Shown here: piece by piece, positions 1-64,000 of the stretch
How the letters are laid out: each line of letters opens with the position of its first letter
Numbering within the stretch: the stretch's first letter is position 1
Assembly (NCBI GenBank): GCA_017482355.1
Contig: JAFUNJ010000009.1
Span: 62,001 to 126,000, forward strand
Reading direction: 5' to 3'
Length of the DNA: 64,000 nt
Origin: Clostridia bacterium
GTDB taxonomy: Bacteria; Bacillota; Clostridia; Oscillospirales; CAG-272
The notes under the pieces: model-generated
Database searches by the model: none
Told to the model about the DNA's origin: nothing
The model's input: the letters and a program-made list of their open reading frames with translations, nothing else
Translations under genes and position numbers: made by a program

Positions 1-3000
1 GGCGGAAGTCGTTTCGGGTCTTGTATTTTTGCATTACGGCTTCAAGCACCCTTGTTCTGCCCTTAGGAAATGCGCCGAGCAGGAAGCATACCGTGCCGTC
101 AAAGACGCGTTTGACCAAAAACGCCGTATCCGCGCAGTCGGAGACCGCCCCGGTGTATAGGGTAACGTTTTCGCGCTCCTCTACCCTTATCGGACGGTTT
201 CGCCTCGGAACGTCACCGAGAACAGGGGTTATACGGTATTCGGTCTTAATATCTGCGTTTCCTATATAGGTGACGGTCACCGCCTTGCAGGGAAGCTTCG
301 TATCAATGCTTGCGGTCACGGTGTAAGAGATCGGTCCAGCCTTGCCCTCCCATACCGCTTCTCCGCGGTTAAAGGAGACGGTATGCGAGCAGGCGATAAG
401 GTCGTATTCGGCATCCATGACGGTTGCAATGAGCCGTTCGCCGTTCAGATGACGGCGCAGGTCGGGGATGAAAGCCGTTATTCTCCTTTCGTGGCTGTTT
501 CCTATCCAGGTATAGCCGAGCGAACGGTCGGTGACGAGCGTTCCGAAATGGTTCAGCGCGTAAACGTAGGAATGGGGAAGCTTTTTGTTTCCGCGCTCCG
601 ATTTTAAAAGCGTGAAGCCGTTTTCCGCAAAGTAGCCGCCGCAAACGTGAAGCGCGTCCTTTGGCGGATAGCTTTTTACCTTCGTCACAGCGGTGATCGG
701 CTGAGTTTCAGGGGTAACTTCGCCTGCGTTTTTCGATATGAAGGCGTCAAGCGTGAAGGCGGTATCAAGCTCGGCGACAACAGACGCGGTGTTTTCAAAG
801 AGGTCGCGGTCACATCCGTCGATGAGGTATATTCCGCCCTTTAGGAAGAAGCCGGCGGCACATTCGTTTACTGCCTCTGTAAGCGCCGATCTCGTTTCCG
901 ACATATATTCGCCGCCGCTGTCGTAAAGAACGACGGTATCGAGCTTTATTCCGCTCAGATTCAGGTGCTTATGGCAAAGCACGAAGAGCTTTAACCATTT
1001 GTAAGCAGGCGAGTTTCTATCAAAGTCGCGCCCGAGGATGACGGTCATTATCGGATTGTCGCCCGAGATGCCGTGTCTCCAAAAATCGCCGACGCCGTAA
1101 GTGCCGATTGGCGTCCTTTTTTTCGGAACGAGGATCGAGGAAAGAATTTCCGAAAGAAGCGTTTTACCGCGCGGATCGGAAGAAAGGATCGGAATGCCGC
1201 CGTTTTTTGCCCTTATCGTCCGCTCGGCAATATACGCGCCGTTTTTTCCTCTGCCGTTTTTTATCTGCTTTCGGGCGCTTGATATGCGAGAAATAACCTC
1301 CTCCTTGCTTCGCCCTACGGTAATGAGAATATTGGAAAGATATTTTCCCTTTGTCTGCGAGGTCTTTCTTATCGCGCAGAACGGCTCGGAAAACGTCCCT
1401 GTTTTGTTATCAAATTCCCTTTTTATCAGCGCTTCAACGTCATTTTCGCCGAACATTTCGGGCAGATATTCGCGCCCCGTTATAAATTCCTCGCCGCCGC
1501 TTCCGCTTTCGAACGATATTGCAAGGCATTTTTCGCCGTCCTCGGCGCTTTTTTCCTGCTTTCTATACAGAAGCGCGCGTTCGTTTTCGCAATATTCCGA
1601 TACGACCATAATATCGCTGTACGCAGGGTGAGAAAGTCGGTCAGCGCTTGATGAGAGCGACGGGAAAAGCACGAGCATCGGGGTCACCCTTTCAAAATGT
1701 CCCTCAGCCGATATGCTTATGACGAACGTCTTTGCGTTCGGGAAGAGGGAAAGAGACATTTCGGAGGTGAAACGGCGCGTATCGTACGTTCTCGATATTC
1801 TTCCGTGACTGTCCTTGTGTCTGCCGCGCATGAGATCGAAGGTTGCATTGTCTATTGACATAATGAGCCGAGGACGGTATATCCGTCCGAAAACAAACGG
1901 ATCGAGCGTTATCTCGCTTCTGAGTGCCGAAAGTCGGAGCATATCGCCCATCATGACAGCCGACGCGCCGCCTTCGGAGATAAGGACCGCTTTTTCATTT
2001 TCCTGCGGCTTTTCAAGTGCGAAAAGACGCGGAAGCGGCTCGGGTATCACCGACCTTTTCGATACCGATTTTTTGCGCTTTATAGAGATCGCCTTTCTCG
2101 GCACCTTCTCGGTCAGTAGTCCGAGCGCGGAGGAGCAATGCGGATCGGACATGAACGCCTTTACGAAGATGTTGTCGAGCAAGGCGTTTGCGATGGCGGT
2201 AAGCGACATTCCGACGTGATGCGCCATCTGGCTTTTTATTACTGCGTAGCCGTGTCCGACGCGCTCGGGGGTCATATCGAGCGCCTCGTAGAAGCCGTAT
2301 TCGCCGTACATTCCTTTTCTTTTCAGCCGTTTGAGGTTCGATAGCGCCGCGGCTCTGTCAAAGGGCAGGGCAAGGAAGGACGAATAGGGCGAGACGACCT
2401 TGTCCTTATCAATTCCGTTCTTGAGCGCGAGCGACTGAACGCCGAACGCCTTGTACTGATAATTCAGGTCGCGGTCAAAGTCGAAATATCCGCTTTCCGA
2501 CCGTCCCCAAACGCCCTGACAGAGCGTTCTTTTCTGCTCTCTTACCGCGCTTGAGAGTGCCTCGTAGGAGAGCGAGCCGCGCAGTGTCGGGGTGATGAGG
2601 GAGGGCATGAGATATTCGAACGCAGTTCCCGTCCAGGAGGTTAGTGCGGTATATCCGCCTATAACCGTCGGGATCCGACGCAGGTATTTCCAATGCTCAC
2701 GCGGAACGTCGCCTCTCGCTATCGCGTAGAAGGAGGTCGTTCTCTCCTCGCTGGTGAAGAAATCGTAGCAGGGAGGATCGGTCTCCGGCTTTTCGGGGTT
2801 TATTCCTATAAGCATAAGCTTTTTCTTTTCATTGTAGAGGTAAGAAAAGTCGGAGTCCGCTATCAGCTTGTCGGCTTTTTTTATTATCTCGTCGCGCCTT
2901 TCGTCGGCTTCAAAATGTGAGAGAAGAAGCTCTCTTACCGTAACGAGCGCGGTGATGAAGTTTCCCGAGTCGACGGTTGAGATATAGCTTTGTCCTAAGA

Positions 3001-5536
3001 TGAAGAGCGTTTCGGTATCGTACCAATTATATAGATGTCCGTGCCATTTCGGGAGCAGAATTACCGTATTCAGCGTGTTATCTATTCGGGAAAGTGCTTC
3101 CTTTTCGTTTATAATTTCAAGCTTGCAGGAGGCGCATACCGAGAGCAGATACAGTCCGATGTTGGTAGGAGAGGTGCGGTGCGCGACGCGCTCGTCGGGG
3201 GTGAACTGTATATTGTCGGGCGGAAGATGATTTTCTTCCTTATTTACTCTTTGCGAAAAGAATTTCCAGCCGTCGCGCGCGTATTCAAGTAGCTGCTTTT
3301 CATCGCTTTTCGATATTTTCTCGGGTGTTTTGAAGGGCTTGCCGAGGAGGTGGCAGGCGAAGGGGAAAAGGAAGGTCAGTGCGCCGAGTATCTTAAGAGG
3401 CAACCGCGGACAGAAGATGAGAAGCGAAAGCCCTATCGCGATAGAGGGGAGCATCGAATAGAGAACGAGGGGAAGACCCTTTATGCTGTCGCTTTCCGAC
3501 GCGGTTTTCCATTCGAGAAGCTTTTTGCGTGAAAATAGCATACGGAATCCGGCACGACCGATCGCGTCTGCGTTTCTTAGCGCGGTATGGGTAAGCGAGG
3601 AAAGGGAATAGATGAAATTGAGAATTGCCGAGAGGGAGGCAGGGATAAGGTGTGAAAAGAAGCGTCTGCCGATGCTTTTGAGTGTCGATATTAGAGAAAG
3701 AAAAAACGGTATTATAAGGTAGGCAAGCGCGAGAAGCGCGATATAGGGCGACAGATGGCTCGGACGGAAAATGCAGAGCAGAAGCGCGATGAACGCCGAG
3801 ATGGGCGTAAGCGCACGGCGCGCGTTGTCGTATATCTTATACACTGACAGTGGGGAGATCGGGTTTTTATACTGCTTGCCGTTTTCGTCCTTGCAGTATT
3901 TTCCTGCGAAAGCGAGCGCCTGAATATCGCCTCTTATCCATCGGTGGCTTCGGTCAAGGTGGGAAAGCGGACTTTTCGGTATATCGTCGGTCAGCGTTAT
4001 ATCGGTCACGGCGCCTGCACGCAGACGGCTTCCCTCGAGCAGGTCGTGGCTCAGTACCGCGCCGTCGGGGAATGCGCCGTCGATAAGGGAGGAATAGGCG
4101 TCGAGGTCGAAAATTCCCTTACCGCAGAAGATACCCTCGCCGAATATGCTTTGATAGGTCTCGTACGACGCGGTCGCGTATATATCTCCGACTCCGTCGG
4201 AGGTCAGCACGGTAAAGGGTGTTTTTTCCGTCGAGAGGAGTGACGCTTCCATTTTCGGCTGGAGTATCGCGTGTCCCTTTACCACCCTACCTTCTTTTAT
4301 AACGGGGGTGTTCGACGGATGGAGCATCGTTCCGACGAGGTCATTTACGGCTCCCGTATAGAGGCGCGTGTCGGAGTCGAGGGTGATTATATATCTTGTG
4401 TCGAAAATCGGAGTCGGGTCACCGCAAAGAACGCGGATCGAGGTCTCTTTTCCTCTGAGGTAACGTGTAAGCTCGATTATCGCGCCACGCTTCCGTTCCC
4501 AGCCCATATACTTGTCCTCGCTCGGCGCGTAGCGCCGGTCGCGCAGGAATAGGATAATATTTATGCCGTACCTTTCGTTCATTTCGTCAATTGCGTCGGC
4601 GATCCTTTTTTCTGTCTCGCGGTCGGAGGGGGAGGTCGGTCCGTCCGATTCCTTTAAGTCACATAAGAGACCGAAATAAGCGTTAACGTCCTTGTTCGCG
4701 TAGGCGCAGTCGCGTATCTTTTTGCATAGCTCAAGGTCGCTTTCCTTGCCGCTGAGAAGCGAGGTTATCACCGTCAGCGTTTTTGCATTATCGGGGATGC
4801 TTTTGAGCTTTTTCTTCGGGATCGGGACGGTTCTGACGAAATGCGAAAAGATATAGTCGGTCAGCTGCTTCGCGCCCTCAGACATCGGCAGGAGGGTAAA
4901 TAGAAAGAAAGCAGGATTTTTCGTTACAATAAGCGAAAAAACGGAAAACGCCGCCGTCATTATTCCGAGGATCGGAAAATAGAGCCGCGACGCTACGGTT
5001 TTTTCGTGCTCGAACGGGTCTCGGCTCAGAAACAGCGTTGCCGCTTCGCTTTCGCTGATTTTGTGCTTTTTTGCTGCGAGGATGACCTGACGGCGGCATT
5101 CGTTTTTTGTGTCGGTATCGCAGTTTTTAAAATACTTGCTTTCGGAAAGTATCCTTTCCGCCTCCGAAAGCTCGTAATACAGCTCGTCCGTCTCAAGTGA
5201 GTGGAGCAATTTGAGGTAATCGACGGTCCTTGCGAGTGCTTCCTCGGTAGGCGGTGCTTCGTTCAGCGAAACGAGTGCGTTTATGACCGCGTAGGTGTAG
5301 AAGTGCGAAAGCGGCTTATAGCGTATATTTTTGCCGACGGTGTTCGCTATTTTTTGGGAATCAGTCGTGAAGCTCGGTGAAACGGTCTTTTTTATCGCTT
5401 CGAAAAATTTCGGATATGCGATCCTGCCCCTCAGGTTTTCCATATACGGAGAAAGGAGAGGGAATATCTCCGAGCTTCCGTATTTTTTATAGAGGGAGGC
5501 AGAAAGAAGCTTTATATTTATGCGGCGGTTTTTCAT
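1..5536 (-). CDS. Cyclic beta-1,2-glucan synthase-like protein (GT84-GH189-GH94), C-terminus outside window
   Basis: Only the first 1845 residues are inside the window; the frame is open to the left edge. Known NdvB/Cgs proteins polymerise glucose from UDP-glucose, adjust chain length by phosphorolysis and close the ring, all in the inner membrane. Visible in order: an N-terminal helical region, a membrane segment near residue 190, and a glycosyltransferase domain from about 320 with TLDSDTR (about 385), SHDLLEG (about 495) and HRWIRGD (about 530). Then come several membrane helices (about 560-710), a glucoamylase-like GH189 cyclase region with NWYDTETL (about 835) and MAHHVGMS (about 1105), and a GH94-type phosphorylase part with GISGDNPIM (about 1495). 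That is the Cgs architecture, but the family is best studied in Proteobacteria and the product here is unproven. ATG chosen after GAAAGGGT. It is divergent from the small-protein locus at 5.7 kb. Confidence 0.85.
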   Translation of the reverse strand, partial: MKNRRINIKLLSASLYKKYGSSEIFPLLSPYMENLRGRIAYPKFFEAIKKTVSPSFTTDSQKIANTVGKNIRYKPLSHFYTYAVINALVSLNEAPPTEEALARTVDYLKLLHSLETDELYYELSEAERILSESKYFKNCDTDTKNECRRQVILAAKKHKISESEAATLFLSRDPFEHEKTVASRLYFPILGIMTAAFSVFSLIVTKNPAFFLFTLLPMSEGAKQLTDYIFSHFVRTVPIPKKKLKSIPDNAKTLTVITSLLSGKESDLELCKKIRDCAYANKDVNAYFGLLCDLKESDGPTSPSDRETEKRIADAIDEMNERYGINIILFLRDRRYAPSEDKYMGWERKRGAIIELTRYLRGKETSIRVLCGDPTPIFDTRYIITLDSDTRLYTGAVNDLVGTMLHPSNTPVIKEGRVVKGHAILQPKMEASLLSTEKTPFTVLTSDGVGDIYATASYETYQSIFGEGIFCGKGIFDLDAYSSLIDGAFPDGAVLSHDLLEGSRLRAGAVTDITLTDDIPKSPLSHLDRSHRWIRGDIQALAFAGKYCKDENGKQYKNPISPLSVYKIYDNARRALTPISAFIALLLCIFRPSHLSPYIALLALAYLIIPFFLSLISTLKSIGRRFFSHLIPASLSAILNFIYSLSSLTHTALRNADAIGRAGFRMLFSRKKLLEWKTASESDSIKGLPLVLYSMLPSIAIGLSLLIFCPRLPLKILGALTFLFPFACHLLGKPFKTPEKISKSDEKQLLEYARDGWKFFSQRVNKEENHLPPDNIQFTPDERVAHRTSPTNIGLYLLSVCASCKLEIINEKEALSRIDNTLNTVILLPKWHGHLYNWYDTETLFILGQSYISTVDSGNFITALVTVRELLLSHFEADERRDEIIKKADKLIADSDFSYLYNEKKKLMLIGINPEKPETDPPCYDFFTSEERTTSFYAIARGDVPREHWKYLRRIPTVIGGYTALTSWTGTAFEYLMPSLITPTLRGSLSYEALSSAVREQKRTLCQGVWGRSESGYFDFDRDLNYQYKAFGVQSLALKNGIDKDKVVSPYSSFLALPFDRAAALSNLKRLKRKGMYGEYGFYEALDMTPERVGHGYAVIKSQMAHHVGMSLTAIANALLDNIFVKAFMSDPHCSSALGLLTEKVPRKAISIKRKKSVSKRSVIPEPLPRLFALEKPQENEKAVLISEGGASAVMMGDMLRLSALRSEITLDPFVFGRIYRPRLIMSIDNATFDLMRGRHKDSHGRISRTYDTRRFTSEMSLSLFPNAKTFVISISAEGHFERVTPMLVLFPSLSSSADRLSHPAYSDIMVVSEYCENERALLYRKQEKSAEDGEKCLAISFESGSGGEEFITGREYLPEMFGENDVEALIKREFDNKTGTFSEPFCAIRKTSQTKGKYLSNILITVGRSKEEVISRISSARKQIKNGRGKNGAYIAERTIRAKNGGIPILSSDPRGKTLLSEILSSILVPKKRTPIGTYGVGDFWRHGISGDNPIMTVILGRDFDRNSPAYKWLKLFVLCHKHLNLSGIKLDTVVLYDSGGEYMSETRSALTEAVNECAAGFFLKGGIYLIDGCDRDLFENTASVVAELDTAFTLDAFISKNAGEVTPETQPITAVTKVKSYPPKDALHVCGGYFAENGFTLLKSERGNKKLPHSYVYALNHFGTLVTDRSLGYTWIGNSHERRITAFIPDLRRHLNGERLIATVMDAEYDLIACSHTVSFNRGEAVWEGKAGPISYTVTASIDTKLPCKAVTVTYIGNADIKTEYRITPVLGDVPRRNRPIRVEERENVTLYTGAVSDCADTAFLVKRVFDGTVCFLLGAFPKGRTRVLEAVMQKYKTRNDFR

Positions 5537-5634
5537 AACGTACCCTTTCGCTAGAAATTATTGAAATTATTATCGTCGGGTTTTATGAAAATTATGTAAA
5601 AGACGGCGTTCTTCGAGCTTTTTGTATTTTTAAT

Positions 5635-5683
5635 AAAACAGAAACATTTCTCAAAAATTTCGAAAACAAGTGCGGGATATAAT
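5635..5683 (+). promoter_or_regulatory. Promoter P1 with upstream activator-like box
   Basis: A perfect TATAAT (5678-5683) has no TTGACA-like -35. Upstream lies AAAACAGAAACATTTCTC (5635-5652). The core AAACATTTC starts 36 bp before TATAAT, exactly as in the promoter at 6346-6397. The missing -35 plus a conserved box suggests an activator, probably the response regulator encoded at 12054. Confidence 0.6.
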
Positions 5684-5714
5684 GTGCTCACAAAATGAGA
5701 AGGAGATAAGAAAA

Positions 5715-5930
5715 ATGCCAGATAATAACAGCAAGAAAAAGAGCGTAAAGGAAAAGTCAGTCTTATGCTATAAAAAGATCGAAGACGGAGTCGTCGGCGG
5801 TTACAAGAAGATAGAAAACGGCGTTGTCGAGGGCTTCGGCAAAGTTACTGATAAGTGTGTTGAGAAGCTCTTTGCAAAAGAGGGCGAAAGTGTCGAGGAC
5901 GCAAAGAAAAGACTTTCCGGAGAAAAATAA
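5715..5930 (+). CDS. Small charged protein of unknown function (71 aa)
   Basis: Not recognised. Start chosen at the ATG following AAGGAGATAAGAAAA rather than upstream in-frame codons that overlap the promoter. The product is short, Lys/Glu-rich and lacks membrane helices. It contains an imperfect duplication: KKIEDGVVGGYKKIENGVVEGF, that is YKKIEDGVVGG followed by YKKIENGVVEG, then a tail ending in EDAKKRLSGEK. The repeat predicts an amphipathic helix. It is the first gene after promoter P1 and sits 20 bp before a two-helix membrane protein, so it is probably part of the envelope-stress response inferred for this locus. Function unknown. Confidence 0.65.
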   Translation: MPDNNSKKKSVKEKSVLCYKKIEDGVVGGYKKIENGVVEGFGKVTDKCVEKLFAKEGESVEDAKKRLSGEK

Positions 5931-5950
5931 TTTAGCATTACGAGGTTTAT

Positions 5951-6340
5951 ATGGATCACAACACTACGTTCGTTTACAGATATTCCGCAAAGGAAAACAA
6001 GGAAATACAGGAGATAAGAAAAAAGTATCTTCCCAAAGAAGAAAGCAAGCTCGACGAGCTCAAGCGGCTCGACGGTAAGGTGCAGAATTCGGGCGTGATC
6101 GAAGCGCTTTGCGTCGGGATCATCGGATGTCTGATATTCGGCACGGGAATGTGTCTTACGATGCAGGTGATCGGAAGCGGCGCGCTTCTTATCACGCTCG
6201 GAGTTATCGTCGGTCTGATTGGAATGGGCGTTATGCTAGCGGCGTATCCGATATACAGAAGGATGTTCGCTAAAGCAAAGGAGAAATACGCTCCGAGGAT
6301 ACTTGAATTGACGGAAGAGCTTTCGGGCGAAAAAATCTGA
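5951..6340 (+). CDS. Conserved two-helix membrane protein (129 aa), paralogue of the protein at 14472
   Basis: The N-terminus has the signature YRYSAKENKEIQEIRKKY, then a charged linker (about residues 20-50), two hydrophobic segments (about 53-75 and 80-100) and a charged C-terminal helix (YAPRILELTEEL). The gene at 14472 encodes a clear paralogue with YTYSAKEQEEIKAIREKY, two membrane segments in the same place and IAPEILRLTDEL at its end. Proteins of this kind in Clostridia are sometimes labelled dihydropteridine reductase; I see no NAD(P)-binding motif to support that. It shares promoter P1 with the preceding small gene. The topology suggests a small membrane-associated factor for the neighbouring envelope-stress transporters; this is inference. 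Confidence 0.7.
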   Translation: MDHNTTFVYRYSAKENKEIQEIRKKYLPKEESKLDELKRLDGKVQNSGVIEALCVGIIGCLIFGTGMCLTMQVIGSGALLITLGVIVGLIGMGVMLAAYPIYRRMFAKAKEKYAPRILELTEELSGEKI

Positions 6341-6345
6341 ACTTT

Positions 6346-6397
6346 AATAAAACTTAAACATTTCTCAAAAAAAACAAAAACATCGGATCGATATAAT
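6346..6397 (+). promoter_or_regulatory. Promoter P2 with the same activator-like box as P1
   Basis: TATAAT at 6392-6397 is preceded by AATAAAACTTAAACATTTCTC (box core AAACATTTC from 6356). Core to TATAAT is 36 bp, identical to P1, and the flank TTAATAAAAC-NN-AAACATTTCTCAAAAA is shared base for base. No -35 consensus. Confidence 0.6.
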
Positions 6398-6432
6398 GAG
6401 TCCGTAAAATATGAAAGGTGAGGTAAACAATA

Positions 6433-6735
6433 ATGGCAAACTTTATGAAGAAAGCATTTCAGGACATGAAGGAATCGGCAAAGCAGCAGCACGAGGTAGA
6501 TAAGGCAAACCTCGAGGCGGTCAAGGCAGAAAGCAAGGCAAATTTTGAGGAAAACAGAGGTCACAACACCTTTGCAAAAGCAAAGGCAGACGCAAAGAAA
6601 AGCTGGGACGACGCACACATGACTCCCGCAGAGAGAAACGCAAAAATGCAGGAAGAGCGCGAAAAGCAGATCGCTGAGGCAAAGGAAAGAACGGCAGCAG
6701 CTAACGCTCGCTACGATGCCGCAAAGAAAAAATAA
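6433..6735 (+). CDS. Highly charged helical protein of unknown function (100 aa)
   Basis: Not recognised. The product is almost entirely Lys/Glu/Ala/Asp/Gln with many AKA and EA repeats, no membrane segment and no signal peptide. It should form a long soluble helix or coiled coil, in composition like stress-induced LEA-type proteins. A central HMTPAERNAKMQEER segment resembles the acidic/basic helices of small scaffold proteins. Ribosome binding site GGTGAGG lies shortly before the ATG. It has its own promoter, P2, and is followed by an imperfect terminator, after which the cardiolipin synthase starts almost at once. Probably an abundant stress-response protein with partial read-through into the transporter genes. 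Confidence 0.65.
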   Translation: MANFMKKAFQDMKESAKQQHEVDKANLEAVKAESKANFEENRGHNTFAKAKADAKKSWDDAHMTPAERNAKMQEEREKQIAEAKERTAAANARYDAAKKK

Positions 6736-6747
6736 GTCAAAGCGATT

Positions 6748-6776
6748 AAGCGAAACGGCATTGCCGTCTCGCTTTT
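6748..6776 (+). terminator. Imperfect intrinsic terminator before cls
   Basis: AAGCGA-A-ACGGC, loop ATT, GCCGT-C-TCGCTT, then TTT. One mismatch pair interrupts the stem. Only about 20 bp remain before the cls start, with no room for a promoter, so cls probably depends on read-through. Confidence 0.65.
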
Positions 6777-6797
6777 TCGGTATTTTAAGAGGTTGAA

Positions 6798-8360
6798 ATG
6801 AAACGGAAATATACCTATTTTGATGGCAAGGAGCAGAGAGAACTCGCGTATTCATATATCCCCGCGCGCTACATAATCGCGGCACTTATCACGCTTATTG
6901 AGGTGCTTGCCGTGATCGGCATTGTCGCGGCATTTTGCTATTACGTGCCTTATTTTTATATTGCGGCGTGGGCGACGGAGGTGTTCTGCGTCATACGCAT
7001 AATCGCGTCCGATGATAACCCAGACTATAAGGTCCCGTGGCTTCTTTTTGTGCTCATAATCCCGATCGCGGGCTTTATGCTGTACTTTATGTTCTATTCA
7101 AGAACGCTTCAGAAGCGCTTCATCAAGCGTATGAACGCTCTGAAAAGTCACGGGTACAAAAAGAACGATACCGAGCTTTTCGAAAAGCTGAAAAGCGATG
7201 ATCCCCTTGCCGCCTCTCAGGCGAAAATGCTTTGCAGCATTTCGGAAGCGCATCTGTTTACGGATACGAAGCAGGAGTATTTTCCGCTTGGTGAGGATAT
7301 GTACGGGCGAATGCTTACCGACCTTGAGAATGCCGAAAAATTCATCTATATGGAGTATTTTATCATAGAAGAGGGCAAATTCTGGAACTCAATACTCGAT
7401 ATACTTAAAAGGAAAGCAAAGGACGGCGTTGAGGTAAAGGTCTTATACGACGACATCGGCTGTATGGCGACACTGCCGGGCGATTATTATAAAACGCTGA
7501 AATCGTACGGCATTGAGGCGACTCCGTTTTCACGCCTTAAGGGCAACGCCGACAGTGAGTTCAACAACCGAAGCCACCGCAAGATAACGGTCATCGACGG
7601 TAGAATCGGCTATACGGGCGGCGTAAATATCGCCGACGAGTACATAAACGAGGTCGTAAGATTCGGTCATTGGAAGGACACCGCGCTTCGTCTTGAGGGC
7701 GAGGCGGTATGGGAGCTGACGCGAATGTTTCTGATCGACTTCGGCATCAACGTAAAGAATATGCCGAATATAAGAGACGATCTCTATCCCGAATCGGACA
7801 TAAAGGAAAGCGGATATATGATCCCGTTCGGCGACGGACCGCGACCGCTTTATGATCGGCGTGTCGGAAAGAGCGTCATACAGAATATGCTGAACGGCGC
7901 GTCGGAGTATATGTGGATGACGACGCCGTACCTTATTATAGATAACGACCTCTGCCACAGTATTGAGAACGCGGCGCTTCGCGGAGTTGACGTTCGCATT
8001 GTCGTTCCGCACATTCCCGACAAGAAGCTCGTTTTCGGTATGACGAGAAGCTTCTACCATCGGCTTATGAAGGCAGGCGTCCGCATATTTGAGTACGAGC
8101 CGGGATTTATACATGCGAAGAGCTATCTATCTGATGACTGTCAGGCAATGATAGGTACTATCAACCTCGACTATCGCTCTTTGGTACATCACTTCGAAAA
8201 CGGATGCTGGATGTACGGATGTGAGTCGATAGGTGAACTTAAAAAGGACATGGAGGAGACCATGCGGAAGTGTATCGAGGTCACTCCCGATATGCTTAAG
8301 ACCAACCTGCTTCAAAGGTTTATCCGCGCGGTAGTAAGAATATTTGCACCGATGCTATAA
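6798..8360 (+). CDS. cls: Cardiolipin synthase (phospholipase D family)
   Basis: 520 aa, typical bacterial Cls length. It condenses two phosphatidylglycerol molecules to cardiolipin and glycerol at the membrane. Two or three N-terminal hydrophobic helices (about residues 24-52, 55-65 and 75-98) precede two PLD/HKD motifs: HRKITVIDGRIGYTGGVN (about 255) and HAKSYLSDDCQAMIGTINLD (about 440). Ribosome binding site AAGAGG precedes the ATG closely. The next gene, an ABC ATPase, begins 15 bp downstream with its own AGGAGG. Cardiolipin changes are a known response to membrane-active antimicrobials, so the placement before two BcrAB-like transporters fits an envelope-stress unit. It probably relies on read-through from promoter P2. 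Confidence 0.92.
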   Translation: MKRKYTYFDGKEQRELAYSYIPARYIIAALITLIEVLAVIGIVAAFCYYVPYFYIAAWATEVFCVIRIIASDDNPDYKVPWLLFVLIIPIAGFMLYFMFYSRTLQKRFIKRMNALKSHGYKKNDTELFEKLKSDDPLAASQAKMLCSISEAHLFTDTKQEYFPLGEDMYGRMLTDLENAEKFIYMEYFIIEEGKFWNSILDILKRKAKDGVEVKVLYDDIGCMATLPGDYYKTLKSYGIEATPFSRLKGNADSEFNNRSHRKITVIDGRIGYTGGVNIADEYINEVVRFGHWKDTALRLEGEAVWELTRMFLIDFGINVKNMPNIRDDLYPESDIKESGYMIPFGDGPRPLYDRRVGKSVIQNMLNGASEYMWMTTPYLIIDNDLCHSIENAALRGVDVRIVVPHIPDKKLVFGMTRSFYHRLMKAGVRIFEYEPGFIHAKSYLSDDCQAMIGTINLDYRSLVHHFENGCWMYGCESIGELKKDMEETMRKCIEVTPDMLKTNLLQRFIRAVVRIFAPML

Positions 8361-8375
8361 CAGGAGGAAAAGAAA

Positions 8376-9278
8376 ATGAATGCAATAGAGATAAGGGGGC
8401 TGTCTAAAAGCTTCCGATCAATGTACGCGGTCGATCATCTTAATATGACCGTTCCCGTCGGCGCCATATACGGCTTTATCGGCGAAAACGGATCGGGTAA
8501 ATCGACGACGATGAAGCTGCTTTGCGGACATCTCGTGCCCGATCACGGTTCGATCAAGCTTTTCGGGCGTGACTATACTGACCCGGGTGTCCGCGTCAGA
8601 GTCGGCGCGCTTATAGAGAACGCGGGATGCTTCCCCGGCTCAAGTATATATCAGAACCTTATGATGCAGTGCATCAATCTCGGTCTTGATAAGCCCGATG
8701 AGGAGATAGATAGAGTTCTCCGCATCGTCCGTATGGAGGAGCACGCGTCCCTCAAATTTAAGAAATGCTCGCTCGGTATGAAGCAGAGGATCGGTATAGC
8801 TATGGCGCTTCTCGGCGATCCTGCGCTTCTCATTCTCGACGAGCCGATCAACGGTCTCGATACCGACGGTATGAGAATAATGCGTGAGATACTGACCGAT
8901 ATTACGGAAAATTACGGCTGCACCGTTCTCATTTCCTCGCACGTTCTCGGTGAGCTTGAAAAGATAGCGACTCATTACGGAGTCATTCGACAGGGCAAGA
9001 TGATAATGGAAATTTCGGCCAAGGAAATGGACAGCCGCGCACAGGTATTCGCATCACTTAAAACGCCCGATATGAAGGGCGCTGCAGCGCTTCTTAAAAA
9101 GAAATACGCCGACGTTCGCCAGGACGCAGAGTATATACGCGTTTACGACGCTGCAAACACCGCCGAGATCGCTTCATATCTTATGGAAAACGGTCACTCG
9201 GTGAGCGAGCTTCGCGCAAACAAAATAGGCCTAACTGAATACTACGTCGAGCTGATGTCGGGCAAGGAGGATAAGTAA
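8376..9278 (+). CDS. ABC transporter ATP-binding protein, BcrA-like (first pair)
   Basis: 300 aa. Walker A GENGSGKST (about residue 38), signature SLGMKQR (about 133), Walker B LLILDEP (about 153) and the switch His in SSHVLGEL are present. The degenerate signature SLGMKQR and the C-terminal domain of about 80 residues are typical of ATPases that energise lantibiotic/bacitracin-type exporters. Translation is probably coupled to the permease, whose ATG lies 1 bp after this stop. The protein is clearly paralogous to that at 10129 (MNAIEIRGLSKSF against MNAVEIRNLSKSF), so the locus arose by duplication of an ATPase-permease pair. Confidence 0.88.
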   Translation: MNAIEIRGLSKSFRSMYAVDHLNMTVPVGAIYGFIGENGSGKSTTMKLLCGHLVPDHGSIKLFGRDYTDPGVRVRVGALIENAGCFPGSSIYQNLMMQCINLGLDKPDEEIDRVLRIVRMEEHASLKFKKCSLGMKQRIGIAMALLGDPALLILDEPINGLDTDGMRIMREILTDITENYGCTVLISSHVLGELEKIATHYGVIRQGKMIMEISAKEMDSRAQVFASLKTPDMKGAAALLKKKYADVRQDAEYIRVYDAANTAEIASYLMENGHSVSELRANKIGLTEYYVELMSGKEDK

Positions 9279-9279
9279 G

Positions 9280-10116
9280 ATGACAAAAGAGCTTAAATTC
9301 AAAAAACCGAGCTTTTCAGAAAGAATAAAGGGGATGCTCGGCGTCGATTTTTACCGTCTTTTTCACACCCCGATGTTCTACATCTTTCTCGTCATCGCCG
9401 CGATAATTCCCGCGATGGTATCGGCTATGACAATGATGCCCGATCAGAACGGCGAAACGATGAAGCCGCTATATTCGAACGTATGGCAGATAATGGCGGC
9501 GTCGGAGCCACTCTACGTTATAAAGAGCATAGCCGATTACGCGAATATGAATATGGTATTCATTTTCGGCGGAATAATGGTGTCGATCTTTATCGGTCAC
9601 GACTATAAGTCGGGCTACGTGAAGCAGCTCTTTACTACCCACGCAAAAAAGCAGGACTATATGATCTCAAAGACCCTCGTCTGCGCGTTTGCTATGGCTT
9701 GTATGTGTATAACGTATCTTATCGGCGGAATCGCTGGCGGTGCCTTTGCGGGCTACGATTGGGACGTTAACGTCGGCTCGCTCATTATCGCACTTCTCGG
9801 CAAGATAATTATGTCGCTCGGCTGGGCGTCGCTTTATACCTTCCTGAACGTAATTTTCCGCAGATATTTCGGAATTTCGATCGCGTCGAGCTTCTTCTTC
9901 GGAACGGGAATTCTTATAATCGGCGTTGCGGCTGTGGTTGAAAAGCTTTCGATACCGATGTCGTTGCTCAACCTTTTCCTTTACGGCTCGTCGGTCAACG
10001 CCTGCCTTGTAAGCAACATCGGAACGCTTCTCACTTGCGCTGCCGTGTCGGTTCTATGGGCGGTATTTTACATCCTGCTCGGAACGCGAATACTCTCGAA
10101 GAGTGACGTTTATTAA
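9280..10116 (+). CDS. ABC-2 type permease (first pair)
   Basis: 278 aa. An amphipathic N-terminus (KFKKPSFSERIKGMLGVDFYRLF) leads into about six hydrophobic segments; the first, near residues 38-55, is followed by a short outer loop with PDQNGETM. The motif GHDYKSGYVKQLF after the second helix is the coupling-helix region usual in BcrB/LanF-type permeases. It pairs with the ATPase just upstream. It is paralogous to the permease at 11030 (compare RVKTMMKVDVRRM and ISDDFRSGYAKNLF). Substrate unknown; export of a peptide antibiotic or immunity is the family-based guess. Confidence 0.82.
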   Translation: MTKELKFKKPSFSERIKGMLGVDFYRLFHTPMFYIFLVIAAIIPAMVSAMTMMPDQNGETMKPLYSNVWQIMAASEPLYVIKSIADYANMNMVFIFGGIMVSIFIGHDYKSGYVKQLFTTHAKKQDYMISKTLVCAFAMACMCITYLIGGIAGGAFAGYDWDVNVGSLIIALLGKIIMSLGWASLYTFLNVIFRRYFGISIASSFFFGTGILIIGVAAVVEKLSIPMSLLNLFLYGSSVNACLVSNIGTLLTCAAVSVLWAVFYILLGTRILSKSDVY

Positions 10117-10128
10117 GAGGTGATAACG

Positions 10129-11028
10129 ATGAATGCAGTTGAAATAAGAAATCTATCCAAGAGCTTTGGAAAAAAGCAGGCGGTAAACGGTCTTGATATG
10201 ACCGTTCCCATGGGCGCGATCTACGGCTTTATCGGCGAAAACGGAAGCGGAAAATCGACGACCGAGAAGATGATATGCGGTCTTATTCCGTGCAGCGGCG
10301 GAAGCATAAAGCTTTACGGTAAGGATCATACCGATCCATCCGTCAGAGCGCGCGTCGGTGTTCTCATCGAATCCCCCGGATGCTTCCCGTCTCTTACGGT
10401 GTTTGACAATATGATGCTTCAGGCAGAGAATCTCGGCATCAAAAACGCCGAAAAGGAAGTAATAAAGATACTCAAAACCGTTCGAATGGAGGGCGCGGCG
10501 GGCAATAAATACAAGAACTGCTCCCTCGGTATGAAGCAGAGAGTCGGAATTGCGATGGCTTTGCTCGGCAACCCCACGCTCCTCGTTCTCGACGAGCCGC
10601 TTAACGGTCTTGATGCCGACGGAATGAGAATAATGCGCGAGGTCTTTACCGATATCGTGAAGGACGGAAAGCGCAGTATCGTGGTATCGTCGCACCTGCT
10701 CGGCGAGCTTCAGAAGGTCGCAACTCACTACGAAATCATTCGTCACGGAAAAATGATACGCGAGATGACCGCGTCCGAGCTTGACGGCGACTGCCGTACC
10801 TACATCGCGCTGAAGGCAGACGATATGGGCAAGGCGAAATATATTCTCGGAGGCAAGCTCTCGCGCGTAAGCGAGGACGAGGCGGGATATATCCGCGTTT
10901 ACGACCCCGTGACTCCCGAGGAAACAGCCGCTTATCTATACAAAAACGGAGTCACCGTTACCGAGATAATGACCGACAAGATCGGTCTAGAAGAGTATTA
11001 TATAGACCTTATGAAGGGAGGCAAATGA
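10129..11028 (+). CDS. ABC transporter ATP-binding protein, BcrA-like (second pair)
   Basis: 299 aa from the ATG at 10129, which has AGAGGTGATAACG in front and gives the same N-terminus as its paralogue; a GTG nine bases upstream is less likely. Walker A GENGSGKST, signature SLGMKQR and Walker B LLVLDEP are intact. It lies 12 bp after the first permease and 1 bp before the second. Duplicated ATPase-permease pairs often handle related substrates or act as sensing and exporting units with the neighbouring kinase. That role is inferred from position only. Confidence 0.88.
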   Translation: MNAVEIRNLSKSFGKKQAVNGLDMTVPMGAIYGFIGENGSGKSTTEKMICGLIPCSGGSIKLYGKDHTDPSVRARVGVLIESPGCFPSLTVFDNMMLQAENLGIKNAEKEVIKILKTVRMEGAAGNKYKNCSLGMKQRVGIAMALLGNPTLLVLDEPLNGLDADGMRIMREVFTDIVKDGKRSIVVSSHLLGELQKVATHYEIIRHGKMIREMTASELDGDCRTYIALKADDMGKAKYILGGKLSRVSEDEAGYIRVYDPVTPEETAAYLYKNGVTVTEIMTDKIGLEEYYIDLMKGGK

Positions 11029-11029
11029 G

Positions 11030-11869
11030 ATGAATGACGCACTAAAATTCCCGAAGCACAGCTTCGGTCAGCGCGTGAAAACGATGATGAAGGTCGATGT
11101 GAGAAGAATGCTCAAATCAAAGGTGTTTTACATTCTGCTTGCGGTAGCTCTCATCATTCCTATCGTTATGACCGTAATGATGACTATGATGGCAGGGAAG
11201 GAATCGACCGACCCGCAGACGGGCGAGGTCACGGTTATGGAGGGTCCCGAGAGCGTGTGGGAGTCGATAGGCACGCTTCCGACCGACGAAGCCGCTGAGA
11301 AACCCACCGATGGAGAAGCGCAGATGGGCGATATGGACGTTATGGCGATGTGTAACATCAATATGGCGTTTATGGGCGTTTGCGTGTTCGTTTGCCTGTT
11401 CATATCCGACGATTTCAGAAGCGGTTACGCGAAAAATCTCTTTACCGTTCGCGCAAAGAAGGGCGATTACGTCGTTTCAAAAACGGTGTGTGGCTTTATC
11501 TGCGGTTCTCTTATGCTGATATTCTACTTCATCGGCGCACTTCTAGGCGGGGCGATAAGCGGTCTGTCGTTCGGGCTTGGAACGCTTAATATCGGCAATA
11601 TCATAATGTGTATGCTCTCTAAAATCTTCCTTATGCTCGTGTTCGTTTCGATATTCACGCTCATCAGCGTGTCGGCAAAGCAGAAGGCATGGCTCTCTAT
11701 TTGTGGCTCGCTCGGCGGCGGAATGCTCCTCTTTACGATGGTCGGAATGATTACGCCTCTTAACTCGACGGTTATAAACGTCATTCTCACTCTCGTCGGC
11801 GGACTTCTTTTTGCCGTCGGTCTCGGAGTTATAAGCAAAACGGTTCTTAAAAAATCAAGCTTGGTGTAA
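11030..11869 (+). CDS. ABC-2 type permease (second pair)
   Basis: 279 aa with about six membrane segments. Compared with the first permease, the loop after helix 1 (about residues 50-100) is much longer, acidic and Met-rich (PQTGEVTVMEGPE, then TDGEAQMGDMDVM). It probably faces outside and could carry substrate recognition. The coupling-helix motif SDDFRSGYAKNLF is shared with the first permease. Ribosome binding site GGGAGG overlaps the end of the upstream ATPase gene. A strong terminator follows at once, so this is the last gene of the cls-ABC unit and the two-component genes have their own promoter. Confidence 0.82.
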   Translation: MNDALKFPKHSFGQRVKTMMKVDVRRMLKSKVFYILLAVALIIPIVMTVMMTMMAGKESTDPQTGEVTVMEGPESVWESIGTLPTDEAAEKPTDGEAQMGDMDVMAMCNINMAFMGVCVFVCLFISDDFRSGYAKNLFTVRAKKGDYVVSKTVCGFICGSLMLIFYFIGALLGGAISGLSFGLGTLNIGNIIMCMLSKIFLMLVFVSIFTLISVSAKQKAWLSICGSLGGGMLLFTMVGMITPLNSTVINVILTLVGGLLFAVGLGVISKTVLKKSSLV

Positions 11870-11872
11870 GGG

Positions 11873-11904
11873 AAAAAAGGCAACGCAGATGCGTTGCCTT
11901 TTTT
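11873..11904 (+). terminator. Intrinsic terminator after the ABC genes
   Basis: GGCAACGCA, loop GA, TGCGTTGCC with A-tract before and T-tract after; perfect 9-bp GC-rich stem extended by A-T pairs. Confidence 0.9.
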
Positions 11905-11984
11905 AGATAATAGATAATAAATGATGAACGCGGCGAAGTGTGAAAAACGAAAAACAACGAATATTATTTCTAAAAAGCGAAAAA

Positions 11985-12025
11985 CGTAAACAAAACTTTA
12001 ACATTTGCCATTTATAATGTATAAT
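11985..12025 (+). promoter_or_regulatory. Promoter P3 of the two-component system, with a box related to P1/P2
   Basis: AAAACTTTAACATTTG (11992-12007) resembles the P2 box AAAACTTAAACATTTC. It lies just upstream of two TATAAT hexamers (12013-12018 and 12020-12025). The box is closer to the -10 (14-21 bp) than in P1/P2 (36 bp), so the geometry differs. It could serve autoregulation. Confidence 0.5.
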
Positions 12026-12053
12026 AGATCACAGTAAAAGCGGAGGAATCACG

Positions 12054-12725
12054 ATGTTTAAGATATTGGTCGTAGAGGACGACAGAGATTTGAATAAGAC
12101 CGTTTGCTCCTTCCTTTCGCAAAGCGGATACGAGGCGACGGGATGTCTTAATGCAAACGAGGCGTACGACGCGCTTTATGAAAATATGTTTGACCTTATC
12201 GTGTCCGACATTATGATGCCGGGAGTCGACGGCTTTGAGTTTGCAAGAAACGTAAGAGAGTTGAATCAGGAGATACCGATACTGTTTATGACCGCGCGCG
12301 ACGACATTGCCTCAAAGCAGAGAGGGTTTCGCATCGGTGTTGACGACTATATGGTAAAGCCGATAGACCTTGACGAGCTGTTTTTGCGTATCGGCGCACT
12401 GCTTCGCCGCGCGAAGATCGCATCGAGCCGCAAGCTTGAGATCGGCTCTTTTGTGATGGATGCCGACGAGCATACCGCTTACCTCGGCGACGAAGAGATA
12501 TCGCTTACGAACCGCGAGTTCAGCATTCTGTATAAGCTCCTTTCCTATCCGAAAAAGACCTTTACGCGCACTCAGCTTATGGACGAATTTTGGGATGCGG
12601 ATACCGAGACCGCGCCGAGAGCCGTTGACGTTTATATGACTAAGCTTCGCTCGAAGCTCGGGGGCTGCGAGGACTTTGAGATAAAGACGGTTCACGGTCT
12701 CGGGTACAAGGCGGTGATAAAATGA
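12054..12725 (+). CDS. Response regulator, OmpR/PhoB family
   Basis: 223 aa. Receiver domain (about 1-118): acidic pocket E8/D9/D10, phospho-acceptor D52 in SDIMMPG, conserved Thr in FMTARDD and Lys in MVKPID. A winged-helix DNA-binding domain (about 128-223) ends in VHGLGYKAV. Ribosome binding site CGGAGG. The next gene starts inside its stop codon (ATGA overlap), so regulator and kinase are translationally coupled. Downstream of duplicated BcrAB-like transporters and cls, it is the natural candidate for binding the AAACATTT-type boxes at P1, P2 and P3. Confidence 0.92.
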   Translation: MFKILVVEDDRDLNKTVCSFLSQSGYEATGCLNANEAYDALYENMFDLIVSDIMMPGVDGFEFARNVRELNQEIPILFMTARDDIASKQRGFRIGVDDYMVKPIDLDELFLRIGALLRRAKIASSRKLEIGSFVMDADEHTAYLGDEEISLTNREFSILYKLLSYPKKTFTRTQLMDEFWDADTETAPRAVDVYMTKLRSKLGGCEDFEIKTVHGLGYKAVIK

Positions 12726-13795
12726 AAACACACAGCAGAACGAAAAGCGTTTTGAAGTGGCTGAACCACTATCTCATATTCTTTCTGCTCGTTGCCTTCG
12801 TCATCTCCTGCTGTACGATGCTTTTTGCGTCGACGCTGAGAGATTCCCTTGGCGTTACCTTTACGGATGCAAATATCAGTGCGGCGGCAAAGATAACTTT
12901 CTGGAACGTGGTGCTTTTGAGCTTTATATTTACGGTTATCGACACAGTTCGCAGAAAGCTGACGGTAGAGCGTCCCGTTAAACGTATTACAGATGCGGCA
13001 GACAAAATAATCAAGGGCGATTATTCGGTTCGCGTAAAGCATCAGGGCAAATTCGGAGCCGACGAGACCTTTAACCGTGTCATCGACTGCTTCAACAAAA
13101 TGGCAGAGGAGCTGGGAAGCGTTGAGACTCTGCGTACCGACTTTGTCGCAAACGTCTCGCACGAAATGAAAACGCCACTTTCCGTAATGCAGAATTACGG
13201 AACGCTTCTGCAATCCCCCGATCTGAGCGAAGAAAAGCGTCTCGAATACGCAAAGGGTGTGACCGACGGCTCCCGCCGTCTTTCTGATATGATGACGAAT
13301 ATTTTGAAGCTCAACCGTCTCGAAAATCAGCAGATATATCCGAGCACGACGACCTTTGACCTCGGAGAACAGCTCTGCGAGTGCCTGCTTGGGTACGAAA
13401 ACGTCTGGGAAAATGCGGAGATCGAGATCGAGACCGATATTGCGGAGAATATACGTGTCAAAGCCGACGCGGAGCTTCTCTTGCTCGTCTGGAACAATCT
13501 GTTCTCAAACGCCTTCAAATTTACCGACAAGGGCGGTAAGGTGTCCGTTTCGCTTACCGCGACGGAGCATCACGCGATCGTCAAGGTGACCGACACCGGC
13601 TGCGGAATGACTCCCGAGGTCGGCGCGCATATATTTGAAAAATTCTATCAGGGTGATTCTTCGCGCTCCGTTCAGGGCAACGGTCTCGGACTTGCGCTCG
13701 TGAAAAGAGTCGTTGATATAATGAAAGCAGAGATAAGCGTCGAAAGCGCAGTCGGAAAGGGAAGCACCTTTACCGTGAGAATGCGGAGGACGTGA
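12722..13795 (+). CDS. Sensor histidine kinase
   Basis: 357 aa. Two membrane helices (about residues 17-37 and 60-75) enclose only about 22 residues, so there is no real extracellular sensor domain. This short-loop layout is that of intramembrane-sensing kinases that work with ABC transporters in antibiotic-peptide detection. A HAMP-like linker follows (RPVKRITDAADKIIKGDYS). The phospho-acceptor is H147 in VSHEMKTPLS, then come ATP-binding motifs NLFSNAFKFT, DTGCGM and GNGLGLAL. It overlaps the regulator by 4 bp and the next gene by 1 bp. Confidence 0.92.
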   Translation: MKTHSRTKSVLKWLNHYLIFFLLVAFVISCCTMLFASTLRDSLGVTFTDANISAAAKITFWNVVLLSFIFTVIDTVRRKLTVERPVKRITDAADKIIKGDYSVRVKHQGKFGADETFNRVIDCFNKMAEELGSVETLRTDFVANVSHEMKTPLSVMQNYGTLLQSPDLSEEKRLEYAKGVTDGSRRLSDMMTNILKLNRLENQQIYPSTTTFDLGEQLCECLLGYENVWENAEIEIETDIAENIRVKADAELLLLVWNNLFSNAFKFTDKGGKVSVSLTATEHHAIVKVTDTGCGMTPEVGAHIFEKFYQGDSSRSVQGNGLGLALVKRVVDIMKAEISVESAVGKGSTFTVRMRRT

Positions 13796-14469
13796 TGCCC
13801 CCGAAAAAGCTTGTACTAAAGCTCCTTCGTAGCGATGCGAGCTCGAGAATGAAAATATCCCTATACGGAACGCTGATATTCAATGCCGCCTACGCCGCGC
13901 TTCAGCTCGGAATGGGACTTTGGCACAGATCGTTCTGGTTTATTTCGCTGTCCTTATACTACGTTTCGCTTGCCGTTATGCGGTTCTTCCTTTTGCGGCA
14001 CACAAATAGATACAGACCGGGAGAATACATTGAAAGGGAACTGCGCAAATTCCGCGCCTGCGGGATCGTGTTTCTTATAATGAACTTTGCTCTTTCGATC
14101 ATGGTATTCTTTATGGTCTATTGGAACAGGACGTTCATTCATCACGAGATCACGACGATCGCGCTTGCATCTTACACCTTTACCGCGTTCACGCTTGCAA
14201 TCGTCAATGCCGTGAAGCACCGCAAAAACGAAAGTCCTGTCTATTTGGCGTCAAGGGCAATTACCCTGACTGCTGCCTGCGTTTCGATGCTTACGCTTGA
14301 ATCGACGATGCTGACGACCTTCGGCAAAGAAACGCTCAGCTTGACCGAGCGCAGGATATTTCTCGGAACGAGCGGTGGCGTTATATTGGCGTTTATCATC
14401 TCAATGGCGATATATATGATCGCAGGCGGAACAAGATCGTTAAAGCGGTTTAAAGCCGATAAGGAGTAA
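13795..14469 (+). CDS. Multi-pass membrane protein of unknown function (224 aa)
   Basis: Not recognised. Start taken at the ATG at 13795, preceded by GGAGGACGTG; a GTG three bases earlier is an alternative. About six hydrophobic segments alternate with short basic loops (for example RNTNRYRPGEYIERELRKFR and NAVKHRKNES). There are no enzyme motifs. It lies in the two-component operon, overlapping the kinase stop, and its stop is 2 bp before the next start. Such a position suggests an accessory membrane component of the sensing system, but nothing in the sequence proves it. Confidence 0.7.
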   Translation: MPPKKLVLKLLRSDASSRMKISLYGTLIFNAAYAALQLGMGLWHRSFWFISLSLYYVSLAVMRFFLLRHTNRYRPGEYIERELRKFRACGIVFLIMNFALSIMVFFMVYWNRTFIHHEITTIALASYTFTAFTLAIVNAVKHRKNESPVYLASRAITLTAACVSMLTLESTMLTTFGKETLSLTERRIFLGTSGGVILAFIISMAIYMIAGGTRSLKRFKADKE

Positions 14470-14471
14470 AA

Positions 14472-14876
14472 ATGGAAAACAAGGAAGTATATACCTACAC
14501 CTACTCTGCAAAGGAGCAGGAGGAAATAAAGGCGATACGGGAAAAATACGAAAGACCGACAAAGACCGAGAATAGCATGGAGAAGCTTCGCCGTCTTGAC
14601 GCGGCGGTCACGCAAAAGGCGACGGCGGTGTCGCTTATTTTCGGAGTTATCGGTGCGCTTATTATGGGCTTCGGAATGAGTCTTGTTATGAGCGAAAAGC
14701 TCGGCGAGCTTCTCGGGATGGAAAGCGTTGCCGCGATGATCCTGGGGATACCGATTGGCATTATTGGCATAGCTCTCGTTGCGCTCGCTTATCCCATGTA
14801 TAACCGCATCGTAAAAAAAGAGCGTGATAGGATCGCGCCCGAGATCTTACGTCTTACCGACGAGCTTATGAAATAA
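14472..14876 (+). CDS. Conserved two-helix membrane protein (134 aa), paralogue of the protein at 5951
   Basis: N-terminal signature YTYSAKEQEEIKAIREKY, a charged linker, two hydrophobic segments (about residues 55-75 and 88-105) and a C-terminal charged helix (IAPEILRLTDEL). The motif spacing matches the protein at 5951. It is the last gene of the two-component operon, with AAGGAG before its ATG and a strong terminator after its stop. Paralogues at both ends of the cls-ABC-kinase locus imply a recurring job in this response. No catalytic residues are evident. Confidence 0.72.
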   Translation: MENKEVYTYTYSAKEQEEIKAIREKYERPTKTENSMEKLRRLDAAVTQKATAVSLIFGVIGALIMGFGMSLVMSEKLGELLGMESVAAMILGIPIGIIGIALVALAYPMYNRIVKKERDRIAPEILRLTDELMK

Positions 14877-14911
14877 AAAAATGACGGACACTCCGTGTCC
14901 GTCATTTTTTT
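14875..14911. terminator. Bidirectional terminator between convergent operons
   Basis: AAAAATGACGGACAC, loop TC, then CGTGTCCGTCATTTTT, with A-tract and T-tract on the two sides. It serves the plus-strand two-component operon and the minus-strand exporter genes, whose last stop codon touches it. Confidence 0.9.
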
Positions 14912-15359
14912 ATTCCTTTGCTACCGTTTTTCTTTTAAGTATGCTTCGGAAAAATGCGTTCACGACGGCGACCGTCACGGCGATTATTCCCGAAATGATA
15001 AGCGTTTTGGTTCCTTCCGAGGCAAATCCGCTCATATCGCTCCGCACGAGGCAGAGCATCGTTCTGTATAAACCGAGTCCCGGAACGAGAGGAATGACTG
15101 CAGGGAATATGAATATCGTTGCAGGCATCTTACAGGCACGTGCGAGTATTTCGGCAGAAAGTGCCGCAAAGCAGGACGCGGCGAGGTAACCAACGTATTC
15201 CGAGCTTATCGAAAGAAATATGACTCTGTATACGATATACGTGAGTGCCGAGGAGAGCGAGGAGATCCAGAGTGCCTTTTTCGGAAGCTGCATTATTATG
15301 CAGTAGAATATCGTTGCGCCGAAGCAGGCGACGAAGTCGCGGAGGTAGTAGATAAACAT
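14910..15359 (-). CDS. Threonine/serine exporter family, small subunit (ThrE C-terminal half)
   Basis: 149 aa, about five hydrophobic helices, with the PLVPGLGLYRTM motif characteristic of the ThrE_2/DUF3815 half. In Corynebacterium ThrE the two halves are one protein that exports L-Thr and L-Ser by proton motive force. In many Firmicutes, as here, they are separate adjacent genes. The ATG overlaps the stop of the partner gene (TAATG), so the two are translated together and should form one transporter. Last gene of a three-gene operon headed by an Rrf2 regulator. Confidence 0.85.
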   Translation of the reverse strand: MFIYYLRDFVACFGATIFYCIIMQLPKKALWISSLSSALTYIVYRVIFLSISSEYVGYLAASCFAALSAEILARACKMPATIFIFPAVIPLVPGLGLYRTMLCLVRSDMSGFASEGTKTLIISGIIAVTVAVVNAFFRSILKRKTVAKE

Positions 15360-16153
15360 TATATCGTACCTCCCATATTCATGTACGCTATAAGCACTAC
15401 GCCGACGCCGCCCGCGATGCCTATCGCGATAAGGAGCGTTTCAACGACTCGTATGGTTCCCGAGATGAGGTCGCCCATTACGGTGTCGCGTATTGCGTTT
15501 GTGAATGACAGTCCCGGCAGAAGCGGCATTATCGAGCCGATAATTATGGAATCAATATTACCTATTCCCGAGAAGTGTACAGTCGCGATCGTTATAAGCG
15601 CGATCAGGAAAGACGAAAGGAACGTGACTGTGAATTGGTAGGAATTTTTCAGCCGCGAGGACATTCCGACCCACTGTGAAAGGGCAGTTGCGCCGAACGC
15701 AACCAGCATATCGAAAAGGCAGATGAGGTTGATCGTTGGCTCAAAGAGCAGTGCGAAGAGCGCGGCGGAAAGCCCCGACGCGAGTATTACCGCCGTTTTC
15801 GAATACAGTATGCTTGAACGGAGCTTCGTAAGGTTTTCATAAAGCTCGGAAAGGGTTATTTTTCCTGCCGAGAAGCTTCTTGAATATGCGTTTGCTCTTT
15901 CGACCTTATAGAGGTTTACGCCTCTTATCTTGATTCTCGCCGCGGCGGATATTTTTTTGCCCTCGCAGTCCTTGACTGTAAGGAATGCGCCTGTCGGAAG
16001 AACTATTGCTTCGGCATCTCTGCCGCCGCTTTTACATATTATCGTTGCGATCTCCTCAGCGCGCGAGGTCTCGCCGCCGCTTTCGAGCACGATGAGTGCG
16101 GCAAGCTGTGCTGTGTCGAGGAGGAGGTCGGTGTTTTCTACGCAGTTATTCAT
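15359..16153 (-). CDS. Threonine/serine exporter family, large subunit (ThrE N-terminal half, DUF1212)
   Basis: 264 aa. A soluble N-terminal region (about residues 1-120, with LESGGETSRAEEIATIIC and LPTGAFLT) precedes about five helices (from about 125). PLLPGLSFTNAIRD lies near residue 215. This is the DUF1212/ThrE layout, whose N-terminal part is reminiscent of a hydrolase domain of unclear role. It overlaps the Rrf2 gene by 4 bp (ATGA) and the small exporter subunit by 1 bp. Predicted role: efflux of serine, threonine or a related small amino acid across the cytoplasmic membrane. Confidence 0.85.
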   Translation of the reverse strand: MNNCVENTDLLLDTAQLAALIVLESGGETSRAEEIATIICKSGGRDAEAIVLPTGAFLTVKDCEGKKISAAARIKIRGVNLYKVERANAYSRSFSAGKITLSELYENLTKLRSSILYSKTAVILASGLSAALFALLFEPTINLICLFDMLVAFGATALSQWVGMSSRLKNSYQFTVTFLSSFLIALITIATVHFSGIGNIDSIIIGSIMPLLPGLSFTNAIRDTVMGDLISGTIRVVETLLIAIGIAGGVGVVLIAYMNMGGTI

Positions 16154-16554
16154 ATCGAATCAGCCACCGTTACGCTTTTCAGCTTATTTGCTATCGTAAT
16201 CGAAATATCGTCAAATACGCGGTTGAAGAAGCAGTCGCAATGCTCACTTACGCCGTCGTGACGGCAGACGAAGTCGTCACCGAGGCATTTTGACATTACG
16301 ATAGGTCCTTCGATTACCTCGAGGATATCGAGGAGCGTTATTTCTTTCGGGTCGCGCGAGAGGGCGTAGCCGCCGTTTGCACCCTTTTTCGACATTACTA
16401 GTCCGCTTGTGACGAGCTTGCCGAGGATCTTTAAGGTGAATCTCTGCGGTACTGCGGCGCTTTCCGCGATGGTTGACGCGTCGGTCAGCCCGCCTTTACG
16501 GGCAAGCGCCCGCATTATGCGGAAGGCGTAGTCTGTTTCCATGTTTATTTTCAT
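16150..16554 (-). CDS. Rrf2-family transcriptional regulator with Cys cluster
   Basis: 134 aa, standard Rrf2 length. N-terminal winged helix with YAFRIMRALA and QRFTLKILGKLV, and wing KKGANGGYAL. Four cysteines follow in CLGDDFVC and HCDC (about residues 90-110), the place where IscR, NsrR and RsrR carry an Fe-S cluster. It is therefore probably a redox, NO or iron-sulfur sensor. It has a strong consensus promoter and heads the operon with the ThrE-like exporter, so it may control Ser/Thr (or Cys-related) efflux as well as itself. The start codon has only a weak AGGAC ribosome site. Confidence 0.88.
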   Translation of the reverse strand: MKINMETDYAFRIMRALARKGGLTDASTIAESAAVPQRFTLKILGKLVTSGLVMSKKGANGGYALSRDPKEITLLDILEVIEGPIVMSKCLGDDFVCRHDGVSEHCDCFFNRVFDDISITIANKLKSVTVADSI

Positions 16555-16592
16555 TTTTTGTGTCCTGATTTTTGGGATAAGTATGTAGTATG

Positions 16593-16621
16593 ATTATATT
16601 ATTGATATTGAATTTTGTCAA
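16593..16621 (-). promoter_or_regulatory. Sigma-A promoter of the Rrf2-ThrE operon
   Basis: On the minus strand TTGACA (16616-16621), 17 bp, TATAAT (16593-16598): perfect consensus, about 40 bp before the Rrf2 ATG. Such a strong promoter fits repression by the Rrf2 protein. Confidence 0.85.
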
Positions 16622-16636
16622 GATGAGTTTTTCCCA

Positions 16637-16800
16637 CTTTTCTTTGCTTGTGCAAATAAAAGCTCGCAAAAGAAAGCACACCAAGGGGGCAAACCGATGA
16701 AAATTTGCGAAGGCAAATTTTCAAACGTTTCCCCCTTTGGAAACCCCTTTTGGATTAAGGAAGCTTTGTGACGTTTAATTGTAGGGACGGGCGTCCTCGA
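16637..16800. repeat. Degenerate intergenic repeat with several hairpins
   Basis: The 335-bp gap 16555-16889 holds no gene. It contains CTTTTCTTTGC-TTGT-GCAAATAAAAG (imperfect hairpin), the perfect hairpin TGAAAATTTGC-GAAG-GCAAATTTTCA (16698-16723), and TTGTAGGGACGGGCGTCC near 16780. A related piece, read in reverse as TTTGTAGGGACTGG, recurs near 63220. The look is of eroded intergenic repeat elements. Confidence 0.5.
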
Positions 16801-16858
16801 CCGTCCGCACAAAAACGATGTTACTTTATTTTCAGATCGTTCGCAACAGAGTCAAAAT

Positions 16859-16887
16859 AAAAACACCGCCGCGGCGGTGTTTTTTTT
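16859..16887 (-). terminator. Terminator after the ABC-2 permease
   Basis: ACACCGCCGCGGCGGTGT is a perfect palindrome flanked by A and T tracts, so it can work in both directions. It lies directly after the permease stop at 16890. Confidence 0.85.
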
Positions 16888-16889
16888 GA

Positions 16890-17783
16890 TCATTTCTTTT
16901 TCGCTTTTTTCTTGCAAAGGAGCACGTATACCGTCGTGAGGACTATGACCGAACCTATGAGGATCGCGAACATTGTACCCTCGTTCAGGTTATGTCCGAA
17001 AAATTCAGGTTTTGCGTCGAATGCGGTTTTTAATCCTTCGATGGCTTCGCTTGGAATTTTGCCGTCGAGCTCCTTATAGACACCCTGCATGAGATGCAGG
17101 TGGAGGAGCGATGTGCCGTAGGTTCCGGGGAGCAGGGAAATGAAGGTTCCTATTGCGGGGGCAAATTCCGAGATCGGCATATACGCTCCGCAGATGAAGC
17201 CGTAGACTGAGCTTACTATCGTGCCGACAGCGGAGATCTGTCCTTGCGTTGAAAGGAAACGGTTTATTATCGAGGAAAGCGACGTGCCGAAAAGGACGAG
17301 AAGAACGGTATCGAATACCGTCATTATTGCGTCGTAAGCCGAGAGATACCAGCCGCTGAACGCCATTATGATAAAGCAGATTACGAGCGCGACGAGGCAT
17401 ATTATCAGAGTAGATATAGCCGACGCTATGTAGTAGGAGAGCGACAGCACCGTCGGGGAGACGGGCGAAACGTCGATGTCGGAACGGCTGCCGTTTACCT
17501 TGTCGGATACCATCAGCAGATTTGAGCAGAACGAGATCGTTACGGTACAGACGCCGAGGAGCGACGAGAAGAGCCAGCCGTGCACAAAAGCGTTTTCGAG
17601 CGATTTTGCAACAGTTACTCCCTCGGGGATTGCCGAGACGAACGCGTCGCGGTAGACCTCGCCGAGGAAAGTGATGAAGAGCATTATGAGGATAAGCGGT
17701 GTTACGAGGGAGGTGAAGAACGCTCCCTTATCGTTGAAGAAGAGCTTTACGTTTCTTCTTATAAGTGCGCGTAGGGTTTTCAT
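16890..17783 (-). CDS. ABC-2 type permease, drug/polyketide exporter-like
   Basis: 297 aa with six hydrophobic segments: one at about 25-40, a long extracellular loop (about 45-70), then five more. ALIRRNVKLFFNDKGAFFTSLVTP at the N-terminus is typical of DrrB/YadH-type ABC-2 permeases, and the C-terminus is a poly-Lys tail (CKKKAKKK). It works with the ATPase encoded upstream at 17907. A 123-bp gap containing a strong hairpin separates the two genes, unusual for a pair that should be made in equal amounts. Substrate unknown. Confidence 0.82.
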   Translation of the reverse strand: MKTLRALIRRNVKLFFNDKGAFFTSLVTPLILIMLFITFLGEVYRDAFVSAIPEGVTVAKSLENAFVHGWLFSSLLGVCTVTISFCSNLLMVSDKVNGSRSDIDVSPVSPTVLSLSYYIASAISTLIICLVALVICFIIMAFSGWYLSAYDAIMTVFDTVLLVLFGTSLSSIINRFLSTQGQISAVGTIVSSVYGFICGAYMPISEFAPAIGTFISLLPGTYGTSLLHLHLMQGVYKELDGKIPSEAIEGLKTAFDAKPEFFGHNLNEGTMFAILIGSVIVLTTVYVLLCKKKAKKK

Positions 17784-17844
17784 TACATGATGTCTCCGTT
17801 AGAAATGAAATTGTTATAAAAGATAAAAAATTTCGGGACGAAAG

Positions 17845-17870
17845 CTTGCCTTCCCCTTGGGGAAGGCAAG
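17845..17870. repeat. Solo palindrome related to the intergenic repeat family
   Basis: CTTGCCTTCCCC-TT-GGGGAAGGCAAG is a perfect 12-bp inverted repeat between ATPase and permease genes. It resembles one end of the four longer palindromic elements in the window, without the rest. In the mRNA it forms a stable hairpin without a T-tract. Confidence 0.65.
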
Positions 17871-17906
17871 AGGGCGTTTCATCTCGTTTGTTAAGCGGCT
17901 AATATA

Positions 17907-18809
17907 TTATGCGTTCAGCGTTTTTCCCGTTACGGCAAGGAATACGTCGTCCATTTTGCCCTTCGTCAGCTCGTAATCGCGGAACACGTGGGGCGCTTTT
18001 GTTATAAGCGCGGTAGCGTCTGCGGTCTTTTTCAGGGTGAGGGCAAATCCGTCGTGAGTTTTATTATACGGAATGCCGAGCGACTTTACTTCGTCCTCGG
18101 TGACCGAATATAGCGTCAGAGTATCGGATGCGTAGCGGTTTTTCAGCTCAAGCGGAGAGCCCTCGGCGGATATTTTTCCCGCATCGAGAATGACTACGTT
18201 ATCCGCTTCTGCGGCTTCCTCCATATAATGCGTGGTCAGAAATACCGTGATCTTTTCGCTTTTGCGCAGGTCGTTTATGACTGCCCAGACCGTCTGTCTC
18301 GTTTGCGGGTCAAGACCTGTCGTCGGCTCGTCGAGAATGAGTATCTCGGGGCTGTGCAGCAGTGCGCGTGCGATGTCTATACGGCGTCTCTGTCCGCCCG
18401 AAAGCTTTCCGACGGGGTGGCGGAGAATTTCTTTGAGATCGAGAAGCTCGGTGAGCTCACCGAGACGGTTTTCGAACTGTTTTCCCGTTATTCCGTAGAG
18501 CGCGGCACGGCTACGCAGATTTTCGTATACCGAAAGGGGCTTATCGAGAGCCGAGTTCTGAAATACGACGCCGAGACGCGACTTTATCTCGTCGGGCTTT
18601 TCTTCGATTTTTATGCCGTCGATAAGTACCTCACCGCTATCCTTTTTAAGCGAGCCGCAGATGACGGAGATCGTGGTGCTTTTTCCTGCGCCGTTAAGAC
18701 CGAGAAAGGCGAAAAGCTCGCCTTTTTTGACCGAGAACGATATTCCGTCGACGGCTTTGACGGAGCCGAAATGCTTTTTCAGGTCGGTAATTTCAATGAT
18801 GTTTTCCAT
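17907..18809 (-). CDS. ABC transporter ATP-binding protein, DrrA-like
   Basis: 300 aa. Walker A GLNGAGKST (about residue 38), Q-loop VFQNSALDKPLSV, signature LSGGQRRR (about 140), Walker B ILILDEPT and switch His in TTHYMEEA, followed by a C-terminal domain of about 80 residues. This is the DrrA/CcmA-type ATPase of ABC-2 exporters. Its ATG lies 1 bp after the stop of the GNAT gene, with AGGAAG as ribosome site, so acetyltransferase and ATPase are co-translated. The permease follows after a hairpin. Confidence 0.9.
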   Translation of the reverse strand: MENIIEITDLKKHFGSVKAVDGISFSVKKGELFAFLGLNGAGKSTTISVICGSLKKDSGEVLIDGIKIEEKPDEIKSRLGVVFQNSALDKPLSVYENLRSRAALYGITGKQFENRLGELTELLDLKEILRHPVGKLSGGQRRRIDIARALLHSPEILILDEPTTGLDPQTRQTVWAVINDLRKSEKITVFLTTHYMEEAAEADNVVILDAGKISAEGSPLELKNRYASDTLTLYSVTEDEVKSLGIPYNKTHDGFALTLKKTADATALITKAPHVFRDYELTKGKMDDVFLAVTGKTLNA

Positions 18810-18810
18810 G

Positions 18811-19371
18811 TTACTTCCTCAAATTGAATATTGCGCATTCCTTTTTCGGAACGTCGTTTTTTGTATATTCGTATATTTTTCCGTCGGGGATGAAGCCGAG
18901 GGAGAGGTACATTTTGTTCGAGATAGGATTATTCTCGTCCGCAAGGACGGTCGGTATCAGACCTCTGCCGATAAGCAGCTCGGAAAGCGAAGAAACGAGT
19001 GCGCCTGCGTATCCGTGACCGCGCTTTTCGGGAGATGTGTAGACTGTATTTATCCTTGCGTATTTCTTGCCGACAAACGCTATTCGCGCGATCGCGCAAA
19101 TGCCGCTGTCGTCCCAAATGTACAGCCCGTTTTCGCCGTCCGAGAAGGAGTTTATCTCCTCCTCGCTCACCGAAAGACCTAGCGATGATGCCATTGATGA
19201 AAGCAGACTTTTTGCCTCCGGGCACTTATCGGCAAGCAACATTTTTCCGTTTGCGGTCTTCTTTATAAGCTTGTCGCAGCGGTAGAGGGTGTAGGTTTTG
19301 AGCGTGTGATCCGACAGGTCAAGCTTTGCGTCGGAAATTATTATATTTTCGTTGTAGTTTTCGTTTTTCAT
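18811..19371 (-). CDS. GNAT-family N-acetyltransferase
   Basis: 186 aa from the ATG at 19371. An upstream in-frame ATG would place its first codons inside the promoter and is rejected. The C-terminal half is a GNAT fold with INTVYTSPEKRGHGYAGALVSSL, the acetyl-CoA pyrophosphate-binding motif (RGHGYA), then NPISNKMYLSLGF. The N-terminal half is divergent, as in two-domain GNATs (DUF4081-type). It heads an operon with an ABC-2 exporter, so it may acetylate the exported compound or confer resistance. No substrate can be named. The promoter -10 ends only nine bases before this ATG, so the mRNA leader would be almost absent. Confidence 0.8.
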   Translation of the reverse strand: MKNENYNENIIISDAKLDLSDHTLKTYTLYRCDKLIKKTANGKMLLADKCPEAKSLLSSMASSLGLSVSEEEINSFSDGENGLYIWDDSGICAIARIAFVGKKYARINTVYTSPEKRGHGYAGALVSSLSELLIGRGLIPTVLADENNPISNKMYLSLGFIPDGKIYEYTKNDVPKKECAIFNLRK

Positions 19372-19380
19372 GGCATCTAC

Positions 19381-19409
19381 ATTATACCACTCGTCCAACG
19401 CCGTGTCAA
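19381..19409 (-). promoter_or_regulatory. Sigma-A promoter of the GNAT-ABC operon
   Basis: Minus strand TTGACA (19404-19409), 17 bp, TATAAT (19381-19386). Divergent from the promoter at 19422-19450. Confidence 0.85.
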
Positions 19410-19421
19410 TGACCGAACTCC

Positions 19422-19450
19422 TTGACTTTTTTGCCGAACGGGGGTATAAT
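19422..19450 (+). promoter_or_regulatory. Sigma-A promoter upstream of dxs
   Basis: TTGACT, 17 bp, TATAAT (19445-19450). It is back-to-back with the GNAT promoter. Transcripts would pass through the palindromic repeat at 19481-19612 before dxs. Confidence 0.8.
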
Positions 19451-19480
19451 TAAAAAAACTCATGGCGGTACAACTGTATG

Positions 19481-19612
19481 GCTCCCTTGTGTAAAGGGAG
19501 CTGTCTGCGGAGCAGACTGAGGGATTGTTATCAAATAATTTTTTCCTTCGCAATCCAATCCCTCCGGCATTTACCTTTCGGCAAATGCCACCTTCCTTTG
19601 CACAAGGGAGGC
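19481..19612. repeat. Palindromic intergenic repeat, copy 1 (dxs leader)
   Basis: The ends CTCCCTTGTGTAAAGGGAG (19482-19500) and CTTCCTTTGCACAAGGGAG (19592-19610) are inverted repeats with two mismatches. Inside are CTGTCTGC-GGA-GCAGACTG and GGCATTT/AAATGCC hairpins and paired AGGGATTG/CAATCCCT blocks. Same layout as the copies at 29597, 45630 and 48418. It lies between promoter and start of dxs. Confidence 0.8.
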
Positions 19613-19655
19613 TTGGCTCGACCGATACGGCTACTACGTGAAAGGAGGTAACGGT

Positions 19656-21476
19656 ATGGAAAAATATCCGCTTATAGCACGCGCAGAAAACGGTGCCGAG
19701 CTTAAAAAAATGAACAAGGACGAGCTCCTCCCGCTTTGCTCAGAGATAAGAGAGTTTCTTATCGAAAAGGTGACCGAGCACGGCGGACATCTCGGCTCCA
19801 ATCTCGGTGTCGTTGAGCTTACCGTTGCGCTCCACAGGGCGTTTGATTTCCCGAACGATCATTTGATCTTTGATGTCGGTCATCAGTCATATACTCATAA
19901 GATACTGACGGGTAGACGCGAGGGCTTCGACAAGCTCCGTCAGCGCGGCGGGATGTCGGGCTTTACGAAGCGCGAGGAAAGTGAATTTGACTGCTTCGGT
20001 GCAGGTCATAGCAGCACGTCGGTCTCTGCCGCGATCGGCTTTGCGGAAGCCGAGAGAATGAACGGAAGCGATAAGTATACCGTTGCCGTTCTCGGCGACG
20101 GTGCATTTACGGGCGGAATGGTACACGAGGCGCTGAACAACTGCCGACGCGACCTGAAGCTCATTATTATTCTTAACGAAAACGAGATGTCTATCTCGAA
20201 AAACACGGGTGCGTTCGCTTCGCTTATCTCGAAGATCCGCGCGTCGAAAAACTATTATAGAAACAAAAGACGAACCGTTAAGATCATAAAAAGGATACCG
20301 CTTATCGGCAAGGGGCTTTTCGCTCTGATCAAGAAGATAAAAAAGGGCTTCAAGAACAAGCTTTACAAGAGTAACTATTTTGAGGATCTGGGTCTATACT
20401 ATCTCGGTCCTGCCGACGGAAACGATATGACGAAGGTAGAGCGACTTTTAAGTGAAGCAAAGAACGCTTCGCAGAGCACGGTCATTCATCTGCGCACCGT
20501 CAAAGGCAGGGGATATATGCCTGCCGAGAAGGATCCGGGCGCGTTCCACAGCGTTTCGCCAAAGGATACTGAAAAGGTCAAGAATTTCTCGTCTCGGATG
20601 GGCGAGGTGCTGACCGAGCTTGCGTCGGAAAACGAAAAGATCTGTGCAGTTACTGCTGCAATGGCTTCGGGAACAGGGCTTGTCGGCTTTCAGAAGGCGC
20701 ATAGCGACAGATTCTTTGATGTCGGAATTGCCGAGGAGCACGCGCTGACCTTCTGCGCGGGACTTGCTGCGAACGACTACAAGCCGTATTTTGCGGTTTA
20801 TTCGTCGTTTTTGCAGAGGGGCTACGACAACCTTATTCACGATATTGCGCTCCAAAATCTTCCCGTCACCGTTCTTGTCGACCGTGCGGGAATAAGCGAG
20901 GGCGACGGTGCAACGCACCACGGGATCTTCGACGTTTCGTTCCTTATGCAGATACCGAATATGTCTGTCTTTGCTCCGGCTTCCTTTAAGTCGCTTGAGA
21001 GAATAATGAAAATCACGCAGGGGTCGTCATCCCCCGTTGCGATAAGGTATTCAAACTGCGGTGATATTAAAGAATTTACGGACTTTGTGCCTGTTTCGGA
21101 TTTCGTTTATAAGAACTTCGAAAACGAGTGCGAGACCGTCATAATTACATACGGAAGGATAGTTTCCGAAGCCGTAAAGGCGGCGTCTAAGTTGCCGTCA
21201 TGCGGAGTTATTCTCATTGAACGGCTGAAGCCGATATGCGACGCTTTGGAGAGCATTCTGCCGAAGGGCGTGAAAAACGTTATCTTCCTTGAAGAGGGCA
21301 TCAAAAACGGCGGCACGGGAATGGTGCTCGGGCAGGATATTTCGCTTCCCGATGATTGCCGTTATATCCACCTTGCGATAGACGACGTGTTCGACACGCC
21401 GCTATCTACAGGGAATATATATTCCGATTTCGGCATCGGTGCCGACGATATAATCGGTGCTATAAAGAATAAATAA
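19656..21476 (+). CDS. dxs: 1-deoxy-D-xylulose-5-phosphate synthase
   Basis: 606 aa. Condenses pyruvate and glyceraldehyde-3-phosphate with thiamine diphosphate, first step of the MEP isoprenoid pathway (also feeding thiamine and pyridoxal). Seen: GHQSYTHKILTGR (substrate His), the ThDP motif GDGAFTGGMVHEALNN (about residue 145), a basic linker rich in Lys/Arg (about 195-235), the second domain with DVGIAEEHALTFCAGLA and the DRAGISEGDGATHHGIFD loop, then the C-terminal transketolase domain. The ATG follows AAAGGAGG; a start 18 bases upstream lacks a site. Single-gene unit with its own terminator, and its leader holds a palindromic repeat. Confidence 0.95.
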   Translation: MEKYPLIARAENGAELKKMNKDELLPLCSEIREFLIEKVTEHGGHLGSNLGVVELTVALHRAFDFPNDHLIFDVGHQSYTHKILTGRREGFDKLRQRGGMSGFTKREESEFDCFGAGHSSTSVSAAIGFAEAERMNGSDKYTVAVLGDGAFTGGMVHEALNNCRRDLKLIIILNENEMSISKNTGAFASLISKIRASKNYYRNKRRTVKIIKRIPLIGKGLFALIKKIKKGFKNKLYKSNYFEDLGLYYLGPADGNDMTKVERLLSEAKNASQSTVIHLRTVKGRGYMPAEKDPGAFHSVSPKDTEKVKNFSSRMGEVLTELASENEKICAVTAAMASGTGLVGFQKAHSDRFFDVGIAEEHALTFCAGLAANDYKPYFAVYSSFLQRGYDNLIHDIALQNLPVTVLVDRAGISEGDGATHHGIFDVSFLMQIPNMSVFAPASFKSLERIMKITQGSSSPVAIRYSNCGDIKEFTDFVPVSDFVYKNFENECETVIITYGRIVSEAVKAASKLPSCGVILIERLKPICDALESILPKGVKNVIFLEEGIKNGGTGMVLGQDISLPDDCRYIHLAIDDVFDTPLSTGNIYSDFGIGADDIIGAIKNK

Positions 21477-21481
21477 AAATT

Positions 21482-21504
21482 GGACGGCGACAGCCGTCCT
21501 TTTT
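21482..21504 (+). terminator. Terminator of dxs
   Basis: GGACGGC, loop GACA, GCCGTCC, then TTTTTC. Confidence 0.88.
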
Positions 21505-21515
21505 CTTTGTTTTGC

Positions 21516-21544
21516 TTGACTTTTATTATAATGTATGGTATTAT
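21516..21544 (+). promoter_or_regulatory. Sigma-A promoter of the Dlt-like operon
   Basis: TTGACT, 17 bp, TATTAT (21539-21544). Gives a leader of about 45 nt before the GTG start at 21596. Confidence 0.75.
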
Positions 21545-21595
21545 ACAATGGGCGTTTGGGCACCCGTGTTAAAATGGACTTATGGAGGATCAAAA

Positions 21596-23128
21596 GTGTC
21601 TTCAGAGAGAATACATAACGTTTTGGCTTATTTACGCAATATCGTACCAAAAAAACCGAATAAGATCGCTTTTTCCGACGGCGAGCTTTCCCTTACCTTT
21701 TCGGACGTTTACGACCGTGCCTGCCGCATCGGCTCGTACCTGAACGAAAACGGGATCTATAAGCGCCCCGTCGTTGTCTTTATGAGAAAATCGCCGCGCG
21801 AGGTAACTGCCTTCTTCGGAGTTATCAGCGGCGGATGCTTCTACGTTCCGATCGACGAGGAAATGCCCCGTGACCGTATTCAGCTAATACTGAATAACGT
21901 GTGCTCGCCTCTCGTTATCTGCGACGAGGACACTCTGCCCGTTGCGTCGAATTTTGACGTTTCGGACGGAAAGGTCGTCCTTTACGATGAGCTTCTTACT
22001 ACCGAGCCGAATTATGAGGCGATCGACAGTATCTATGCGCGTTCGCTCGACATTGATCCGATATACATAGTTTTCACCTCCGGCTCAACTGGCATCCCTA
22101 AGGGCGTTGCCGCCTGTCACCGCTCGGTAATAGATTACATCGAGCAGCTTTCCGAGGTGCTTTCGTTTAGTGAAAGCACGGTGTTCGGAAATCAGACGCC
22201 GCTCTACTTCGACGCTTGTCTTAAAGAGCTTTACCCGACGCTCAAATTCGGCGCGACGACGTATCTTATCCCGAAAACACTCTTCTCGCAGCCGATAGCA
22301 CTTCTTGAATATCTTAATAAGCATAAGATAAACACCGTTTGCTGGGTCGTTTCGGCTCTTACTATGGTAAGCGCGTTCGGCACCTTTGATATTATCAAGC
22401 CGGAGTATCTGCATACCGTTGCCTTCGGCTCCGAGGTGTTCCCGATAAAGCAGTTCCGACTCTGGAGAAACGCGCTTCCGAACGCCTCCTTTACGAACCT
22501 TTACGGTCCGACGGAGGGCACGGGAATGTGCTGCTTCTATCACGCAGACAGAGACTTTGAGGACGGCGAGGCGATCCCGATAGGTAAACCGTTCCGCAAC
22601 CGCGAGATACTTCTTCTTACCGACGAAAATAAGCTTGCCGAGCAGGGACAGGAGGGCGAGATTTGCATCCGCGGAACAGCCGTTACTCTCGGATATTATA
22701 ATGACCCCGAGCGCACCTCAAAGGCGTTTGTACAGAATCCGCTTAACAGCGCCTATCCCGAAATCATTTACAAGACGGGTGATATGGGTAAGCTTAACGA
22801 GCGAGGAGAGCTTGTCTTCGTTTCGCGCCGCGACTATCAGATAAAGCATATGGGACACCGTATCGAGCTTGGCGAGATCGAGGTCAGCGCGAATATGATA
22901 GATGCTGTACAAATGGCTGCTTGCATTTACGACAAGGTGAAGGGAAAGATCGTTCTCTTCTACGTCGGTACCTGTACCGAAAAGGAGCTTACGGTCGCTC
23001 TTAAGGAGCGCCTGCCGCGCTATATGATACCGAACAAGCTCATCCGTCTTGAAACGATGCCACTGACGGCAAACGGAAAGCTCAACCGCGTTGAGCTGAA
23101 AAATAACTTCGAAAATAATATTTACTGA
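21596..23128 (+). CDS. DltA-like amino acid adenylating enzyme (stand-alone A domain)
   Basis: 510 aa. GTG start chosen because GGAGGATCAAAA precedes it; upstream ATGs overlap the promoter. Adenylation motifs: FTSGSTGIPKG (P-loop), YFDACLKELYP with D206, NLYGPTEGTG, YKTGDMG, RRDYQIKHMGHRIELGEIE, and the final Lys in TANGKLNRVE. It should activate an amino acid with ATP and load it onto the carrier protein encoded next. D206 aligns with Asp197 of Bacillus DltA (amino-group contact). G278 in FGSEVFP aligns with Cys269, which in DltA contributes to D-Ala selection, so the substrate may not be D-Ala. First gene of a seven-gene operon. Confidence 0.85.
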   Translation: MSSERIHNVLAYLRNIVPKKPNKIAFSDGELSLTFSDVYDRACRIGSYLNENGIYKRPVVVFMRKSPREVTAFFGVISGGCFYVPIDEEMPRDRIQLILNNVCSPLVICDEDTLPVASNFDVSDGKVVLYDELLTTEPNYEAIDSIYARSLDIDPIYIVFTSGSTGIPKGVAACHRSVIDYIEQLSEVLSFSESTVFGNQTPLYFDACLKELYPTLKFGATTYLIPKTLFSQPIALLEYLNKHKINTVCWVVSALTMVSAFGTFDIIKPEYLHTVAFGSEVFPIKQFRLWRNALPNASFTNLYGPTEGTGMCCFYHADRDFEDGEAIPIGKPFRNREILLLTDENKLAEQGQEGEICIRGTAVTLGYYNDPERTSKAFVQNPLNSAYPEIIYKTGDMGKLNERGELVFVSRRDYQIKHMGHRIELGEIEVSANMIDAVQMAACIYDKVKGKIVLFYVGTCTEKELTVALKERLPRYMIPNKLIRLETMPLTANGKLNRVELKNNFENNIY

Positions 23129-23142
23129 AAAGGAATTTAAAC

Positions 23143-23373
23143 ATGGAAAAGCTTCTTGAAATCCTTACCGATCTTCACTCTGACGTTGACTTCGAAACCG
23201 AGGAAAACCTCATCGACGACGGAATCCTCGATTCGATGGACATCATCTCGCTCATTACCGAAATAAGCGAGGAGTACGACGTTACCATCACCGCAAAGGA
23301 CATCATTCCCGCAAACTTCAATTCCGCAAAAGCACTTTACGCACTTATCGAGCGCCTTTCCGACGAGGACTGA
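23143..23373 (+). CDS. DltC-like acyl/aminoacyl carrier protein
   Basis: 76 aa, acidic four-helix carrier protein. The phosphopantetheine attachment Ser is S31 in DDGILDSMDII. The surrounding LHSDVDFETEENLIDD and PANFNSAKALYALI are close to DltC, more than to fatty-acid ACP (which has DSLD). It receives the amino acid from the adenylating enzyme 14 bp upstream and should hand it to the MBOAT protein encoded 8 bp downstream. Acts in the cytoplasm and at the inner face of the membrane. Confidence 0.88.
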   Translation: MEKLLEILTDLHSDVDFETEENLIDDGILDSMDIISLITEISEEYDVTITAKDIIPANFNSAKALYALIERLSDED

Positions 23374-23381
23374 TTTAACTA

Positions 23382-24974
23382 ATGCTTTTTACTTCGTATG
23401 AATTTTTGGGATTTTGCGCAGTTCTTTTGCTCCTCTACTACATAATCCCGAAAAAAGCACAGTGGCCCCTGTTACTTGTCGCAAGCTATGCGTTCTATTT
23501 TATAGCGGGACCGCAGTTCATTCCCTTTATCGCGGCGACGACCTTGACTGTTTATCTCACTGCCCGCGTTATGCAGAGCATCGCGGATAAGCAGAGCGCC
23601 TTTCTTAAAGCCCACAAGGAAGAGCTGTCAAAGGAAGAAAAGAAGATATTTAAGGACAAGCAGAAGAGAAAAAAGCTCTTTTGGTTTGTCCTTTGTCTGC
23701 TTCTTAATCTCGGTATTCTCGCTACTGTAAAATACGCTAATTTCTTCATCGGAAACATCAATTCCGCGCTGATCTCGTTCGGCTCAAAGAGCGTTCTTTC
23801 CTTTGTGAACGTGATAGTTCCGCTCGGAATATCCTTCTACACCTTCCAGTCGATAGGTTACCTCATCGACGTTTACCGCGGAACGGTGACGGCGGAGAAG
23901 AACGTGTTCAAGTACGCTCTTTTCGTGTCGTTCTTCCCCCAGCTCGTTCAGGGTCCTATCGGCAGATACGGACAGATGAGCGAAACTCTTTATACGCCTC
24001 ATAAATTCGACAGCAAGCAGGTCGGATTCGGGCTTGAAAGAGTCCTTTGGGGTTACTTCAAAAAGCTCGTAATTGCAGACCGCCTTTTCGTTGCGGTCAG
24101 CACGATGATAGGCGATCCGTCGACTTATAACGGCGCGTACTCTATCGTCATTATGTTGTTTTACACGGTTCAGCTTTACGCCGACTTTACGGGCGGTATT
24201 GACATAACTATCGGACTTGCCGAAGCGATGGGAATTCGACTCTCCGAAAACTTCGACCGTCCGTACTTCTCAAAGTCGCTGAAGGAATATTGGAGACGCT
24301 GGCACATTTCGATGTGCTCGTGGTTCCGCGATTACCTTTTCTATCCCGTGTCGGTCAGCAAGCCGATGCAGAAGCTGACGAAGTTTACCAAAAAGGTCTT
24401 CGGAAACAACGTCGGAAAGCGCATTCCGGTATATCTTTCGACTGCTATCGTATGGTTCTCGACAGGTATTTGGCACGGCGCAAGCTGGAACTTTATCGTC
24501 TGGGGAATGGCAAACTTCGCCGTTCTTATGATCTCGGAGGAGTTCGAGCCGCTATATAAGAAATTCAACGATAGATTCAAGTTTACGAAGAGCTTCCCGT
24601 ATACGCTCTTCAGAGTCGTCCGTACCTTCGCGCTCGTTTGTGCGCTCAACCTCTTCGATTGCTACGTTTCTATCGCAACGACGGGTAAGATATTCTTCTC
24701 GGCGTTCGGTGCGAGAAACTACCACGTTCTTTTCGACGGCTCGCTTCTTAATCTCGGGCTTACCTCGCTTGATTACATAATTCTTCTCGGCGGAGTTCTC
24801 CTTATGCTCACGGTAAGCTTGCTTCAGAGGAAGGGAAGTGTGCGAGAGCAGATCTTCCGTCTGCCTTATCCCGTGAGATTTGCCCTCTATTACGGACTGT
24901 TCCTTATCATTATCCTTATGGGTGCTTACGGAATCGGATACGATGCAAGCCAGTTTATTTACAACCAATTCTAA
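23382..24974 (+). CDS. MBOAT-family acyltransferase, DltB-like
   Basis: 530 aa, about 11 hydrophobic segments, larger than classical DltB (about 400). Conserved MBOAT features: FFPQLVQGPIGRYGQM (about residue 185), ENFDRPYFSKSLKEYWRRWH (about 285) and the catalytic His in GIWHGASWNFIVWG (about 365). In the dlt pathway DltB moves D-Ala from the carrier across the membrane; the longer form also resembles AlgI, which O-acetylates polysaccharides. The carrier protein next to it favours aminoacyl rather than acetyl transfer. The following gene encodes the expected extracellular SGNH partner. Confidence 0.88.
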   Translation: MLFTSYEFLGFCAVLLLLYYIIPKKAQWPLLLVASYAFYFIAGPQFIPFIAATTLTVYLTARVMQSIADKQSAFLKAHKEELSKEEKKIFKDKQKRKKLFWFVLCLLLNLGILATVKYANFFIGNINSALISFGSKSVLSFVNVIVPLGISFYTFQSIGYLIDVYRGTVTAEKNVFKYALFVSFFPQLVQGPIGRYGQMSETLYTPHKFDSKQVGFGLERVLWGYFKKLVIADRLFVAVSTMIGDPSTYNGAYSIVIMLFYTVQLYADFTGGIDITIGLAEAMGIRLSENFDRPYFSKSLKEYWRRWHISMCSWFRDYLFYPVSVSKPMQKLTKFTKKVFGNNVGKRIPVYLSTAIVWFSTGIWHGASWNFIVWGMANFAVLMISEEFEPLYKKFNDRFKFTKSFPYTLFRVVRTFALVCALNLFDCYVSIATTGKIFFSAFGARNYHVLFDGSLLNLGLTSLDYIILLGGVLLMLTVSLLQRKGSVREQIFRLPYPVRFALYYGLFLIIILMGAYGIGYDASQFIYNQF

Positions 24975-24989
24975 GAAAGATTTTTAACT

Positions 24990-26060
24990 ATGAAAGCTGC
25001 CGCTAAAAAGTGGATAAAATTTATAGCTTCTGCCGTTATCGTAGTTGTGACGCTGTCGCTTCTTCAGATGCTTCTGATGCCGAAGTATTCGGTTGACGGA
25101 CCTGTCGAGGGCGCGTTCGTAGCCGAGTATTACGGCGAGGTCAAGGATCACGACGTTATTTTCGTCGGCGACTGCGAGGTGTATGAGAATTTTTCTCCCA
25201 TCGTCCTCTGGCGCGATTACGGTATAAACAGCTACATAAGAGGTAGCGCCGATCAGTACATTTATCAGTCGTACTACCTGCTTGAGGATACGCTTCGCTA
25301 CGAAACTCCCAAGGTCGTCGTTTTCAACGTTCAGGCACTTGACCCCAAGAGAGAAGCCGAGGCAAAAGAGGCATATAACCGAATGTCGATCGACGGAATG
25401 AAGTGGTCGCCTGCAAAGATAGGTGCGATCAATTCCTCGATGCTTGAGGATGAACAGTTCCTCGACTACGTTTTCCCGATCCTCCGTTATCACAGCCGTT
25501 GGAGCGAGCTTGATAAGACCGATTTTGAATATATGTTCAAATCGGAAAAGGTCTCGCATAACGGTTACCTTATGAAGGTCGGCGTTAAGCCCGCAGAAAA
25601 CGTTCCTGAGGGCAAGCCGCTTCATGATTACAAGTTTACCGAAAAGGCACGGAAGCATCTTGATATGATGGTCGAGCTTTGCGAGAAAAACGGTATAAAG
25701 CTTCTTCTCATAAAGGCGCCGAGCTTGTATCCCTATTGGTATCCCGAATACGATCAGCAGGTCGCTCAGTATGCAAAGGAGCATAATCTTACCTACATAA
25801 ACTTCCTTGATGAAACGATTCAGGCGGAAACTGGTATTGATTATACGAAAGACACATATGACGCAGGTCTTCACATGAACGTTGAGGGCGCAGAAAAGCT
25901 CTCGGAGTGGCTCGGCAAGTACCTGACCGAGAACATGGGTCTGACCGACAGACGCGGAGAAGCGGAGCTTGCCGCGTGCTGGGAGGACAAGATCGCCTTC
26001 TACGAGGCGGATAAAAAAGCAAAGTACGAAGAATACGAAAAGAACATAGAGGCAAATTAA
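24990..26060 (+). CDS. DltD-like membrane-anchored SGNH protein with Cys at the nucleophile position
   Basis: 356 aa. One N-terminal signal anchor (about residues 9-30) places the rest outside. Block I of the SGNH/GDSL fold reads FVGDCEVYENFSP, with Cys62 where the family usually has the catalytic Ser. The C-terminal Asp-His pair is present in YDAGLHMNVEGA (about D291/H295). DltD and AlgJ/X-type partners of MBOAT proteins take the acyl group and pass it to the wall polymer. The Cys could still form a thioester, so loss of function is not implied. The gene overlaps nothing, but its stop is 1 bp from asnB. Confidence 0.8.
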   Translation: MKAAAKKWIKFIASAVIVVVTLSLLQMLLMPKYSVDGPVEGAFVAEYYGEVKDHDVIFVGDCEVYENFSPIVLWRDYGINSYIRGSADQYIYQSYYLLEDTLRYETPKVVVFNVQALDPKREAEAKEAYNRMSIDGMKWSPAKIGAINSSMLEDEQFLDYVFPILRYHSRWSELDKTDFEYMFKSEKVSHNGYLMKVGVKPAENVPEGKPLHDYKFTEKARKHLDMMVELCEKNGIKLLLIKAPSLYPYWYPEYDQQVAQYAKEHNLTYINFLDETIQAETGIDYTKDTYDAGLHMNVEGAEKLSEWLGKYLTENMGLTDRRGEAELAACWEDKIAFYEADKKAKYEEYEKNIEAN

Positions 26061-26061
26061 A

Positions 26062-27906
26062 ATGTGTGGAATTTGCGGAATTTTTGATAACACGGGAAGC
26101 CGTCTTATCACAAGTGAAATGATAAACAAGATGCTGACGGCGATCCGCCACCGCGGTCCCGACGGCTCTCAAAGCAAAATAATGCCGGGCGTCGGTCTCG
26201 GCTTTAACCGTCTCAGCTTCATTGACCTGAATGGCGGTATGCAGCCGATAACAAACGAGGACGATACTCTTACTCTCATTTGTAACGGCGAGATATTCAA
26301 CTACCGCGAGCTGAGAAGCGAGCTTATCGCTCTCGGTCACGTCTTTAAGACGCAGACAGACGTTGAGGTGATCCTCCATCTTTACGAGGAGCACGGTCTC
26401 GATTTTCCGAACAAGCTTAACGGTCAGTTCGCTATTGCTCTTTACGACAAAAAGGAAGATCAGCTCATTCTCGTGCGCGACCAGATAGGAATCTGTCCGC
26501 TCTTTTATACCGTTGCCGACGGTCAGGTCATATTCTGCTCCGAGATAAAGGGAATCCTTGAATGTCCTTGGGTTGAAAGAAAGCTTAACCTTAAGGCAGT
26601 CGATCAGCTTATGAATTATCCCGGTGTCGTTTCCCCCGAGACCTTTTTTGACGGAATACGCTCGCTTCGCGCAGGACATCTGCTCGTCATCAAGCGTCAT
26701 CAGGAGATAAAGGATATTGAATACTGGGATCTCATCTACAATGCCGAGGAAGAGGACGATAAGGGCGAGGCGTATTACGTTGAAAAGCTCCGCGAAATGA
26801 TGAAGGAGTCTATCAAGCGCCGTCTAGTTGCCGACGTTCCCGTCGGATTCTACGTTTCGGGCGGTCTTGACAGCTCGGTCGTCGCTTGCTATATCGGCAA
26901 GTTCTTACTCGACAGCTATTATTCCTTCTCCGCTGAGATCGGTGAAGCCGACCTCGACGAAAGCCGATTCCAGAAGATCGTCAAGGAGTGCGTCAATTCC
27001 ACTCACTACAAGACGAAGGTCGGCGAGGAGGAAATTTGGAAGAACCTTTACGATGTCGTTTACCACGCAGAGTCGGGTCTTAAAGAAAGCTATGACGTAG
27101 CGGCGTTTATGCTCTCGTCGCTCGTTCAGCAGTCGCCTGCGAAGGCGGTGCTGACAGGTCAGGGCTCCGACGAGTTTTTCTGCGGTTACGTCGGATATAT
27201 GGTAGACCTTTTCCGCGAAATGCAGAAGGGCAAGATGACGAAGGAAGAATGTGAAATAAACGAGCGCCTTTGGGGCGATCCTTATTTCCGTTACGAAAGA
27301 AATCATCCCGAAATAAGAAAGATACACGAAACTGTTTACAGTGACCGCGTAAGAGGCGATATCGAGAGCTTCTCTGCGTTCAGAACAAGCCCCATAAACG
27401 TTGACCGCGTCAAGGGACTTTCCTCGCAGAAGCGCCGCTCGTATATCGACTACAAGCTCCGTCTTTCCGATCACCTGCTCACCGAGCACGGCGACAGAAT
27501 GTTCTTCTCTCATTCGGTAGAGGGACGCCACCCGTTCCTTGACAGAGATCTCCTCGCATTCGTTGCGACGATCCCCGACAAGTATAAGATGAACGGCGCA
27601 AAGGAAAAGTACATTCTCAAAAAGGCGGGCGAGGGGATCGTTCCCGACGAGATACTCAAGAGAAGAAAGTTCCCGTTCCAGGCGCCGGGTATGTCGTCTA
27701 TGGTAAAGAAGGCGAACGGAGAGATCGAGTTCCTTTCCGATTCGCTTATAAAGAAGTACGATATATTCGATCTTAATAAGGTCAAAGAAATGAAGAAGGT
27801 ATACCTTGCCGACGACTTCCGTCTGATGGGTGCTTACGAGATAGATTACCTTCTCATCGTTATGACCGTCACGATGCTTTGCGAGCGTTACGGTCTCAAG
27901 GCGTAA
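26062..27906 (+). CDS. asnB: Asparagine synthetase (glutamine-hydrolysing), AsnB-type amidotransferase
   Basis: 614 aa. N-terminal glutaminase with catalytic Cys2 (MCGICGIFDN), HRGPDGS, NGEIFNY and glutamine-site residues; C-terminal synthetase with the PP-loop SGGLDSSV (about residue 268), GQGSDEFFCGY and HSVEGRHPFLDRD. Converts aspartate to asparagine or, as with Lactobacillus plantarum and Bacillus AsnB homologues, amidates meso-diaminopimelate in peptidoglycan precursors. It starts 1 bp after the SGNH gene, firmly inside the Dlt-like operon. Either it supplies Asn as the amino acid for attachment, or it amidates wall precursors so that both steps lower surface negative charge. Sequence alone does not decide. 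Confidence 0.9.
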   Translation: MCGICGIFDNTGSRLITSEMINKMLTAIRHRGPDGSQSKIMPGVGLGFNRLSFIDLNGGMQPITNEDDTLTLICNGEIFNYRELRSELIALGHVFKTQTDVEVILHLYEEHGLDFPNKLNGQFAIALYDKKEDQLILVRDQIGICPLFYTVADGQVIFCSEIKGILECPWVERKLNLKAVDQLMNYPGVVSPETFFDGIRSLRAGHLLVIKRHQEIKDIEYWDLIYNAEEEDDKGEAYYVEKLREMMKESIKRRLVADVPVGFYVSGGLDSSVVACYIGKFLLDSYYSFSAEIGEADLDESRFQKIVKECVNSTHYKTKVGEEEIWKNLYDVVYHAESGLKESYDVAAFMLSSLVQQSPAKAVLTGQGSDEFFCGYVGYMVDLFREMQKGKMTKEECEINERLWGDPYFRYERNHPEIRKIHETVYSDRVRGDIESFSAFRTSPINVDRVKGLSSQKRRSYIDYKLRLSDHLLTEHGDRMFFSHSVEGRHPFLDRDLLAFVATIPDKYKMNGAKEKYILKKAGEGIVPDEILKRRKFPFQAPGMSSMVKKANGEIEFLSDSLIKKYDIFDLNKVKEMKKVYLADDFRLMGAYEIDYLLIVMTVTMLCERYGLKA

Positions 27907-27915
27907 GGAGGAAAT

Positions 27916-28980
27916 ATGAAGAAGATTATATTTATTATTCTGCTTGCTTTGATCGCTTGCTTTGCTTTCTCTTGTAATGATGAGAGCGAGCCGATTCCGG
28001 TCATTGTCGGAGTTAAGGAAAATATAACCCTATACGCCGACGATCCTGTCGAGCTCATCCAAAGCGCGCTTCTTGACGGAGTGACGACCGAGGGCGGAAA
28101 GCAGACCGAAATAATCGTTAAGGTGTTTAATAAAGGCACCGATTCGGAAACGTCTCTATTTACGGCAGGAGAATACGACGTTAAGTATACCGCGAAAAAC
28201 AAGAAGGTAAAAGAGGTTACCGCGTCGCTTACCGTCAAGCCGGCGGACACCACCGCTCCCGAGTTTACGGGAATCAAGGATCTTGTCGTATATCTTGGCG
28301 ACACTGTTTCCTACCGTGACGGCGTTACAGTTACCGATAACGATGATGAAAACGTGACCTTTACGGTTGACGCGACGAAGGTAGACCTTACCCGCCTCGG
28401 CGCTTACAATGTTACCTATACCGCGACCGACAAGAGAGGAAATACCGCATCGGTAACTGCTAAGGTCTCCGTTCTTGAGCCGCTTGACGGCGGTCAGGAT
28501 TCGAGCGTTTGCACTAAGGAGGAGCTTGATGCTTTGTGCCAAAGTATTCTTGACAGTATTCTTAAAGAAGGAATGACTGACCGTGAGAAGGCAGAGGCAA
28601 TATATAATAAGGTATATAAAGTAAAGTACGTTTCAACCGATGACGATCCCAATTGGATCGTGAACGCATGGACGGCACTTACTACGAATAAGGGTGACTG
28701 CGTCAATTACGCCGCCGCTTCAAGAGCACTTCTCACGATGGCGGGAATACCGAACTATCAGATAGAGCGCGTCGGCGGTACGACGGATCACTACTGGCTT
28801 ATTGTTTGTATCGACGAAAAGTGGTATCATTTCGATACCTGCCCCACCTCGAAGAAATATCCCTTCAAGTGCTTCCTTAAGACCGATTCCGAGGTCAAGG
28901 CATATTCCGACAGCAGAACCGACAAACCGAATTATTACGGCTACGATAAGGAAAGCTGTCCTTATGACGTAGTTGATTAA
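27916..28980 (+). CDS. Lipoprotein with Ig-like domain(s) and transglutaminase-like domain
   Basis: 354 aa. Lipobox ACFAFSC gives lipid-anchored Cys20. Residues about 30-195 form beta-rich Ig-like repeats; the second has VVYLGDTVSYRDGVTVTD, characteristic of DUF5011/HYR-type domains. Residues about 205-350 are a transglutaminase/protease-like core with Cys in TTNKGDCVNYAAASRALL, His in TDHYWLIV and Asp in YHFDTCP, a plausible Cys-His-Asp triad. Extracellular, wall-facing. Members of this superfamily cleave or cross-link peptides and amide bonds. Being 9 bp after asnB in the same operon, it could act on the modified wall polymer. Substrate unknown. Confidence 0.8.
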   Translation: MKKIIFIILLALIACFAFSCNDESEPIPVIVGVKENITLYADDPVELIQSALLDGVTTEGGKQTEIIVKVFNKGTDSETSLFTAGEYDVKYTAKNKKVKEVTASLTVKPADTTAPEFTGIKDLVVYLGDTVSYRDGVTVTDNDDENVTFTVDATKVDLTRLGAYNVTYTATDKRGNTASVTAKVSVLEPLDGGQDSSVCTKEELDALCQSILDSILKEGMTDREKAEAIYNKVYKVKYVSTDDDPNWIVNAWTALTTNKGDCVNYAAASRALLTMAGIPNYQIERVGGTTDHYWLIVCIDEKWYHFDTCPTSKKYPFKCFLKTDSEVKAYSDSRTDKPNYYGYDKESCPYDVVD

Positions 28981-28991
28981 AGGAGTATATC

Positions 28992-29501
28992 ATGAAAAGA
29001 TTTTTAGTATTATTTCTGAGCGCAATTCTTCTGATTTCCTTTGCTTCCTGTACGGCACCTGCCGATACCGGAAATCAGGGCGGCAAGACGCCGAAGGACA
29101 GCAAGTATTTCTTCAAGGTCGCAAATAAGGATAATTACGCAGTTAAGATCGACGCGGATATGGCTGACGTGCTTAAAGCACTTGGCGAGCCGCTTCAGTA
29201 TTTTGAAGCCGCTTCCTGCGCCTTCGACGGTCTTGATAAGACCTATACCTATGCAGGTTACGTTATCCTCACCCGTCCCGACGGCAAAAAGGATTACGTG
29301 AATTCCATTCAGCTTACCGATGACAGCGTGCAGACCCCCGAGGGCGCGTATGTCGGTATGACCCCCGACGCGGTAAAGGGCATTTACGGCAAACCCACTG
29401 AGGAGACAGAAACGCTCCTTTCCTATACCGACGGTAACACGACGCTTAACTTCATCCTTAAGGACGCAAAGGTGATTTCGATAGAGTACCTTCCTGCATA
29501 A
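28992..29501 (+). CDS. Small lipoprotein of unknown function (169 aa)
   Basis: Lipobox LISFASC gives lipid-anchored Cys20. The mature part shows two similar units, VLKALGEPLQYFEA (about 60) and AVKGIYGKPTEETE (about 130), each followed by beta strands. This is the duplicated helix-loop-strand look of BLIP/SmpA-like domains, which bind other proteins. No catalytic motif. Last gene of the Dlt-like operon (11 bp after the transglutaminase-like lipoprotein, with a terminator following). Might inhibit or recruit a wall enzyme; that is inference from fold and position. Confidence 0.72.
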   Translation: MKRFLVLFLSAILLISFASCTAPADTGNQGGKTPKDSKYFFKVANKDNYAVKIDADMADVLKALGEPLQYFEAASCAFDGLDKTYTYAGYVILTRPDGKKDYVNSIQLTDDSVQTPEGAYVGMTPDAVKGIYGKPTEETETLLSYTDGNTTLNFILKDAKVISIEYLPA

Positions 29502-29512
29502 TTGCAAAAAAT

Positions 29513-29547
29513 AAAACGGCAGACACGGAAACGTGTCTGCCGTTTTT
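29513..29547 (+). terminator. Terminator of the Dlt-like operon
   Basis: AAAACGGCAGACACG, tetraloop GAAA, CGTGTCTGCCGTTTT: perfect 15-bp stem ending in T's. Confidence 0.93.
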
Positions 29548-29596
29548 GCGCGTTGTGGAAGACCACTTACCCGCCAAAGATAGAGGGACGTTCTCT

Positions 29597-29818
29597 TGCC
29601 TCCCTTGTGTAAAGGGAGGTGTCGGCGGTAGGTTTCGCGTAGCGAAAACTACTTGCGACCGGAGGGATTGTAACAGTTAGAGATTTTTTGCGAAACAATC
29701 CCTCACCGCTTCGCGGAGCCTTCGGCCCTGTCCGCAATTATAAATTGCGGCCCGCTTTGGCTAAAAATATGCCGCAGGCATATTTTTAACGCGTCGCGCC
29801 CTTTACACAAGGGAGCCG
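29597..29818. repeat. Palindromic intergenic repeat, copy 2 (longest)
   Basis: The gap 29502-29974 holds no gene. Perfect 17-bp terminal inverted repeats CTCCCTTGTGTAAAGGG (29600-29616) and CCCTTTACACAAGGGAG (29799-29815). Inside are further hairpins (TTTCGCGTAGCGAAA; CGCAATTATAAATTGCG; AAAAATATGCC-GCA-GGCATATTTTT) and GGAGGGATTGT/ACAATCCCTC blocks. No coding capacity. Confidence 0.85.
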
Positions 29819-29974
29819 ATAACGCGGCGAAGATTTGTAAAATGGCGAATAGTGTGAGCGTTTCCCCCTTTTCCGACAAATAAAACCTGCTCTTTACAAA
29901 ATCTTCTTTTTATGGTAGAATATAATGAATGACTATGTGATAATATAAAAATACCGATCTTTATGAGGTTTTAT

Positions 29975-31360
29975 ATGAAAAACAGCAAGTACCGCAGGCG
30001 TTTCGGAAAGACGCTGATACAAATATATAAATTCCTATTCTTCCTACTGCTCGTTGCGATGGTCGTCGGATCGTGGCTCGAGATGCAGGGGCTTTATCTT
30101 ATCGACGGCAAGACTACTATCGTCCTTACTGTGATCCACGCGCTCTGCCTCGGCACGCTTCTTCTCACCTATCACGCTCTTGATATAGGAAAAAAGCGTC
30201 CGCTTGACCTTGTTATCGGTCAGCTGCTCAGCGTAATTATAAGTGACGCTGCGTCGCTTCTCAGCGCGTCGCTCGTTCTTAAAACGCTTCCGCACATGGG
30301 AATTGCAGGCGTGACGCTTCTTTGTCAGGGCATTCTCTGTGTGCTCTGGTCGGTCAGTGCTACTTGGCTTTATAACGCATGGGTTCCCGCAAAAAAAGTC
30401 GCAGTCCTTTATTCCGACGAGCGCGCTTACGAGTCGATGGGTGAATTGCACCTCGATAAGAAGCGCTACCGCGTAGTTAAAACAGTTGACCTTACAGATA
30501 CCGAGAAGGACTGCGACGGGATCGTCTCCGAGCTTCCCGAGGTCGAGGGTGTCTTCCTTTGCGGTCTTCCGACTAAGCTTCGTAACGACCTTATGAGCTT
30601 GTTTATAAAGAAAAACGTGACGGTCTATATCCGTCCCAAGATAAGCGATATCTTCCTCAACACCGCGCAAAGACGCTACATGTTCCATATTCCGATGATG
30701 TCGTACGAGAGCGAGAATCATTCAGTTATCGTGCGTGCGTCGAAGCGGCTTCTCGATATACTCGTATCGCTTCCGCTTGCCGTTATCGCGCTTCCGTTTA
30801 TGCTTATTGCCGCTATCGCGATAAAGATAGAGGACGGCGGACCTGTCCTCTATAAGCAGGACCGTCTTACAAGGGGCGGAAAGGTATTCAGAATAATGAA
30901 GTTCCGTTCCATGAGAGTTGATGCCGAAAAGGACGGAGTTGCTCGTCTTGCCTCGGAAAGCGACGACCGCATAACGAAGGTCGGCAAATTTATCCGCGCG
31001 ACGCGAATAGACGAGCTTCCGCAGCTTTTAAATATACTTAAGGGCGATATGTCGCTCGTCGGTCCTCGCCCCGAGCGTCCCGAAATTGCCGAGCAGTACG
31101 AGAAGGAGCTCCCCGAATTCCATCTGCGCCTGCGCGTGAAGGCAGGTCTTACCGGCTACGCTCAGATACACGGTAAGTATAATACGACTCCCTACGATAA
31201 GCTTCAGATGGACCTTATATACATTAACGATATGTCTGTTCTGACCGATATTAAGCTTCTCTTCCAAACGATGCAGACCGTTTTCCAAAAGGAAAGCACA
31301 GAGGGCGTCAAGAATGGGCAGACGACTGCAAGCAAGAACGACGGGGAAGAAAAGAAATGA
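29975..31360 (+). CDS. Polyprenyl-phosphate sugar-1-phosphate transferase (WbaP/CpsE-like)
   Basis: 461 aa from the ATG after TGAGGT. Five N-terminal membrane helices (about residues 15-145), a soluble region (about 150-250), another helix (about 265-290) and the bacterial sugar transferase domain: DILVSLPLAV, IKIEDGGPVLYKQDR, FRIMKFRSM, RIDELPQLLNILKGDMSLVGPRP and GLTGYAQIHG. Transfers the first sugar-1-phosphate to undecaprenyl phosphate to start exopolysaccharide, capsule or glycoprotein glycan synthesis. The next gene, a glycosyltransferase, overlaps it by 4 bp. A TATAAT lies at 29921-29926, but without a clear -35. Confidence 0.92.
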   Translation: MKNSKYRRRFGKTLIQIYKFLFFLLLVAMVVGSWLEMQGLYLIDGKTTIVLTVIHALCLGTLLLTYHALDIGKKRPLDLVIGQLLSVIISDAASLLSASLVLKTLPHMGIAGVTLLCQGILCVLWSVSATWLYNAWVPAKKVAVLYSDERAYESMGELHLDKKRYRVVKTVDLTDTEKDCDGIVSELPEVEGVFLCGLPTKLRNDLMSLFIKKNVTVYIRPKISDIFLNTAQRRYMFHIPMMSYESENHSVIVRASKRLLDILVSLPLAVIALPFMLIAAIAIKIEDGGPVLYKQDRLTRGGKVFRIMKFRSMRVDAEKDGVARLASESDDRITKVGKFIRATRIDELPQLLNILKGDMSLVGPRPERPEIAEQYEKELPEFHLRLRVKAGLTGYAQIHGKYNTTPYDKLQMDLIYINDMSVLTDIKLLFQTMQTVFQKESTEGVKNGQTTASKNDGEEKK

Positions 31361-32541
31361 AAAAGGTTCTTATTGTCGGTCAGGATATGTTTATCAGCGG
31401 CGTGTCGAGAGCGCAGCTTGGGCTTCTGCATGCCTTTGATAAGGAAAAGTATAAGGTCGACCTCTTTCTCCGAAACCACGAGGGCGAGTTTTTAAAGTAT
31501 ATTCCCGATGACGTTACGCTTCTTCCCGAAAAAAAGGCGTATAGGTGCGTCGATATGACGACGGTTGAGACCTTGAAGCAGGGACGCATATTCCAGGCAT
31601 TCGGCAAGGCGTACGGAATGGTGAAAGCGAAGAGCTACGCGAAGAAGCATGGCGTTCAGCTTTCCGCCGTCGCGCTTGATTACACTCATAAGCATCAGAA
31701 GCGTTTTCTTCCTATGATCTCAAAAGAGGAATACGACCTCGTTATAAGCTTTGTTGCGCCTCATTATTTCGGCGCGTACAAGTGCAGGGCAAAGAAGCGC
31801 CTAAGCTGGATACACACGGATTATTCGCTTATTGATATTGATGCGAAAAGCGAGGAAAAGGTATGGGGTCTATACGACGGTATTGCGTCGATCTCCGATT
31901 CCGTTGGTATTGAATTTTCGAAAAAGCTGCCGACGCTAAAGGATAAGATAGTAAGAATAGATAATCCGATCTCACCGTCGCTTATCAGGCGTTCTGCCGA
32001 TGAGGGACAGAGCGAGATGGCAAAGGACGGTATCAGGATAGTTTCCTGCGGTACTCTTGCTCCGGGTAAAAATTTCAGAAGCATTCCGAAGATGGTCTCA
32101 ATACTGCTTAACGAGGGGCTTGACGTTAAATGGTATATAATCGGTGACGGTTCCGACCGCGCCGAGATCGAAAAGCGCATAGCGGACGAGGGCGTGACGG
32201 GCAGAGTTATACTGCTCGGTAAGAAGGAAAATCCTTACCCGTATATGAAGGAATGCGATCTTTTCGTTCATCCGAGCTTAAGAGAGGGCAAGGCGGTCTC
32301 GGTCATCGAGGCGCAGATACTCGGTAAGCCCGTAGCGATAACAAATTTCCCGACTGCTCATTCACAGCTTAAGGACGGCTTTGACGGCGTTATCGTTCCG
32401 CTCGATACCGAGGGATGCGCAAAGGGAATCTTAGAGCTTCTTCGCGATACCGAAAAGCTTGAAGCACTGAAAAATAACTGCCGAAATACCGATTACGGCA
32501 GTGAAAAGGATATGAACACTATCTACTCGTTTATCGAGTGA
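31357..32541 (+). CDS. Glycosyltransferase family 4-like
   Basis: 394 aa, GT-B fold. N-terminal GQDMFISGVSRAQLGLLHAF is the glycine-rich acceptor-side loop. The C-terminal donor half has SCGTLAPGKNFRSIP, WYIIGDGSDRAEIEKRI, VILLGKKENPYPYMKECDLFVHPSLREGKAVSVIEAQ, with the E-x7-E motif (EGKAVSVIE). Retaining glycosyltransferase that probably adds the second sugar to the lipid-linked intermediate made by the sugar transferase upstream (ATGA overlap). Only two glycan genes lie here, so the rest of the pathway must be elsewhere. Confidence 0.88.
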   Translation: MKKVLIVGQDMFISGVSRAQLGLLHAFDKEKYKVDLFLRNHEGEFLKYIPDDVTLLPEKKAYRCVDMTTVETLKQGRIFQAFGKAYGMVKAKSYAKKHGVQLSAVALDYTHKHQKRFLPMISKEEYDLVISFVAPHYFGAYKCRAKKRLSWIHTDYSLIDIDAKSEEKVWGLYDGIASISDSVGIEFSKKLPTLKDKIVRIDNPISPSLIRRSADEGQSEMAKDGIRIVSCGTLAPGKNFRSIPKMVSILLNEGLDVKWYIIGDGSDRAEIEKRIADEGVTGRVILLGKKENPYPYMKECDLFVHPSLREGKAVSVIEAQILGKPVAITNFPTAHSQLKDGFDGVIVPLDTEGCAKGILELLRDTEKLEALKNNCRNTDYGSEKDMNTIYSFIE

Positions 32542-32562
32542 CGGTAAAGAAAGGACACAAAA

Positions 32563-33135
32563 ATGAAGACAGTAAAATTTGACAAGGCGGGCTGGGAAAA
32601 CGAGCTTACTACCGCCTATACCTTCCGTTACGTGGAAGCCCCCAAGTTCACACAGAAGGACGGATACGTAACGACCGCTGTAAACCCTAACCACCGCGAG
32701 GGCTTCGACAACATAAGCATGCTTACGCATGAAAAGCATACTGCGGGCGTGACCGCAACGCTTCACTGCGCGTTTGAGGATGTCGGATGCCCCGAGATAA
32801 TTATCGTTCCCGAAACTGAAAAATGCCCCGACGGCGAAACGCGCTACGGAGCATGCTTTGAGATCGTTCTCTGGAAGAACGGTATTAACGTATGGCGTCA
32901 CTTCCGCGAGGAGGACGGCAGATGCCATTGGCATCTTCGCCTCGGCGACACCTTTGACGTGAGCGAAAACGATATTCATACCCTTACGGTAAACGTTGAG
33001 GAGTATTATCTGAATATCGACGTTGACGGTCACAAGATCAGACTTCGCGTCGAGGACATTCCGAAGGAGTTTTATATCGGACTCACTGCCTGCGAGGGTA
33101 TCGTAAGAATTTACGATTATTCGGTTGAAGCATAA
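32563..33135 (+). CDS. Uncharacterised beta-rich protein, concanavalin-like (190 aa)
   Basis: No signal peptide or membrane segment; predicted cytoplasmic. The pattern (EGFDNISMLTHEKHTAG, YGACFEIVLWKNGINVW, DIHTLTVNVEEYYLNIDVDGHKIRLRV, EFYIGLTACEGIVRIYDY) is that of laminin-G/DUF1080-type jelly-roll domains, which bind or cleave sugars. Trp/His-rich segments (WRHFREEDGRCHWHLRLGD) could form a ligand site. It is 21 bp after the glycosyltransferase and ends with a terminator, so it is in the same unit. Specific function not recognised. Confidence 0.65.
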   Translation: MKTVKFDKAGWENELTTAYTFRYVEAPKFTQKDGYVTTAVNPNHREGFDNISMLTHEKHTAGVTATLHCAFEDVGCPEIIIVPETEKCPDGETRYGACFEIVLWKNGINVWRHFREEDGRCHWHLRLGDTFDVSENDIHTLTVNVEEYYLNIDVDGHKIRLRVEDIPKEFYIGLTACEGIVRIYDYSVEA

Positions 33136-33136
33136 T

Positions 33137-33164
33137 AAAAAGCCCGTCGATGACGGGCTTTTTT
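33137..33164 (+). terminator. Terminator of the sugar transferase unit
   Basis: AAAAAGCCCGTC, loop GAT, GACGGGCTTTTTT. Confidence 0.9.
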
Positions 33165-33182
33165 ATATTAACATAGTGAGTT

Positions 33183-33416
33183 TTACCTATCGGCTTTTGG
33201 ATAGCGCTTGCGGCAATCTGTTTCTCCCACAAGATAGTCAACGCTTACCTTGTAATGTCTTGCCAACGTTATGAGGTGACGGAGCGGGATTTCATTTATG
33301 CCCTTTTCGTAGCGCGAATATACCTGTTGGGTAGTACCGAGAAGCTCGGCGATATCCTGCTGACGCAGATCGTTGTCCTCACGAAGCTCAAAAATTCGCT
33401 GTTGAACGCTTTTCAT
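33183..33416 (-). CDS. XRE-family transcriptional regulator
   Basis: 77 aa, a single lambda-repressor-like helix-turn-helix (about residues 3-60): RIFELREDNDLRQQDIAELL, TTQQVYSRYEKG, then PLRHLITLARHYKVSVDYLVGE. The start at 33416 follows AGGGAGG; an upstream in-frame ATG lacks this. Almost no C-terminal domain, so it is probably a constitutive or protein-controlled repressor. It is divergent from a small lipoprotein gene, and the two promoters share a palindrome, so it likely represses both. Confidence 0.88.
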   Translation of the reverse strand: MKSVQQRIFELREDNDLRQQDIAELLGTTQQVYSRYEKGINEIPLRHLITLARHYKVSVDYLVGETDCRKRYPKADR

Positions 33417-33458
33417 TGAAACCTCCCTGTGTATTAGCATAGTGTTACAAAAAATCTT

Positions 33459-33509
33459 ACCATAAACCTAAAGTAGTGTATTGACAATACACCAAATATG
33501 GTGCATAAT
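33459..33509. promoter_or_regulatory. Divergent promoters sharing a palindromic operator
   Basis: GTGTATT-GAC-AATACAC (33476-33492) contains the plus-strand -35 TTGACA (33481-33486, with CATAAT at 33504-33509 after 17 bp). It also contains the minus-strand -35 TTGTCA (33482-33487, with TATGGT at 33459-33464 after 17 bp). A second palindrome, CACCA-AATA-TGGTG (33490-33503), fills the plus-strand spacer. Confidence 0.7.
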
Positions 33510-33550
33510 GTTGTAAATACGGCTTTGCCGAAAAGAAAGGATTTTTTAAA

Positions 33551-34039
33551 ATGAAAAGACTATTGATACTAATTTTGGCGGCACTTATGTGCATTTCGAT
33601 CGCATCGTGTTCTTCAAAAGAGTCTGAGCCCGATCTCGGTGGTGCAGTGCTGGAGGGATATGAAGATGTTCCGTTCAGAAAGCTGATAAGGGACTTATGC
33701 GAAGAAGCAGACGAACGGGCGAAAAATTACGGAGATGAAGACTGTGGGGTCACTTGTAAATTCTCGAACGGATGGAACACAAAGAAACTCGACCAACGAG
33801 ATTACGTAGGCGCTAAGCAAGCGGCGGTTACTTGTTCTATTACTTCGAAGACAAAAATGCTTGATGTTTCCTATACGTCGATAATGGACTTTTATCTCGT
33901 TCACGATCTCGAATCAAATACTCTGGAGTTAATTGGATGCAGAAATTACTATAATGAAGGGGGAAAAGAGGAAGAACGGTTTGGCGATAGCTATTATGCG
34001 TGGGATATATTAGGAGACATTTTGCCATCCGATCGCTAA
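33551..34039 (+). CDS. Small lipoprotein, XRE-controlled (162 aa)
   Basis: Lipobox ISIASC with lipid-attached Cys20; Ser-rich linker SSKESEP. The mature part is charged with several Cys residues (LCEEADER, DCGVTCKF, VTCSI, IGCRNYY), possibly disulfide-bonded. Not recognised as a known family. It has a strong promoter that overlaps the presumed XRE operator and is a single-gene unit with its own terminator. A small exported protein under a dedicated repressor suggests conditional expression; its role is unknown. Confidence 0.7.
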   Translation: MKRLLILILAALMCISIASCSSKESEPDLGGAVLEGYEDVPFRKLIRDLCEEADERAKNYGDEDCGVTCKFSNGWNTKKLDQRDYVGAKQAAVTCSITSKTKMLDVSYTSIMDFYLVHDLESNTLELIGCRNYYNEGGKEEERFGDSYYAWDILGDILPSDR

Positions 34040-34092
34040 CATGACTGATTAATTGTTTTACCCGAACACATAGAAATGTACAGAGTATAAAG

Positions 34093-34123
34093 AAAACAGC
34101 TCCGTTTTTCGGAGCTGTTTTTT
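34093..34123 (+). terminator. Terminator after the lipoprotein, also facing the TspO gene end
   Basis: AAAACAGCTCCG, loop TTTTT, CGGAGCTGTTTTTT. The minus-strand TspO stop lies at 34125, so the hairpin can serve both convergent genes. Confidence 0.9.
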
Positions 34124-34124
34124 G

Positions 34125-34592
34125 TCAATTCAAAAGAAAAATGCCGAAATTAAGATACCCTGCGAATATTATCCAAAGAATATAGGGAATAAAGAGAAGC
34201 CCTGCGCGGCGGTCGATTTGGTAGAAGAGATAAGCGTTCGCGATCACGAGGGCGAGTAGCGCGACAAGCCAGATGAAGGCGAAAAGATACGCTTCAAAAT
34301 TGAAGAATATGATCGACCACATGAAGTTGAAGAATAGCTGAACGCCGTAGACGGTGAGCGCGGTCTTCGACCTTGCCGGCTTGCCCGATTCGGTGATAAG
34401 GTAGGACGAGATTCCCATGAGAATGTATAGTATAGACCAAACGACAGGGAACAGCCATCCGGGCGGCGAAAGCGGCGGCTTGTTGAGCGACGCGAAGGAC
34501 TCCATGCTTCCCATACTAATGAGCGCCGAAAGTGCGCCGACGCCGAGTGGGATCGCGATATTTATTATAAGCTTTTTGAAATCTATCTTCAA
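34125..34592 (-). CDS. TspO/MBR family tryptophan-rich protein
   Basis: 155 aa, five membrane helices. The TspO signature KPPLSPPGWLFPVVWSILY (about residue 35), NFMWSIIFF and the C-terminal IPYILWIIFAGYLNFGI are clear. Members bind tetrapyrroles and cholesterol-like ligands; bacterial TspO is tied to porphyrin handling and stress. Start: TTG at 34592 preceded by GGAGGTGA is preferred over a GTG lying inside that ribosome site. The ribosome site is buried in the hairpin at 34596-34636, so translation from read-through mRNA should be weak. Confidence 0.88.
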   Translation of the reverse strand: MKIDFKKLIINIAIPLGVGALSALISMGSMESFASLNKPPLSPPGWLFPVVWSILYILMGISSYLITESGKPARSKTALTVYGVQLFFNFMWSIIFFNFEAYLFAFIWLVALLALVIANAYLFYQIDRRAGLLFIPYILWIIFAGYLNFGIFLLN

Positions 34593-34595
34593 AAA

Positions 34596-34636
34596 AATCA
34601 CCTCCGTATTGATAAGGTATTCAAACGGAGGTGATT
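34596..34636 (-). terminator. Terminator-like hairpin that contains the TspO ribosome binding site
   Basis: On the minus strand AATCACCTCCGT, 17-nt loop, ACGGAGGTGATT followed by TTTTT: a perfect 12-bp stem just after the glycosyltransferase stop (34641). The 3' arm holds GGAGGTGA, the Shine-Dalgarno of the next gene. A TATAAT (minus, 34634-34639) lies at the 5' arm. Confidence 0.75.
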
Positions 34637-34640
34637 ATAT

Positions 34641-35513
34641 TCATTTTTTGACCTGCTCGGCTATAAGCTCCATTGCCTTACGGTCGAGGTCGATATCGAA
34701 CTTTCTTGCGTAGAGATTTTCGGAGCGGAGAAGCATCGGCACGTCCTCGCTTCGGAATGTGTAAGGACCGCCGCGTGTCCAGTCTATCTCGCGAAGACAC
34801 CTGCCCGTTACGGTGTCGCGGTATGGCGACGCCATTGCGACGCTCTGCAAAAATACCTCGTCGGCGCAGTGCGAACAGTAGAACTGTTTTTTGATAAGCT
34901 TCTTTTGGGTTAATACGTACTGTATCATTTCGTCGGTCACGCTTATCCAGTTTGCGCCCTTGTAAAGCGGAATTATCTCCTTACGCTTCATTCCGAGCTT
35001 CATTTGAAGCGAGATCAGACGCTCCTGAAGACCGCGCAGACGGCACATAAACGGATCATAGCTTCTGCCGATTATATTCTGAAAAAGATGACGCCAGTCT
35101 ACTCTTCTCGTAAATTCGCGGTTTGAAAGAGCTTTTTGGTCGAGGTTTATGAAATTCTTCCCTGTGTGTTCCTTGAAAAACGAGTGTATATAATCCTGCG
35201 TTTTGATCGGAAGGTCTATTCCCGACAGCAGATGATAATACGCATAGTGCTTCTCACCCGCGCTCTCAAACAGACGCAGCTCGCACTTTATCATACTGTC
35301 GCCGCCCCATATGACCGACATCGGCTTGACATAAAACAGCCCCGCGTTCTTCGTTTTAATTGAAGAACGGTCAAAGTCCTTCGCTTTTTTGTCAATATGA
35401 AGATAAATATCGTTTCTTTCGTCGTCAAGCAGGTCGACAAGCACGGCAAGCTGGTCGAATTTATTATGCGCCATTATGAGATAGGCGTGTTTTTTGTTTT
35501 CTTCAATCGGCAT
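34641..35513 (-). CDS. Core-2/I-branching-type glycosyltransferase (GT14-like)
   Basis: 290 aa. KHAYLIMAHNKFDQLAVLVDLLDDERNDIYLHIDKK at the N-terminus, SVIWGGDSMIKCELRLFESA, YYHLLSGIDLPIKT, GANWISVTDEMIQYVLT and HCADEVFLQSV match the Branch (pfam02485) family, which in bacteria transfers xylose or N-acetylglucosamine-type sugars to polysaccharides. Cytoplasmic or membrane-peripheral. The ATG at 35513 follows CAGGAGGTG; upstream codons overlap the promoter. It ends five bases before the TspO leader hairpin. Confidence 0.85.
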   Translation of the reverse strand: MPIEENKKHAYLIMAHNKFDQLAVLVDLLDDERNDIYLHIDKKAKDFDRSSIKTKNAGLFYVKPMSVIWGGDSMIKCELRLFESAGEKHYAYYHLLSGIDLPIKTQDYIHSFFKEHTGKNFINLDQKALSNREFTRRVDWRHLFQNIIGRSYDPFMCRLRGLQERLISLQMKLGMKRKEIIPLYKGANWISVTDEMIQYVLTQKKLIKKQFYCSHCADEVFLQSVAMASPYRDTVTGRCLREIDWTRGGPYTFRSEDVPMLLRSENLYARKFDIDLDRKAMELIAEQVKK

Positions 35514-35543
35514 ACCGCACCTCCTGCTTCGATTTATGACTGA

Positions 35544-35572
35544 ATTATACCACAATACGGAAATAAATACAA
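35544..35572 (-). promoter_or_regulatory. Sigma-A promoter of the GT14-like gene
   Basis: Minus strand TTGTAT (35567-35572), 17 bp, TATAAT (35544-35549), about 30 bp before the ATG. Confidence 0.75.
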
Positions 35573-35580
35573 GATAAAAC

Positions 35581-36342
35581 TTATTTCGTGTTTATATGCG
35601 TTTTCGGATATGTGCTCAAAAACTGCGTCGGGGTGATACCCTCGTGGTACTTGAAGTATTTGAGAAAATATTTGTAATCGGAAAATCCCGCTTCGCAGGA
35701 AACGTCGGTCAGGGTTTTTCCGCCTGTCAGAAGAAGCTGTTTTATATACGTCATCTTGACGGAGTCGATGTATTCCTTCAAGGGCTTTCCGCAGCTTGCC
35801 TTGAATGCTCTGCTCAAGTAATCGGCGTTGTAGCCGAAATGCGCAGCGACCTGTTCGGCTTTTATTACCGTATCGCGGTTGGCATTTATCCAAGCCGCAA
35901 TCTCCGAAACCGTGGGGCTTCTCACATCGCTTACCTGCGGCGAAAAGCATTCTATCAGAATGAGCCGTGTAAGATAATCCATCGCTTCCGTCGGACGGTT
36001 TTCCGCGCGGTAGTGAACGAGCTGCTTGAAGAGGAGCGGCAGGTCGTACGAATCCTTCATATTCCGAAGCTTAAGGGCAGGGTCGGGCTTCGGCGCGTTT
36101 TTAAAGTGTACCCAGAAAAATGAGGTATTCGAGCTTGGAAAGTGACCGTAGTGGCGAAGCCCCTGTTCGAGCAGAAGAACGTCGTTTTCCTTGAGCTCGT
36201 ATTCCTTTCCGTCTTCGGTTAAATAGACCCGCCCCTTGATGACGAAGATTATTTCGTGCGAATCTATAACTCGGTCGGGATGTATCCATTCGCCGTGTGA
36301 TACGAATTTTCCCGCTCCGCAGTAGGTTGCGTTTTCATACAT
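35581..36342 (-). CDS. AraC-family transcriptional regulator (cupin sensor)
   Basis: 253 aa. N-terminal AraC-type cupin (about residues 1-130) with GEWIHPDRVIDSHEIIFVIKG and LKENDVLLLEQGLRHYG; C-terminal double helix-turn-helix (about 150-250) with VAAHFGYNADYLSRAFKASCG and SCEAGFSDYKYFLKYFKYHEG followed by TPTQF. It is divergent from the GH127 gene, so it most likely activates that gene in response to an arabinose-containing sugar. The promoters of the two genes are interleaved at about 36361-36407. Confidence 0.92.
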   Translation of the reverse strand: MYENATYCGAGKFVSHGEWIHPDRVIDSHEIIFVIKGRVYLTEDGKEYELKENDVLLLEQGLRHYGHFPSSNTSFFWVHFKNAPKPDPALKLRNMKDSYDLPLLFKQLVHYRAENRPTEAMDYLTRLILIECFSPQVSDVRSPTVSEIAAWINANRDTVIKAEQVAAHFGYNADYLSRAFKASCGKPLKEYIDSVKMTYIKQLLLTGGKTLTDVSCEAGFSDYKYFLKYFKYHEGITPTQFLSTYPKTHINTK

Positions 36343-36378
36343 AGTCGGATTTTAACCCCTATTATACAGATTTTGCCG

Positions 36379-36407
36379 TTGAAATCGGTTTTTGGATACT
36401 ATACAAT
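36379..36407 (+). promoter_or_regulatory. Promoter of the GH127 gene
   Basis: TTGAAA, 17 bp, TACAAT. A minus-strand TATAAT (36361-36366) without a good -35, for the AraC gene, lies just upstream. Confidence 0.55.
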
Positions 36408-36461
36408 AATTATAGGAAAAACTCCGCAATTTGTCAATACAACTATTTGGAGGAGATAATA

Positions 36462-38249
36462 ATGAAAAATTTAAGCTTCGAAAATGTAAAGATCAAGGAC
36501 GGATTTTGGAGATTTTATATGGATCTCAATCGCTCGTCCGTCGTGAAGAACGTCTACGACCGCTTCAAGGAAACGGGACGCTTCGATGCGCTCAAATGCA
36601 ACTGGCGCGAAGGAATGCCGAATAAGCCGCATATTTTTTGGGATTCCGATGTCGTAAAATGGATCGAGGGCGTCGCTTATATGATTAAAGAAGCCCCCGC
36701 CCCCGAATGGGAGAAGCTCGTTGACGGGATGATAGACGACATCGCGGCAAATCAGCGCACAGACGGATATTTTAACTCCTATTTTCTCTCGGTCGAGCCG
36801 TCGAAGATATTTACCGATCGCGATTGGCACGAGCTTTACTGCCTCGGACACAGTATCGAGGCGGCGATAGCGTACCACAAGGCGACGGGTAAGGATAAAT
36901 TTCTTAACTGCGTGCTTAAAAATATTGATATGGTCTACCGCGTGTTCGTTGAGGAGGGGAGCGCAGCGTTCGTTACACCCGGTCACGAGGAGATCGAGCT
37001 TGCGCTTCTTAAGCTCTATAACTATCTCGGAAACGAAAAGCATCTTTCTCTTGCAAAATTCTTTATCGACCAAAGAGGAAACAACGATAAGGAAGCAAAG
37101 TGGAGTCAGATACAGTCCGACGTTCCGCTCCGCGAGGCGAGCGAGGCGGTCGGACATTCCGTCCGCGCGTGCTATCTCTACACCGCGATGAAGATGCTTG
37201 CAAACGTTGACGGTGACAAGGAGCTTTCCGACGCCTGCGACAGATTGTTTGATGATATTGTAAACCGCAAGATGGCAATAACGGGCGGTGTCGGCTCCGA
37301 TCACGGAGGAGAGAGGTTCTCGTATGCCTACGACCTTCCGAACAGCGATACCTATAATGAGACCTGCGCCGCTATCGCGCTTGCGCTTTTTGCAAACGCG
37401 ATGCAGGAGGGCAAGGTCAACGGCTGTTACGGAGACGTTATCGAGCGCGTACTGTATAACGGCTTTATTTCGGGACTTTCTCTCGACGGTGAAAAATTCT
37501 TCTATACGAATCCCCTTGAAATCGACAGGAAAAAGTATTCGCGCAGCACCTATCAGCCGATATGTCAGAGAGTCAAGGTGTTCAGTTGCTCCTGCTGTCC
37601 GCCCAACGTCGTAAGAGTGCTTGCTTCGATACCGAGATATATGTATACCCTTGACGGCGATAATATCTACTGTCATCAGTATGCACAGAGCGAGGCGAAG
37701 CTCGTTATCGGCGGTGGGGACGCGGTCATTAAGCAGACGACGAATTATCCCTGCGACGGAAATATAACGATCGAATACGAGGGAGAGCCGACGACCCTTT
37801 ACGTCAGGATCCCCGAATGGTGCGTTGAATACAAGGGCGAAAGAGAAAACGGTTACGCTCGTTTTGACCTTGTCGGCGGTGACAGGATAACGGTCGAGCT
37901 TCCGATGGAGGTCCATTTTATCGAGGCGAATCCCTGCGTTCAGGACAACTCGGGCAGATACGCCGTTCAGCGCGGACCGATCGTCTATTGCTTGGAGGAG
38001 CTTGACAACGGAGAAAATCTCCGCGATATTACGCTCATTGAAAACGGAAATATTGAGGTCAAGGCAGAGGACGGAATTCCCGCGCCCGTAATTTACCTTG
38101 ATGCTTGCCGCCGTCCCGCGAGTGAGCGTCTGTATTCGCTGAAAAACGGCAATTCCGTTCATTTCAGAGCGCGCCTTATCCCTTATTTTGCATTTGCGAA
38201 CAGGGAAGAGAGCGATATGCTCGTCTGGGCGATGGCGAAGCGATCCTGA
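36462..38249 (+). CDS. GH127 beta-L-arabinofuranosidase-like glycoside hydrolase (DUF1680)
   Basis: 595 aa, no signal peptide, so acts on imported oligosaccharides. An alpha/alpha-barrel with WDSDVVKWIEG, DGYFNSYF, HELYCLGHSIEAAIAY, VGHSVRACYLYTAM and NETCAAIA is followed by the zinc/cysteine catalytic cluster FSCSCCPPNVVR (about residue 385) and two beta domains with VQRGPIVYCLE. Bifidobacterium HypBA1, the reference enzyme, uses a Cys nucleophile near this cluster to release L-arabinofuranose. ATG after TTGGAGGAG. Family also includes 3-C-carboxy-arabinofuranosidases, so the sugar is not certain. Divergent from an AraC gene. Confidence 0.9.
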   Translation: MKNLSFENVKIKDGFWRFYMDLNRSSVVKNVYDRFKETGRFDALKCNWREGMPNKPHIFWDSDVVKWIEGVAYMIKEAPAPEWEKLVDGMIDDIAANQRTDGYFNSYFLSVEPSKIFTDRDWHELYCLGHSIEAAIAYHKATGKDKFLNCVLKNIDMVYRVFVEEGSAAFVTPGHEEIELALLKLYNYLGNEKHLSLAKFFIDQRGNNDKEAKWSQIQSDVPLREASEAVGHSVRACYLYTAMKMLANVDGDKELSDACDRLFDDIVNRKMAITGGVGSDHGGERFSYAYDLPNSDTYNETCAAIALALFANAMQEGKVNGCYGDVIERVLYNGFISGLSLDGEKFFYTNPLEIDRKKYSRSTYQPICQRVKVFSCSCCPPNVVRVLASIPRYMYTLDGDNIYCHQYAQSEAKLVIGGGDAVIKQTTNYPCDGNITIEYEGEPTTLYVRIPEWCVEYKGERENGYARFDLVGGDRITVELPMEVHFIEANPCVQDNSGRYAVQRGPIVYCLEELDNGENLRDITLIENGNIEVKAEDGIPAPVIYLDACRRPASERLYSLKNGNSVHFRARLIPYFAFANREESDMLVWAMAKRS

Positions 38250-38421
38250 ATAAAACCGTTGTGAAATTGCTATTGACAATATTACTTTCGAAAACTATCA
38301 AAAAGTCCTATTTACAATGTTTTTTCGGCTTTTATAGTAATTGAATTTAATTTACGCTTGTAATAGAATATAACTGTGAGATGATTATGATGTTCTTATA
38401 GACAAAATTGGGAGAAACGCT

Positions 38422-40038
38422 ATGAAAAAGCTTTTTACTGTTTTCCTTTCGCTTTGCGCTGTTCTTTCGCTTGCCTCCTGCGGCGGCGGAAAAAAGGATT
38501 CGGATAATGAAGAGGAGGTGCCTGTGAATATGAAGGCATGGACTATGCACAGCTTTGAAAAAACGGTCGTCAACGCCGCCCCGACGGGGGATATGTCGAC
38601 CGAATACACCGTCTATCTTGCCAAGGGTGAGACAGAGGGATGTCAGGTTGCGGTTTATTCCGACACGGAGATCAAAAATGTATCTCTCAGGCGCAAGTCG
38701 GGCGAGACAGACCTTATCAAGCCCGCAACGTTCTCGATGGACAAAACGCAAAAGGTCGGCAAAAAGCAATATACAGACGCTCTTATTCCGTATGGTGGCA
38801 AACGTCTTACCGTTGAACCGAAGGTCATTCTTCCTTTCATGATAGAGTTCACGACCGATGAAAATACCCCTGCGGGCGATTACGAGTACGTATACGAGCT
38901 TAAGGATAAAGACAATAACGTTTATGCCACCTTCAACATAACCGTTCACGTTTGGGATTTTGAAATTCCGAAGGAAAAGACCTTCGCGACTGCCATAGGT
39001 CTTCATCATAAATTTATCGGCTATTATAAAGGGACATACAAGGACTGGTATGATACGCTGCTTGATCATAATATGAGCGCCGTCAATCTTCCCTATGACA
39101 TTCTCGATCCCCGAGCAGACGCATATATGTCCGATCCACGCGTTACCTCCTTCCGCCTCCCGTATCCGGAAAACGAGGACGGTACCATTAACGAAGAAAA
39201 GCTTCTCGAATATTACAACAAGCTCTTAACAAACGCAGTGTGGCTTAAAAAGGCGTACCTTTATCCGCTTGACGAGCCGCATACCGAGGAACAGCTTGCG
39301 GAGCTAAAGGAATGGGAAAAGAAGTTCAGAGAGCTTTGCCCTAAGCTTGAGATAGTGTCGCCCTTCTACACTAATATACAGATAGGTACTGAAAAGAGAG
39401 ACCAGACAGACTTTATGGAGGAATTTACCGACCTCTGGTGTCCTAAGCTCTGCCTCTGGGACGATGAAAGATCGTACGGCGATTTCCTCAACTACACTCC
39501 GAGCAAGACCTTCCACGAGAGAATGGACGAGCAGATCGCTAAGGGTGACAGAATGTGGGCTTACGTCTGCAACGACCCCAATAATCCCTATGCTCAGTTG
39601 TTCCTTGACACGGATGGCGTAGTTCAGCGTCTTATGTTCTGGCAGATATATCAGAGAGATATAAAGGGCTTCCTCTATTGGTCATCGTGTTGGTATGCCA
39701 CCGATAATGACGGAAATATACAGGATCCTTGGGAAAACGCGAAGTCTATAGTAGACGGCGACGGAAAGATTATTTACGGCGAGGGCTGGTTCCTTTATCC
39801 CGGTTCGCCGGTCGGATACGGCGGCGCATGTCCGTCTATTCGCGCGAAGATAATTCGCGACGGTATTGACGATATCGAGATGTTTTACCTTGCAGAAAAA
39901 TATCTTGACAAGGAATGGATAGTCGAAAAGACCAAGGAAGGCACGCCTACTCTTACCGAGTATACAAACAGCGACAAATACGCCTCTCTCCGTATCGAGA
40001 TCGGTAACGCTCTTGAAGCGGCAATAAATAATAAATAA
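38422..40038 (+). CDS. DUF4091 (GH123-like) lipoprotein, probable secreted glycoside hydrolase
   Basis: 538 aa. Lipobox LSLASC gives lipid-attached Cys20, followed by a Gly/Asp-rich linker. The N-terminal beta domain (about 40-180) is followed by a TIM-barrel-like region with ATAIGLHHKFIGYY, KKAYLYPLDEPHTEEQL (Asp-Glu pair as in GH123 beta-N-acetylgalactosaminidases), LWCPKLCLWDDE and the C-terminal DUF4091 block SIRAKIIRDGIDDIEMFYL. Cell-surface enzyme; the actual sugar is unknown. The 172-bp gap upstream has several AT-rich promoter-like hexamers but no clear choice. A gene of similar type begins at 63346. Confidence 0.82.
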   Translation: MKKLFTVFLSLCAVLSLASCGGGKKDSDNEEEVPVNMKAWTMHSFEKTVVNAAPTGDMSTEYTVYLAKGETEGCQVAVYSDTEIKNVSLRRKSGETDLIKPATFSMDKTQKVGKKQYTDALIPYGGKRLTVEPKVILPFMIEFTTDENTPAGDYEYVYELKDKDNNVYATFNITVHVWDFEIPKEKTFATAIGLHHKFIGYYKGTYKDWYDTLLDHNMSAVNLPYDILDPRADAYMSDPRVTSFRLPYPENEDGTINEEKLLEYYNKLLTNAVWLKKAYLYPLDEPHTEEQLAELKEWEKKFRELCPKLEIVSPFYTNIQIGTEKRDQTDFMEEFTDLWCPKLCLWDDERSYGDFLNYTPSKTFHERMDEQIAKGDRMWAYVCNDPNNPYAQLFLDTDGVVQRLMFWQIYQRDIKGFLYWSSCWYATDNDGNIQDPWENAKSIVDGDGKIIYGEGWFLYPGSPVGYGGACPSIRAKIIRDGIDDIEMFYLAEKYLDKEWIVEKTKEGTPTLTEYTNSDKYASLRIEIGNALEAAINNK

Positions 40039-40041
40039 ACG

Positions 40042-40072
40042 AAAACCGAGGTGAGATCACCTCGGTTTTTTT
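40042..40072. terminator. Shared terminator of convergent genes
   Basis: AAAACCGAGGTGA, loop, TCACCTCGGTTTTTTT. The stop codon of the minus-strand AraC gene lies inside the stem. Confidence 0.9.
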
Positions 40073-40899
40073 ATTTCGTTCGGGGAGACGCCGAAACGGT
40101 TTTTAAAGGCGCGGCTGAAGGCGTAGATCGATGAAAAGCCGAGCTTTTCAGAAACCTCCGATACCGTTGATCGCTTCAGCATTTCTTTCGCGGTCTGCAT
40201 CCGTTTTTCGTTTCTGTATTTCATTATTCCGATTCCGTAACGGCTGCCGAAGCAGTGGTCGAGGTAGCATTTGCTGTAACTGAAATGTTTTGCAAGATCG
40301 TCAAGCTTAGCACTCAGTCCCTGTCCTGCGTCGATGTAATCCTTGACCTGCGCTTCAATGGGGAAAAAGCGGGTTTCCTTTTCAAATACGTTTCGGAAAT
40401 TATCGTTTATGAGCATCTCGATAAGCCGTATCAGCTCCGCCTTTTTTGAAAGCGCAGACGTTTCGGAGCTTATAATTTTATAAAACAGCTTCAGCGCCTT
40501 TTGCTTTTCGGAGAATGATACTAACGGGTTTTCGGGACTTTCGGAAAACACGTCCTCACGAATCCAGCTCTTTTCCTCGTCAGTCAAGGCGGGAAGGTCC
40601 TTGAATGAAACGGGAACTCTTGCGCTGTTTTCGGTATGGGTAATATCGAAATGAATATGCGGTTGAATGAGGTCGGATTCGATGTTCGAAAAGCTGTGCG
40701 GTATTCCGGGGCGGATGAAAATAAACTGTCCCGCCTCGCAGTGAAGGTACGTTCCGTTATAGGTGAGCGTGAAGGAGCCGCTTGAAAGGTATATCAGCTC
40801 GTAATCGAAAATTATTCTGCGCTTTATGCCGCCCCCTGCGGGCATGACCGAATTCATTGCCACTCTTACGTACGGGTTGATCTGTGACTGATCTAACAT
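40057..40899 (-). CDS. AraC-family transcriptional regulator (second)
   Basis: 280 aa. Cupin-like sensor domain (about 1-150) with GGGIKRRIIFDYELIYLSSG, CEAGQFIFIRPGIPHSF and HIHFDIT; C-terminal HTH pair (about 185-280) with KLDDLAKHFSYSKCYLDHCFG and EVSEKLGFSSIYAFSRAFKNRFG followed by SPNEIKK. Divergent from the GH172-araB-fucI operon, which it presumably activates; the inducer would be a pentose or its oligosaccharide. A consensus promoter lies in the shared intergenic region. Confidence 0.92.
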   Translation of the reverse strand: MLDQSQINPYVRVAMNSVMPAGGGIKRRIIFDYELIYLSSGSFTLTYNGTYLHCEAGQFIFIRPGIPHSFSNIESDLIQPHIHFDITHTENSARVPVSFKDLPALTDEEKSWIREDVFSESPENPLVSFSEKQKALKLFYKIISSETSALSKKAELIRLIEMLINDNFRNVFEKETRFFPIEAQVKDYIDAGQGLSAKLDDLAKHFSYSKCYLDHCFGSRYGIGIMKYRNEKRMQTAKEMLKRSTVSEVSEKLGFSSIYAFSRAFKNRFGVSPNEIKKPR

Positions 40900-40948
40900 A
40901 TTATCCTCCGAAAGAAATGTTAAATAAAAGGCAAGGATTGCTATTCAT

Positions 40949-40977
40949 ATAATAGATGATTTTCGATAAAATGTCAA
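40949..40977 (-). promoter_or_regulatory. Promoter of the second AraC gene
   Basis: Minus strand TTGACA (40972-40977), 17 bp, TATTAT (40949-40954). The divergent GH172 gene lacks a comparable promoter, in line with activator dependence. Confidence 0.78.
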
Positions 40978-41003
40978 TATGGAAAAAATTTCGGAGGCAC
41001 AAA

Positions 41004-42059
41004 ATGTTAAGTAACCTTACGATCAAAAAGAATATAACGACCTTTTCCGTCTCGCCCGAAAATCTGACGGGCGAAAAAGGCAAGGGCGGAATGGCAAAGG
41101 AGGGAAGCGCCTCTCTTGCGTCGCGCGAGCTCGGACAGGGGTGGAAGGTAAATCCTTTTCTGATGCTTCAGCCGAAAACGAGGACTGTTCTTGCCGATAT
41201 AAAGGGTCAGGGCGCGATAAAGCACATCTGGCTTACCGACAGCGCAAAGGCAGGACGCCTTCTTATACTCCGCATTTATTTTGACGGTCACGAAAACCCT
41301 GCCGTTGAAGCGCCGATATCCGATTTCTTCGCTAACGCCGATTATCTCGAATACCGTCAGCTTTCGAGTATTGCTATGTGCGTAAATCCGAAAAGGGGAC
41401 TGAACTGCTATTTCGAGATGCCGTATTTTGAGGGCTTTAAGATCGAGGTCGAAAATATCGGTTCCGACGAATGTCAGATATATTATCAGATCGATTGCGA
41501 GGAAAAGGTGCTTGACCCCGAAACGCTTTATTTCCACGCACAGTTCAGACGCGTAAATCCGCTTCCGTATAAAGAGCCGTACGTTATCCTCGATAATATC
41601 AAGGGCAACGGTCATTACGTCGGCACCTATATGCATTGGGGCGTAAAGAGCAACCGTTGGTGGGGCGAGGGCGAGATCAAGTTCTATATCGACGGCGACA
41701 GGGAATTCCCGACGGTATGCGGAACGGGAACCGAGGACTATTTCTGCGGAGCGTACAATTTCGACGTAAACGGTCAGTATGTCGAGTACACCACGCCTTA
41801 CGCGGGAATGTATAAGGTCGGCAGCACCGATCGGCTCTACAGATCACAGCTTTATTTCGATATGTACCGTTGGCACATTACAGATCCGATCTATTTTAAG
41901 GAAGACCTTAAGGTGACGATACAAGCACTTGGCTGGAGAAGTGAGCAGAGATATATGCCGCTTCAGGACGATATCTCGTCGGTCGCATATTGGTACTCCG
42001 ATACCCTTGACGACGTTTATCCCGAGTTCCCGACGAAGGACGAATTGGAGATAATATAA
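41004..42059 (+). CDS. GH172 (DUF2961) glycoside hydrolase, probable D-arabinofuranosidase/D-fructofuranosidase type
   Basis: 351 aa from the ATG after TCGGAGG; earlier in-frame ATGs overlap the AraC promoter. No signal peptide. Double jelly-roll family: QPKTRTVLADIKGQGAIKHIW, then LRIYFDGHENPAVEAPISDFF (about residue 92), YFEMPYFEGFKIEVEN, HWGVKSNRWWGEGEIKFYIDGD, and the catalytic Glu region CGTGTEDYFCGAYNF (about 245). Characterised GH172 enzymes act on alpha-D-fructofuranose (difructose anhydride) and alpha-D-arabinofuranose. Its stop overlaps the ribulokinase start (TAATG), so the released sugar is probably a pentose that goes through the two following enzymes. Confidence 0.88.
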   Translation: MLSNLTIKKNITTFSVSPENLTGEKGKGGMAKEGSASLASRELGQGWKVNPFLMLQPKTRTVLADIKGQGAIKHIWLTDSAKAGRLLILRIYFDGHENPAVEAPISDFFANADYLEYRQLSSIAMCVNPKRGLNCYFEMPYFEGFKIEVENIGSDECQIYYQIDCEEKVLDPETLYFHAQFRRVNPLPYKEPYVILDNIKGNGHYVGTYMHWGVKSNRWWGEGEIKFYIDGDREFPTVCGTGTEDYFCGAYNFDVNGQYVEYTTPYAGMYKVGSTDRLYRSQLYFDMYRWHITDPIYFKEDLKVTIQALGWRSEQRYMPLQDDISSVAYWYSDTLDDVYPEFPTKDELEII

Positions 42060-43681
42060 TGTCAAAATACGTAATAGGTATTGATTACGGCACGCTGTCC
42101 GCACGCGCGGTGCTTGCCGATACGGCTGACGGCAGAGTGCTTTCGAGCTGTGAGTACGTTTATCCGCATGCCGTAATGAATGAAAAGGATATTTGCGACA
42201 GCGAACCGAGCGTAAAAACGGCGCTCGCACACCCTGATGATTATATAGAGGCGCTCACAAGCACCGTTAAGGGCGTTCTTTCGGAATCGGGAGTTTCACC
42301 CGAGGAGGTCGTCGGACTGTCTATTGACGCAACGTCGAGCAGCGTTTTGCCGATTTTGAACGACGGCACTCCGCTTGCGAGCATGCAAGAATTTTCGCGC
42401 GATCCTCACGCATATATAAAGCTTTGGAAGCATCACGGCGGCGAGGAGCAGGCGGACAGAATGACGCGCGTTGCGAGCTTGCGCGGCGAAGAATGGCTTG
42501 AAAGCTACGGCGGAACGGTCTCCGCGGAGTGGGCGCTTCCGAAAATGCTCGAAACGCTCGAAAAATCGCCCAAGGTATATAATGCGGCGGAAAAATATTC
42601 CGAGATCGGCGACTGGCTCGTTTCTCTCATTACGGGAACCGAGTATCGAAGCGCTTGTCAGGCGGGTTATAAGTCGATGTATCAGGACGGATATCCGTCG
42701 AAGGAATATTTGAATGAGGTCGCGCCGACCTTTTCAACGGTGCTTGACAAGCTGAGAGGCGAGGTCGTTCCTCCCGGAACGGTTGCCGGATATATAAACG
42801 AAAACGGCGAAAAGCTCACGGGGCTGAGGATCGGAACCGCGGTCTCCGCGTCGGCGATCGACGCGCACTCGGCTCTGCCTGCGGCGAAGGCGGTATCAGA
42901 CGGTGACCTGACGCTGATAATCGGCACGTCCGGCTGTCATATTCTGATCTCAAAGACCGACGCACCTATCAAGGGTATTTGCGGCAAGGTCATGGGCGGT
43001 GTCGTTCCCGACTACCGCGCTTACGAGACGGGGCAGTCGTGCGTTGGCGATATGTTTGCCTGGTTTATGGAAAACTGTCTGCCCGAAAGCTATGCTGAGA
43101 GGGCAAGGGAAGAGGGGATCGGTATTTTCGATTACCTTAATTCGCTTGCGGAGAAGCTTGATATTGATTCTATCGGACTGCTTGTTCTCGACTGGTGGAA
43201 CGGCAACCGCTCGCCCTACGTTGACTACGACCTTTCGGGACTCATGATCGGAATGACGCTTATGACGAAGCCCGAGGAGATCTATCACGCTATGCTTTCC
43301 TCTATCGCTTACGGTACGAGACGAATGGTCGAGCTTTACGAGGAGGGCGGAGTGAAGGTCGAACGCATATTTGCGGTCGGCGGAATACCGCTGAAGAATC
43401 CGCTTCTTATGCAGATAATGGCGGACGTTCTCGGCAAGAGCATAAGCGTCGTCGACAGTAAGCAGGCAGGCGCAAAGGGAAGCGCGATATATGCAGCCAC
43501 CGCGGCAGGAATCTACCCCGATGTTGAGGGCGCGGCTGAAAAGATGGGAGATGACTGCGCGGCGGTCTATAAGCAATATCCCGAAGCACACGCGAAATTT
43601 ACTCGGCTTTACAATATGTACGTTGAGCTTTCCGACGGCTTTGCAAACAGCGATATTATGAAGCGCTTGAGAAACAAATAA
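42059..43681 (+). CDS. araB: Ribulokinase-like FGGY carbohydrate kinase
   Basis: 540 aa. FGGY fold: GIDYGTLSARAVLAD at the N-terminus, then YPHAVMN and ALAHPDDYIEAL, the hallmarks of ribulokinases; GLSIDATSSSVLP (about residue 85), a central GTSGCHI, GQSCVGDMFAW and a C-terminal ATP site with VGGIPLKNPLLMQIMADVLG. AraB-type kinases phosphorylate D- and L-ribulose at O5. With the following isomerase it would turn D-arabinose into D-ribulose-5-phosphate, an intermediate of the pentose phosphate pathway. No araD epimerase is nearby. Confidence 0.9.
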   Translation: MSKYVIGIDYGTLSARAVLADTADGRVLSSCEYVYPHAVMNEKDICDSEPSVKTALAHPDDYIEALTSTVKGVLSESGVSPEEVVGLSIDATSSSVLPILNDGTPLASMQEFSRDPHAYIKLWKHHGGEEQADRMTRVASLRGEEWLESYGGTVSAEWALPKMLETLEKSPKVYNAAEKYSEIGDWLVSLITGTEYRSACQAGYKSMYQDGYPSKEYLNEVAPTFSTVLDKLRGEVVPPGTVAGYINENGEKLTGLRIGTAVSASAIDAHSALPAAKAVSDGDLTLIIGTSGCHILISKTDAPIKGICGKVMGGVVPDYRAYETGQSCVGDMFAWFMENCLPESYAERAREEGIGIFDYLNSLAEKLDIDSIGLLVLDWWNGNRSPYVDYDLSGLMIGMTLMTKPEEIYHAMLSSIAYGTRRMVELYEEGGVKVERIFAVGGIPLKNPLLMQIMADVLGKSISVVDSKQAGAKGSAIYAATAAGIYPDVEGAAEKMGDDCAAVYKQYPEAHAKFTRLYNMYVELSDGFANSDIMKRLRNK

Positions 43682-43695
43682 AACAGGAGTAATTT

Positions 43696-45492
43696 ATGAA
43701 AAACAGAATGATTGGCGAATATCCCGTTATAGGAATACGTCCCGTTATCGACGGCAGAAAGGGTCCGCTTGACGTTCGCGGCGGACTTGAAAAGCAGACC
43801 ATGGCAATGGCTGAAGCCGTTAAGAAGCTGTACGAAGAAAGCCTCCGTTATTCGAACGGTGAGCCGGTCAAGGTCATCATTGCCGACGGTACTATTGGAC
43901 GCGCCCCCGAAGCGGCGGCTTGCGAGAGTAAGTTCAGACGCGAGGGTGTTGCGGTTACACTTACCGTTACCCCCTGCTGGTGCTATGGCTCCGAGGTAAT
44001 GGATGCCGATCCGAATACGATAAAGGCGGTCTGGGGCTGTAATAAGACAGAGCGCCCCGGCGCGGTTTTCCTTGCATCGGTAAAGGCAACTCATGCACAG
44101 AAGAATCTTCCTGTATTTTCGATCTACGGGCGCGAGGTTCAGGATATAGACGACGATTCGATCCCTAAAGACGTAGAAGAAAAGCTTCTCCGCTTTGCGC
44201 GTTCTGCGGTGGCTATGGCAACGATGCGCGGCAAATCTTACCTGCAGATCGGCTCTGTATGTATGGGAATCGGCGGATCGGTCATTGATTCCGATTTCCT
44301 CGAAAGCTATCTCGGACTCCGTGTCGAGTCTGTTGACGAGGTCGAGATACTCCGCCGTATGAATCACGATATTTACGATAAGGCGGAGTTTGAAAAGGCG
44401 CTTGCATGGGCGAAGGAAAAGTGCAAGATCGGCTTTGACAAGAACCCCGAGTTCGTTCGCAAGAGCGACGAAACGAAGGAAGAGCAGTTTGAATTCGTCG
44501 TAAAGATGGCGGTCATTATCAAGGAGCTTATGTGCGGAATCGAAAATCCGCCTGCTGGCTGTGAGGAGGAGGCACTCGGACATAACGCTATCGCGGCGGG
44601 TTTCCAGGGACAGCGTCAGTGGACGGACGAATATCCGAACGGCGACTTTGCGGAAGCTATCCTTAACACCTCCTTTGACTGGAACGGAGCGCGTGAGCCG
44701 TATATTCTTGCAACTGAAAACGACGTTCTCAACGGTCTCGGAATGCTGTTTATGAAGCTTCTTACTAACCGCGCTCAGATGTTTGCCGATGTCCGTACCT
44801 ATTGGAGCGGAAGCTCTATCAAGCGCGTAACGGGCTACGATATCGAGGGTAAGGCAAAGGACTGTGACGGCGTTATACATCTTATCAATTCGGGCGCTTG
44901 CTGTCTTGACGCCTGCGGTGAGGTTACCGATGAAAACGGCGACGCGGTTATTAAGCCGTGGTACGAAATGACCGACAGCGATATGGATAAGGTTCTCTCG
45001 GCGACAACCTGGAACCCTGCCGACAACGGATATTTCCGCGGCGGCGGATTCTCCTCCCGTTTCCTGACGAGAGCAGAGATGCCTGCGACTATGATCCGAC
45101 TCAATCTCGTAAAGGGACTTGGCCCTGTTATGCAGATAGCGGAGGGCTGGACTGTTGCGCTCCCCGATGACGTTGCGGACACCATCTGGGAGAGAACAGA
45201 CTACACTTGGCCCTGTACGTTCTTCGCTCCGAGATGCGACGGCGAGGAGGGAAGCCCCTTCAAGACCGCGTACGACGTTATGAACGCGTGGGGTGCAAAC
45301 CACGGTGCGATCTCTTACGGACACATCGGCGCTGACGTTATCACTCTCTGTTCGATGCTCAGAATTCCGGTTTGTATGCACAACGTACCGACGGAGGATA
45401 TATTCCGCCCGTCTGCTTGGGAAGCGTTCGGAATGGATAAAGAGGGCGCGGATTACAGAGCTTGTGCGAATTACGGACCTTTTTATAAGTGA
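43696..45492 (+). CDS. fucI: L-fucose/D-arabinose isomerase
   Basis: 598 aa, full FucI length. [26 protein letters not shown] at the N-terminus, [47 protein letters not shown] (metal-site Glu/Asp), [26 protein letters not shown] and the C-terminal [35 protein letters not shown] region (metal-binding His). Mn-dependent aldose-ketose isomerase in the cytoplasm that acts on L-fucose and equally on D-arabinose, which share stereochemistry at C2-C4. Beside a ribulokinase and a GH172 enzyme, D-arabinose is the more likely physiological substrate. Confidence 0.93.
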
Positions 45493-45495
45493 AAG

Positions 45496-45521
45496 AAAAC
45501 CGAGGCATTTGCCTCGGTTTT
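45496..45521 (+). terminator. Terminator of the GH172-araB-fucI operon
   Basis: AAAACCGAGGC, loop ATTT, GCCTCGGTTTT. Confidence 0.9.
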
Positions 45522-45629
45522 ATCTATGTAACCGCAATCCCCGCCATAGTTGGTAGGGTTCAAATGAGGTTGACAGATGAAAAGAGAATAACAAGAAAAA
45601 AGAAAACGCATAAGGGATTCGTGTCTGGG

Positions 45630-45810
45630 GCTCCCTCCGGGAGGGAGCTGTCACCGAAAGGTGACTGAAGGAGCCATCGGGCGAGGAACGCTCGATGATG
45701 AATATTTATGGAATCGCCCGAAGGAGAGGGGCGACTCTCTAAAATGTTATTCATCGCAGGCTCCCTTCGTCATTTGCTTCGCAAATGCCACCTCCCTCCC
45801 GGAGGGAGGC
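45630..45810. repeat. Palindromic intergenic repeat, copy 3
   Basis: The gap 45493-45879 contains no gene. Ends CTCCCTCCGGGAGGGAG (45631-45647) and CTCCCTCCCGGAGGGAG (45792-45808), each itself palindromic. Inside are GTCACC-GAAA-GGTGAC and GCATTTGC/GCAAATGC-type pairs. A divergent member of the family seen at 19481, 29597 and 48418. Confidence 0.78.
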
Positions 45811-45879
45811 AAAGCAACGTTCCGAACCCCATTTATGGGTAGCAGTAGCCGATGCGTGGCTGGTATACGGGGATTTTTA

Positions 45880-46632
45880 TTACAGTAGCTCGATCTTACC
45901 TTCAAAGCGAGCAAATTTCTTCGTCTCCGCACCCTCGCTGATAAAGCAGTCGACGTCGGACAGCTCTCCCTGCTTAAAGGAAGCGCGCTCGCCGAATTTT
46001 GAGCTGTCGCAGAGCAGAACCTTTTTACGCGCATTTTTGAGCATTGAATTTCTGACCGACACCTCTTCGCTCGAGCAGTCGCTGATGATACCGTCATCGG
46101 TAAGCGCCTTCACCGAGAAGAACATAACGTCCGCAAACACGTTTTCAAATGTCCTTTGCGCGTTTCCGCCGATTAGACAGTTTCGGTTTTCGCTACTCAA
46201 AAATCCGCCCGACGATACGACATTGACGCTCGATCCTGAAAGAAGCATGAGTATCTCGATATTGTTCGTAACTACCGTAAGCGAGCTTTTATTCATAAGC
46301 TCGGTCGCAAGATAAAAGGCGGTAGAGGACTGGTCGAGAAAAACGATGTCGCCGTCGTTTACAAGCGCCGCCGCCTTTTTTGCAATATCGAGCTTTTGAT
46401 TTACGTTCTGACGCGTGCGGTGATTAAAGGTAACTATGTTCGACAAGCTGTTACGCAGCGACGCACCGCCGTAGCTTCTTTTGATCAGCCCCTTTTCTTC
46501 AAGAGACTTCAGATCACGTCGTATGCTCGATTCACTTGCGAACAGAGCGCTACATAACTGTTTTACCGTCACGAATCCGCCCGTTGACTTTAATATATTC
46601 ATTATTTCCTGTTCGCGCTCTTTGCTCAGCAT
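45880..46632 (-). CDS. DeoR-family transcriptional regulator
   Basis: 250 aa. N-terminal helix-turn-helix (about 1-60) with KEREQEIMNIL, FVTVKQLCSALFASESSIRRDLKSLEEKGLIKRSYGGA; C-terminal sugar-phosphate-binding DeoRC domain with VNDGDIVFLDQSSTAFYLATEL, LTVVTNNIEI, VSSGGFLSSENRNCLIGG and LLCDSSKFGERAS. Senses a phosphorylated sugar or sugar alcohol. It is divergent from the HAD-GDPD gene and follows the pentose operon on the other strand. Three 10-bp-spaced CCGAT repeats just upstream of its start are a likely operator. Confidence 0.93.
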   Translation of the reverse strand: MLSKEREQEIMNILKSTGGFVTVKQLCSALFASESSIRRDLKSLEEKGLIKRSYGGASLRNSLSNIVTFNHRTRQNVNQKLDIAKKAAALVNDGDIVFLDQSSTAFYLATELMNKSSLTVVTNNIEILMLLSGSSVNVVSSGGFLSSENRNCLIGGNAQRTFENVFADVMFFSVKALTDDGIISDCSSEEVSVRNSMLKNARKKVLLCDSSKFGERASFKQGELSDVDCFISEGAETKKFARFEGKIELL

Positions 46633-46640
46633 TTTGCCCT

Positions 46641-46665
46641 CCGATTTTGACCGATGTTGACCGAT
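46641..46665. promoter_or_regulatory. Direct repeats, likely DeoR operator
   Basis: CCGAT occurs three times at exact 10-bp steps (46641, 46651, 46661), as CCGATNTTGA units, starting 9 bp from the DeoR start codon. One-turn spacing fits cooperative binding of a repressor oligomer on one DNA face. Confidence 0.6.
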
Positions 46666-46719
46666 TTGCGGTTATGAAACGTTAATTCTTCATTATTTGC
46701 GCGTTTTTTACGCAAATTG

Positions 46720-46759
46720 TTGAATTGTTTTGACTGAACTATTATAATACAAATATGAT
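46720..46759 (+). promoter_or_regulatory. Promoter region of the HAD-GDPD gene
   Basis: TTGAAT, 17 bp, TATAAT (46743-46748); an alternative TTGACT (46730-46735), 18 bp, TATGAT (46754-46759) overlaps it. Confidence 0.6.
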
Positions 46760-46801
46760 ACTTTGTAAAGCAAAATTTTCTGTTGACGGACGGTGAAAAC
46801 A

Positions 46802-48307
46802 ATGTATAATAATATTAAGGTCATCGCAATGGATCTCGACGGCACTCTCACACAGCATAAAACGCCACTTTCTCTTAAGCACAGAGAGATACTTACCGAG
46901 CTATCGAAGAGGTATAAGCTTCTTATGGTCGGCGCAGGTCAGGTAATGAGGATATTCAATCAGCTTGAGCAGTTCCCGATAGACATTATCGGCAATTACG
47001 GTATGCAGTACGGTGTTTATAATGAAGAGACCGAAAGCATTGATATTGTAAAGGATACTCAGGTACCGTGCGATAGAGACAAGGCGGCGGAAAAGATAAA
47101 CGCAATGAGAGAAAAATACAGCTTTACCGAATACGCGGGCGAGTCTGTCGAATTTCATCCCTCGGGATGCGTTACCTTTCCGATACTCGGCACGAAGGCA
47201 AAGCAGGAAGACAAGCTGAGCTTTGACCCCGATCGCGCAAAGAGACGCAAGATATACGACGAGGTCTGTGAGGAGTTTGGCGATTACTGTGTTTTCGTCG
47301 GCGGCTCCTCGTCATTCGATATGGCGCCGAAGCCGTACAATAAATACTATGCGCTCGACCTTTACTGTAAAGAAAACGGCTACACGCACGACGAAGTCTT
47401 GTACATAGGAGACGATTACGGTCTCGGCGGAAACGACGAATCGGTCTATAAATCGGATTTTAATTATTTAACGATAGATAACTATCTTGATTTTCCCAAA
47501 GTAGTAAAACCGCTTTTGACGGAGGTAAATAATATGAATTATTGGACACAAAGCGAGAAGAATATTTTTGTCGCAGGTCACAGGGGCTTTTGCGCAAAAT
47601 ATCCCGAGAACACGATGCTTTCCTTTATTGAGGCGGTAAAGGTCGGCGTCGATCAGATCGAGACCGACGTGCGTATCACTAAGGACAACGAGCTTGTTCT
47701 TATCCACGACGCGACACTTGAGCGCACGACGAACGGACACGGCAGAGTCTGCGACTATACGCTTGCCGAGCTGAAGCAGCTCGATGCAGGACGTGGCGAG
47801 CAGATACCGACTCTCCGCGAGCTTATGGAGCTTGTCAAGGATCATCCGACGATGACTCTCGATATCGAGCTTAAGGAATATCCGACGGAGGGCTGGGAGG
47901 AGGTCGCGTTCCGCACCTGCGATCTAGCGATAGAAATGCTTGAGGAGTATTCCTTCGGTCAGCGCTGTGTCATCAATAGCTTTAACGGCAAGCTGAACGA
48001 ATACGTTTATAAGAAGTATGAGGGAAAATATAAGCAGCATCTGTTTTTCCCCGCAGTTCACATGGATCTGAACGGCTGTGAGCTTGAAACCTACAGCTTC
48101 GGATATTGCGCGTGCTATTTCGGCTCGCATCCGGCGGAGATGATAAAGGAATTCAAGGAAAAGACGGGAATAAGAGTCTGGGGACCTGCTTCGATAAGAG
48201 ACGAGGCAACGGTAGACGAGGCGATCAGGATGGGCGTTGAGCTTATCACCTGTAATAACCCCGACTGCGTTCTTGAGATCCTGCGCAAAAAGGGACTTCA
48301 TAAATAA
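46802..48307 (+). CDS. HAD phosphatase fused to glycerophosphodiester phosphodiesterase
   Basis: 501 aa, no signal peptide. Residues about 1-240 are a HAD-type phosphatase like phosphomannomutase/Cof proteins: DLDGTLT nucleophile Asp, MVGAGQ, GGSSSFDMAPKPYNKYYAL, and GDDYGLGGND acid motif. Residues about 245-500 are GDPD: HRGFCAKYPENTMLSF, EIDVR-like QIETDVRITKDNELVLIHDATLERTTNG, LDIELKE and WGPASIRDEATVDEAIRMGVELITCNNPD. Could hydrolyse glycerophosphodiesters to glycerol-3-phosphate and then dephosphorylate it. A GGAGGT Shine-Dalgarno and ATG (47534) sit exactly at the domain boundary in the same frame, so free GDPD may be made too. Start at 46802 or the GTG at 46793. Confidence 0.85.
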   Translation: MYNNIKVIAMDLDGTLTQHKTPLSLKHREILTELSKRYKLLMVGAGQVMRIFNQLEQFPIDIIGNYGMQYGVYNEETESIDIVKDTQVPCDRDKAAEKINAMREKYSFTEYAGESVEFHPSGCVTFPILGTKAKQEDKLSFDPDRAKRRKIYDEVCEEFGDYCVFVGGSSSFDMAPKPYNKYYALDLYCKENGYTHDEVLYIGDDYGLGGNDESVYKSDFNYLTIDNYLDFPKVVKPLLTEVNNMNYWTQSEKNIFVAGHRGFCAKYPENTMLSFIEAVKVGVDQIETDVRITKDNELVLIHDATLERTTNGHGRVCDYTLAELKQLDAGRGEQIPTLRELMELVKDHPTMTLDIELKEYPTEGWEEVAFRTCDLAIEMLEEYSFGQRCVINSFNGKLNEYVYKKYEGKYKQHLFFPAVHMDLNGCELETYSFGYCACYFGSHPAEMIKEFKEKTGIRVWGPASIRDEATVDEAIRMGVELITCNNPDCVLEILRKKGLHK

Positions 48308-48312
48308 GAGAG

Positions 48313-48339
48313 AACCGAGGCGTTTGCCTCGGTTTTTTT
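48313..48339 (+). terminator. Terminator of the HAD-GDPD gene
   Basis: AACCGAGGC, loop GTTT, GCCTCGGTTTTTTT. Confidence 0.88.
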
Positions 48340-48417
48340 GTTGTTTTAAGCTAGAATTACAGACGATGACTGCGGCTAAAAAAAGCTTTGGTATGCCTGA
48401 TTCTGCCGCGGCGATAT

Positions 48418-48534
48418 GCCTCCCCTGTGCAAGGGGAGGTGCCCGATGTTGACATCGGGCAGAGGGGTTGTTTTCTCGGTTACAATCCCTCAGTCAGCCG
48501 AATCGGCTGACAGCTCCCTTTGCACAAGGGAGCC
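48418..48534. repeat. Palindromic intergenic repeat, copy 4
   Basis: Ends CTCCCCTGTGCAAGGGGAG (48420-48438) and CTCCCTTTGCACAAGGGAG (48514-48532). Inside are GCCCGATGT-TG-ACATCGGGC and TCAGCCG-AAT-CGGCTGA hairpins and GAGGGGTTGT/ACAATCCCTC blocks. Shortest member of the family in the window. The rest of the 48308-48579 gap shows nothing else. Confidence 0.8.
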
Positions 48535-48579
48535 AATTAGTGCGCACAACAGTATCTGCGGTTTTGACATCGCTCGTGA

Positions 48580-51018
48580 CTATATGGTATATCCAAAGAC
48601 GGTCATCTCTTTCGTCAGCGCGTTTTCTGCCGGACGGAATTTGACCGTTCTCGTTTCGTTTGGCATAAGAGAGAAGTAGTTATCGTCGAATATATATTCT
48701 CCCTCAAGCTCAAGAGCGTGGATGTATTCAGACGCCTTTACTGTTATGCTATCCGCGCCCTTCGCGATGATCTCGGGCGCGGAGCAGGGAACTATCGGAA
48801 GAACACCATTCTTGTAGAAGGCGCGGTCGCGGAAGCTTTCGCAGGTTGCGTCGCAGATAAGCATCGCGCCGTCGGGAACTGCGTTAAGGGGCAGGGAATA
48901 TACACATTCGGAGCTTTCCGCGCCGATAGACGCGGTCACGTTTTCGATATGAACGACCTTGCCGTCCTTGATATAGGAGAGCGAAAGCTCGACCGTGTGA
49001 TCTTCAAAGCCGTCGTTGCAGAGGTAAATGTCGTATTTATTCGACTTGTCTATTGACACGACAAGCTCGGAAGCGCAACGCTTGAAAGAATAGAACGACG
49101 CCTTCGGCAGACAGTAATAGTCGACGAACGCCCAGCCGCTTGACGCAGGCCAGCAGTCGTTCCACATCCAGTAGATTATGCCGTTTACAAAGCCGCGGTT
49201 GCGTCTTATGTTTTCAAAAGATACTCGGATCCATTCGTACTGCGCGTATTTGAGCTTGAAGAAGCGGTCGTGACCGTCGGTGAATGCGCCGAGCACCTTT
49301 TCGGTAAAGGCGGTAAGAAGTCCAAAAAGACTGAGCGGCGGATTATCCTTTGTGTGATAATTCCACATTTCGTCGGTGTCGTAAATGTCGCTTTCGGTCA
49401 TAAAACGCTTAAGAGAGGGGAGGGAGATTGCGCCCATCGTCGGCTCCTCGGCAATGAAACGCGCGAGCAGGGTCGAGAGAAATTCCTTGTAGTCGGTCAT
49501 ATCAGTGTCGGTTATGTAGGGGAAGATCGACTCGCCGAGATACTGAGTGTTATGTGTAGTTCCGACGGTCTTTGACGCGTATACGTTACCGCCGTAGGGG
49601 CTTGAAAGAAGGAATCTGCGGCGCGGATCAAGGCGGTTAAGGATCGGCATTATCGCATCGTGAATGACGGTCCTGCCCCAATAGTCGGGTGCTTCATCGT
49701 CACCGCGGACGGCGTTTTCATTGTCGCCCGACCACCAGACGAGAGACGGATGGTTGCGAAGCTCGTAAGCGGCAAACTCTGCCTCTTTTTTCACTTCGGA
49801 AATGAATTCCTCGCGCTCCTCGGGATAGTGTCCGCAAGCCATTAAGAAGTCCTGTGTCGTCAGTATTCCGAGGCGGTCGCACTCGTTATAAAAATGCTCT
49901 TTTTCGAAGATTCCGCCTCCCCATACGCGAAGCATATTGACTCCCGCTTCACGCGCAAGTGAAAGAAGCGTTGTGATCTTCTCGTCGCTCTCGAAGGACG
50001 GGAACGGCTCGGAGGGGACCCAGTTTGCACCCTTGCACATAATGGGCGTGCCGTTGATAAGCAGACGGAAGCCGGAGAACTTTTCGTTTTTATCGTAAAT
50101 CTTACTGCTTACGCTGTTCTTGATCTCAAGGCACTTTTCGTAGTATGGACTTCCGACTTCGTCGGGGATCTGCTCGATAACGGCGGTTCTGATACCGAAA
50201 ACGTACTGCTTACCGTTGATCTCCGCGGCATAAAGCGGCTGATCGCCGTAGCCGTGAGGATACCAGAGCTTTGCGTTCGGAACGTCGATATAACGCTTGA
50301 AATGCGGCTCCTTCGTGTAGAAGCGGTGGCTGTAGATATCGCTTCCCGACGGATCCTTGACTGCAATGTCAACAAATGCGCCGTTTTCGTAATTTTCGGT
50401 ATCGGCTTCGATTACGATCTGCGCCCAATTTTTCGATACCGCCTCGGTATAAATATAGGGATCCTTAACGGCAAAGCCGTTTCTTGACTCGATGTAAACG
50501 CCGCGCCAGATGCCGCAGGTCACGAAGCGCGCTACCCAGTCCCACTTATAGGTACACTGCATGCGGCGCGTATAGAGACGCTCGTAGGTGAACGCCGCAG
50601 GGCGCTCGGGCTCGTTTTCTACCTCACGCACGGGCGAGCGGAAATAGACCGACAAGGTGTTTTCGCCGACTTTAAGAATACTTGATACGGGAAATTCGTG
50701 TCGGATAAACATATTCTGCGTCTTGCCGATGAGCGAGCCGTTTAGGTGAATGTCGGCGTAGGTATCGAGCCCCTCAAAAACGAGAAATGCGTTTTGCGGA
50801 ATATCATCAAGCGTGAAGGTGCGCTCATATTTCCAGTCGCAGTCTTCGATCCATTGGCACTTGTCGGCGCTATCGCGGTAATATATATCTGACGGAATAC
50901 GGCTTCCCATAAGATCGGTATGCACGCAACCGGGAACGGTGCCCGAAAAGGAAAAATCAAGCTTTCCGTCGCGGTAGCACTGACCGTTCCATTTTCCGTT
51001 AAGGTCAATTATCTTCAT
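48580..51018 (-). CDS. GH2 beta-mannosidase
   Basis: 812 aa, typical length. N-terminal jelly-roll with DLNGKWNGQC, VPGCVHTDLM, then IEDCDWKYERTF and LVFEGLDTYADIHLNG. Central TIM barrel with KGANWVPSEPFPSF, ANMLRVWGGG-like VNMLRVWGGGIFE, QDFLMACGHYP, the acid/base Glu in WWSGDNENAVRG (about residue 420) and later YWMWNDCWPASSGW. Lacks a signal peptide, so it cleaves beta-mannosides from imported oligosaccharides such as N-glycan cores or mannan fragments. Single gene; a weak TATACT lies upstream on the minus strand. No transporter is close by. Confidence 0.92.
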   Translation of the reverse strand: MKIIDLNGKWNGQCYRDGKLDFSFSGTVPGCVHTDLMGSRIPSDIYYRDSADKCQWIEDCDWKYERTFTLDDIPQNAFLVFEGLDTYADIHLNGSLIGKTQNMFIRHEFPVSSILKVGENTLSVYFRSPVREVENEPERPAAFTYERLYTRRMQCTYKWDWVARFVTCGIWRGVYIESRNGFAVKDPYIYTEAVSKNWAQIVIEADTENYENGAFVDIAVKDPSGSDIYSHRFYTKEPHFKRYIDVPNAKLWYPHGYGDQPLYAAEINGKQYVFGIRTAVIEQIPDEVGSPYYEKCLEIKNSVSSKIYDKNEKFSGFRLLINGTPIMCKGANWVPSEPFPSFESDEKITTLLSLAREAGVNMLRVWGGGIFEKEHFYNECDRLGILTTQDFLMACGHYPEEREEFISEVKKEAEFAAYELRNHPSLVWWSGDNENAVRGDDEAPDYWGRTVIHDAIMPILNRLDPRRRFLLSSPYGGNVYASKTVGTTHNTQYLGESIFPYITDTDMTDYKEFLSTLLARFIAEEPTMGAISLPSLKRFMTESDIYDTDEMWNYHTKDNPPLSLFGLLTAFTEKVLGAFTDGHDRFFKLKYAQYEWIRVSFENIRRNRGFVNGIIYWMWNDCWPASSGWAFVDYYCLPKASFYSFKRCASELVVSIDKSNKYDIYLCNDGFEDHTVELSLSYIKDGKVVHIENVTASIGAESSECVYSLPLNAVPDGAMLICDATCESFRDRAFYKNGVLPIVPCSAPEIIAKGADSITVKASEYIHALELEGEYIFDDNYFSLMPNETRTVKFRPAENALTKEMTVFGYTI

Positions 51019-51213
51019 ATAAATATCCTTTCTTTTAACGTCTGACGGTATAAGTATATCATATCGGAAACAGATATAAAAGACAGTATTTTAAGCTTTA
51101 TTTGCGTCCTTTTTTAATATTTTGCTGGGGAAAATCACGTGACGTTCTTTGAACGCTTTCGCCGCCTTCGCGTTAAAATCGCGAACGCAACAGAAGCGCT
51201 CTTGCGGAATGAT

Positions 51214-51243
51214 AAAAAGCGAGGCGATTTCACCTCGCTTTTT
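51214..51243 (-). terminator. Terminator of the MacB-like operon
   Basis: AAAAAGCGAGG, loop, CCTCGCTTTTT, just after the ATPase stop. Nearly the same hairpin occurs at 53705 and 60148. Confidence 0.85.
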
Positions 51244-51252
51244 AATCAATTA

Positions 51253-51918
51253 TCAAGCCCTTTTCTTTTTGTTCTTGCCTGAAATCTTTTTGAGCTCGTA
51301 GCGTTCGTCGCACATTGCCGCAACGTCGGGAGAGTGGCTGACAAGAATAACACATTTGCCTTGATCTGCAAGCTCGCGGAAGATATCCATGATTTCTTTT
51401 TGAGTATCACGGTCAAGGTTGCCCGTCGGTTCGTCGGCAAGAATAATATCGGGGTCGTATGAAAGCGCACGTGCGATCGCCACACGCTGTTGCTGACCGC
51501 CCGACAGCTTCAGTACACGGCGGTTTGCCTCATCCTCGTCAAGCCCCACGCCTGTAAGAAGCTCCAAAGCGCGGGTGCGCTTGCTTTTTGTTTTGTAATT
51601 TGCCACGTCCATAGAAAGAACAACGTTCTCAAGCGCGGTATATTTGGTGATCAAATTGAAGTTTTGGAACACGACGCCGATATACTTGGAACGGAAGGTG
51701 TATTTGTCGATTTTGGCAATACTCTTGCCGTCGTAGATTATCTCACCCGAACATGGCGTTGCAAGTCCCGAAAGCAAGGAGAGCAAGGTCGTTTTTCCTG
51801 CTCCCGACTTGCCGATGATGCAGTACATTTTTCCTTTTTCAAATTCATAGGAAATATCTTGAAGCACAGGCGTTTTATCATAAGAAAAGCTGATATTTTG
51901 GAGCGATAAAATTGACAT
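51253..51918 (-). CDS. ABC transporter ATP-binding protein, MacB/LolD-type
   Basis: 221 aa, short single-domain ATPase typical of the type VII ABC (MacB/FtsE/LolD) class. Walker [10 protein letters not shown] (about residue 38), [17 protein letters not shown], signature [15 protein letters not shown] (about 139), Walker [14 protein letters not shown], switch His in [11 protein letters not shown], and a Lys-rich tail. Partner of the FtsX-like permease encoded 17 bp upstream in the same operon. These systems move peptides or lipoproteins, or sense antimicrobial peptides, by mechanotransmission rather than through a channel. Confidence 0.92.
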
Positions 51919-51935
51919 ATTCGCATTCTCCTTTC

Positions 51936-53585
51936 TTAATCTCTGTTCGCAAGGATCTTAAGCGGATCATAGCGCATAATAAACAGCACTGAAGCCGCAC
52001 TTGCGATAAGCGTCAGCAACAACCCGACACCGAGCATCTGGAATACCACCGTCAGATTCATCGCCGAATCGACCTTGGTAATGTAATTTGCGGTATCGTC
52101 GAACATATTTTCAAACGGATTATTCTTTCCGCCTCCCATATTGTTCGGCATGTCCGACGGGATACCGCCGCCCATGTTTCCGCCCATGTTTCCGCCCATA
52201 CTTCCGGGACGGCCGAAATTCTCATTCATTTGATCTTGTTTGTTATTCTGACTTTCGACCTGACCCTCAAGGAGCGCGTTAGTTACTGGAATAGAGCTGA
52301 CCGCGCCGATGCCCGCGCCGATCGTCACAGCAATCATGGTAACGACAAGGATCTCGCATATAAACTGTGCTGCTACCTTCCACTTTTTCATTCCCATAGC
52401 GGTCAGAACGCCAACCTCATATTTGCGTTCTCTTATGTTGAAAATATTGAGAGCCACGAGTATCACGCCGCCGATAATCAGAATGACGAGCAGAAACCAG
52501 CCCGCCATCTTGCCGAGCGTATTGAGGGGAGTCAAGCTGTTTTCAAATGCGGTAATATCAGTAGAGGATACGGTATAGGAATCGTCAAGCCCGAGCGCAC
52601 GGACATCATTTTCGAATGCGTAATAACCGTCCGTATCTGCAAAAACATAGGTTGCCGCAAGTGTTCCCGTGATTTTGCTTTCGGTTTCTCTGCCGTAATC
52701 GTCCGTGACGGTTGTGGATGCGTCCTCGGACGCCGTTATGATCTTTTGCAACGCATTGGCGCTCATATAGATCTGATTGGCGGGGTCTTGGCTTTTACCG
52801 AACATTGACATAGAGAAATCGTTATTCGCGGTGCTTGTATATATTCCCGTGATCGTCAAGGTGTAGGTTTCTTCTTCAAGAGATGGATTGGTGATAACGA
52901 TCGCATCGCCGACGGCAAGGTCATTGTAAATTGCCAATTCTTCGGATATTACACAGACGTATTCACTCGTTCCCTCTTCAAACATCGTACCGCCCTCAAG
53001 GATCGAAGCGGTACCGTCAACAAAAGCGCTCATCGAGTTGTCGCTGCTGTACCCGATGACGGAAAAATCTCCGCCGGAGAACCTTCCTCCCATCATTCCG
53101 CCGCCCATACTTCCCGGGAGGCGTGACGGAGTTTCCGAATCAAGACTTCCGTCGAGCATGCCGCCTGAGTCGCTGTCTTCGGTTTCATCGCTGACGGGCG
53201 ATAAGCTTTCCGATCCGTTGAAATATGCGGTCAGTGTATAATAGAAATCCTGAACGGTCTCGGCGGCCGCATATTTTTGATATTCTTCAAGCGTAAGTGA
53301 TGAGGCGTTTCCCATCATATCGGCGAATTCGTCGCGGTCAAATCCGCTGTCCATTCCGCCGGGGCGGCTGCCGCCCATTTGCCCCATTGCGCTTGCGCGG
53401 TCGTATGAGATCGTTGCGGTTATACTCATTCCTTCAAGAGCCGATGCTTTTGCACTTTCCGCTGCCTGTCTGATCGAAAGTCCGATGCAGGCGGATGTGG
53501 CAATGACAAGGGCGATAATTCCAATCAAGGCGTTTCTGCCCTTGGATCGTCCAATGCACCGAAAAGCATTTTTTATTATATACAT
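51936..53585 (-). CDS. MacB/FtsX-like ABC permease with Gly/Met-rich extracellular loops
   Basis: 549 aa from the ATG after GGGGAGGAAACC. One helix near the N-terminus (about 15-38), a large extracellular domain (about 40-360), then three helices; FtsX/MacB layout with MGMKKWKVAAQFICEILVV (coupling region, about 415) and a C-terminal DPLKILANRD. Unusual are low-complexity runs: GQMGGSRPGGMDSGF near 75, RLPGSMGGGMMGG near 160, and between the last helices GRPGSMGGNMGGNMGGG near 480. Gly/Met runs are uncommon in MacB and could bind metal or form flexible contacts. Operon with the ATPase downstream; direct repeats upstream suggest an activator. Confidence 0.88.
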   Translation of the reverse strand: MYIIKNAFRCIGRSKGRNALIGIIALVIATSACIGLSIRQAAESAKASALEGMSITATISYDRASAMGQMGGSRPGGMDSGFDRDEFADMMGNASSLTLEEYQKYAAAETVQDFYYTLTAYFNGSESLSPVSDETEDSDSGGMLDGSLDSETPSRLPGSMGGGMMGGRFSGGDFSVIGYSSDNSMSAFVDGTASILEGGTMFEEGTSEYVCVISEELAIYNDLAVGDAIVITNPSLEEETYTLTITGIYTSTANNDFSMSMFGKSQDPANQIYMSANALQKIITASEDASTTVTDDYGRETESKITGTLAATYVFADTDGYYAFENDVRALGLDDSYTVSSTDITAFENSLTPLNTLGKMAGWFLLVILIIGGVILVALNIFNIRERKYEVGVLTAMGMKKWKVAAQFICEILVVTMIAVTIGAGIGAVSSIPVTNALLEGQVESQNNKQDQMNENFGRPGSMGGNMGGNMGGGIPSDMPNNMGGGKNNPFENMFDDTANYITKVDSAMNLTVVFQMLGVGLLLTLIASAASVLFIMRYDPLKILANRD

Positions 53586-53621
53586 ACGTGGTTTCCTCCC
53601 CAAAACATAACATCATGAGCT

Positions 53622-53675
53622 ATTATAATCTGCCAAAGTGTTGGCTGTTCGAACGTACGGTGAAAACTAGGTGAA
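53622..53675 (-). promoter_or_regulatory. Promoter of the MacB-like operon with direct repeats
   Basis: Minus-strand TATAAT (53622-53627) with poor -35. Upstream are TTCACC repeats 11 bp apart (plus-strand GGTGAA at 53659 and 53670), the spacing used by OmpR-type activators. Confidence 0.5.
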
Positions 53676-53704
53676 TTTTTCCAACAGTATATTTTGCCCG
53701 AAAC

Positions 53705-53733
53705 AAAAAGCGAGGTGATTTCACCTCGCTTTT
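53705..53733 (-). terminator. Terminator after the truncated sigma-factor gene
   Basis: AAAAAGCGAGGTGA, loop TT, TCACCTCGCTTTT. Confidence 0.85.
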
Positions 53734-53785
53734 CTCTTATTATACGCAATAAATTTCGGACATTCATCGGGCGAACCGACACGGA

Positions 53786-54118
53786 TTACAATTTCTTCGT
53801 CAGACAACGAGCGATACATTGGCGTAACCGCCAACTCAAATGATGCGTAAAGGTCTCGCTGTCCTGTAGAAAATTAAAGCTGTCGACGCCCGCTTCAAGC
53901 TCGGCAATACAGGCGTACACAGTGTGCAGGGAGCGAATTTCTTTCGGCGCCCGACGAACGTATGATGCCGCGAGCGGCAGATACCCTTTGATCAATGCTT
54001 CTTTTGCACTTTCGTCGCCGTCGCTCATTCGCTTGGCAAGTGATTTTTCTTCTTCTCTCGTCGGAAGTTTCGCGGCTTCCGCTTGGGCAAAAAAATCCTC
54101 GGTATCGGTAAATATCAT
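53786..54118 (-). CDS. Truncated sigma-70-like protein (regions 1.2-2.4 only)
   Basis: 110 aa from the ATG after CAGGAGAAAGCT. LPTREEEKSLAKRMSDGDESAKEALIKGYLPLAASYV matches sigma region 1.2-2.1 (usual pattern LT-EEE-LA-R---GD--A---LI--NLRLV). LHTVYACIAELEAGVDSFNF corresponds to the LIQEGNIGLMKAVDKFD part, and HHLSWRLRQCIARCL to WWIRQAI-RAL of region 2.4. The protein stops there, so region 3 and the -35-binding region 4 are missing. Core-binding residues of region 2 are degenerate. Could be a remnant, a regulator of RNA polymerase, or half of a split sigma factor like RsoA of Bacillus. A promoter TTTACT-17-TATATT lies upstream. Confidence 0.72.
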   Translation of the reverse strand: MIFTDTEDFFAQAEAAKLPTREEEKSLAKRMSDGDESAKEALIKGYLPLAASYVRRAPKEIRSLHTVYACIAELEAGVDSFNFLQDSETFTHHLSWRLRQCIARCLTKKL

Positions 54119-54212
54119 AGCTTTCTCCTGTAGGTAACATTTCCGTTCATATAATATATACCACATTTTTGCGGAAAAGTAAACCGAATATTCGTAATAT
54201 GATAGAAAGAGT

Positions 54213-54243
54213 AAAAGCGAAGTGAAAATCACTCCGCTTTTTT
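54213..54243. terminator. Orphan hairpin between divergent genes
   Basis: AAAAGCG-A-AGTGA, loop AAA, TCACT-C-CGCTTTTTT. It lies between the sigma-like gene and nadA, which diverge, so it ends no visible gene; it may insulate the two promoters or be left from a lost gene. Confidence 0.6.
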
Positions 54244-54310
54244 GTATACGAATTTGTCTATCTTGTACAGGCAAGCGAATCTCCCGAGTGCGAAATTCTA
54301 CCGCTTAATG

Positions 54311-54351
54311 TTTACAGATAAGTTGACAGATGTAAATATAAGTGATATAAT
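54311..54351 (+). promoter_or_regulatory. nad operon promoter and probable NiaR operator
   Basis: TTGACA (54323-54328), 17 bp, TATAAT (54346-54351): perfect. The inverted repeat TTTACA-N14-TGTAAA (54311-54316 and 54331-54336) wraps the -35, a position for repression by the NiaR protein encoded in the operon. Confidence 0.75.
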
Positions 54352-54393
54352 TGGGATCAGTATACGATATGACCGTTTGGTGAGGGAAAAGGT

Positions 54394-55293
54394 ATGAAAA
54401 ATCAAATCGAACAATTAAAGAATAAGAAGAATGCTGTCATTCTCGCCCATTACTATGCACCCGGAGAGGTACAGGAAATTGCCGATTACGTAGGCGACTC
54501 GTTCTATCTTGCAAAGATTGCAAAGCAATCCGAAACGGATATCATCGTCTTCTGCGGCGTACGGTTTATGGGGGAGAGCGCGAAGATCCTCAATCCCGAT
54601 AAGAAGGTGCTGATGCCCGACTTAACGGCAGATTGCCCGATGGCACACATGGTTGCCGACGGCATAATTGAGGAGATGAGAGCTAAGTATGACGATCTTG
54701 CCGTCGTCTGCTATATCAATTCAACTGCGGAGCTTAAATGTAAGAGCGACGTTTGCGTTACGTCGTCAAACGCCGTTAAGATCGTGAGGGGACTGCCGAA
54801 TAAGAATATTTTCTTTATTCCCGACCGTAATCTCGGAAGCTTTGTTGCCGAGCAGGTGCCTGAAAAGAACATTATGCTTAATGACGGCTGTTGTCCGATC
54901 CATGCAAGGATAACGGCGGATCAGGTTTTGGCAGAACGAAAAAAGCATCCCCGGGCGTTGGTTCTGACACATCCCGAATGCGATGCCTCCGTCATCAAGC
55001 TTTCCGATTTCATCGGCAGTACTGCGGAGATCATCGCATACGCAGGTAAGAGCGAAGCGAGCGAGTTTATCATTTGCACCGAGGACGGCGTGGACTATAA
55101 GCTGATCACCGATAACAAGAATAAGCGTTTTTATTATCCCGATCCCCATCCGTGCTGCGCCGATATGAAGCTGAATACTCTTGAGGCCGTTTTGTCGGTG
55201 CTCGAAAAGGAAGATAAAGAAATAACCGTAGATGAGGATATTCGCCGCCGTGCGCTTCTTCCTCTTGACAAAATGCTGGAGCTTGCGAAATAA
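54394..55293 (+). CDS. nadA: Quinolinate synthase
   Basis: 299 aa. Condenses iminoaspartate with dihydroxyacetone phosphate to quinolinate, using a [4Fe-4S] cluster; second step of NAD de novo synthesis. Seen: AVILAHYYAPGEVQEIADYVGDSF (substrate His-Tyr), VFCGVRFMGESAKILNP, the first cluster Cys in CYINSTAELKCKSDVC, GCCPIHARI (second), HPECDA and PCCADMKLNTL (third). Length is typical of the compact bacterial form. First gene of nadA-nadB-nadC-niaR; its stop is 2 bp from the nadB start. Confidence 0.97.
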   Translation: MKNQIEQLKNKKNAVILAHYYAPGEVQEIADYVGDSFYLAKIAKQSETDIIVFCGVRFMGESAKILNPDKKVLMPDLTADCPMAHMVADGIIEEMRAKYDDLAVVCYINSTAELKCKSDVCVTSSNAVKIVRGLPNKNIFFIPDRNLGSFVAEQVPEKNIMLNDGCCPIHARITADQVLAERKKHPRALVLTHPECDASVIKLSDFIGSTAEIIAYAGKSEASEFIICTEDGVDYKLITDNKNKRFYYPDPHPCCADMKLNTLEAVLSVLEKEDKEITVDEDIRRRALLPLDKMLELAK

Positions 55294-55295
55294 GA

Positions 55296-56570
55296 ATGAT
55301 TACTGATGTTTTAATTGTAGGCTGCGGGGTAGCCGGTCTTTACTGCGCTCTGAACCTACCGGAAGACAAAAATATAACGGTCGTTACCAAAAATGAAGCG
55401 CCTAAGAGCGACTCGTTTCTTGCCCAGGGAGGCATTTGTGTTTTGCGTGACGAAACCGATTACGATGCCTTCTATGAGGACACGATGAGGGCAGGGCACT
55501 ATGAGAACAATCCCGATTCTGTCCATATTATGATCCATTCCTCGCGGGAGATCATTTCCGACCTCGTTTCCTTTGGCGTAAGGTTTGAAAAAAACGGAGA
55601 GAGCTTTAACTATACAAGAGAGGGAGCTCATTCAAAGCCGAGGATCCTCTTCCATGAGGATGAGACGGGTAAAGAGATCACGTCTCATCTGCTCGAGAGT
55701 GCAAGGAGCAGAAAAAATATTACTCTGATCGAAAACTTCACGATGGTCGACCTGATTTGCAGTGATAATATCTGTAACGGCATCGTCGGTCATGACGCAG
55801 AAGGGAACTATATCAGTATCAGTGCCGATTATACGGTGCTTGCAACAGGCGGCATCGGCGGACTCTTCAAGCATTCTACGAATTACCGTCATCTTACCGG
55901 CGATGCTCTGGCGCTTGCCTTGAAATATAATATCAAGCTGCAGCATATTGACTATATTCAGATTCATCCGACAACGCTCTACACCGAAAAGAACGGTCGC
56001 GAATTTCTCATTTCCGAGTCGGTACGCGGCGAGGGCGCGATCCTGCTCAATTCCAAGGGCGAAAGATTTGTTAATGAGCTGTTGCCGAGAGACGTTGTGG
56101 CTAACGCTATCTTCGATGAGATGAAAAAGGAAGGCAGCGAACACGTATGGCTGTCGCTATCTCCGATACCCGAGGAGGAGATCAGAACTCATTTCCCGAA
56201 TATTTATCAGCACTGCCTGAGCGAGGGCTACGACGTTACGAAAGAGCCGATCCCCGTCGTACCGTCACAGCACTACTTTATGGGCGGAATTGACGTTGAC
56301 CGCTACAGTAAGACCTCGATGGACAGACTGTACGCGGTAGGAGAGACGGCTTGCAACGGCGTTCACGGACGAAACCGTCTTGCAAGCAACTCGCTTCTTG
56401 AAAGCTTGGTGTTCGCAAAACGGGCGGCAAAGCATATCGAGAGCAATTATTCCAAGCTGACCCCGTCGGGTGAAGTGACTTTTGATGCTTCGCAGTATGA
56501 GGGCTACGCAGAAAAATATAAGAAAATGGTGCTCGAAGCCATTGAAAAGGAGAAAAACAGCCATGAATAA
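55296..56570 (+). CDS. nadB: L-aspartate oxidase (short form)
   Basis: 424 aa. Flavoenzyme that makes iminoaspartate for NadA. FAD-binding VGCGVAGLYCALNLP at the N-terminus, SFLAQGGICVL, the ATGGIGGLF motif, HPTTLY, the active-site SESVRGEGAILLNSKGERF, and VPSQHYFMGGIDVD followed by GETACNGVHGRNRLASNSLLE. It ends soon after the flavin domain, lacking most of the C-terminal helical domain of E. coli NadB (540 aa); the same short form occurs in other Clostridia. As an anaerobe it probably uses fumarate rather than oxygen as electron acceptor. Confidence 0.95.
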   Translation: MITDVLIVGCGVAGLYCALNLPEDKNITVVTKNEAPKSDSFLAQGGICVLRDETDYDAFYEDTMRAGHYENNPDSVHIMIHSSREIISDLVSFGVRFEKNGESFNYTREGAHSKPRILFHEDETGKEITSHLLESARSRKNITLIENFTMVDLICSDNICNGIVGHDAEGNYISISADYTVLATGGIGGLFKHSTNYRHLTGDALALALKYNIKLQHIDYIQIHPTTLYTEKNGREFLISESVRGEGAILLNSKGERFVNELLPRDVVANAIFDEMKKEGSEHVWLSLSPIPEEEIRTHFPNIYQHCLSEGYDVTKEPIPVVPSQHYFMGGIDVDRYSKTSMDRLYAVGETACNGVHGRNRLASNSLLESLVFAKRAAKHIESNYSKLTPSGEVTFDASQYEGYAEKYKKMVLEAIEKEKNSHE

Positions 56571-57414
56571 TATTTCGATGAAGGTAAACGCAGATGATCT
56601 TATCCTTCTTGCCTTGAAGGAGGATATTACAAGCGAGGATATTACGACTAATTCCGTTATGAGACTGTATCAGCTCGGCGAGGTTGAGCTTATCTGTAAG
56701 GAGGACGGAGTTATTGCAGGTCTCGATGTGTTCAAGAGAGTTTTTGAGCTTCTTGACGAAAAAACCGAGGTGACCTTCACCTGCTCAGACGGCGACGAGG
56801 TGAAAAAGGGACAGAAGCTCGGCGTCGTTCGCGGTGACATCCGCGTGCTTCTTTCGGGTGAAAGAACGGCGCTCAATTACCTGCAACGCATGAGCGGTAT
56901 CGCAACCTACACAAGAAATATCGTGAACCTTCTTAAAGGAAGCAAAACGAAGCTCCTTGATACCCGTAAGACGACGCCCTGCATGCGTATCTTTGAAAAG
57001 TACGCGGTAAAGGTCGGCGGCGGATATAATCACCGTTACAATCTCAGCGACGGTATTCTTTTAAAGGATAACCATATCGGTGCCGCAGGCGGTGTCAAAG
57101 AAGCGGTTTTGATGGCAAAGGAATACGCGCCGTTCGTTCGTAAGATCGAAATTGAGGTAGAGAATCTCGATATGCTTAAGGAAGCTCTTGAGGCAGGCGC
57201 GGATATTATCATGCTTGATAATATGAGCGTCGAGGATATGAAAGAAGCCGTTAAGCTTACGTCAGGCAGAGCCGAGACCGAGTGTAGCGGAAACGTAACG
57301 AAAGAAAACGTCGCAAAGCTGGTTGACATCGGTGTTGACTATATATCGAGCGGCGCACTTACGCATTCGTCTCCGATTTTGGATCTTTCTCTTAAGAATC
57401 TTCACGCTGTATAA
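56563..57414 (+). CDS. nadC: Nicotinate-nucleotide pyrophosphorylase (carboxylating)
   Basis: 283 aa. Converts quinolinate and PRPP to nicotinate mononucleotide. Motifs: LKEDITSEDITT, GERTALNYLQRMSGIAT, LDTRKTTPCMR (usually TTPG-LR; here Cys), KYAVKVGGGYNHR, DGILLKDNHIGAAGG, IEIEVENLDMLKEALEAGADIIMLDNM and SSGALTHS. The ATG at 56563 has AAGGAGAAAAACAGCC in front and lies 8 bp inside nadB, so translation is coupled. Confidence 0.96.
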   Translation: MNNISMKVNADDLILLALKEDITSEDITTNSVMRLYQLGEVELICKEDGVIAGLDVFKRVFELLDEKTEVTFTCSDGDEVKKGQKLGVVRGDIRVLLSGERTALNYLQRMSGIATYTRNIVNLLKGSKTKLLDTRKTTPCMRIFEKYAVKVGGGYNHRYNLSDGILLKDNHIGAAGGVKEAVLMAKEYAPFVRKIEIEVENLDMLKEALEAGADIIMLDNMSVEDMKEAVKLTSGRAETECSGNVTKENVAKLVDIGVDYISSGALTHSSPILDLSLKNLHAV

Positions 57415-57426
57415 AGGGGTGAATAC

Positions 57427-57939
57427 ATGAAGGCAGCCGAAAGAAGAAAAGCAATAGTAAATTTGCTTCTGTCGACAAATGAAGCAATATCCGGCAGTAC
57501 TCTTTCGAAGAAATTCGGCGTATCAAGACAGATCATCGTTCAGGACATGACTGTGCTGAAGGGCTCGGGATACGAGATCCTTTCTACGCACAACGGATAT
57601 ATTATGCGGCAGACCCCTCTTAAGGAGCGCGTTTTCAAGCTGCATCATACGACCGAAGAGACCGAAGATGAGCTGAATCTGATAGTTGACCTCGGAGGCA
57701 CTGTCGCAGACGTTTTTGTCTGGCATAAGGTGTACGGCAGAATGACTGCACGGCTCAATATTTTTTCCCGTCTTCACGTCAGACAGTTTATTGAGGGCGT
57801 CAGAACGGGAAAATCAACCGAGCTCATGAATATCACGGGTGGATATCATTACCATACCGTCCGTGCCGATTCCGAAGAGATCCTTGACAAGATCGGAAAA
57901 AAGCTTGAAGAACGCGGATATATTGCACCCGAAATATGA
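57427..57939 (+). CDS. niaR: NiaR-type repressor of NAD synthesis (HTH_11-3H domain)
   Basis: 170 aa. N-terminal winged helix (about 1-60) with AISGSTLSKKFGVSRQIIVQDMTVLKGSGYEI; C-terminal 3H domain with the eponymous His residues in FKLHHTTEE, FVWHKVYGRM and GGYHYHTV. The Bacillus homologue (YrxA/NiaR) binds nicotinic acid and represses nad genes. It lies 12 bp after nadC with its own GGGGTG site, and the inverted repeat at the nadA promoter is its likely target, giving feedback control of the whole operon. Confidence 0.93.
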   Translation: MKAAERRKAIVNLLLSTNEAISGSTLSKKFGVSRQIIVQDMTVLKGSGYEILSTHNGYIMRQTPLKERVFKLHHTTEETEDELNLIVDLGGTVADVFVWHKVYGRMTARLNIFSRLHVRQFIEGVRTGKSTELMNITGGYHYHTVRADSEEILDKIGKKLEERGYIAPEI

Positions 57940-57983
57940 CCGTATAAATAATATTGAGGATTGCGTTCGGAGCAAAAAATCTA

Positions 57984-58012
57984 TTGCATTGTTTGCGTGA
58001 ATATGATATAAT
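57984..58012 (+). promoter_or_regulatory. Sigma-A promoter of hppA
   Basis: TTGCAT, 17 bp, TATAAT (58007-58012), about 30 bp before the start codon. Confidence 0.78.
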
Positions 58013-58044
58013 TACTCAATCAATATTGATAAAAGGAGATTACA

Positions 58045-60138
58045 ATGGAACAGACAATTTACCTATCCCTTTCTCTTGTGGCTATTGCGGCGATAATTAC
58101 CCTGTGCTTCGTGTTCGTACTGTTTCACAAGGTATCGCGCCTGAAGATAGGTGACAAGAAAGTCGAGGAGATTCAGGGCTATATTCACAGCGGATCAATG
58201 ACGTTCCTTTCCCGTGAATACAAGCTCATCATTCCTTTCGTTCTGGGCGTGGGCGCGTTGCTCGCGGTGCTTGGCTTCATACCTGCCCTTAAGGGCGCTG
58301 AAGGCATTGGCTGGCAGGCGGCGATCTGCTTTGTTATCGGCGCGTGCTTCTCTGCTGCTGCCGGCTGGATCGGTATGTCGATCGCTACAAAGGCAAATGC
58401 AAGAACCGCCATAAAGGCGAAGGAAGAGGGCATGTCCGGCGCGCTTAAGGTCGCATTCAGCGGCGGAGCCGTGCTTGGGCTTTCCGTTGCCGGCTTCGGC
58501 TTGCTCGGATTGGTCGGTATTTTCATCGTAGTTTATCTGATAACGGGCGATATTCACGCGCCTATACAGATACTTACCGGTTACAGTCTCGGATGCTCTC
58601 TTATCGCTCTGTTTGCACGTGTCGGCGGCGGTATCTACACGAAGGCGGCAGATGTCGGAGCTGACCTCGTCGGAAAGCTCGAGGCAGGTATCCCCGAGGA
58701 TGACCCCCGTAACCCCGCTACCATTGCCGACAACGTAGGAGATAACGTAGGTGACATAGCAGGTATGGGATCTGACCTTACCGAGTCTTACGTCGGCTCT
58801 ATTATTTCTTGCCTTACAATGGCACTTTTCACAGGTCTTTCCTTCAAGCACATTTTGTTCCCCATTCTTATTTGCGGTGTCGGAATTATTGCGTCCCTCA
58901 TCTCCGTTATGATCGTTCGCTCCCGCAATTGGAAGGATCCCCATCAGGCACTTAATATCTCTACTTACATCGCAACTGGTATCGTTATAGTTGCATCGGT
59001 TCTGCTTGCGATATTCTTCCTCGGTGAATATAAGTATATGTTCAGTGTAATAATCGGACTTGTTGCCGGAATTGGTGTCGGCTTCGTTGCGGAGCTGTAT
59101 ACCTCTGACAAGTATTCCTCTGTCAAGGCGATCGCAAAGGAGTCACAGACCGGTCACGGCACGAATATTATCTCGGGTCTTGGCGTAGGTATGCGCTCGA
59201 CCTGGCTTACGATCGCATGTCTCGGCGCGGCGATCGCGCTCGCGTATTTCTTCGGCGGTGCATACGGAATCGCGCTCGCGGCGGTAGGTATGCTTTGTAC
59301 GGTAGGTATCACGGTATCGGTCGACGGCTACGGTCCGATCTCCGATAACGCAGGCGGTATTGCCGAAATGTCGGGAATGCCGAGCGAGGTCCGCAGTATT
59401 ACCGATAAGCTCGACGCTGTCGGAAACACGACCGCCGCTATCGGAAAGGGCTTCTGTATCGGTTCTGCAACTCTTACATCCCTTGCGTTTATCGTTTCCT
59501 TTATCGAGTCGGTAGGAAAATACGTTGACGGCTTCAGCATTTCCCTTAGCGACCCGTGCGTGCTTATCGGCTTGCTTATCGGTGCAATGCTTCCGTATCT
59601 GTTCAGCGCTATGACGATCGGCTCGGTCGGAAGAGCCGCTAATAAGATGGTAGAAGAGGTGCGCAAGCAGTTTGAAAACGATCCCGATATCCTGACAGGT
59701 AAAAGCGTTCCGAATTATAACCGTTGTATTGATATATCGACGAAAGCGTCTCTTCGCGAGATGATCGCTCCCGGACTGCTTGCCATCCTGGCACCGATCG
59801 CGGTGGGCTTTGTGCTCGGCGCGACAGGTCTTGGCGGTATGCTGATCGGCGGACTCGTATCTGCAATTATGCTTGCTGTATTTATGGCAAACGCGGGCGG
59901 CGCGTGGGATAACGCGAAAAAGTACGTTGAAGCAGGTAACTTCGGCGGCAAGGGAAGCGAAACTCATAAAGCTTCCATTACAGGCGATACCGTAGGTGAC
60001 CCGCTTAAGGATACCGCAGGCCCTGCGATGGACATTCTTATCAAGCTTATGTCCGTCATTTCTCTGATCCTCGTACCCGTTCTTGTTAAAGTAACGCCTC
60101 TTTGGGACGTTATCGTAGAATTTTTTGCAAAGCTCTAA
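58045..60138 (+). CDS. hppA: Membrane-bound ion-translocating pyrophosphatase
   Basis: 697 aa, about 16 membrane helices. Hydrolyses pyrophosphate and pumps Na+ or H+ outward. Family motifs: GGGIYTKAADVGADLVGK then EAGIPEDDPRNPATIADNVGDNVGDIAGMGSDL (catalytic acidic cluster, about residues 195-250), DGYGPISDNAGGIAEM (about 430) and AWDNAKKYVE plus GDTVGDPLKDTAGPA near the end. The sequence GNTTAA (about 460), with Ala where K+-independent enzymes have Lys, marks the K+-dependent class. That class in anaerobic Clostridia is mostly Na+-pumping. Stands alone with its own promoter and terminator. Confidence 0.96.
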   Translation: MEQTIYLSLSLVAIAAIITLCFVFVLFHKVSRLKIGDKKVEEIQGYIHSGSMTFLSREYKLIIPFVLGVGALLAVLGFIPALKGAEGIGWQAAICFVIGACFSAAAGWIGMSIATKANARTAIKAKEEGMSGALKVAFSGGAVLGLSVAGFGLLGLVGIFIVVYLITGDIHAPIQILTGYSLGCSLIALFARVGGGIYTKAADVGADLVGKLEAGIPEDDPRNPATIADNVGDNVGDIAGMGSDLTESYVGSIISCLTMALFTGLSFKHILFPILICGVGIIASLISVMIVRSRNWKDPHQALNISTYIATGIVIVASVLLAIFFLGEYKYMFSVIIGLVAGIGVGFVAELYTSDKYSSVKAIAKESQTGHGTNIISGLGVGMRSTWLTIACLGAAIALAYFFGGAYGIALAAVGMLCTVGITVSVDGYGPISDNAGGIAEMSGMPSEVRSITDKLDAVGNTTAAIGKGFCIGSATLTSLAFIVSFIESVGKYVDGFSISLSDPCVLIGLLIGAMLPYLFSAMTIGSVGRAANKMVEEVRKQFENDPDILTGKSVPNYNRCIDISTKASLREMIAPGLLAILAPIAVGFVLGATGLGGMLIGGLVSAIMLAVFMANAGGAWDNAKKYVEAGNFGGKGSETHKASITGDTVGDPLKDTAGPAMDILIKLMSVISLILVPVLVKVTPLWDVIVEFFAKL

Positions 60139-60147
60139 ATAATAAGT

Positions 60148-60178
60148 AAAAAGCGAGGTGAATTTTCACCTCGCTTTT
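60148..60178. terminator. Terminator between hppA and the small minus-strand gene
   Basis: AAAAAGCGAGGTGAA, loop TT, TTCACCTCGCTTTT. Works for hppA and, read in the other direction, for the gene ending at 60181. Confidence 0.88.
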
Positions 60179-60180
60179 GC

Positions 60181-60348
60181 TTAGTCGCTATGACTAATGA
60201 CGGTTCTTCTTACACGCTCGATTTTTCTATCAATTCTCTTCAACTCAAGAATTAATTCTATCATTAATTCTTTTTCGGAAAGCGATTGCAGCCGCACTCG
60301 TTCTGCTTGCTCTTCTTGCTCTTGCGCATGTTTTCCCCACCCAAACAT
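60181..60348 (-). CDS. Small coiled-coil protein of unknown function (55 aa)
   Basis: ATG chosen after AAGGAGGAGTTGAAA, a strong ribosome site; longer versions lack one. Starts MFGWGKHAQEQEEQ and continues as one amphipathic charged helix (LSEKELMIELILELKRIDRKIERV) ending in SHSD. No membrane segment. Two TATAAT-like hexamers occur in the AT-rich region upstream (60380-60410). Convergent with hppA. Good start signal and helix periodicity argue for a real gene, but the family is not recognised. Confidence 0.6.
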   Translation of the reverse strand: MFGWGKHAQEQEEQAERVRLQSLSEKELMIELILELKRIDRKIERVRRTVISHSD

Positions 60349-60497
60349 TTTCAACTCCTCCTTAGTTGCTTTCAAATTATAACGCTTTAATTTATTATAA
60401 CACAGCAAATTGAAAAAGTAAATCTACGCAGTATAAATCTCCTTGTTTTACAGATAATAGTATTACTATTACTAAAACAAGGAGATTGATTTTATAT

Positions 60498-61043
60498 ATG
60501 AAAGCAACCGGAATAGTCCGACGGATCGACGACCTCGGACGAGTCGTTATACCGAAAGAAATAAGACGCACGATGAGAATAAGAGAGGGCGACCCGCTTG
60601 AAATATACACCGACCGAGAGGGCGAGGTCATTTTCAAAAAATACTCACCGATGGGAGAGCTTGGCTCGTTTGCGTCACAGTATGCTGAGACGCTTCACAA
60701 GACCTGCGACCTTGGGGTAGTCGTGACAGACCGCGACGGCGTGATCGCGTCGGCGGGAGTGCCGAAGCGTGAGTTTGGCGAGAAGAGGATATCGTCTGGC
60801 GTTGAAAAGCTGCTTGAGGGCAGGGGGCTTTACCGCCTGCAGAACGGCGAGCGCCGTATTCACGTGACCGACGAGGACAGTAACTACTATATTTCCTGCG
60901 CGATGCCTATAATAACCGAGGGCGACGTGACGGGGTGCGTCATTTCCGTCGTAAAGGATGAAAACGAGCGCCGCGGCGACGAGGTCGAAAGTAAGCTTAT
61001 TCAGACGGCGGCGGGCTTTTTGTCGCGTCAGCTTGAGGGCTGA
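60498..61043 (+). CDS. spoVT: SpoVT/AbrB-family transcriptional regulator
   Basis: 181 aa. N-terminal swapped-hairpin AbrB domain with MKATGIVRRIDDLGRVVIPKEIRR, RIREGDPLEIYTDREGEVIFKKYSP; C-terminal GAF-like domain (about 60-180) with DLGVVVTDRDGVIASAG, GVEKLLEGRGLY and CAMPIITEGDVTGCVISVV. SpoVT acts late in the forespore under sigma-G in Bacillus and is widely kept in spore-forming Clostridia. ATG at 60498, 8-12 nt after AAGGAG. No sigma-A promoter is obvious; the upstream region is AT-rich with a short TAGTATTACTA-like palindrome. Confidence 0.9.
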   Translation: MKATGIVRRIDDLGRVVIPKEIRRTMRIREGDPLEIYTDREGEVIFKKYSPMGELGSFASQYAETLHKTCDLGVVVTDRDGVIASAGVPKREFGEKRISSGVEKLLEGRGLYRLQNGERRIHVTDEDSNYYISCAMPIITEGDVTGCVISVVKDENERRGDEVESKLIQTAAGFLSRQLEG

Positions 61044-61110
61044 TTCGTCATTTTGCGCGAAAATGTGTCCAAAATCATACAATTCGGCTACAAATGCTTA
61101 AAAAATACTA

Positions 61111-61139
61111 TTGCAAAAACGATTGATATGCTGTATAAT
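61111..61139 (+). promoter_or_regulatory. Sigma-A promoter of the nucleotidyltransferase-kinase operon
   Basis: TTGCAA, 17 bp, TATAAT (61134-61139). Confidence 0.8.
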
Positions 61140-61168
61140 AATAAGAGGCAGGTGATCTGCCTCTTATT
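61140..61168 (+). promoter_or_regulatory. Hairpin at the 5' end of the mRNA leader
   Basis: AATAAGAGGCAG, loop GTGAT, CTGCCTCTTATT directly after the -10. The transcript would begin in or near this 12-bp stem, with no T-tract after it; probably a 5'-stabilising structure or a repressor site. Confidence 0.55.
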
Positions 61169-61191
61169 ACGTTTATACGGAGGATAATATA

Positions 61192-62016
61192 ATGGCAAAT
61201 GCAACACTAGTGGTAATGGCTGCAGGAATGGGAAGCCGCTTCGGCGGATGCAAGCAGCTCGAGCCCGTCGGAACTGCAGGCGAGGTTCTTCTTGACTATT
61301 CTGTTTATGATGCAAAGAGAGCCGGCTTTGATAAGGTCGTATTTATAATTAAGGAAGAGATCGAAAAGGACTTCAAGGAGATCGCAGGCGACAGAATCGC
61401 TCGCAATATTGAGGTCGAGTACGCATATCAGACGATCCCGTCACACAGAAAGAAGCCCTACGGCACAGGTGACGCAATACTTACTACAAAGAATCTCGTT
61501 GACACTCCCTTCGTCGTTATCAACGCAGACGACTTCTACGGACACGACGCGTTCGTAAAGGCATACGAGGGACTTAAGAATAAGGACGAGTACTGCATGG
61601 TCGGCTACCGCCTCAAAAACACCCTGTCGGATAATGGCTCGGTCGCACGCGGCGTTTGCTCTATAAAGGACGGATATCTTGCAGGCGTTACCGAGCATAC
61701 AGCTATCACTAAGGATACCGACCTTGATCCCGATACGATCGTTTCTATGAACATGTGGGGAATCCATCCCGACATCTTCCCCGAGCTTGAAGCACAGTTC
61801 GCTCAGTTCCTTGCGACTGCTAATATCGAAAAGGACGAGTTCTATATCCCGATGGTGATCGACAAGATGATCAAGGATGGCAAGAAGCAGGTTCGTATGT
61901 ACGATACCTCCGCAGTCTGGTACGGAATGACCTACCGCGAAGACAAGGAAAAGGTAATGAACGCTATCAAGGGCATGGTTGAAGAGGGGATCTATCCGAA
62001 GGAGCTTTGGTCGTAA
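61192..62016 (+). CDS. Sugar nucleotidyltransferase (NTP_transferase family)
   Basis: 274 aa. N-terminal nucleotide-binding VVMAAGMGSRFGGCKQLEPVG (G-x-G-x-R-FG plus distal Lys). Further GTGDAILTTKNLV, the metal-binding INADDFYG, MVGYRLKNTLSDNGSVARGVC and MNMWGIHPDIF. Transfers a nucleotidyl group to a sugar-1-phosphate. The stop codon overlaps the start of the kinase gene (TAATG), so the two make a salvage pair: kinase forms sugar-1-phosphate, this enzyme activates it. MurU of Pseudomonas works this way with AmgK in wall recycling; which sugar is used here is open. Confidence 0.87.
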   Translation: MANATLVVMAAGMGSRFGGCKQLEPVGTAGEVLLDYSVYDAKRAGFDKVVFIIKEEIEKDFKEIAGDRIARNIEVEYAYQTIPSHRKKPYGTGDAILTTKNLVDTPFVVINADDFYGHDAFVKAYEGLKNKDEYCMVGYRLKNTLSDNGSVARGVCSIKDGYLAGVTEHTAITKDTDLDPDTIVSMNMWGIHPDIFPELEAQFAQFLATANIEKDEFYIPMVIDKMIKDGKKQVRMYDTSAVWYGMTYREDKEKVMNAIKGMVEEGIYPKELWS

Positions 62017-63104
62017 TGGATTTCAACGTAATTAAAGAAAAGTTCGGTCTCGTGGGCGAGCTCATAGAAGCTGCACCCTACGGCTTCGGACATATAAACA
62101 GCACTTTCTGTCTCGTCCTTAAGGACGGCGGAAAGCAGACCCGCTACATTCTTCAGAGAGTGAATAACTCGATTTTCCGCGACGTTGACGGACTTATGAA
62201 TAACATCAAGTACGTAACCGATCACATCAGAAAGAAGAACGAGGGCGACCCCGACGTAGACAGATGCACCCTTACCGTGATTCCTGCCGTTGACGGCAAG
62301 CTTTACTACGAGGACGGCGAGGGAAATTATCTCCGTCTTTACCTCTTCGTTGAGGACACGGTCGCGCTTCAGCAGGTGGAAAATCCCGAGCAGCTCAAAA
62401 CTCTCGGTGCGGCGTTCGGAAACTTCCAGAATCAGCTCGCTGACTTCGACGCGTCGAAGCTCATCGAGACGATCCCGAACTTCCATAATACCGCCGACAG
62501 ATACCGTCTGTTCGAGGAAGCTGTAAAGAACGACCTTAAGGGCAGAGCGGCTGAGGTTCAGGACGAGATCAACTTCGTAAAGGAGAGAAAGGCAGACACC
62601 GAGCTTCTTCTCGGACTTCTTAAGGAAGGCAAGCTTCCTCTCCGTGTTACTCATAACGACACCAAGCTTAACAATCTTCTCTTTGATGCGACCGATCTCC
62701 GCGCGGTCTGCGTTATCGACCTTGATACCGTAATGCCGGGTCTCGTTCACTACGACTTCGGCGACAGTATCCGTTTCGGCGCAAGCACCGGTGCTGAGGA
62801 CGAAAAGGACTTGAGCAAGATCGAAATGTCGCTCGAGCTTTTCGAAAAGTACACAGAGGGCTTTATGTCGACCTGCGGAAGTAAGCTTAACGACTGTGAG
62901 ATCGAGTATCTCCCGTTCTCGGCGAAGCTTATGACGTTTGAGTGCGGAATCCGCTTCCTCACTGACTATCTTAACGGCGATACATATTTCAAGATCCATT
63001 ATCCCGAGCAGAACCTCGACCGCACGCGCACGCAGTTCAAGCTTGTCTACGATATGGAAGGCAAGATGGACGCAATGAAGGCGATCGTGGCTAAATATAA
63101 ATAA
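62016..63104 (+). CDS. Anomeric sugar kinase of the aminoglycoside phosphotransferase fold (NahK/AmgK-like)
   Basis: 362 aa. N-lobe APYGFGHINSTFCLVLKDGGKQTRYILQRVNNSIFRDVDGLMNNI; catalytic loop THNDTKLNNLLFD (Asp, Asn) and metal motif VIDLDTVMPGLVHYDFGDSIRFGA. This closely follows N-acetylhexosamine 1-kinase (NahK) of Bifidobacterium and relatives such as AmgK. It would phosphorylate C1 of GlcNAc, GalNAc or MurNAc with ATP. ATG overlaps the upstream stop; AAGGAGC site. The operon ends with a terminator. Confidence 0.87.
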   Translation: MDFNVIKEKFGLVGELIEAAPYGFGHINSTFCLVLKDGGKQTRYILQRVNNSIFRDVDGLMNNIKYVTDHIRKKNEGDPDVDRCTLTVIPAVDGKLYYEDGEGNYLRLYLFVEDTVALQQVENPEQLKTLGAAFGNFQNQLADFDASKLIETIPNFHNTADRYRLFEEAVKNDLKGRAAEVQDEINFVKERKADTELLLGLLKEGKLPLRVTHNDTKLNNLLFDATDLRAVCVIDLDTVMPGLVHYDFGDSIRFGASTGAEDEKDLSKIEMSLELFEKYTEGFMSTCGSKLNDCEIEYLPFSAKLMTFECGIRFLTDYLNGDTYFKIHYPEQNLDRTRTQFKLVYDMEGKMDAMKAIVAKYK

Positions 63105-63112
63105 CAATGTAG

Positions 63113-63138
63113 AAAAGCACCCGAAAGGGTGCTTTTTT
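63113..63138 (+). terminator. Terminator of the kinase operon
   Basis: AAAAGCACCC, tetraloop GAAA, GGGTGCTTTTTT. The remaining 63139-63284 holds no gene, only an eroded repeat piece near 63220. Confidence 0.92.
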
Positions 63139-63284
63139 AGGTAAGAGGGAAGAAGTAATAGGGAAAAGGTAATAAAGGGCAAAGTCTCGAGCGAACGCGA
63201 GTTTTGGGGGTTCACGAGGTTGCCAGTCCCTACAAATAACGTGGCGAAGCATCCAACTCCCCTTACGGATTTTTGACATGATAG

Positions 63285-63313
63285 TTGACTTTATTTGCCT
63301 AAAATGATATAAT
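63285..63313 (+). promoter_or_regulatory. Sigma-A promoter of the last gene
   Basis: TTGACT, 17 bp, TATAAT (63308-63313). Confidence 0.82.
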
Positions 63314-63345
63314 AACCCAAGCAAAACCATATATGGAGGTCACTT

Positions 63346-64000
63346 ATGAATTATGAAATTTTCAGCATGAACGAGTGGGTGTTCCCCGATTCGGTAGTTT
63401 CCGACGGCAGAAAAACGGCATCGCTTAAGCTGCTCAAGGAGCAGACGGGAGCAATTCAGATCCTCGTTGACGGTCTTACGGTCGGCGCAGCAGTCGAGCT
63501 TAGGACTGTAGGATTTGACGGCGTAAAGGTTCAGGCGTATAGAGAAATGGATGTCGGAGTCAACAGAAATACAAACGATTACCAGTGCGGCGATCTTACG
63601 GGCGGCGAATGGCGCGACCTGAAGAGAGACAGAGTGCGCCCAGCCCCTTACCGTGCTTACGATCCGCTTTTCCCGATCGAGGGCATCAAGGTCGAGAGAG
63701 AAACGGAGGCATATTACGTATCCTTCTGTCCCGATCTTGATTCTGCAAGCGGCATAAGAGACGGTAAGATCGTTATCTCGTTCGGCGATGATTCGATAGA
63801 AGTCCCCGTAACGCTCACGGTCGGCAAAAAGTCTCTTCCCGAAAGCACACTTGCGCTCTCCAACTGGTCATGGGTTCAGAGCATGGCGGCAATGCACGGG
63901 CTTGAATACGGCTCGCCTGAGCATGAAGAAATGTTCAAAAAGTACATGAAGACGCTTATCGACTGCAAAAACTTCATTTTCTTTGTTGATCTACCTCTTA
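63346..64000 (+). CDS. Probable DUF4091/GH123-like glycoside hydrolase, N-terminal part
   Basis: 218 residues before the right edge; the C-terminus is outside. ATG after ATATGGAGG. No signal peptide. Residues about 1-165 are a beta-sandwich with VFPDSVVSDGRKTASLKLLKEQTGAIQILVDG, RDRVRPAPYRAYDPLFPIEG and a second strand set ending in VPVTLTVG. Then SNWSWVQSMAAMHGLEYGSPEHEEMFKKYMKTLID looks like entry into the TIM barrel of DUF4091 proteins, as in the lipoprotein at 38422. Follows a hexosamine salvage pair, which would fit an enzyme that frees N-acetylhexosamines, but the catalytic part cannot be seen. Confidence 0.65.
   Translation, partial: MNYEIFSMNEWVFPDSVVSDGRKTASLKLLKEQTGAIQILVDGLTVGAAVELRTVGFDGVKVQAYREMDVGVNRNTNDYQCGDLTGGEWRDLKRDRVRPAPYRAYDPLFPIEGIKVERETEAYYVSFCPDLDSASGIRDGKIVISFGDDSIEVPVTLTVGKKSLPESTLALSNWSWVQSMAAMHGLEYGSPEHEEMFKKYMKTLIDCKNFIFFVDLPL

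Follow-up and report, generated by a model that had tools for sequence, protein, structure and literature searches.

D-Alanylation is the textbook route by which Gram-positive bacteria tune their surface charge and resist cationic peptides. In DltA, the cavity that receives the methyl group of D-Ala is described as lined by Leu, Met and Cys (PMC8972799, available text). PatA/PatB-type MBOAT-SGNH O-acyltransferases are presented in the available text of PMC12148441 as using an acyl-CoA donor and no carrier. For Lactococcus, the available text of PMC4155827 attributes the D-Asp/D-Asn cross-bridge to RacD, AslA and AsnH, with a racemase step and then amidation after addition. AsnB/LtsA, an AsnB-family enzyme without the Asp-binding residues, is reported to amidate diaminopimelate (PMC8554201, available text).

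Here we analysed a Dlt-like operon in a window of 64,000 nucleotides, that is, the whole stretch of DNA under study. With slightly better than even confidence, we favour the reading that it encodes a Dlt-like pathway which would load aspartate, most likely D-aspartate, for transfer to a surface polymer, with amidation by AsnB in operons like that of the window.

Operon layout and core proteins

Seven intact genes, all on the + strand, occupy positions 21596-29501 of the window (ORF list with a minimum length of 70 aa), separated in 5' to 3' order by 14, 8, 15, 1, 9 and 11 bp. The operon proteins matched the Pfam families AMP-binding, PP-binding, MBOAT, Asn_synthase with GATase, and Transglut_core with Ig-like domains. 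The features are:

21516..21544, + strand: promoter-like site, TTGACT-17-TATTAT with a TG preceding the second hexamer (consensus match only)
21596..23128, + strand: stand-alone adenylation (A) enzyme, 510 aa (AMP-binding match; putative GTG start behind GGAGG)
22211..22225, + strand: codons D206-K210, with the amino-group Asp, A207 for DltA Leu and K210 for DltA Met (alignment)
22427..22429, + strand: codon G278, DltA Cys position (alignment)
23143..23373, + strand: 76-aa carrier protein resembling DltC, with LDSM as phosphopantetheine site (PP-binding match)
23382..24974, + strand: MBOAT acyltransferase, 530 aa, DltB homologue with an extra C-terminal part (MBOAT match)
24954..24971, + strand: FIYNQF at the MBOAT C-terminus, fused acyl-shuttle hexapeptide of the FxYxxF type (motif as in the available text of PMC12148441)
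24990..26060, + strand: SGNH-like protein, 356 aa, putative N-terminal membrane anchor (Pfam match below cut-off)
25167..25178, + strand: GDCE motif of the SGNH-like protein, Cys where two same-class DltD-like proteins have Ser (GSSE)
26062..27906, + strand: 614-aa glutamine amidotransferase, AsnB-like, from a subfamily tied to the operon (Asn_synthase and GATase)
27061..27105, + strand: YHAESGLKESYDVAA, found in AsnB in place of the TTIRAS of two E. coli-type enzymes (alignment)
27916..28980, + strand: exported protein with Ig-like and transglutaminase-like parts (Transglut_core and Ig-like)
28992..29501, + strand: small lipoprotein of no family (family search without match)
29513..29546, no strand assigned (listed for -): terminator-like 15-pair hairpin downstream of the last gene (consensus match only)

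ORF and site scans confirmed the architecture given in the initial annotation, a seven-gene operon with gaps of 1-15 bp between a promoter-like site and a terminal hairpin. The promoter-like site lies downstream of a terminator-like hairpin (21482-21499) that belongs to the upstream gene, presumably dxs. The scan listed the terminal hairpin for the - strand alone, as it had taken the + strand's T run to be part of the stem. The site scan returned 25 promoter-like sites in the region versus 14.2 in shuffles, and 30 terminator-like sites versus 16.2. The operon recurs in other genomes, and many of its carriers are filed as Lachnospiraceae or Oscillospiraceae.

The carrier and the MBOAT are homologues of DltC and DltB that score below the model cut-offs (37.7 of 68 bits and 156.3 of 375 bits, respectively), and a solved-structure search matched the MBOAT to DltB structures at E 1e-26. 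Among 98 MBOATs, 88 end in a strict FxYxxF and 96 in a loosened version of this pattern; QFIYNQF accounts for 51 of the ends and QFIYNRF for 23. No separate DltX microprotein was found in the operon among the listed ORFs of at least 70 aa, and the 1-15 bp gaps leave no room for one. Two operons of the same class, L216 and L217, which we took as Dlt operons from their DltA-model score, gene order and general knowledge, show the contrast with the window: in L216, FTYAEF stands at the end of an ORF of its own (75 aa).

The SGNH assignment falls below the Pfam cut-off (Lipase_GDSL_2, 22.2 of 32.9 bits), and a profile comparison with two DltD-like proteins gave no real match (probability 1.9%). GDCE is present in 82 of the 86 SGNH-like proteins, the window's included, and two DltD-like proteins of the same class carry GSSE at its place. 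D291, G293, L294 and H295 were invariant in 23 aligned sequences.

Both of the last two genes had been labelled lipoproteins. We kept this label for the small one, while for the transglutaminase-like gene it has little behind it, as only 8 of 89 such proteins passed the lipobox pattern. C262, H292 and D307 are kept in 89/89 transglutaminase-like proteins, and solved-structure matches covered only Ig-like parts of chains. Roles of both genes in the pathway would be putative.

The adenylation enzyme and its cavity

The A enzyme scored below both DltA models (NF003417, 282.7 of 476 bits; TIGR01734, 270.5 of 559.85). Of three same-class DltA-like proteins, each passed NF003417 and each fell slightly short of TIGR01734. 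From alignment and the NRPS code, we take D206, A207, K210, C249, F277, G278, L302, G310 and M311 to lie at or near the substrate site. The alignment bore out the pairing of Gly278 with the DltA Cys and of Asp206 with the DltA Asp, and it placed A207, K210 and G278 where DltA has the Leu, Met and Cys of its cavity. These three residues are identical in 77/77 named relatives compared (of the best 80 loci, 3 were dropped because their A ORF fell short of 480 aa), and the cavity is the same in named loci with and without AsnB. As judged from the aligned residues, it is roomier than that of DltA and positively charged.

Gly278 had been put forward as a clue to selectivity. Its aligned position stands, but by itself it is weak evidence, because only one of the three same-class DltA-like proteins has Cys there: the Met and Cys places hold Met and Cys in L101, Ala and Val in L102, and Ser and Ile in L103. 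We therefore dropped Gly278 as sole argument for an altered substrate.

Two observations count against a D-Asp reading of the cavity. NRPS pockets for Asp or Asn have their Lys at a position other than K210. Met as well as Cys is missing in two of the three same-class DltA-like proteins.

The missing Cys of those proteins, and the core parts shared with Dlt (A enzyme, carrier, MBOAT and SGNH-like protein), would fit ordinary D-alanylation by an altered sequence, with AsnB and racemase as passengers. We regard this as highly improbable: the scores lie far under the DltA, DltB and DltC cut-offs, all three cavity residues are replaced, identically in every named relative compared, and racemase and AsnB are linked to the operon in several gene orders. 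The suggestion that an amino acid other than D-Ala is attached is supported by the failed DltA models, the changed cavity and the racemase gene in most relatives' loci.

Racemase and AsnB as partners of the operon

A racemase gene is absent from the window's operon, a point against the D-aspartate reading, and the initial annotation missed this partner because it is not in the window. Of the 80 named loci that scored best, 59 contain an aspartate-racemase-family gene, and a looser search raises this to 60. In 59/59 loci it lies on the operon strand, between several pairs of neighbours, with a median gap of 21 bp to the labelled neighbour. In 26 of the 47 genomes checked it lies in the locus, versus 0.28 expected by chance with one copy per genome. 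Of the 21 without it in the locus, 17 have a racemase elsewhere, and in 4 of the 47 it is absent altogether (E <= 1e-15). Two operon racemases that we tested pass TIGR00035 (210 and 212 bits, cut-off 93). Among solved structures, the aspartate racemase 1jfl matches one operon racemase best (E 2e-46), and a pattern search found the catalytic Cys motifs in 49/60 and 46/60 ORFs.

With 203 and 205 bits against a cut-off of 190, the same two racemases pass the model for cysteate racemase as well. Moreover, no racemase homologue was found at E <= 1e-8 in 12 of 34 same-family genomes, including the window's own (77.5% complete), and a homologous A gene is present in 33 of these 34. Both findings count against D-aspartate and speak for L-aspartate, or a different acidic amino acid (Glu, cysteate), as what the A enzyme loads, with the racemase serving a different partner such as wall D-Asp. 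Given how often and how closely the racemase gene sits in the locus, we consider this unlikely, if still a serious contender to D-aspartate.

In the sister genomes L106, L108 and L110, the racemase lies outside the operon and adjoins an ATP-grasp-like gene in 3/3; such a neighbour was seen at 8 of the 10 non-operon places examined. This label comes from matches below cut-off, and the neighbour had no match in the solved-structure search. In relatives, a separate cluster combines the racemase with varying subsets of ATP-grasp-like, MurE-like and AsnB genes. Such a cluster would be expected if AsnB and racemase served peptidoglycan D-Asx cross-bridges and were merely co-regulated with an unrelated Dlt-like system. 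However, its AsnB, where present, is of another type (30-33% identical, DEP motif), and in the genomes searched the operon AsnB always came together with the operon, so that we hold this explanation to be very unlikely.

Operon-type AsnB occurs in three genomes (the window's, G258 and G086) out of samples of 398 and 146, each time inside such an operon. AsnB is present in 30 of the same 80 named loci, which all have an orthologous A enzyme, and absent from 50, some of the latter being cut by contig ends. Agathobacter ruminis JK623, for instance, carries both racemase and AsnB, and Pseudobutyrivibrio sp. OR37 the racemase only. We rejected AsnB as a chance neighbour, given these 30 loci and its operon-only occurrence in both samples; we likewise rejected it as an essential part, since only 1 of the 32 same-family loci fetched has it. 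Its presence requires 10 changes on a quick A tree of 107 rows, a count that left out 13 rows (12 taken as cut loci, and L116). AsnB is a genuine, if optional, partner of the operon.

The operon AsnB passes the asparagine synthase model TIGR01536 (437 bits, cut-off 267) and has the Cys2 glutaminase and SGGLDSS synthetase motifs. The TTIRAS stretch, which we take, in keeping with the available text of PMC8554201 on absent Asp-binding residues, to be the aspartate-binding motif of true asparagine synthetases, is missing from the window AsnB and 30 operon relatives and present in the same-family E. coli-type enzymes L083 and L084. Since the operon enzyme lacks this motif, amidation of loaded aspartate is more likely than synthesis of free asparagine, and we predict an optional amidotransferase.

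The main idea of the initial annotation had been that AsnB makes asparagine (L or D) on site from aspartate and that the A enzyme then loads it. The AsnB genes in the loci and the TIGR01536 match agree with this, but the missing TTIRAS, the absence of AsnB from most loci and a cavity identical with and without AsnB argue against it as stated, and the cavity Lys would fit a carboxylate better than an amide. We judge asparagine loading quite unlikely. The other suggestion, that AsnB amidates wall precursors in general, also became less likely, because wherever operon-type AsnB turned up in the genomes searched, the operon was there too.

Proposed pathway and known systems

What is observed is the gene content, its co-occurrence and the conservation of residues. 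Since relatives' gene sets encode an aspartate racemase as well as an enzyme that forms amides, D-aspartate, amidated in some species, is probably what is attached. D-Asp would come from the racemase, encoded in the same operon in most named relatives and elsewhere in the window's sister genomes. The A enzyme would form the aminoacyl-AMP of (D-)aspartate and then load the DltC-like carrier. The next acceptor would be the Tyr in the C-terminal FIYNQF of the MBOAT, which would carry the group through the membrane; from there the SGNH-like protein would receive it on its Cys and deliver it to a surface polymer. The AsnB-like enzyme would amidate the remaining free carboxyl, probably after loading, to give a more positive, D-Asn-type group. 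Substrate, stereochemistry, order of amidation and acceptor polymer are what we infer.

More speculatively, D-aspartyl or D-asparaginyl surface groups made through a thioester, acyl-Tyr and acyl-Cys relay could be widespread in gut Clostridia, possibly amide-linked to a peptide or an amino sugar; we give this extended version little credence. An amine acceptor, and hence an amide rather than an ester, is possible because the last carrier would be a Cys thioester and not a Ser ester. In the amide version, the transglutaminase-like partner with its Cys-His-Asp triad would trim, transfer or cross-link the group.

If the D-aspartate pathway is true, one gene kept or lost would set surface charge between zwitterionic and positive. 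It would account for a conserved, unnamed gene set shared by many Lachnospiraceae and Oscillospiraceae and would point to a new source of D-Asp and D-Asn in the gut. Two of the enzymes would lend themselves to direct tests: the A enzyme, whose amino-acid cavity would be new, and the Cys variant of an SGNH-type transferase. Among the matches listed from the open-access literature, with subscription journals mostly outside, no title or start of an abstract described such an operon or surface decoration.

The operon shares with the Dlt operon (DltXABCD, teichoic acid D-alanylation) an A enzyme that keeps the amino-group Asp, together with carrier, MBOAT and SGNH-like protein. It differs in its Ala/Lys/Gly cavity versus Leu/Met/Cys, in a hexapeptide fused to the MBOAT versus a separate DltX, in GDCE versus GSSE, and in its AsnB, transglutaminase-like and small lipoprotein genes, with a racemase in most named relatives. 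As far as the available text of PMC12148441 goes, PatA/PatB-type systems likewise have a C-terminal FxYxxF-type motif on the MBOAT and a separate SGNH-like partner, whereas here there are a carrier and an A enzyme, and the nucleophile position of the SGNH-like protein is Cys. The Lactococcus cross-bridge, in the available text of PMC4155827, also combines an aspartate racemase with an AsnB-family amidotransferase in an envelope pathway; there an ATP-grasp ligase acts onto the stem-peptide Lys, in contrast to the A enzyme, carrier and MBOAT of this operon. We propose that the AsnB step would parallel that of AsnH on the Lactococcus peptidoglycan D-Asp bridges. Like AsnB/LtsA (PMC8554201, available text), the operon enzyme would be an AsnB-family protein without Asp-binding residues that acts on an envelope component, but its motif differs (B. 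subtilis and Listeria AsnB being compared by description) and it is genetically tied to a Dlt-like operon.

Conservation of the operon

The initial annotation had proposed a seven-gene operon enclosed by a promoter-like and a terminator-like site, and our analysis bore this out: seven intact genes with gaps of 1-15 bp occupy 21596-29501 on the + strand, with a promoter-like site ahead of them and a terminator-like hairpin behind. They encode a stand-alone adenylation enzyme (A enzyme), a carrier, an MBOAT, an SGNH-like protein, an AsnB-family amidotransferase, an exported Ig-like and transglutaminase-like protein (TG) and a small lipoprotein. Downstream, a polyprenyl glycosylphosphotransferase and a GT4 glycosyltransferase (29963-32541) lie behind their own promoter-like site; the polymer that they make may be the acceptor.

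Matches to the A enzyme at E <= 1e-40 were found in 40 of 146 genomes of the same family, the window's own included, of which 33 reached E < 1e-100. The 32 other same-family loci that we fetched contained AsnB once (L035) and TG in 20 cases. From at least 588 relatives in named genomes we kept the best 80 loci, which are not a random sample and several of which end at contig ends. Their usual set is TG, A enzyme, carrier, MBOAT, SGNH-like protein and small lipoprotein, in varying order. The Cys-His-Asp of TG is conserved in all 89 TG proteins compared. One operon with a racemase and without AsnB (L120) sits on a contig filed under Candidatus Gastranaerophilales, which reflects either inter-phylum transfer or a binning error. 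More distant A enzymes (L053, L058, L063, L065, L066 and L215; 37-47% identical) have GNAT, polysaccharide deacetylase, AT3 acyltransferase, Orn/Arg-decarboxylase-like or PALP genes as neighbours. These neighbourhoods hint at further Dlt-like systems that carry different cargo.

Substrate cavity and aspartate racemase

In DltA, the methyl group of D-Ala is placed between Leu, Met and Cys (extract of PMC8972799). We aligned the A enzyme with three DltA-like proteins from its class; the window equivalents are Ala207, Lys210 and Gly278, and two of these three comparison proteins themselves differ at the Met and Cys positions. The residues D206, A207, K210, C249, F277, G278, L302, G310 and M311 do not vary across the 77 named loci whose A ORF is long enough (three of 80 were dropped), irrespective of their AsnB or racemase content. 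Among 28 same-family loci (L035 counted apart, three weaker loci excluded), 21 retain A207, 26 K210 and 24 G278. Judged from these residues, the side-chain place would be wider and positively charged, and D-Asp would fit it. The DltA-like proteins L102 and L103 pass the DltA model NF003417 and fall just short of TIGR01734; at the Cys position they carry Val or Ile, and the Met is replaced by Ala or Ser. Their cargo may be other than D-Ala, or the cavity may tolerate change.

Many named loci also contain a 238-aa ORF of the aspartate racemase family. Of two examples tested, one has an aspartate racemase as its best match among solved structures, though the cysteate racemase model also accepts both. 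Among the best 80 of at least 588 named loci, 59 have the racemase, 30 AsnB, 19 both and 10 neither. The racemase lies on the operon strand in 59 of 59 loci, most often between TG and A enzyme (38/59), with at least four different neighbour pairs and a median gap of 21 bp to labelled neighbours. We searched 47 of the 80 named genomes whole, including all 21 without a racemase in the locus, and found it at E <= 1e-15 in 43, as a single match in all but one (the genome of L146, two partial matches). Seventeen of the 21 have one outside the fetched locus, which for cut loci may still be the same operon; the window's sister genomes (L106, L108, L110) belong to this group. All eight genes stand together in G258 (L213), a genome from a separate phylum sample that may belong to a species already represented among the 80. 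Counting against this association, the racemase was not found in 12 of 34 genomes searched within the family, the window's own included.

At ten outside racemase places that we fetched, an ATP-grasp-like gene adjoins in eight and a MurE-like gene is nearby in four, a layout resembling the D-Asp bridge pathway of Lactococcus as outlined in an excerpt of PMC4155827. The ATP-grasp assignment is weak, with one example reaching 19.7 of 29.1 bits in Pfam, a second 28 of 218 bits in NCBIfam and a third having no match there. A separate cluster in relatives (L196-L201, L206, L208, L218-L222, L224, L225, L227) combines an aspartate racemase with varying subsets of an ATP-grasp-like gene (weak family matches), a MurE-like ligase and a different, DEP-type AsnB; it is likely an L-Lys/D-Asx cross-bridge module.

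The operon AsnB

The operon AsnB has intact Cys2 and SGGLDSS motifs. Its sequence at the place of TTIRAS in two aligned E. coli-type synthetases from the same family is YHAES-x-x-KESYD-x-AA, a stretch that varies little among 30 operon relatives (fragment L139 excluded); ten other large AsnB enzymes have DEP at this place. Identity to the window's AsnB is 65-99% for operon copies, versus 27-33% for twelve other AsnB enzymes. Among 398 genomes sampled from the phylum, a match at E <= 1e-150 occurred in just two, the window's and G258; of 146 family genomes only the window's and G086 carry this type. In all three carriers it lies in the operon. At >=70% identity it occurs in 16 of 47 named genomes, 12 times in the locus and four times (L112, L124, L128, L146) with a locus cut by a contig end. 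Because, in the genomes searched, it was found in the operon or together with a cut locus, we regard this AsnB as linked to the operon; the operon itself does not need it. On the A enzyme tree, AsnB presence requires 10 changes and the racemase five (cut rows excluded).

In the window's genome (77.5% complete), no asparaginyl-tRNA synthetase exceeded the family cut-off (highest score 84 of 342.6 bits), and a second AsnB over the TIGR01536 cut-off was not found; a 37-residue stretch elsewhere passes a Pfam cut-off (22.9 of 21 bits). Asn-tRNA may be made by amidation in this organism.

Proposed acyl relay and comparison with Dlt

The window MBOAT ends in FIYNQF. The strict FxYxxF end is present in 88 of 98 MBOATs and a loosened form in 96; in PatA and DltX the Tyr of a motif of this kind is the site of acyl attachment, according to a partial text of PMC12148441. 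DltB has no such motif in two Dlt operons from the same class, one of which has a separate 75-aa ORF ending in FTYAEF. The SGNH-like proteins have GDCE (82/86) in place of the GSSE of two DltD-like proteins, and Cys is therefore their likely nucleophile, as read from the motif.

The simplest account that brings in racemase, cavity and AsnB at once is that of a Dlt-like aspartate pathway, most likely using D-Asp, in which AsnB would optionally amidate the amino acid once it is loaded. Among the literature matches listed, we found no description of such an operon. It would work like Dlt, yet fails the tests that define Dlt, and we therefore consider it a variant and not a member of Dlt.
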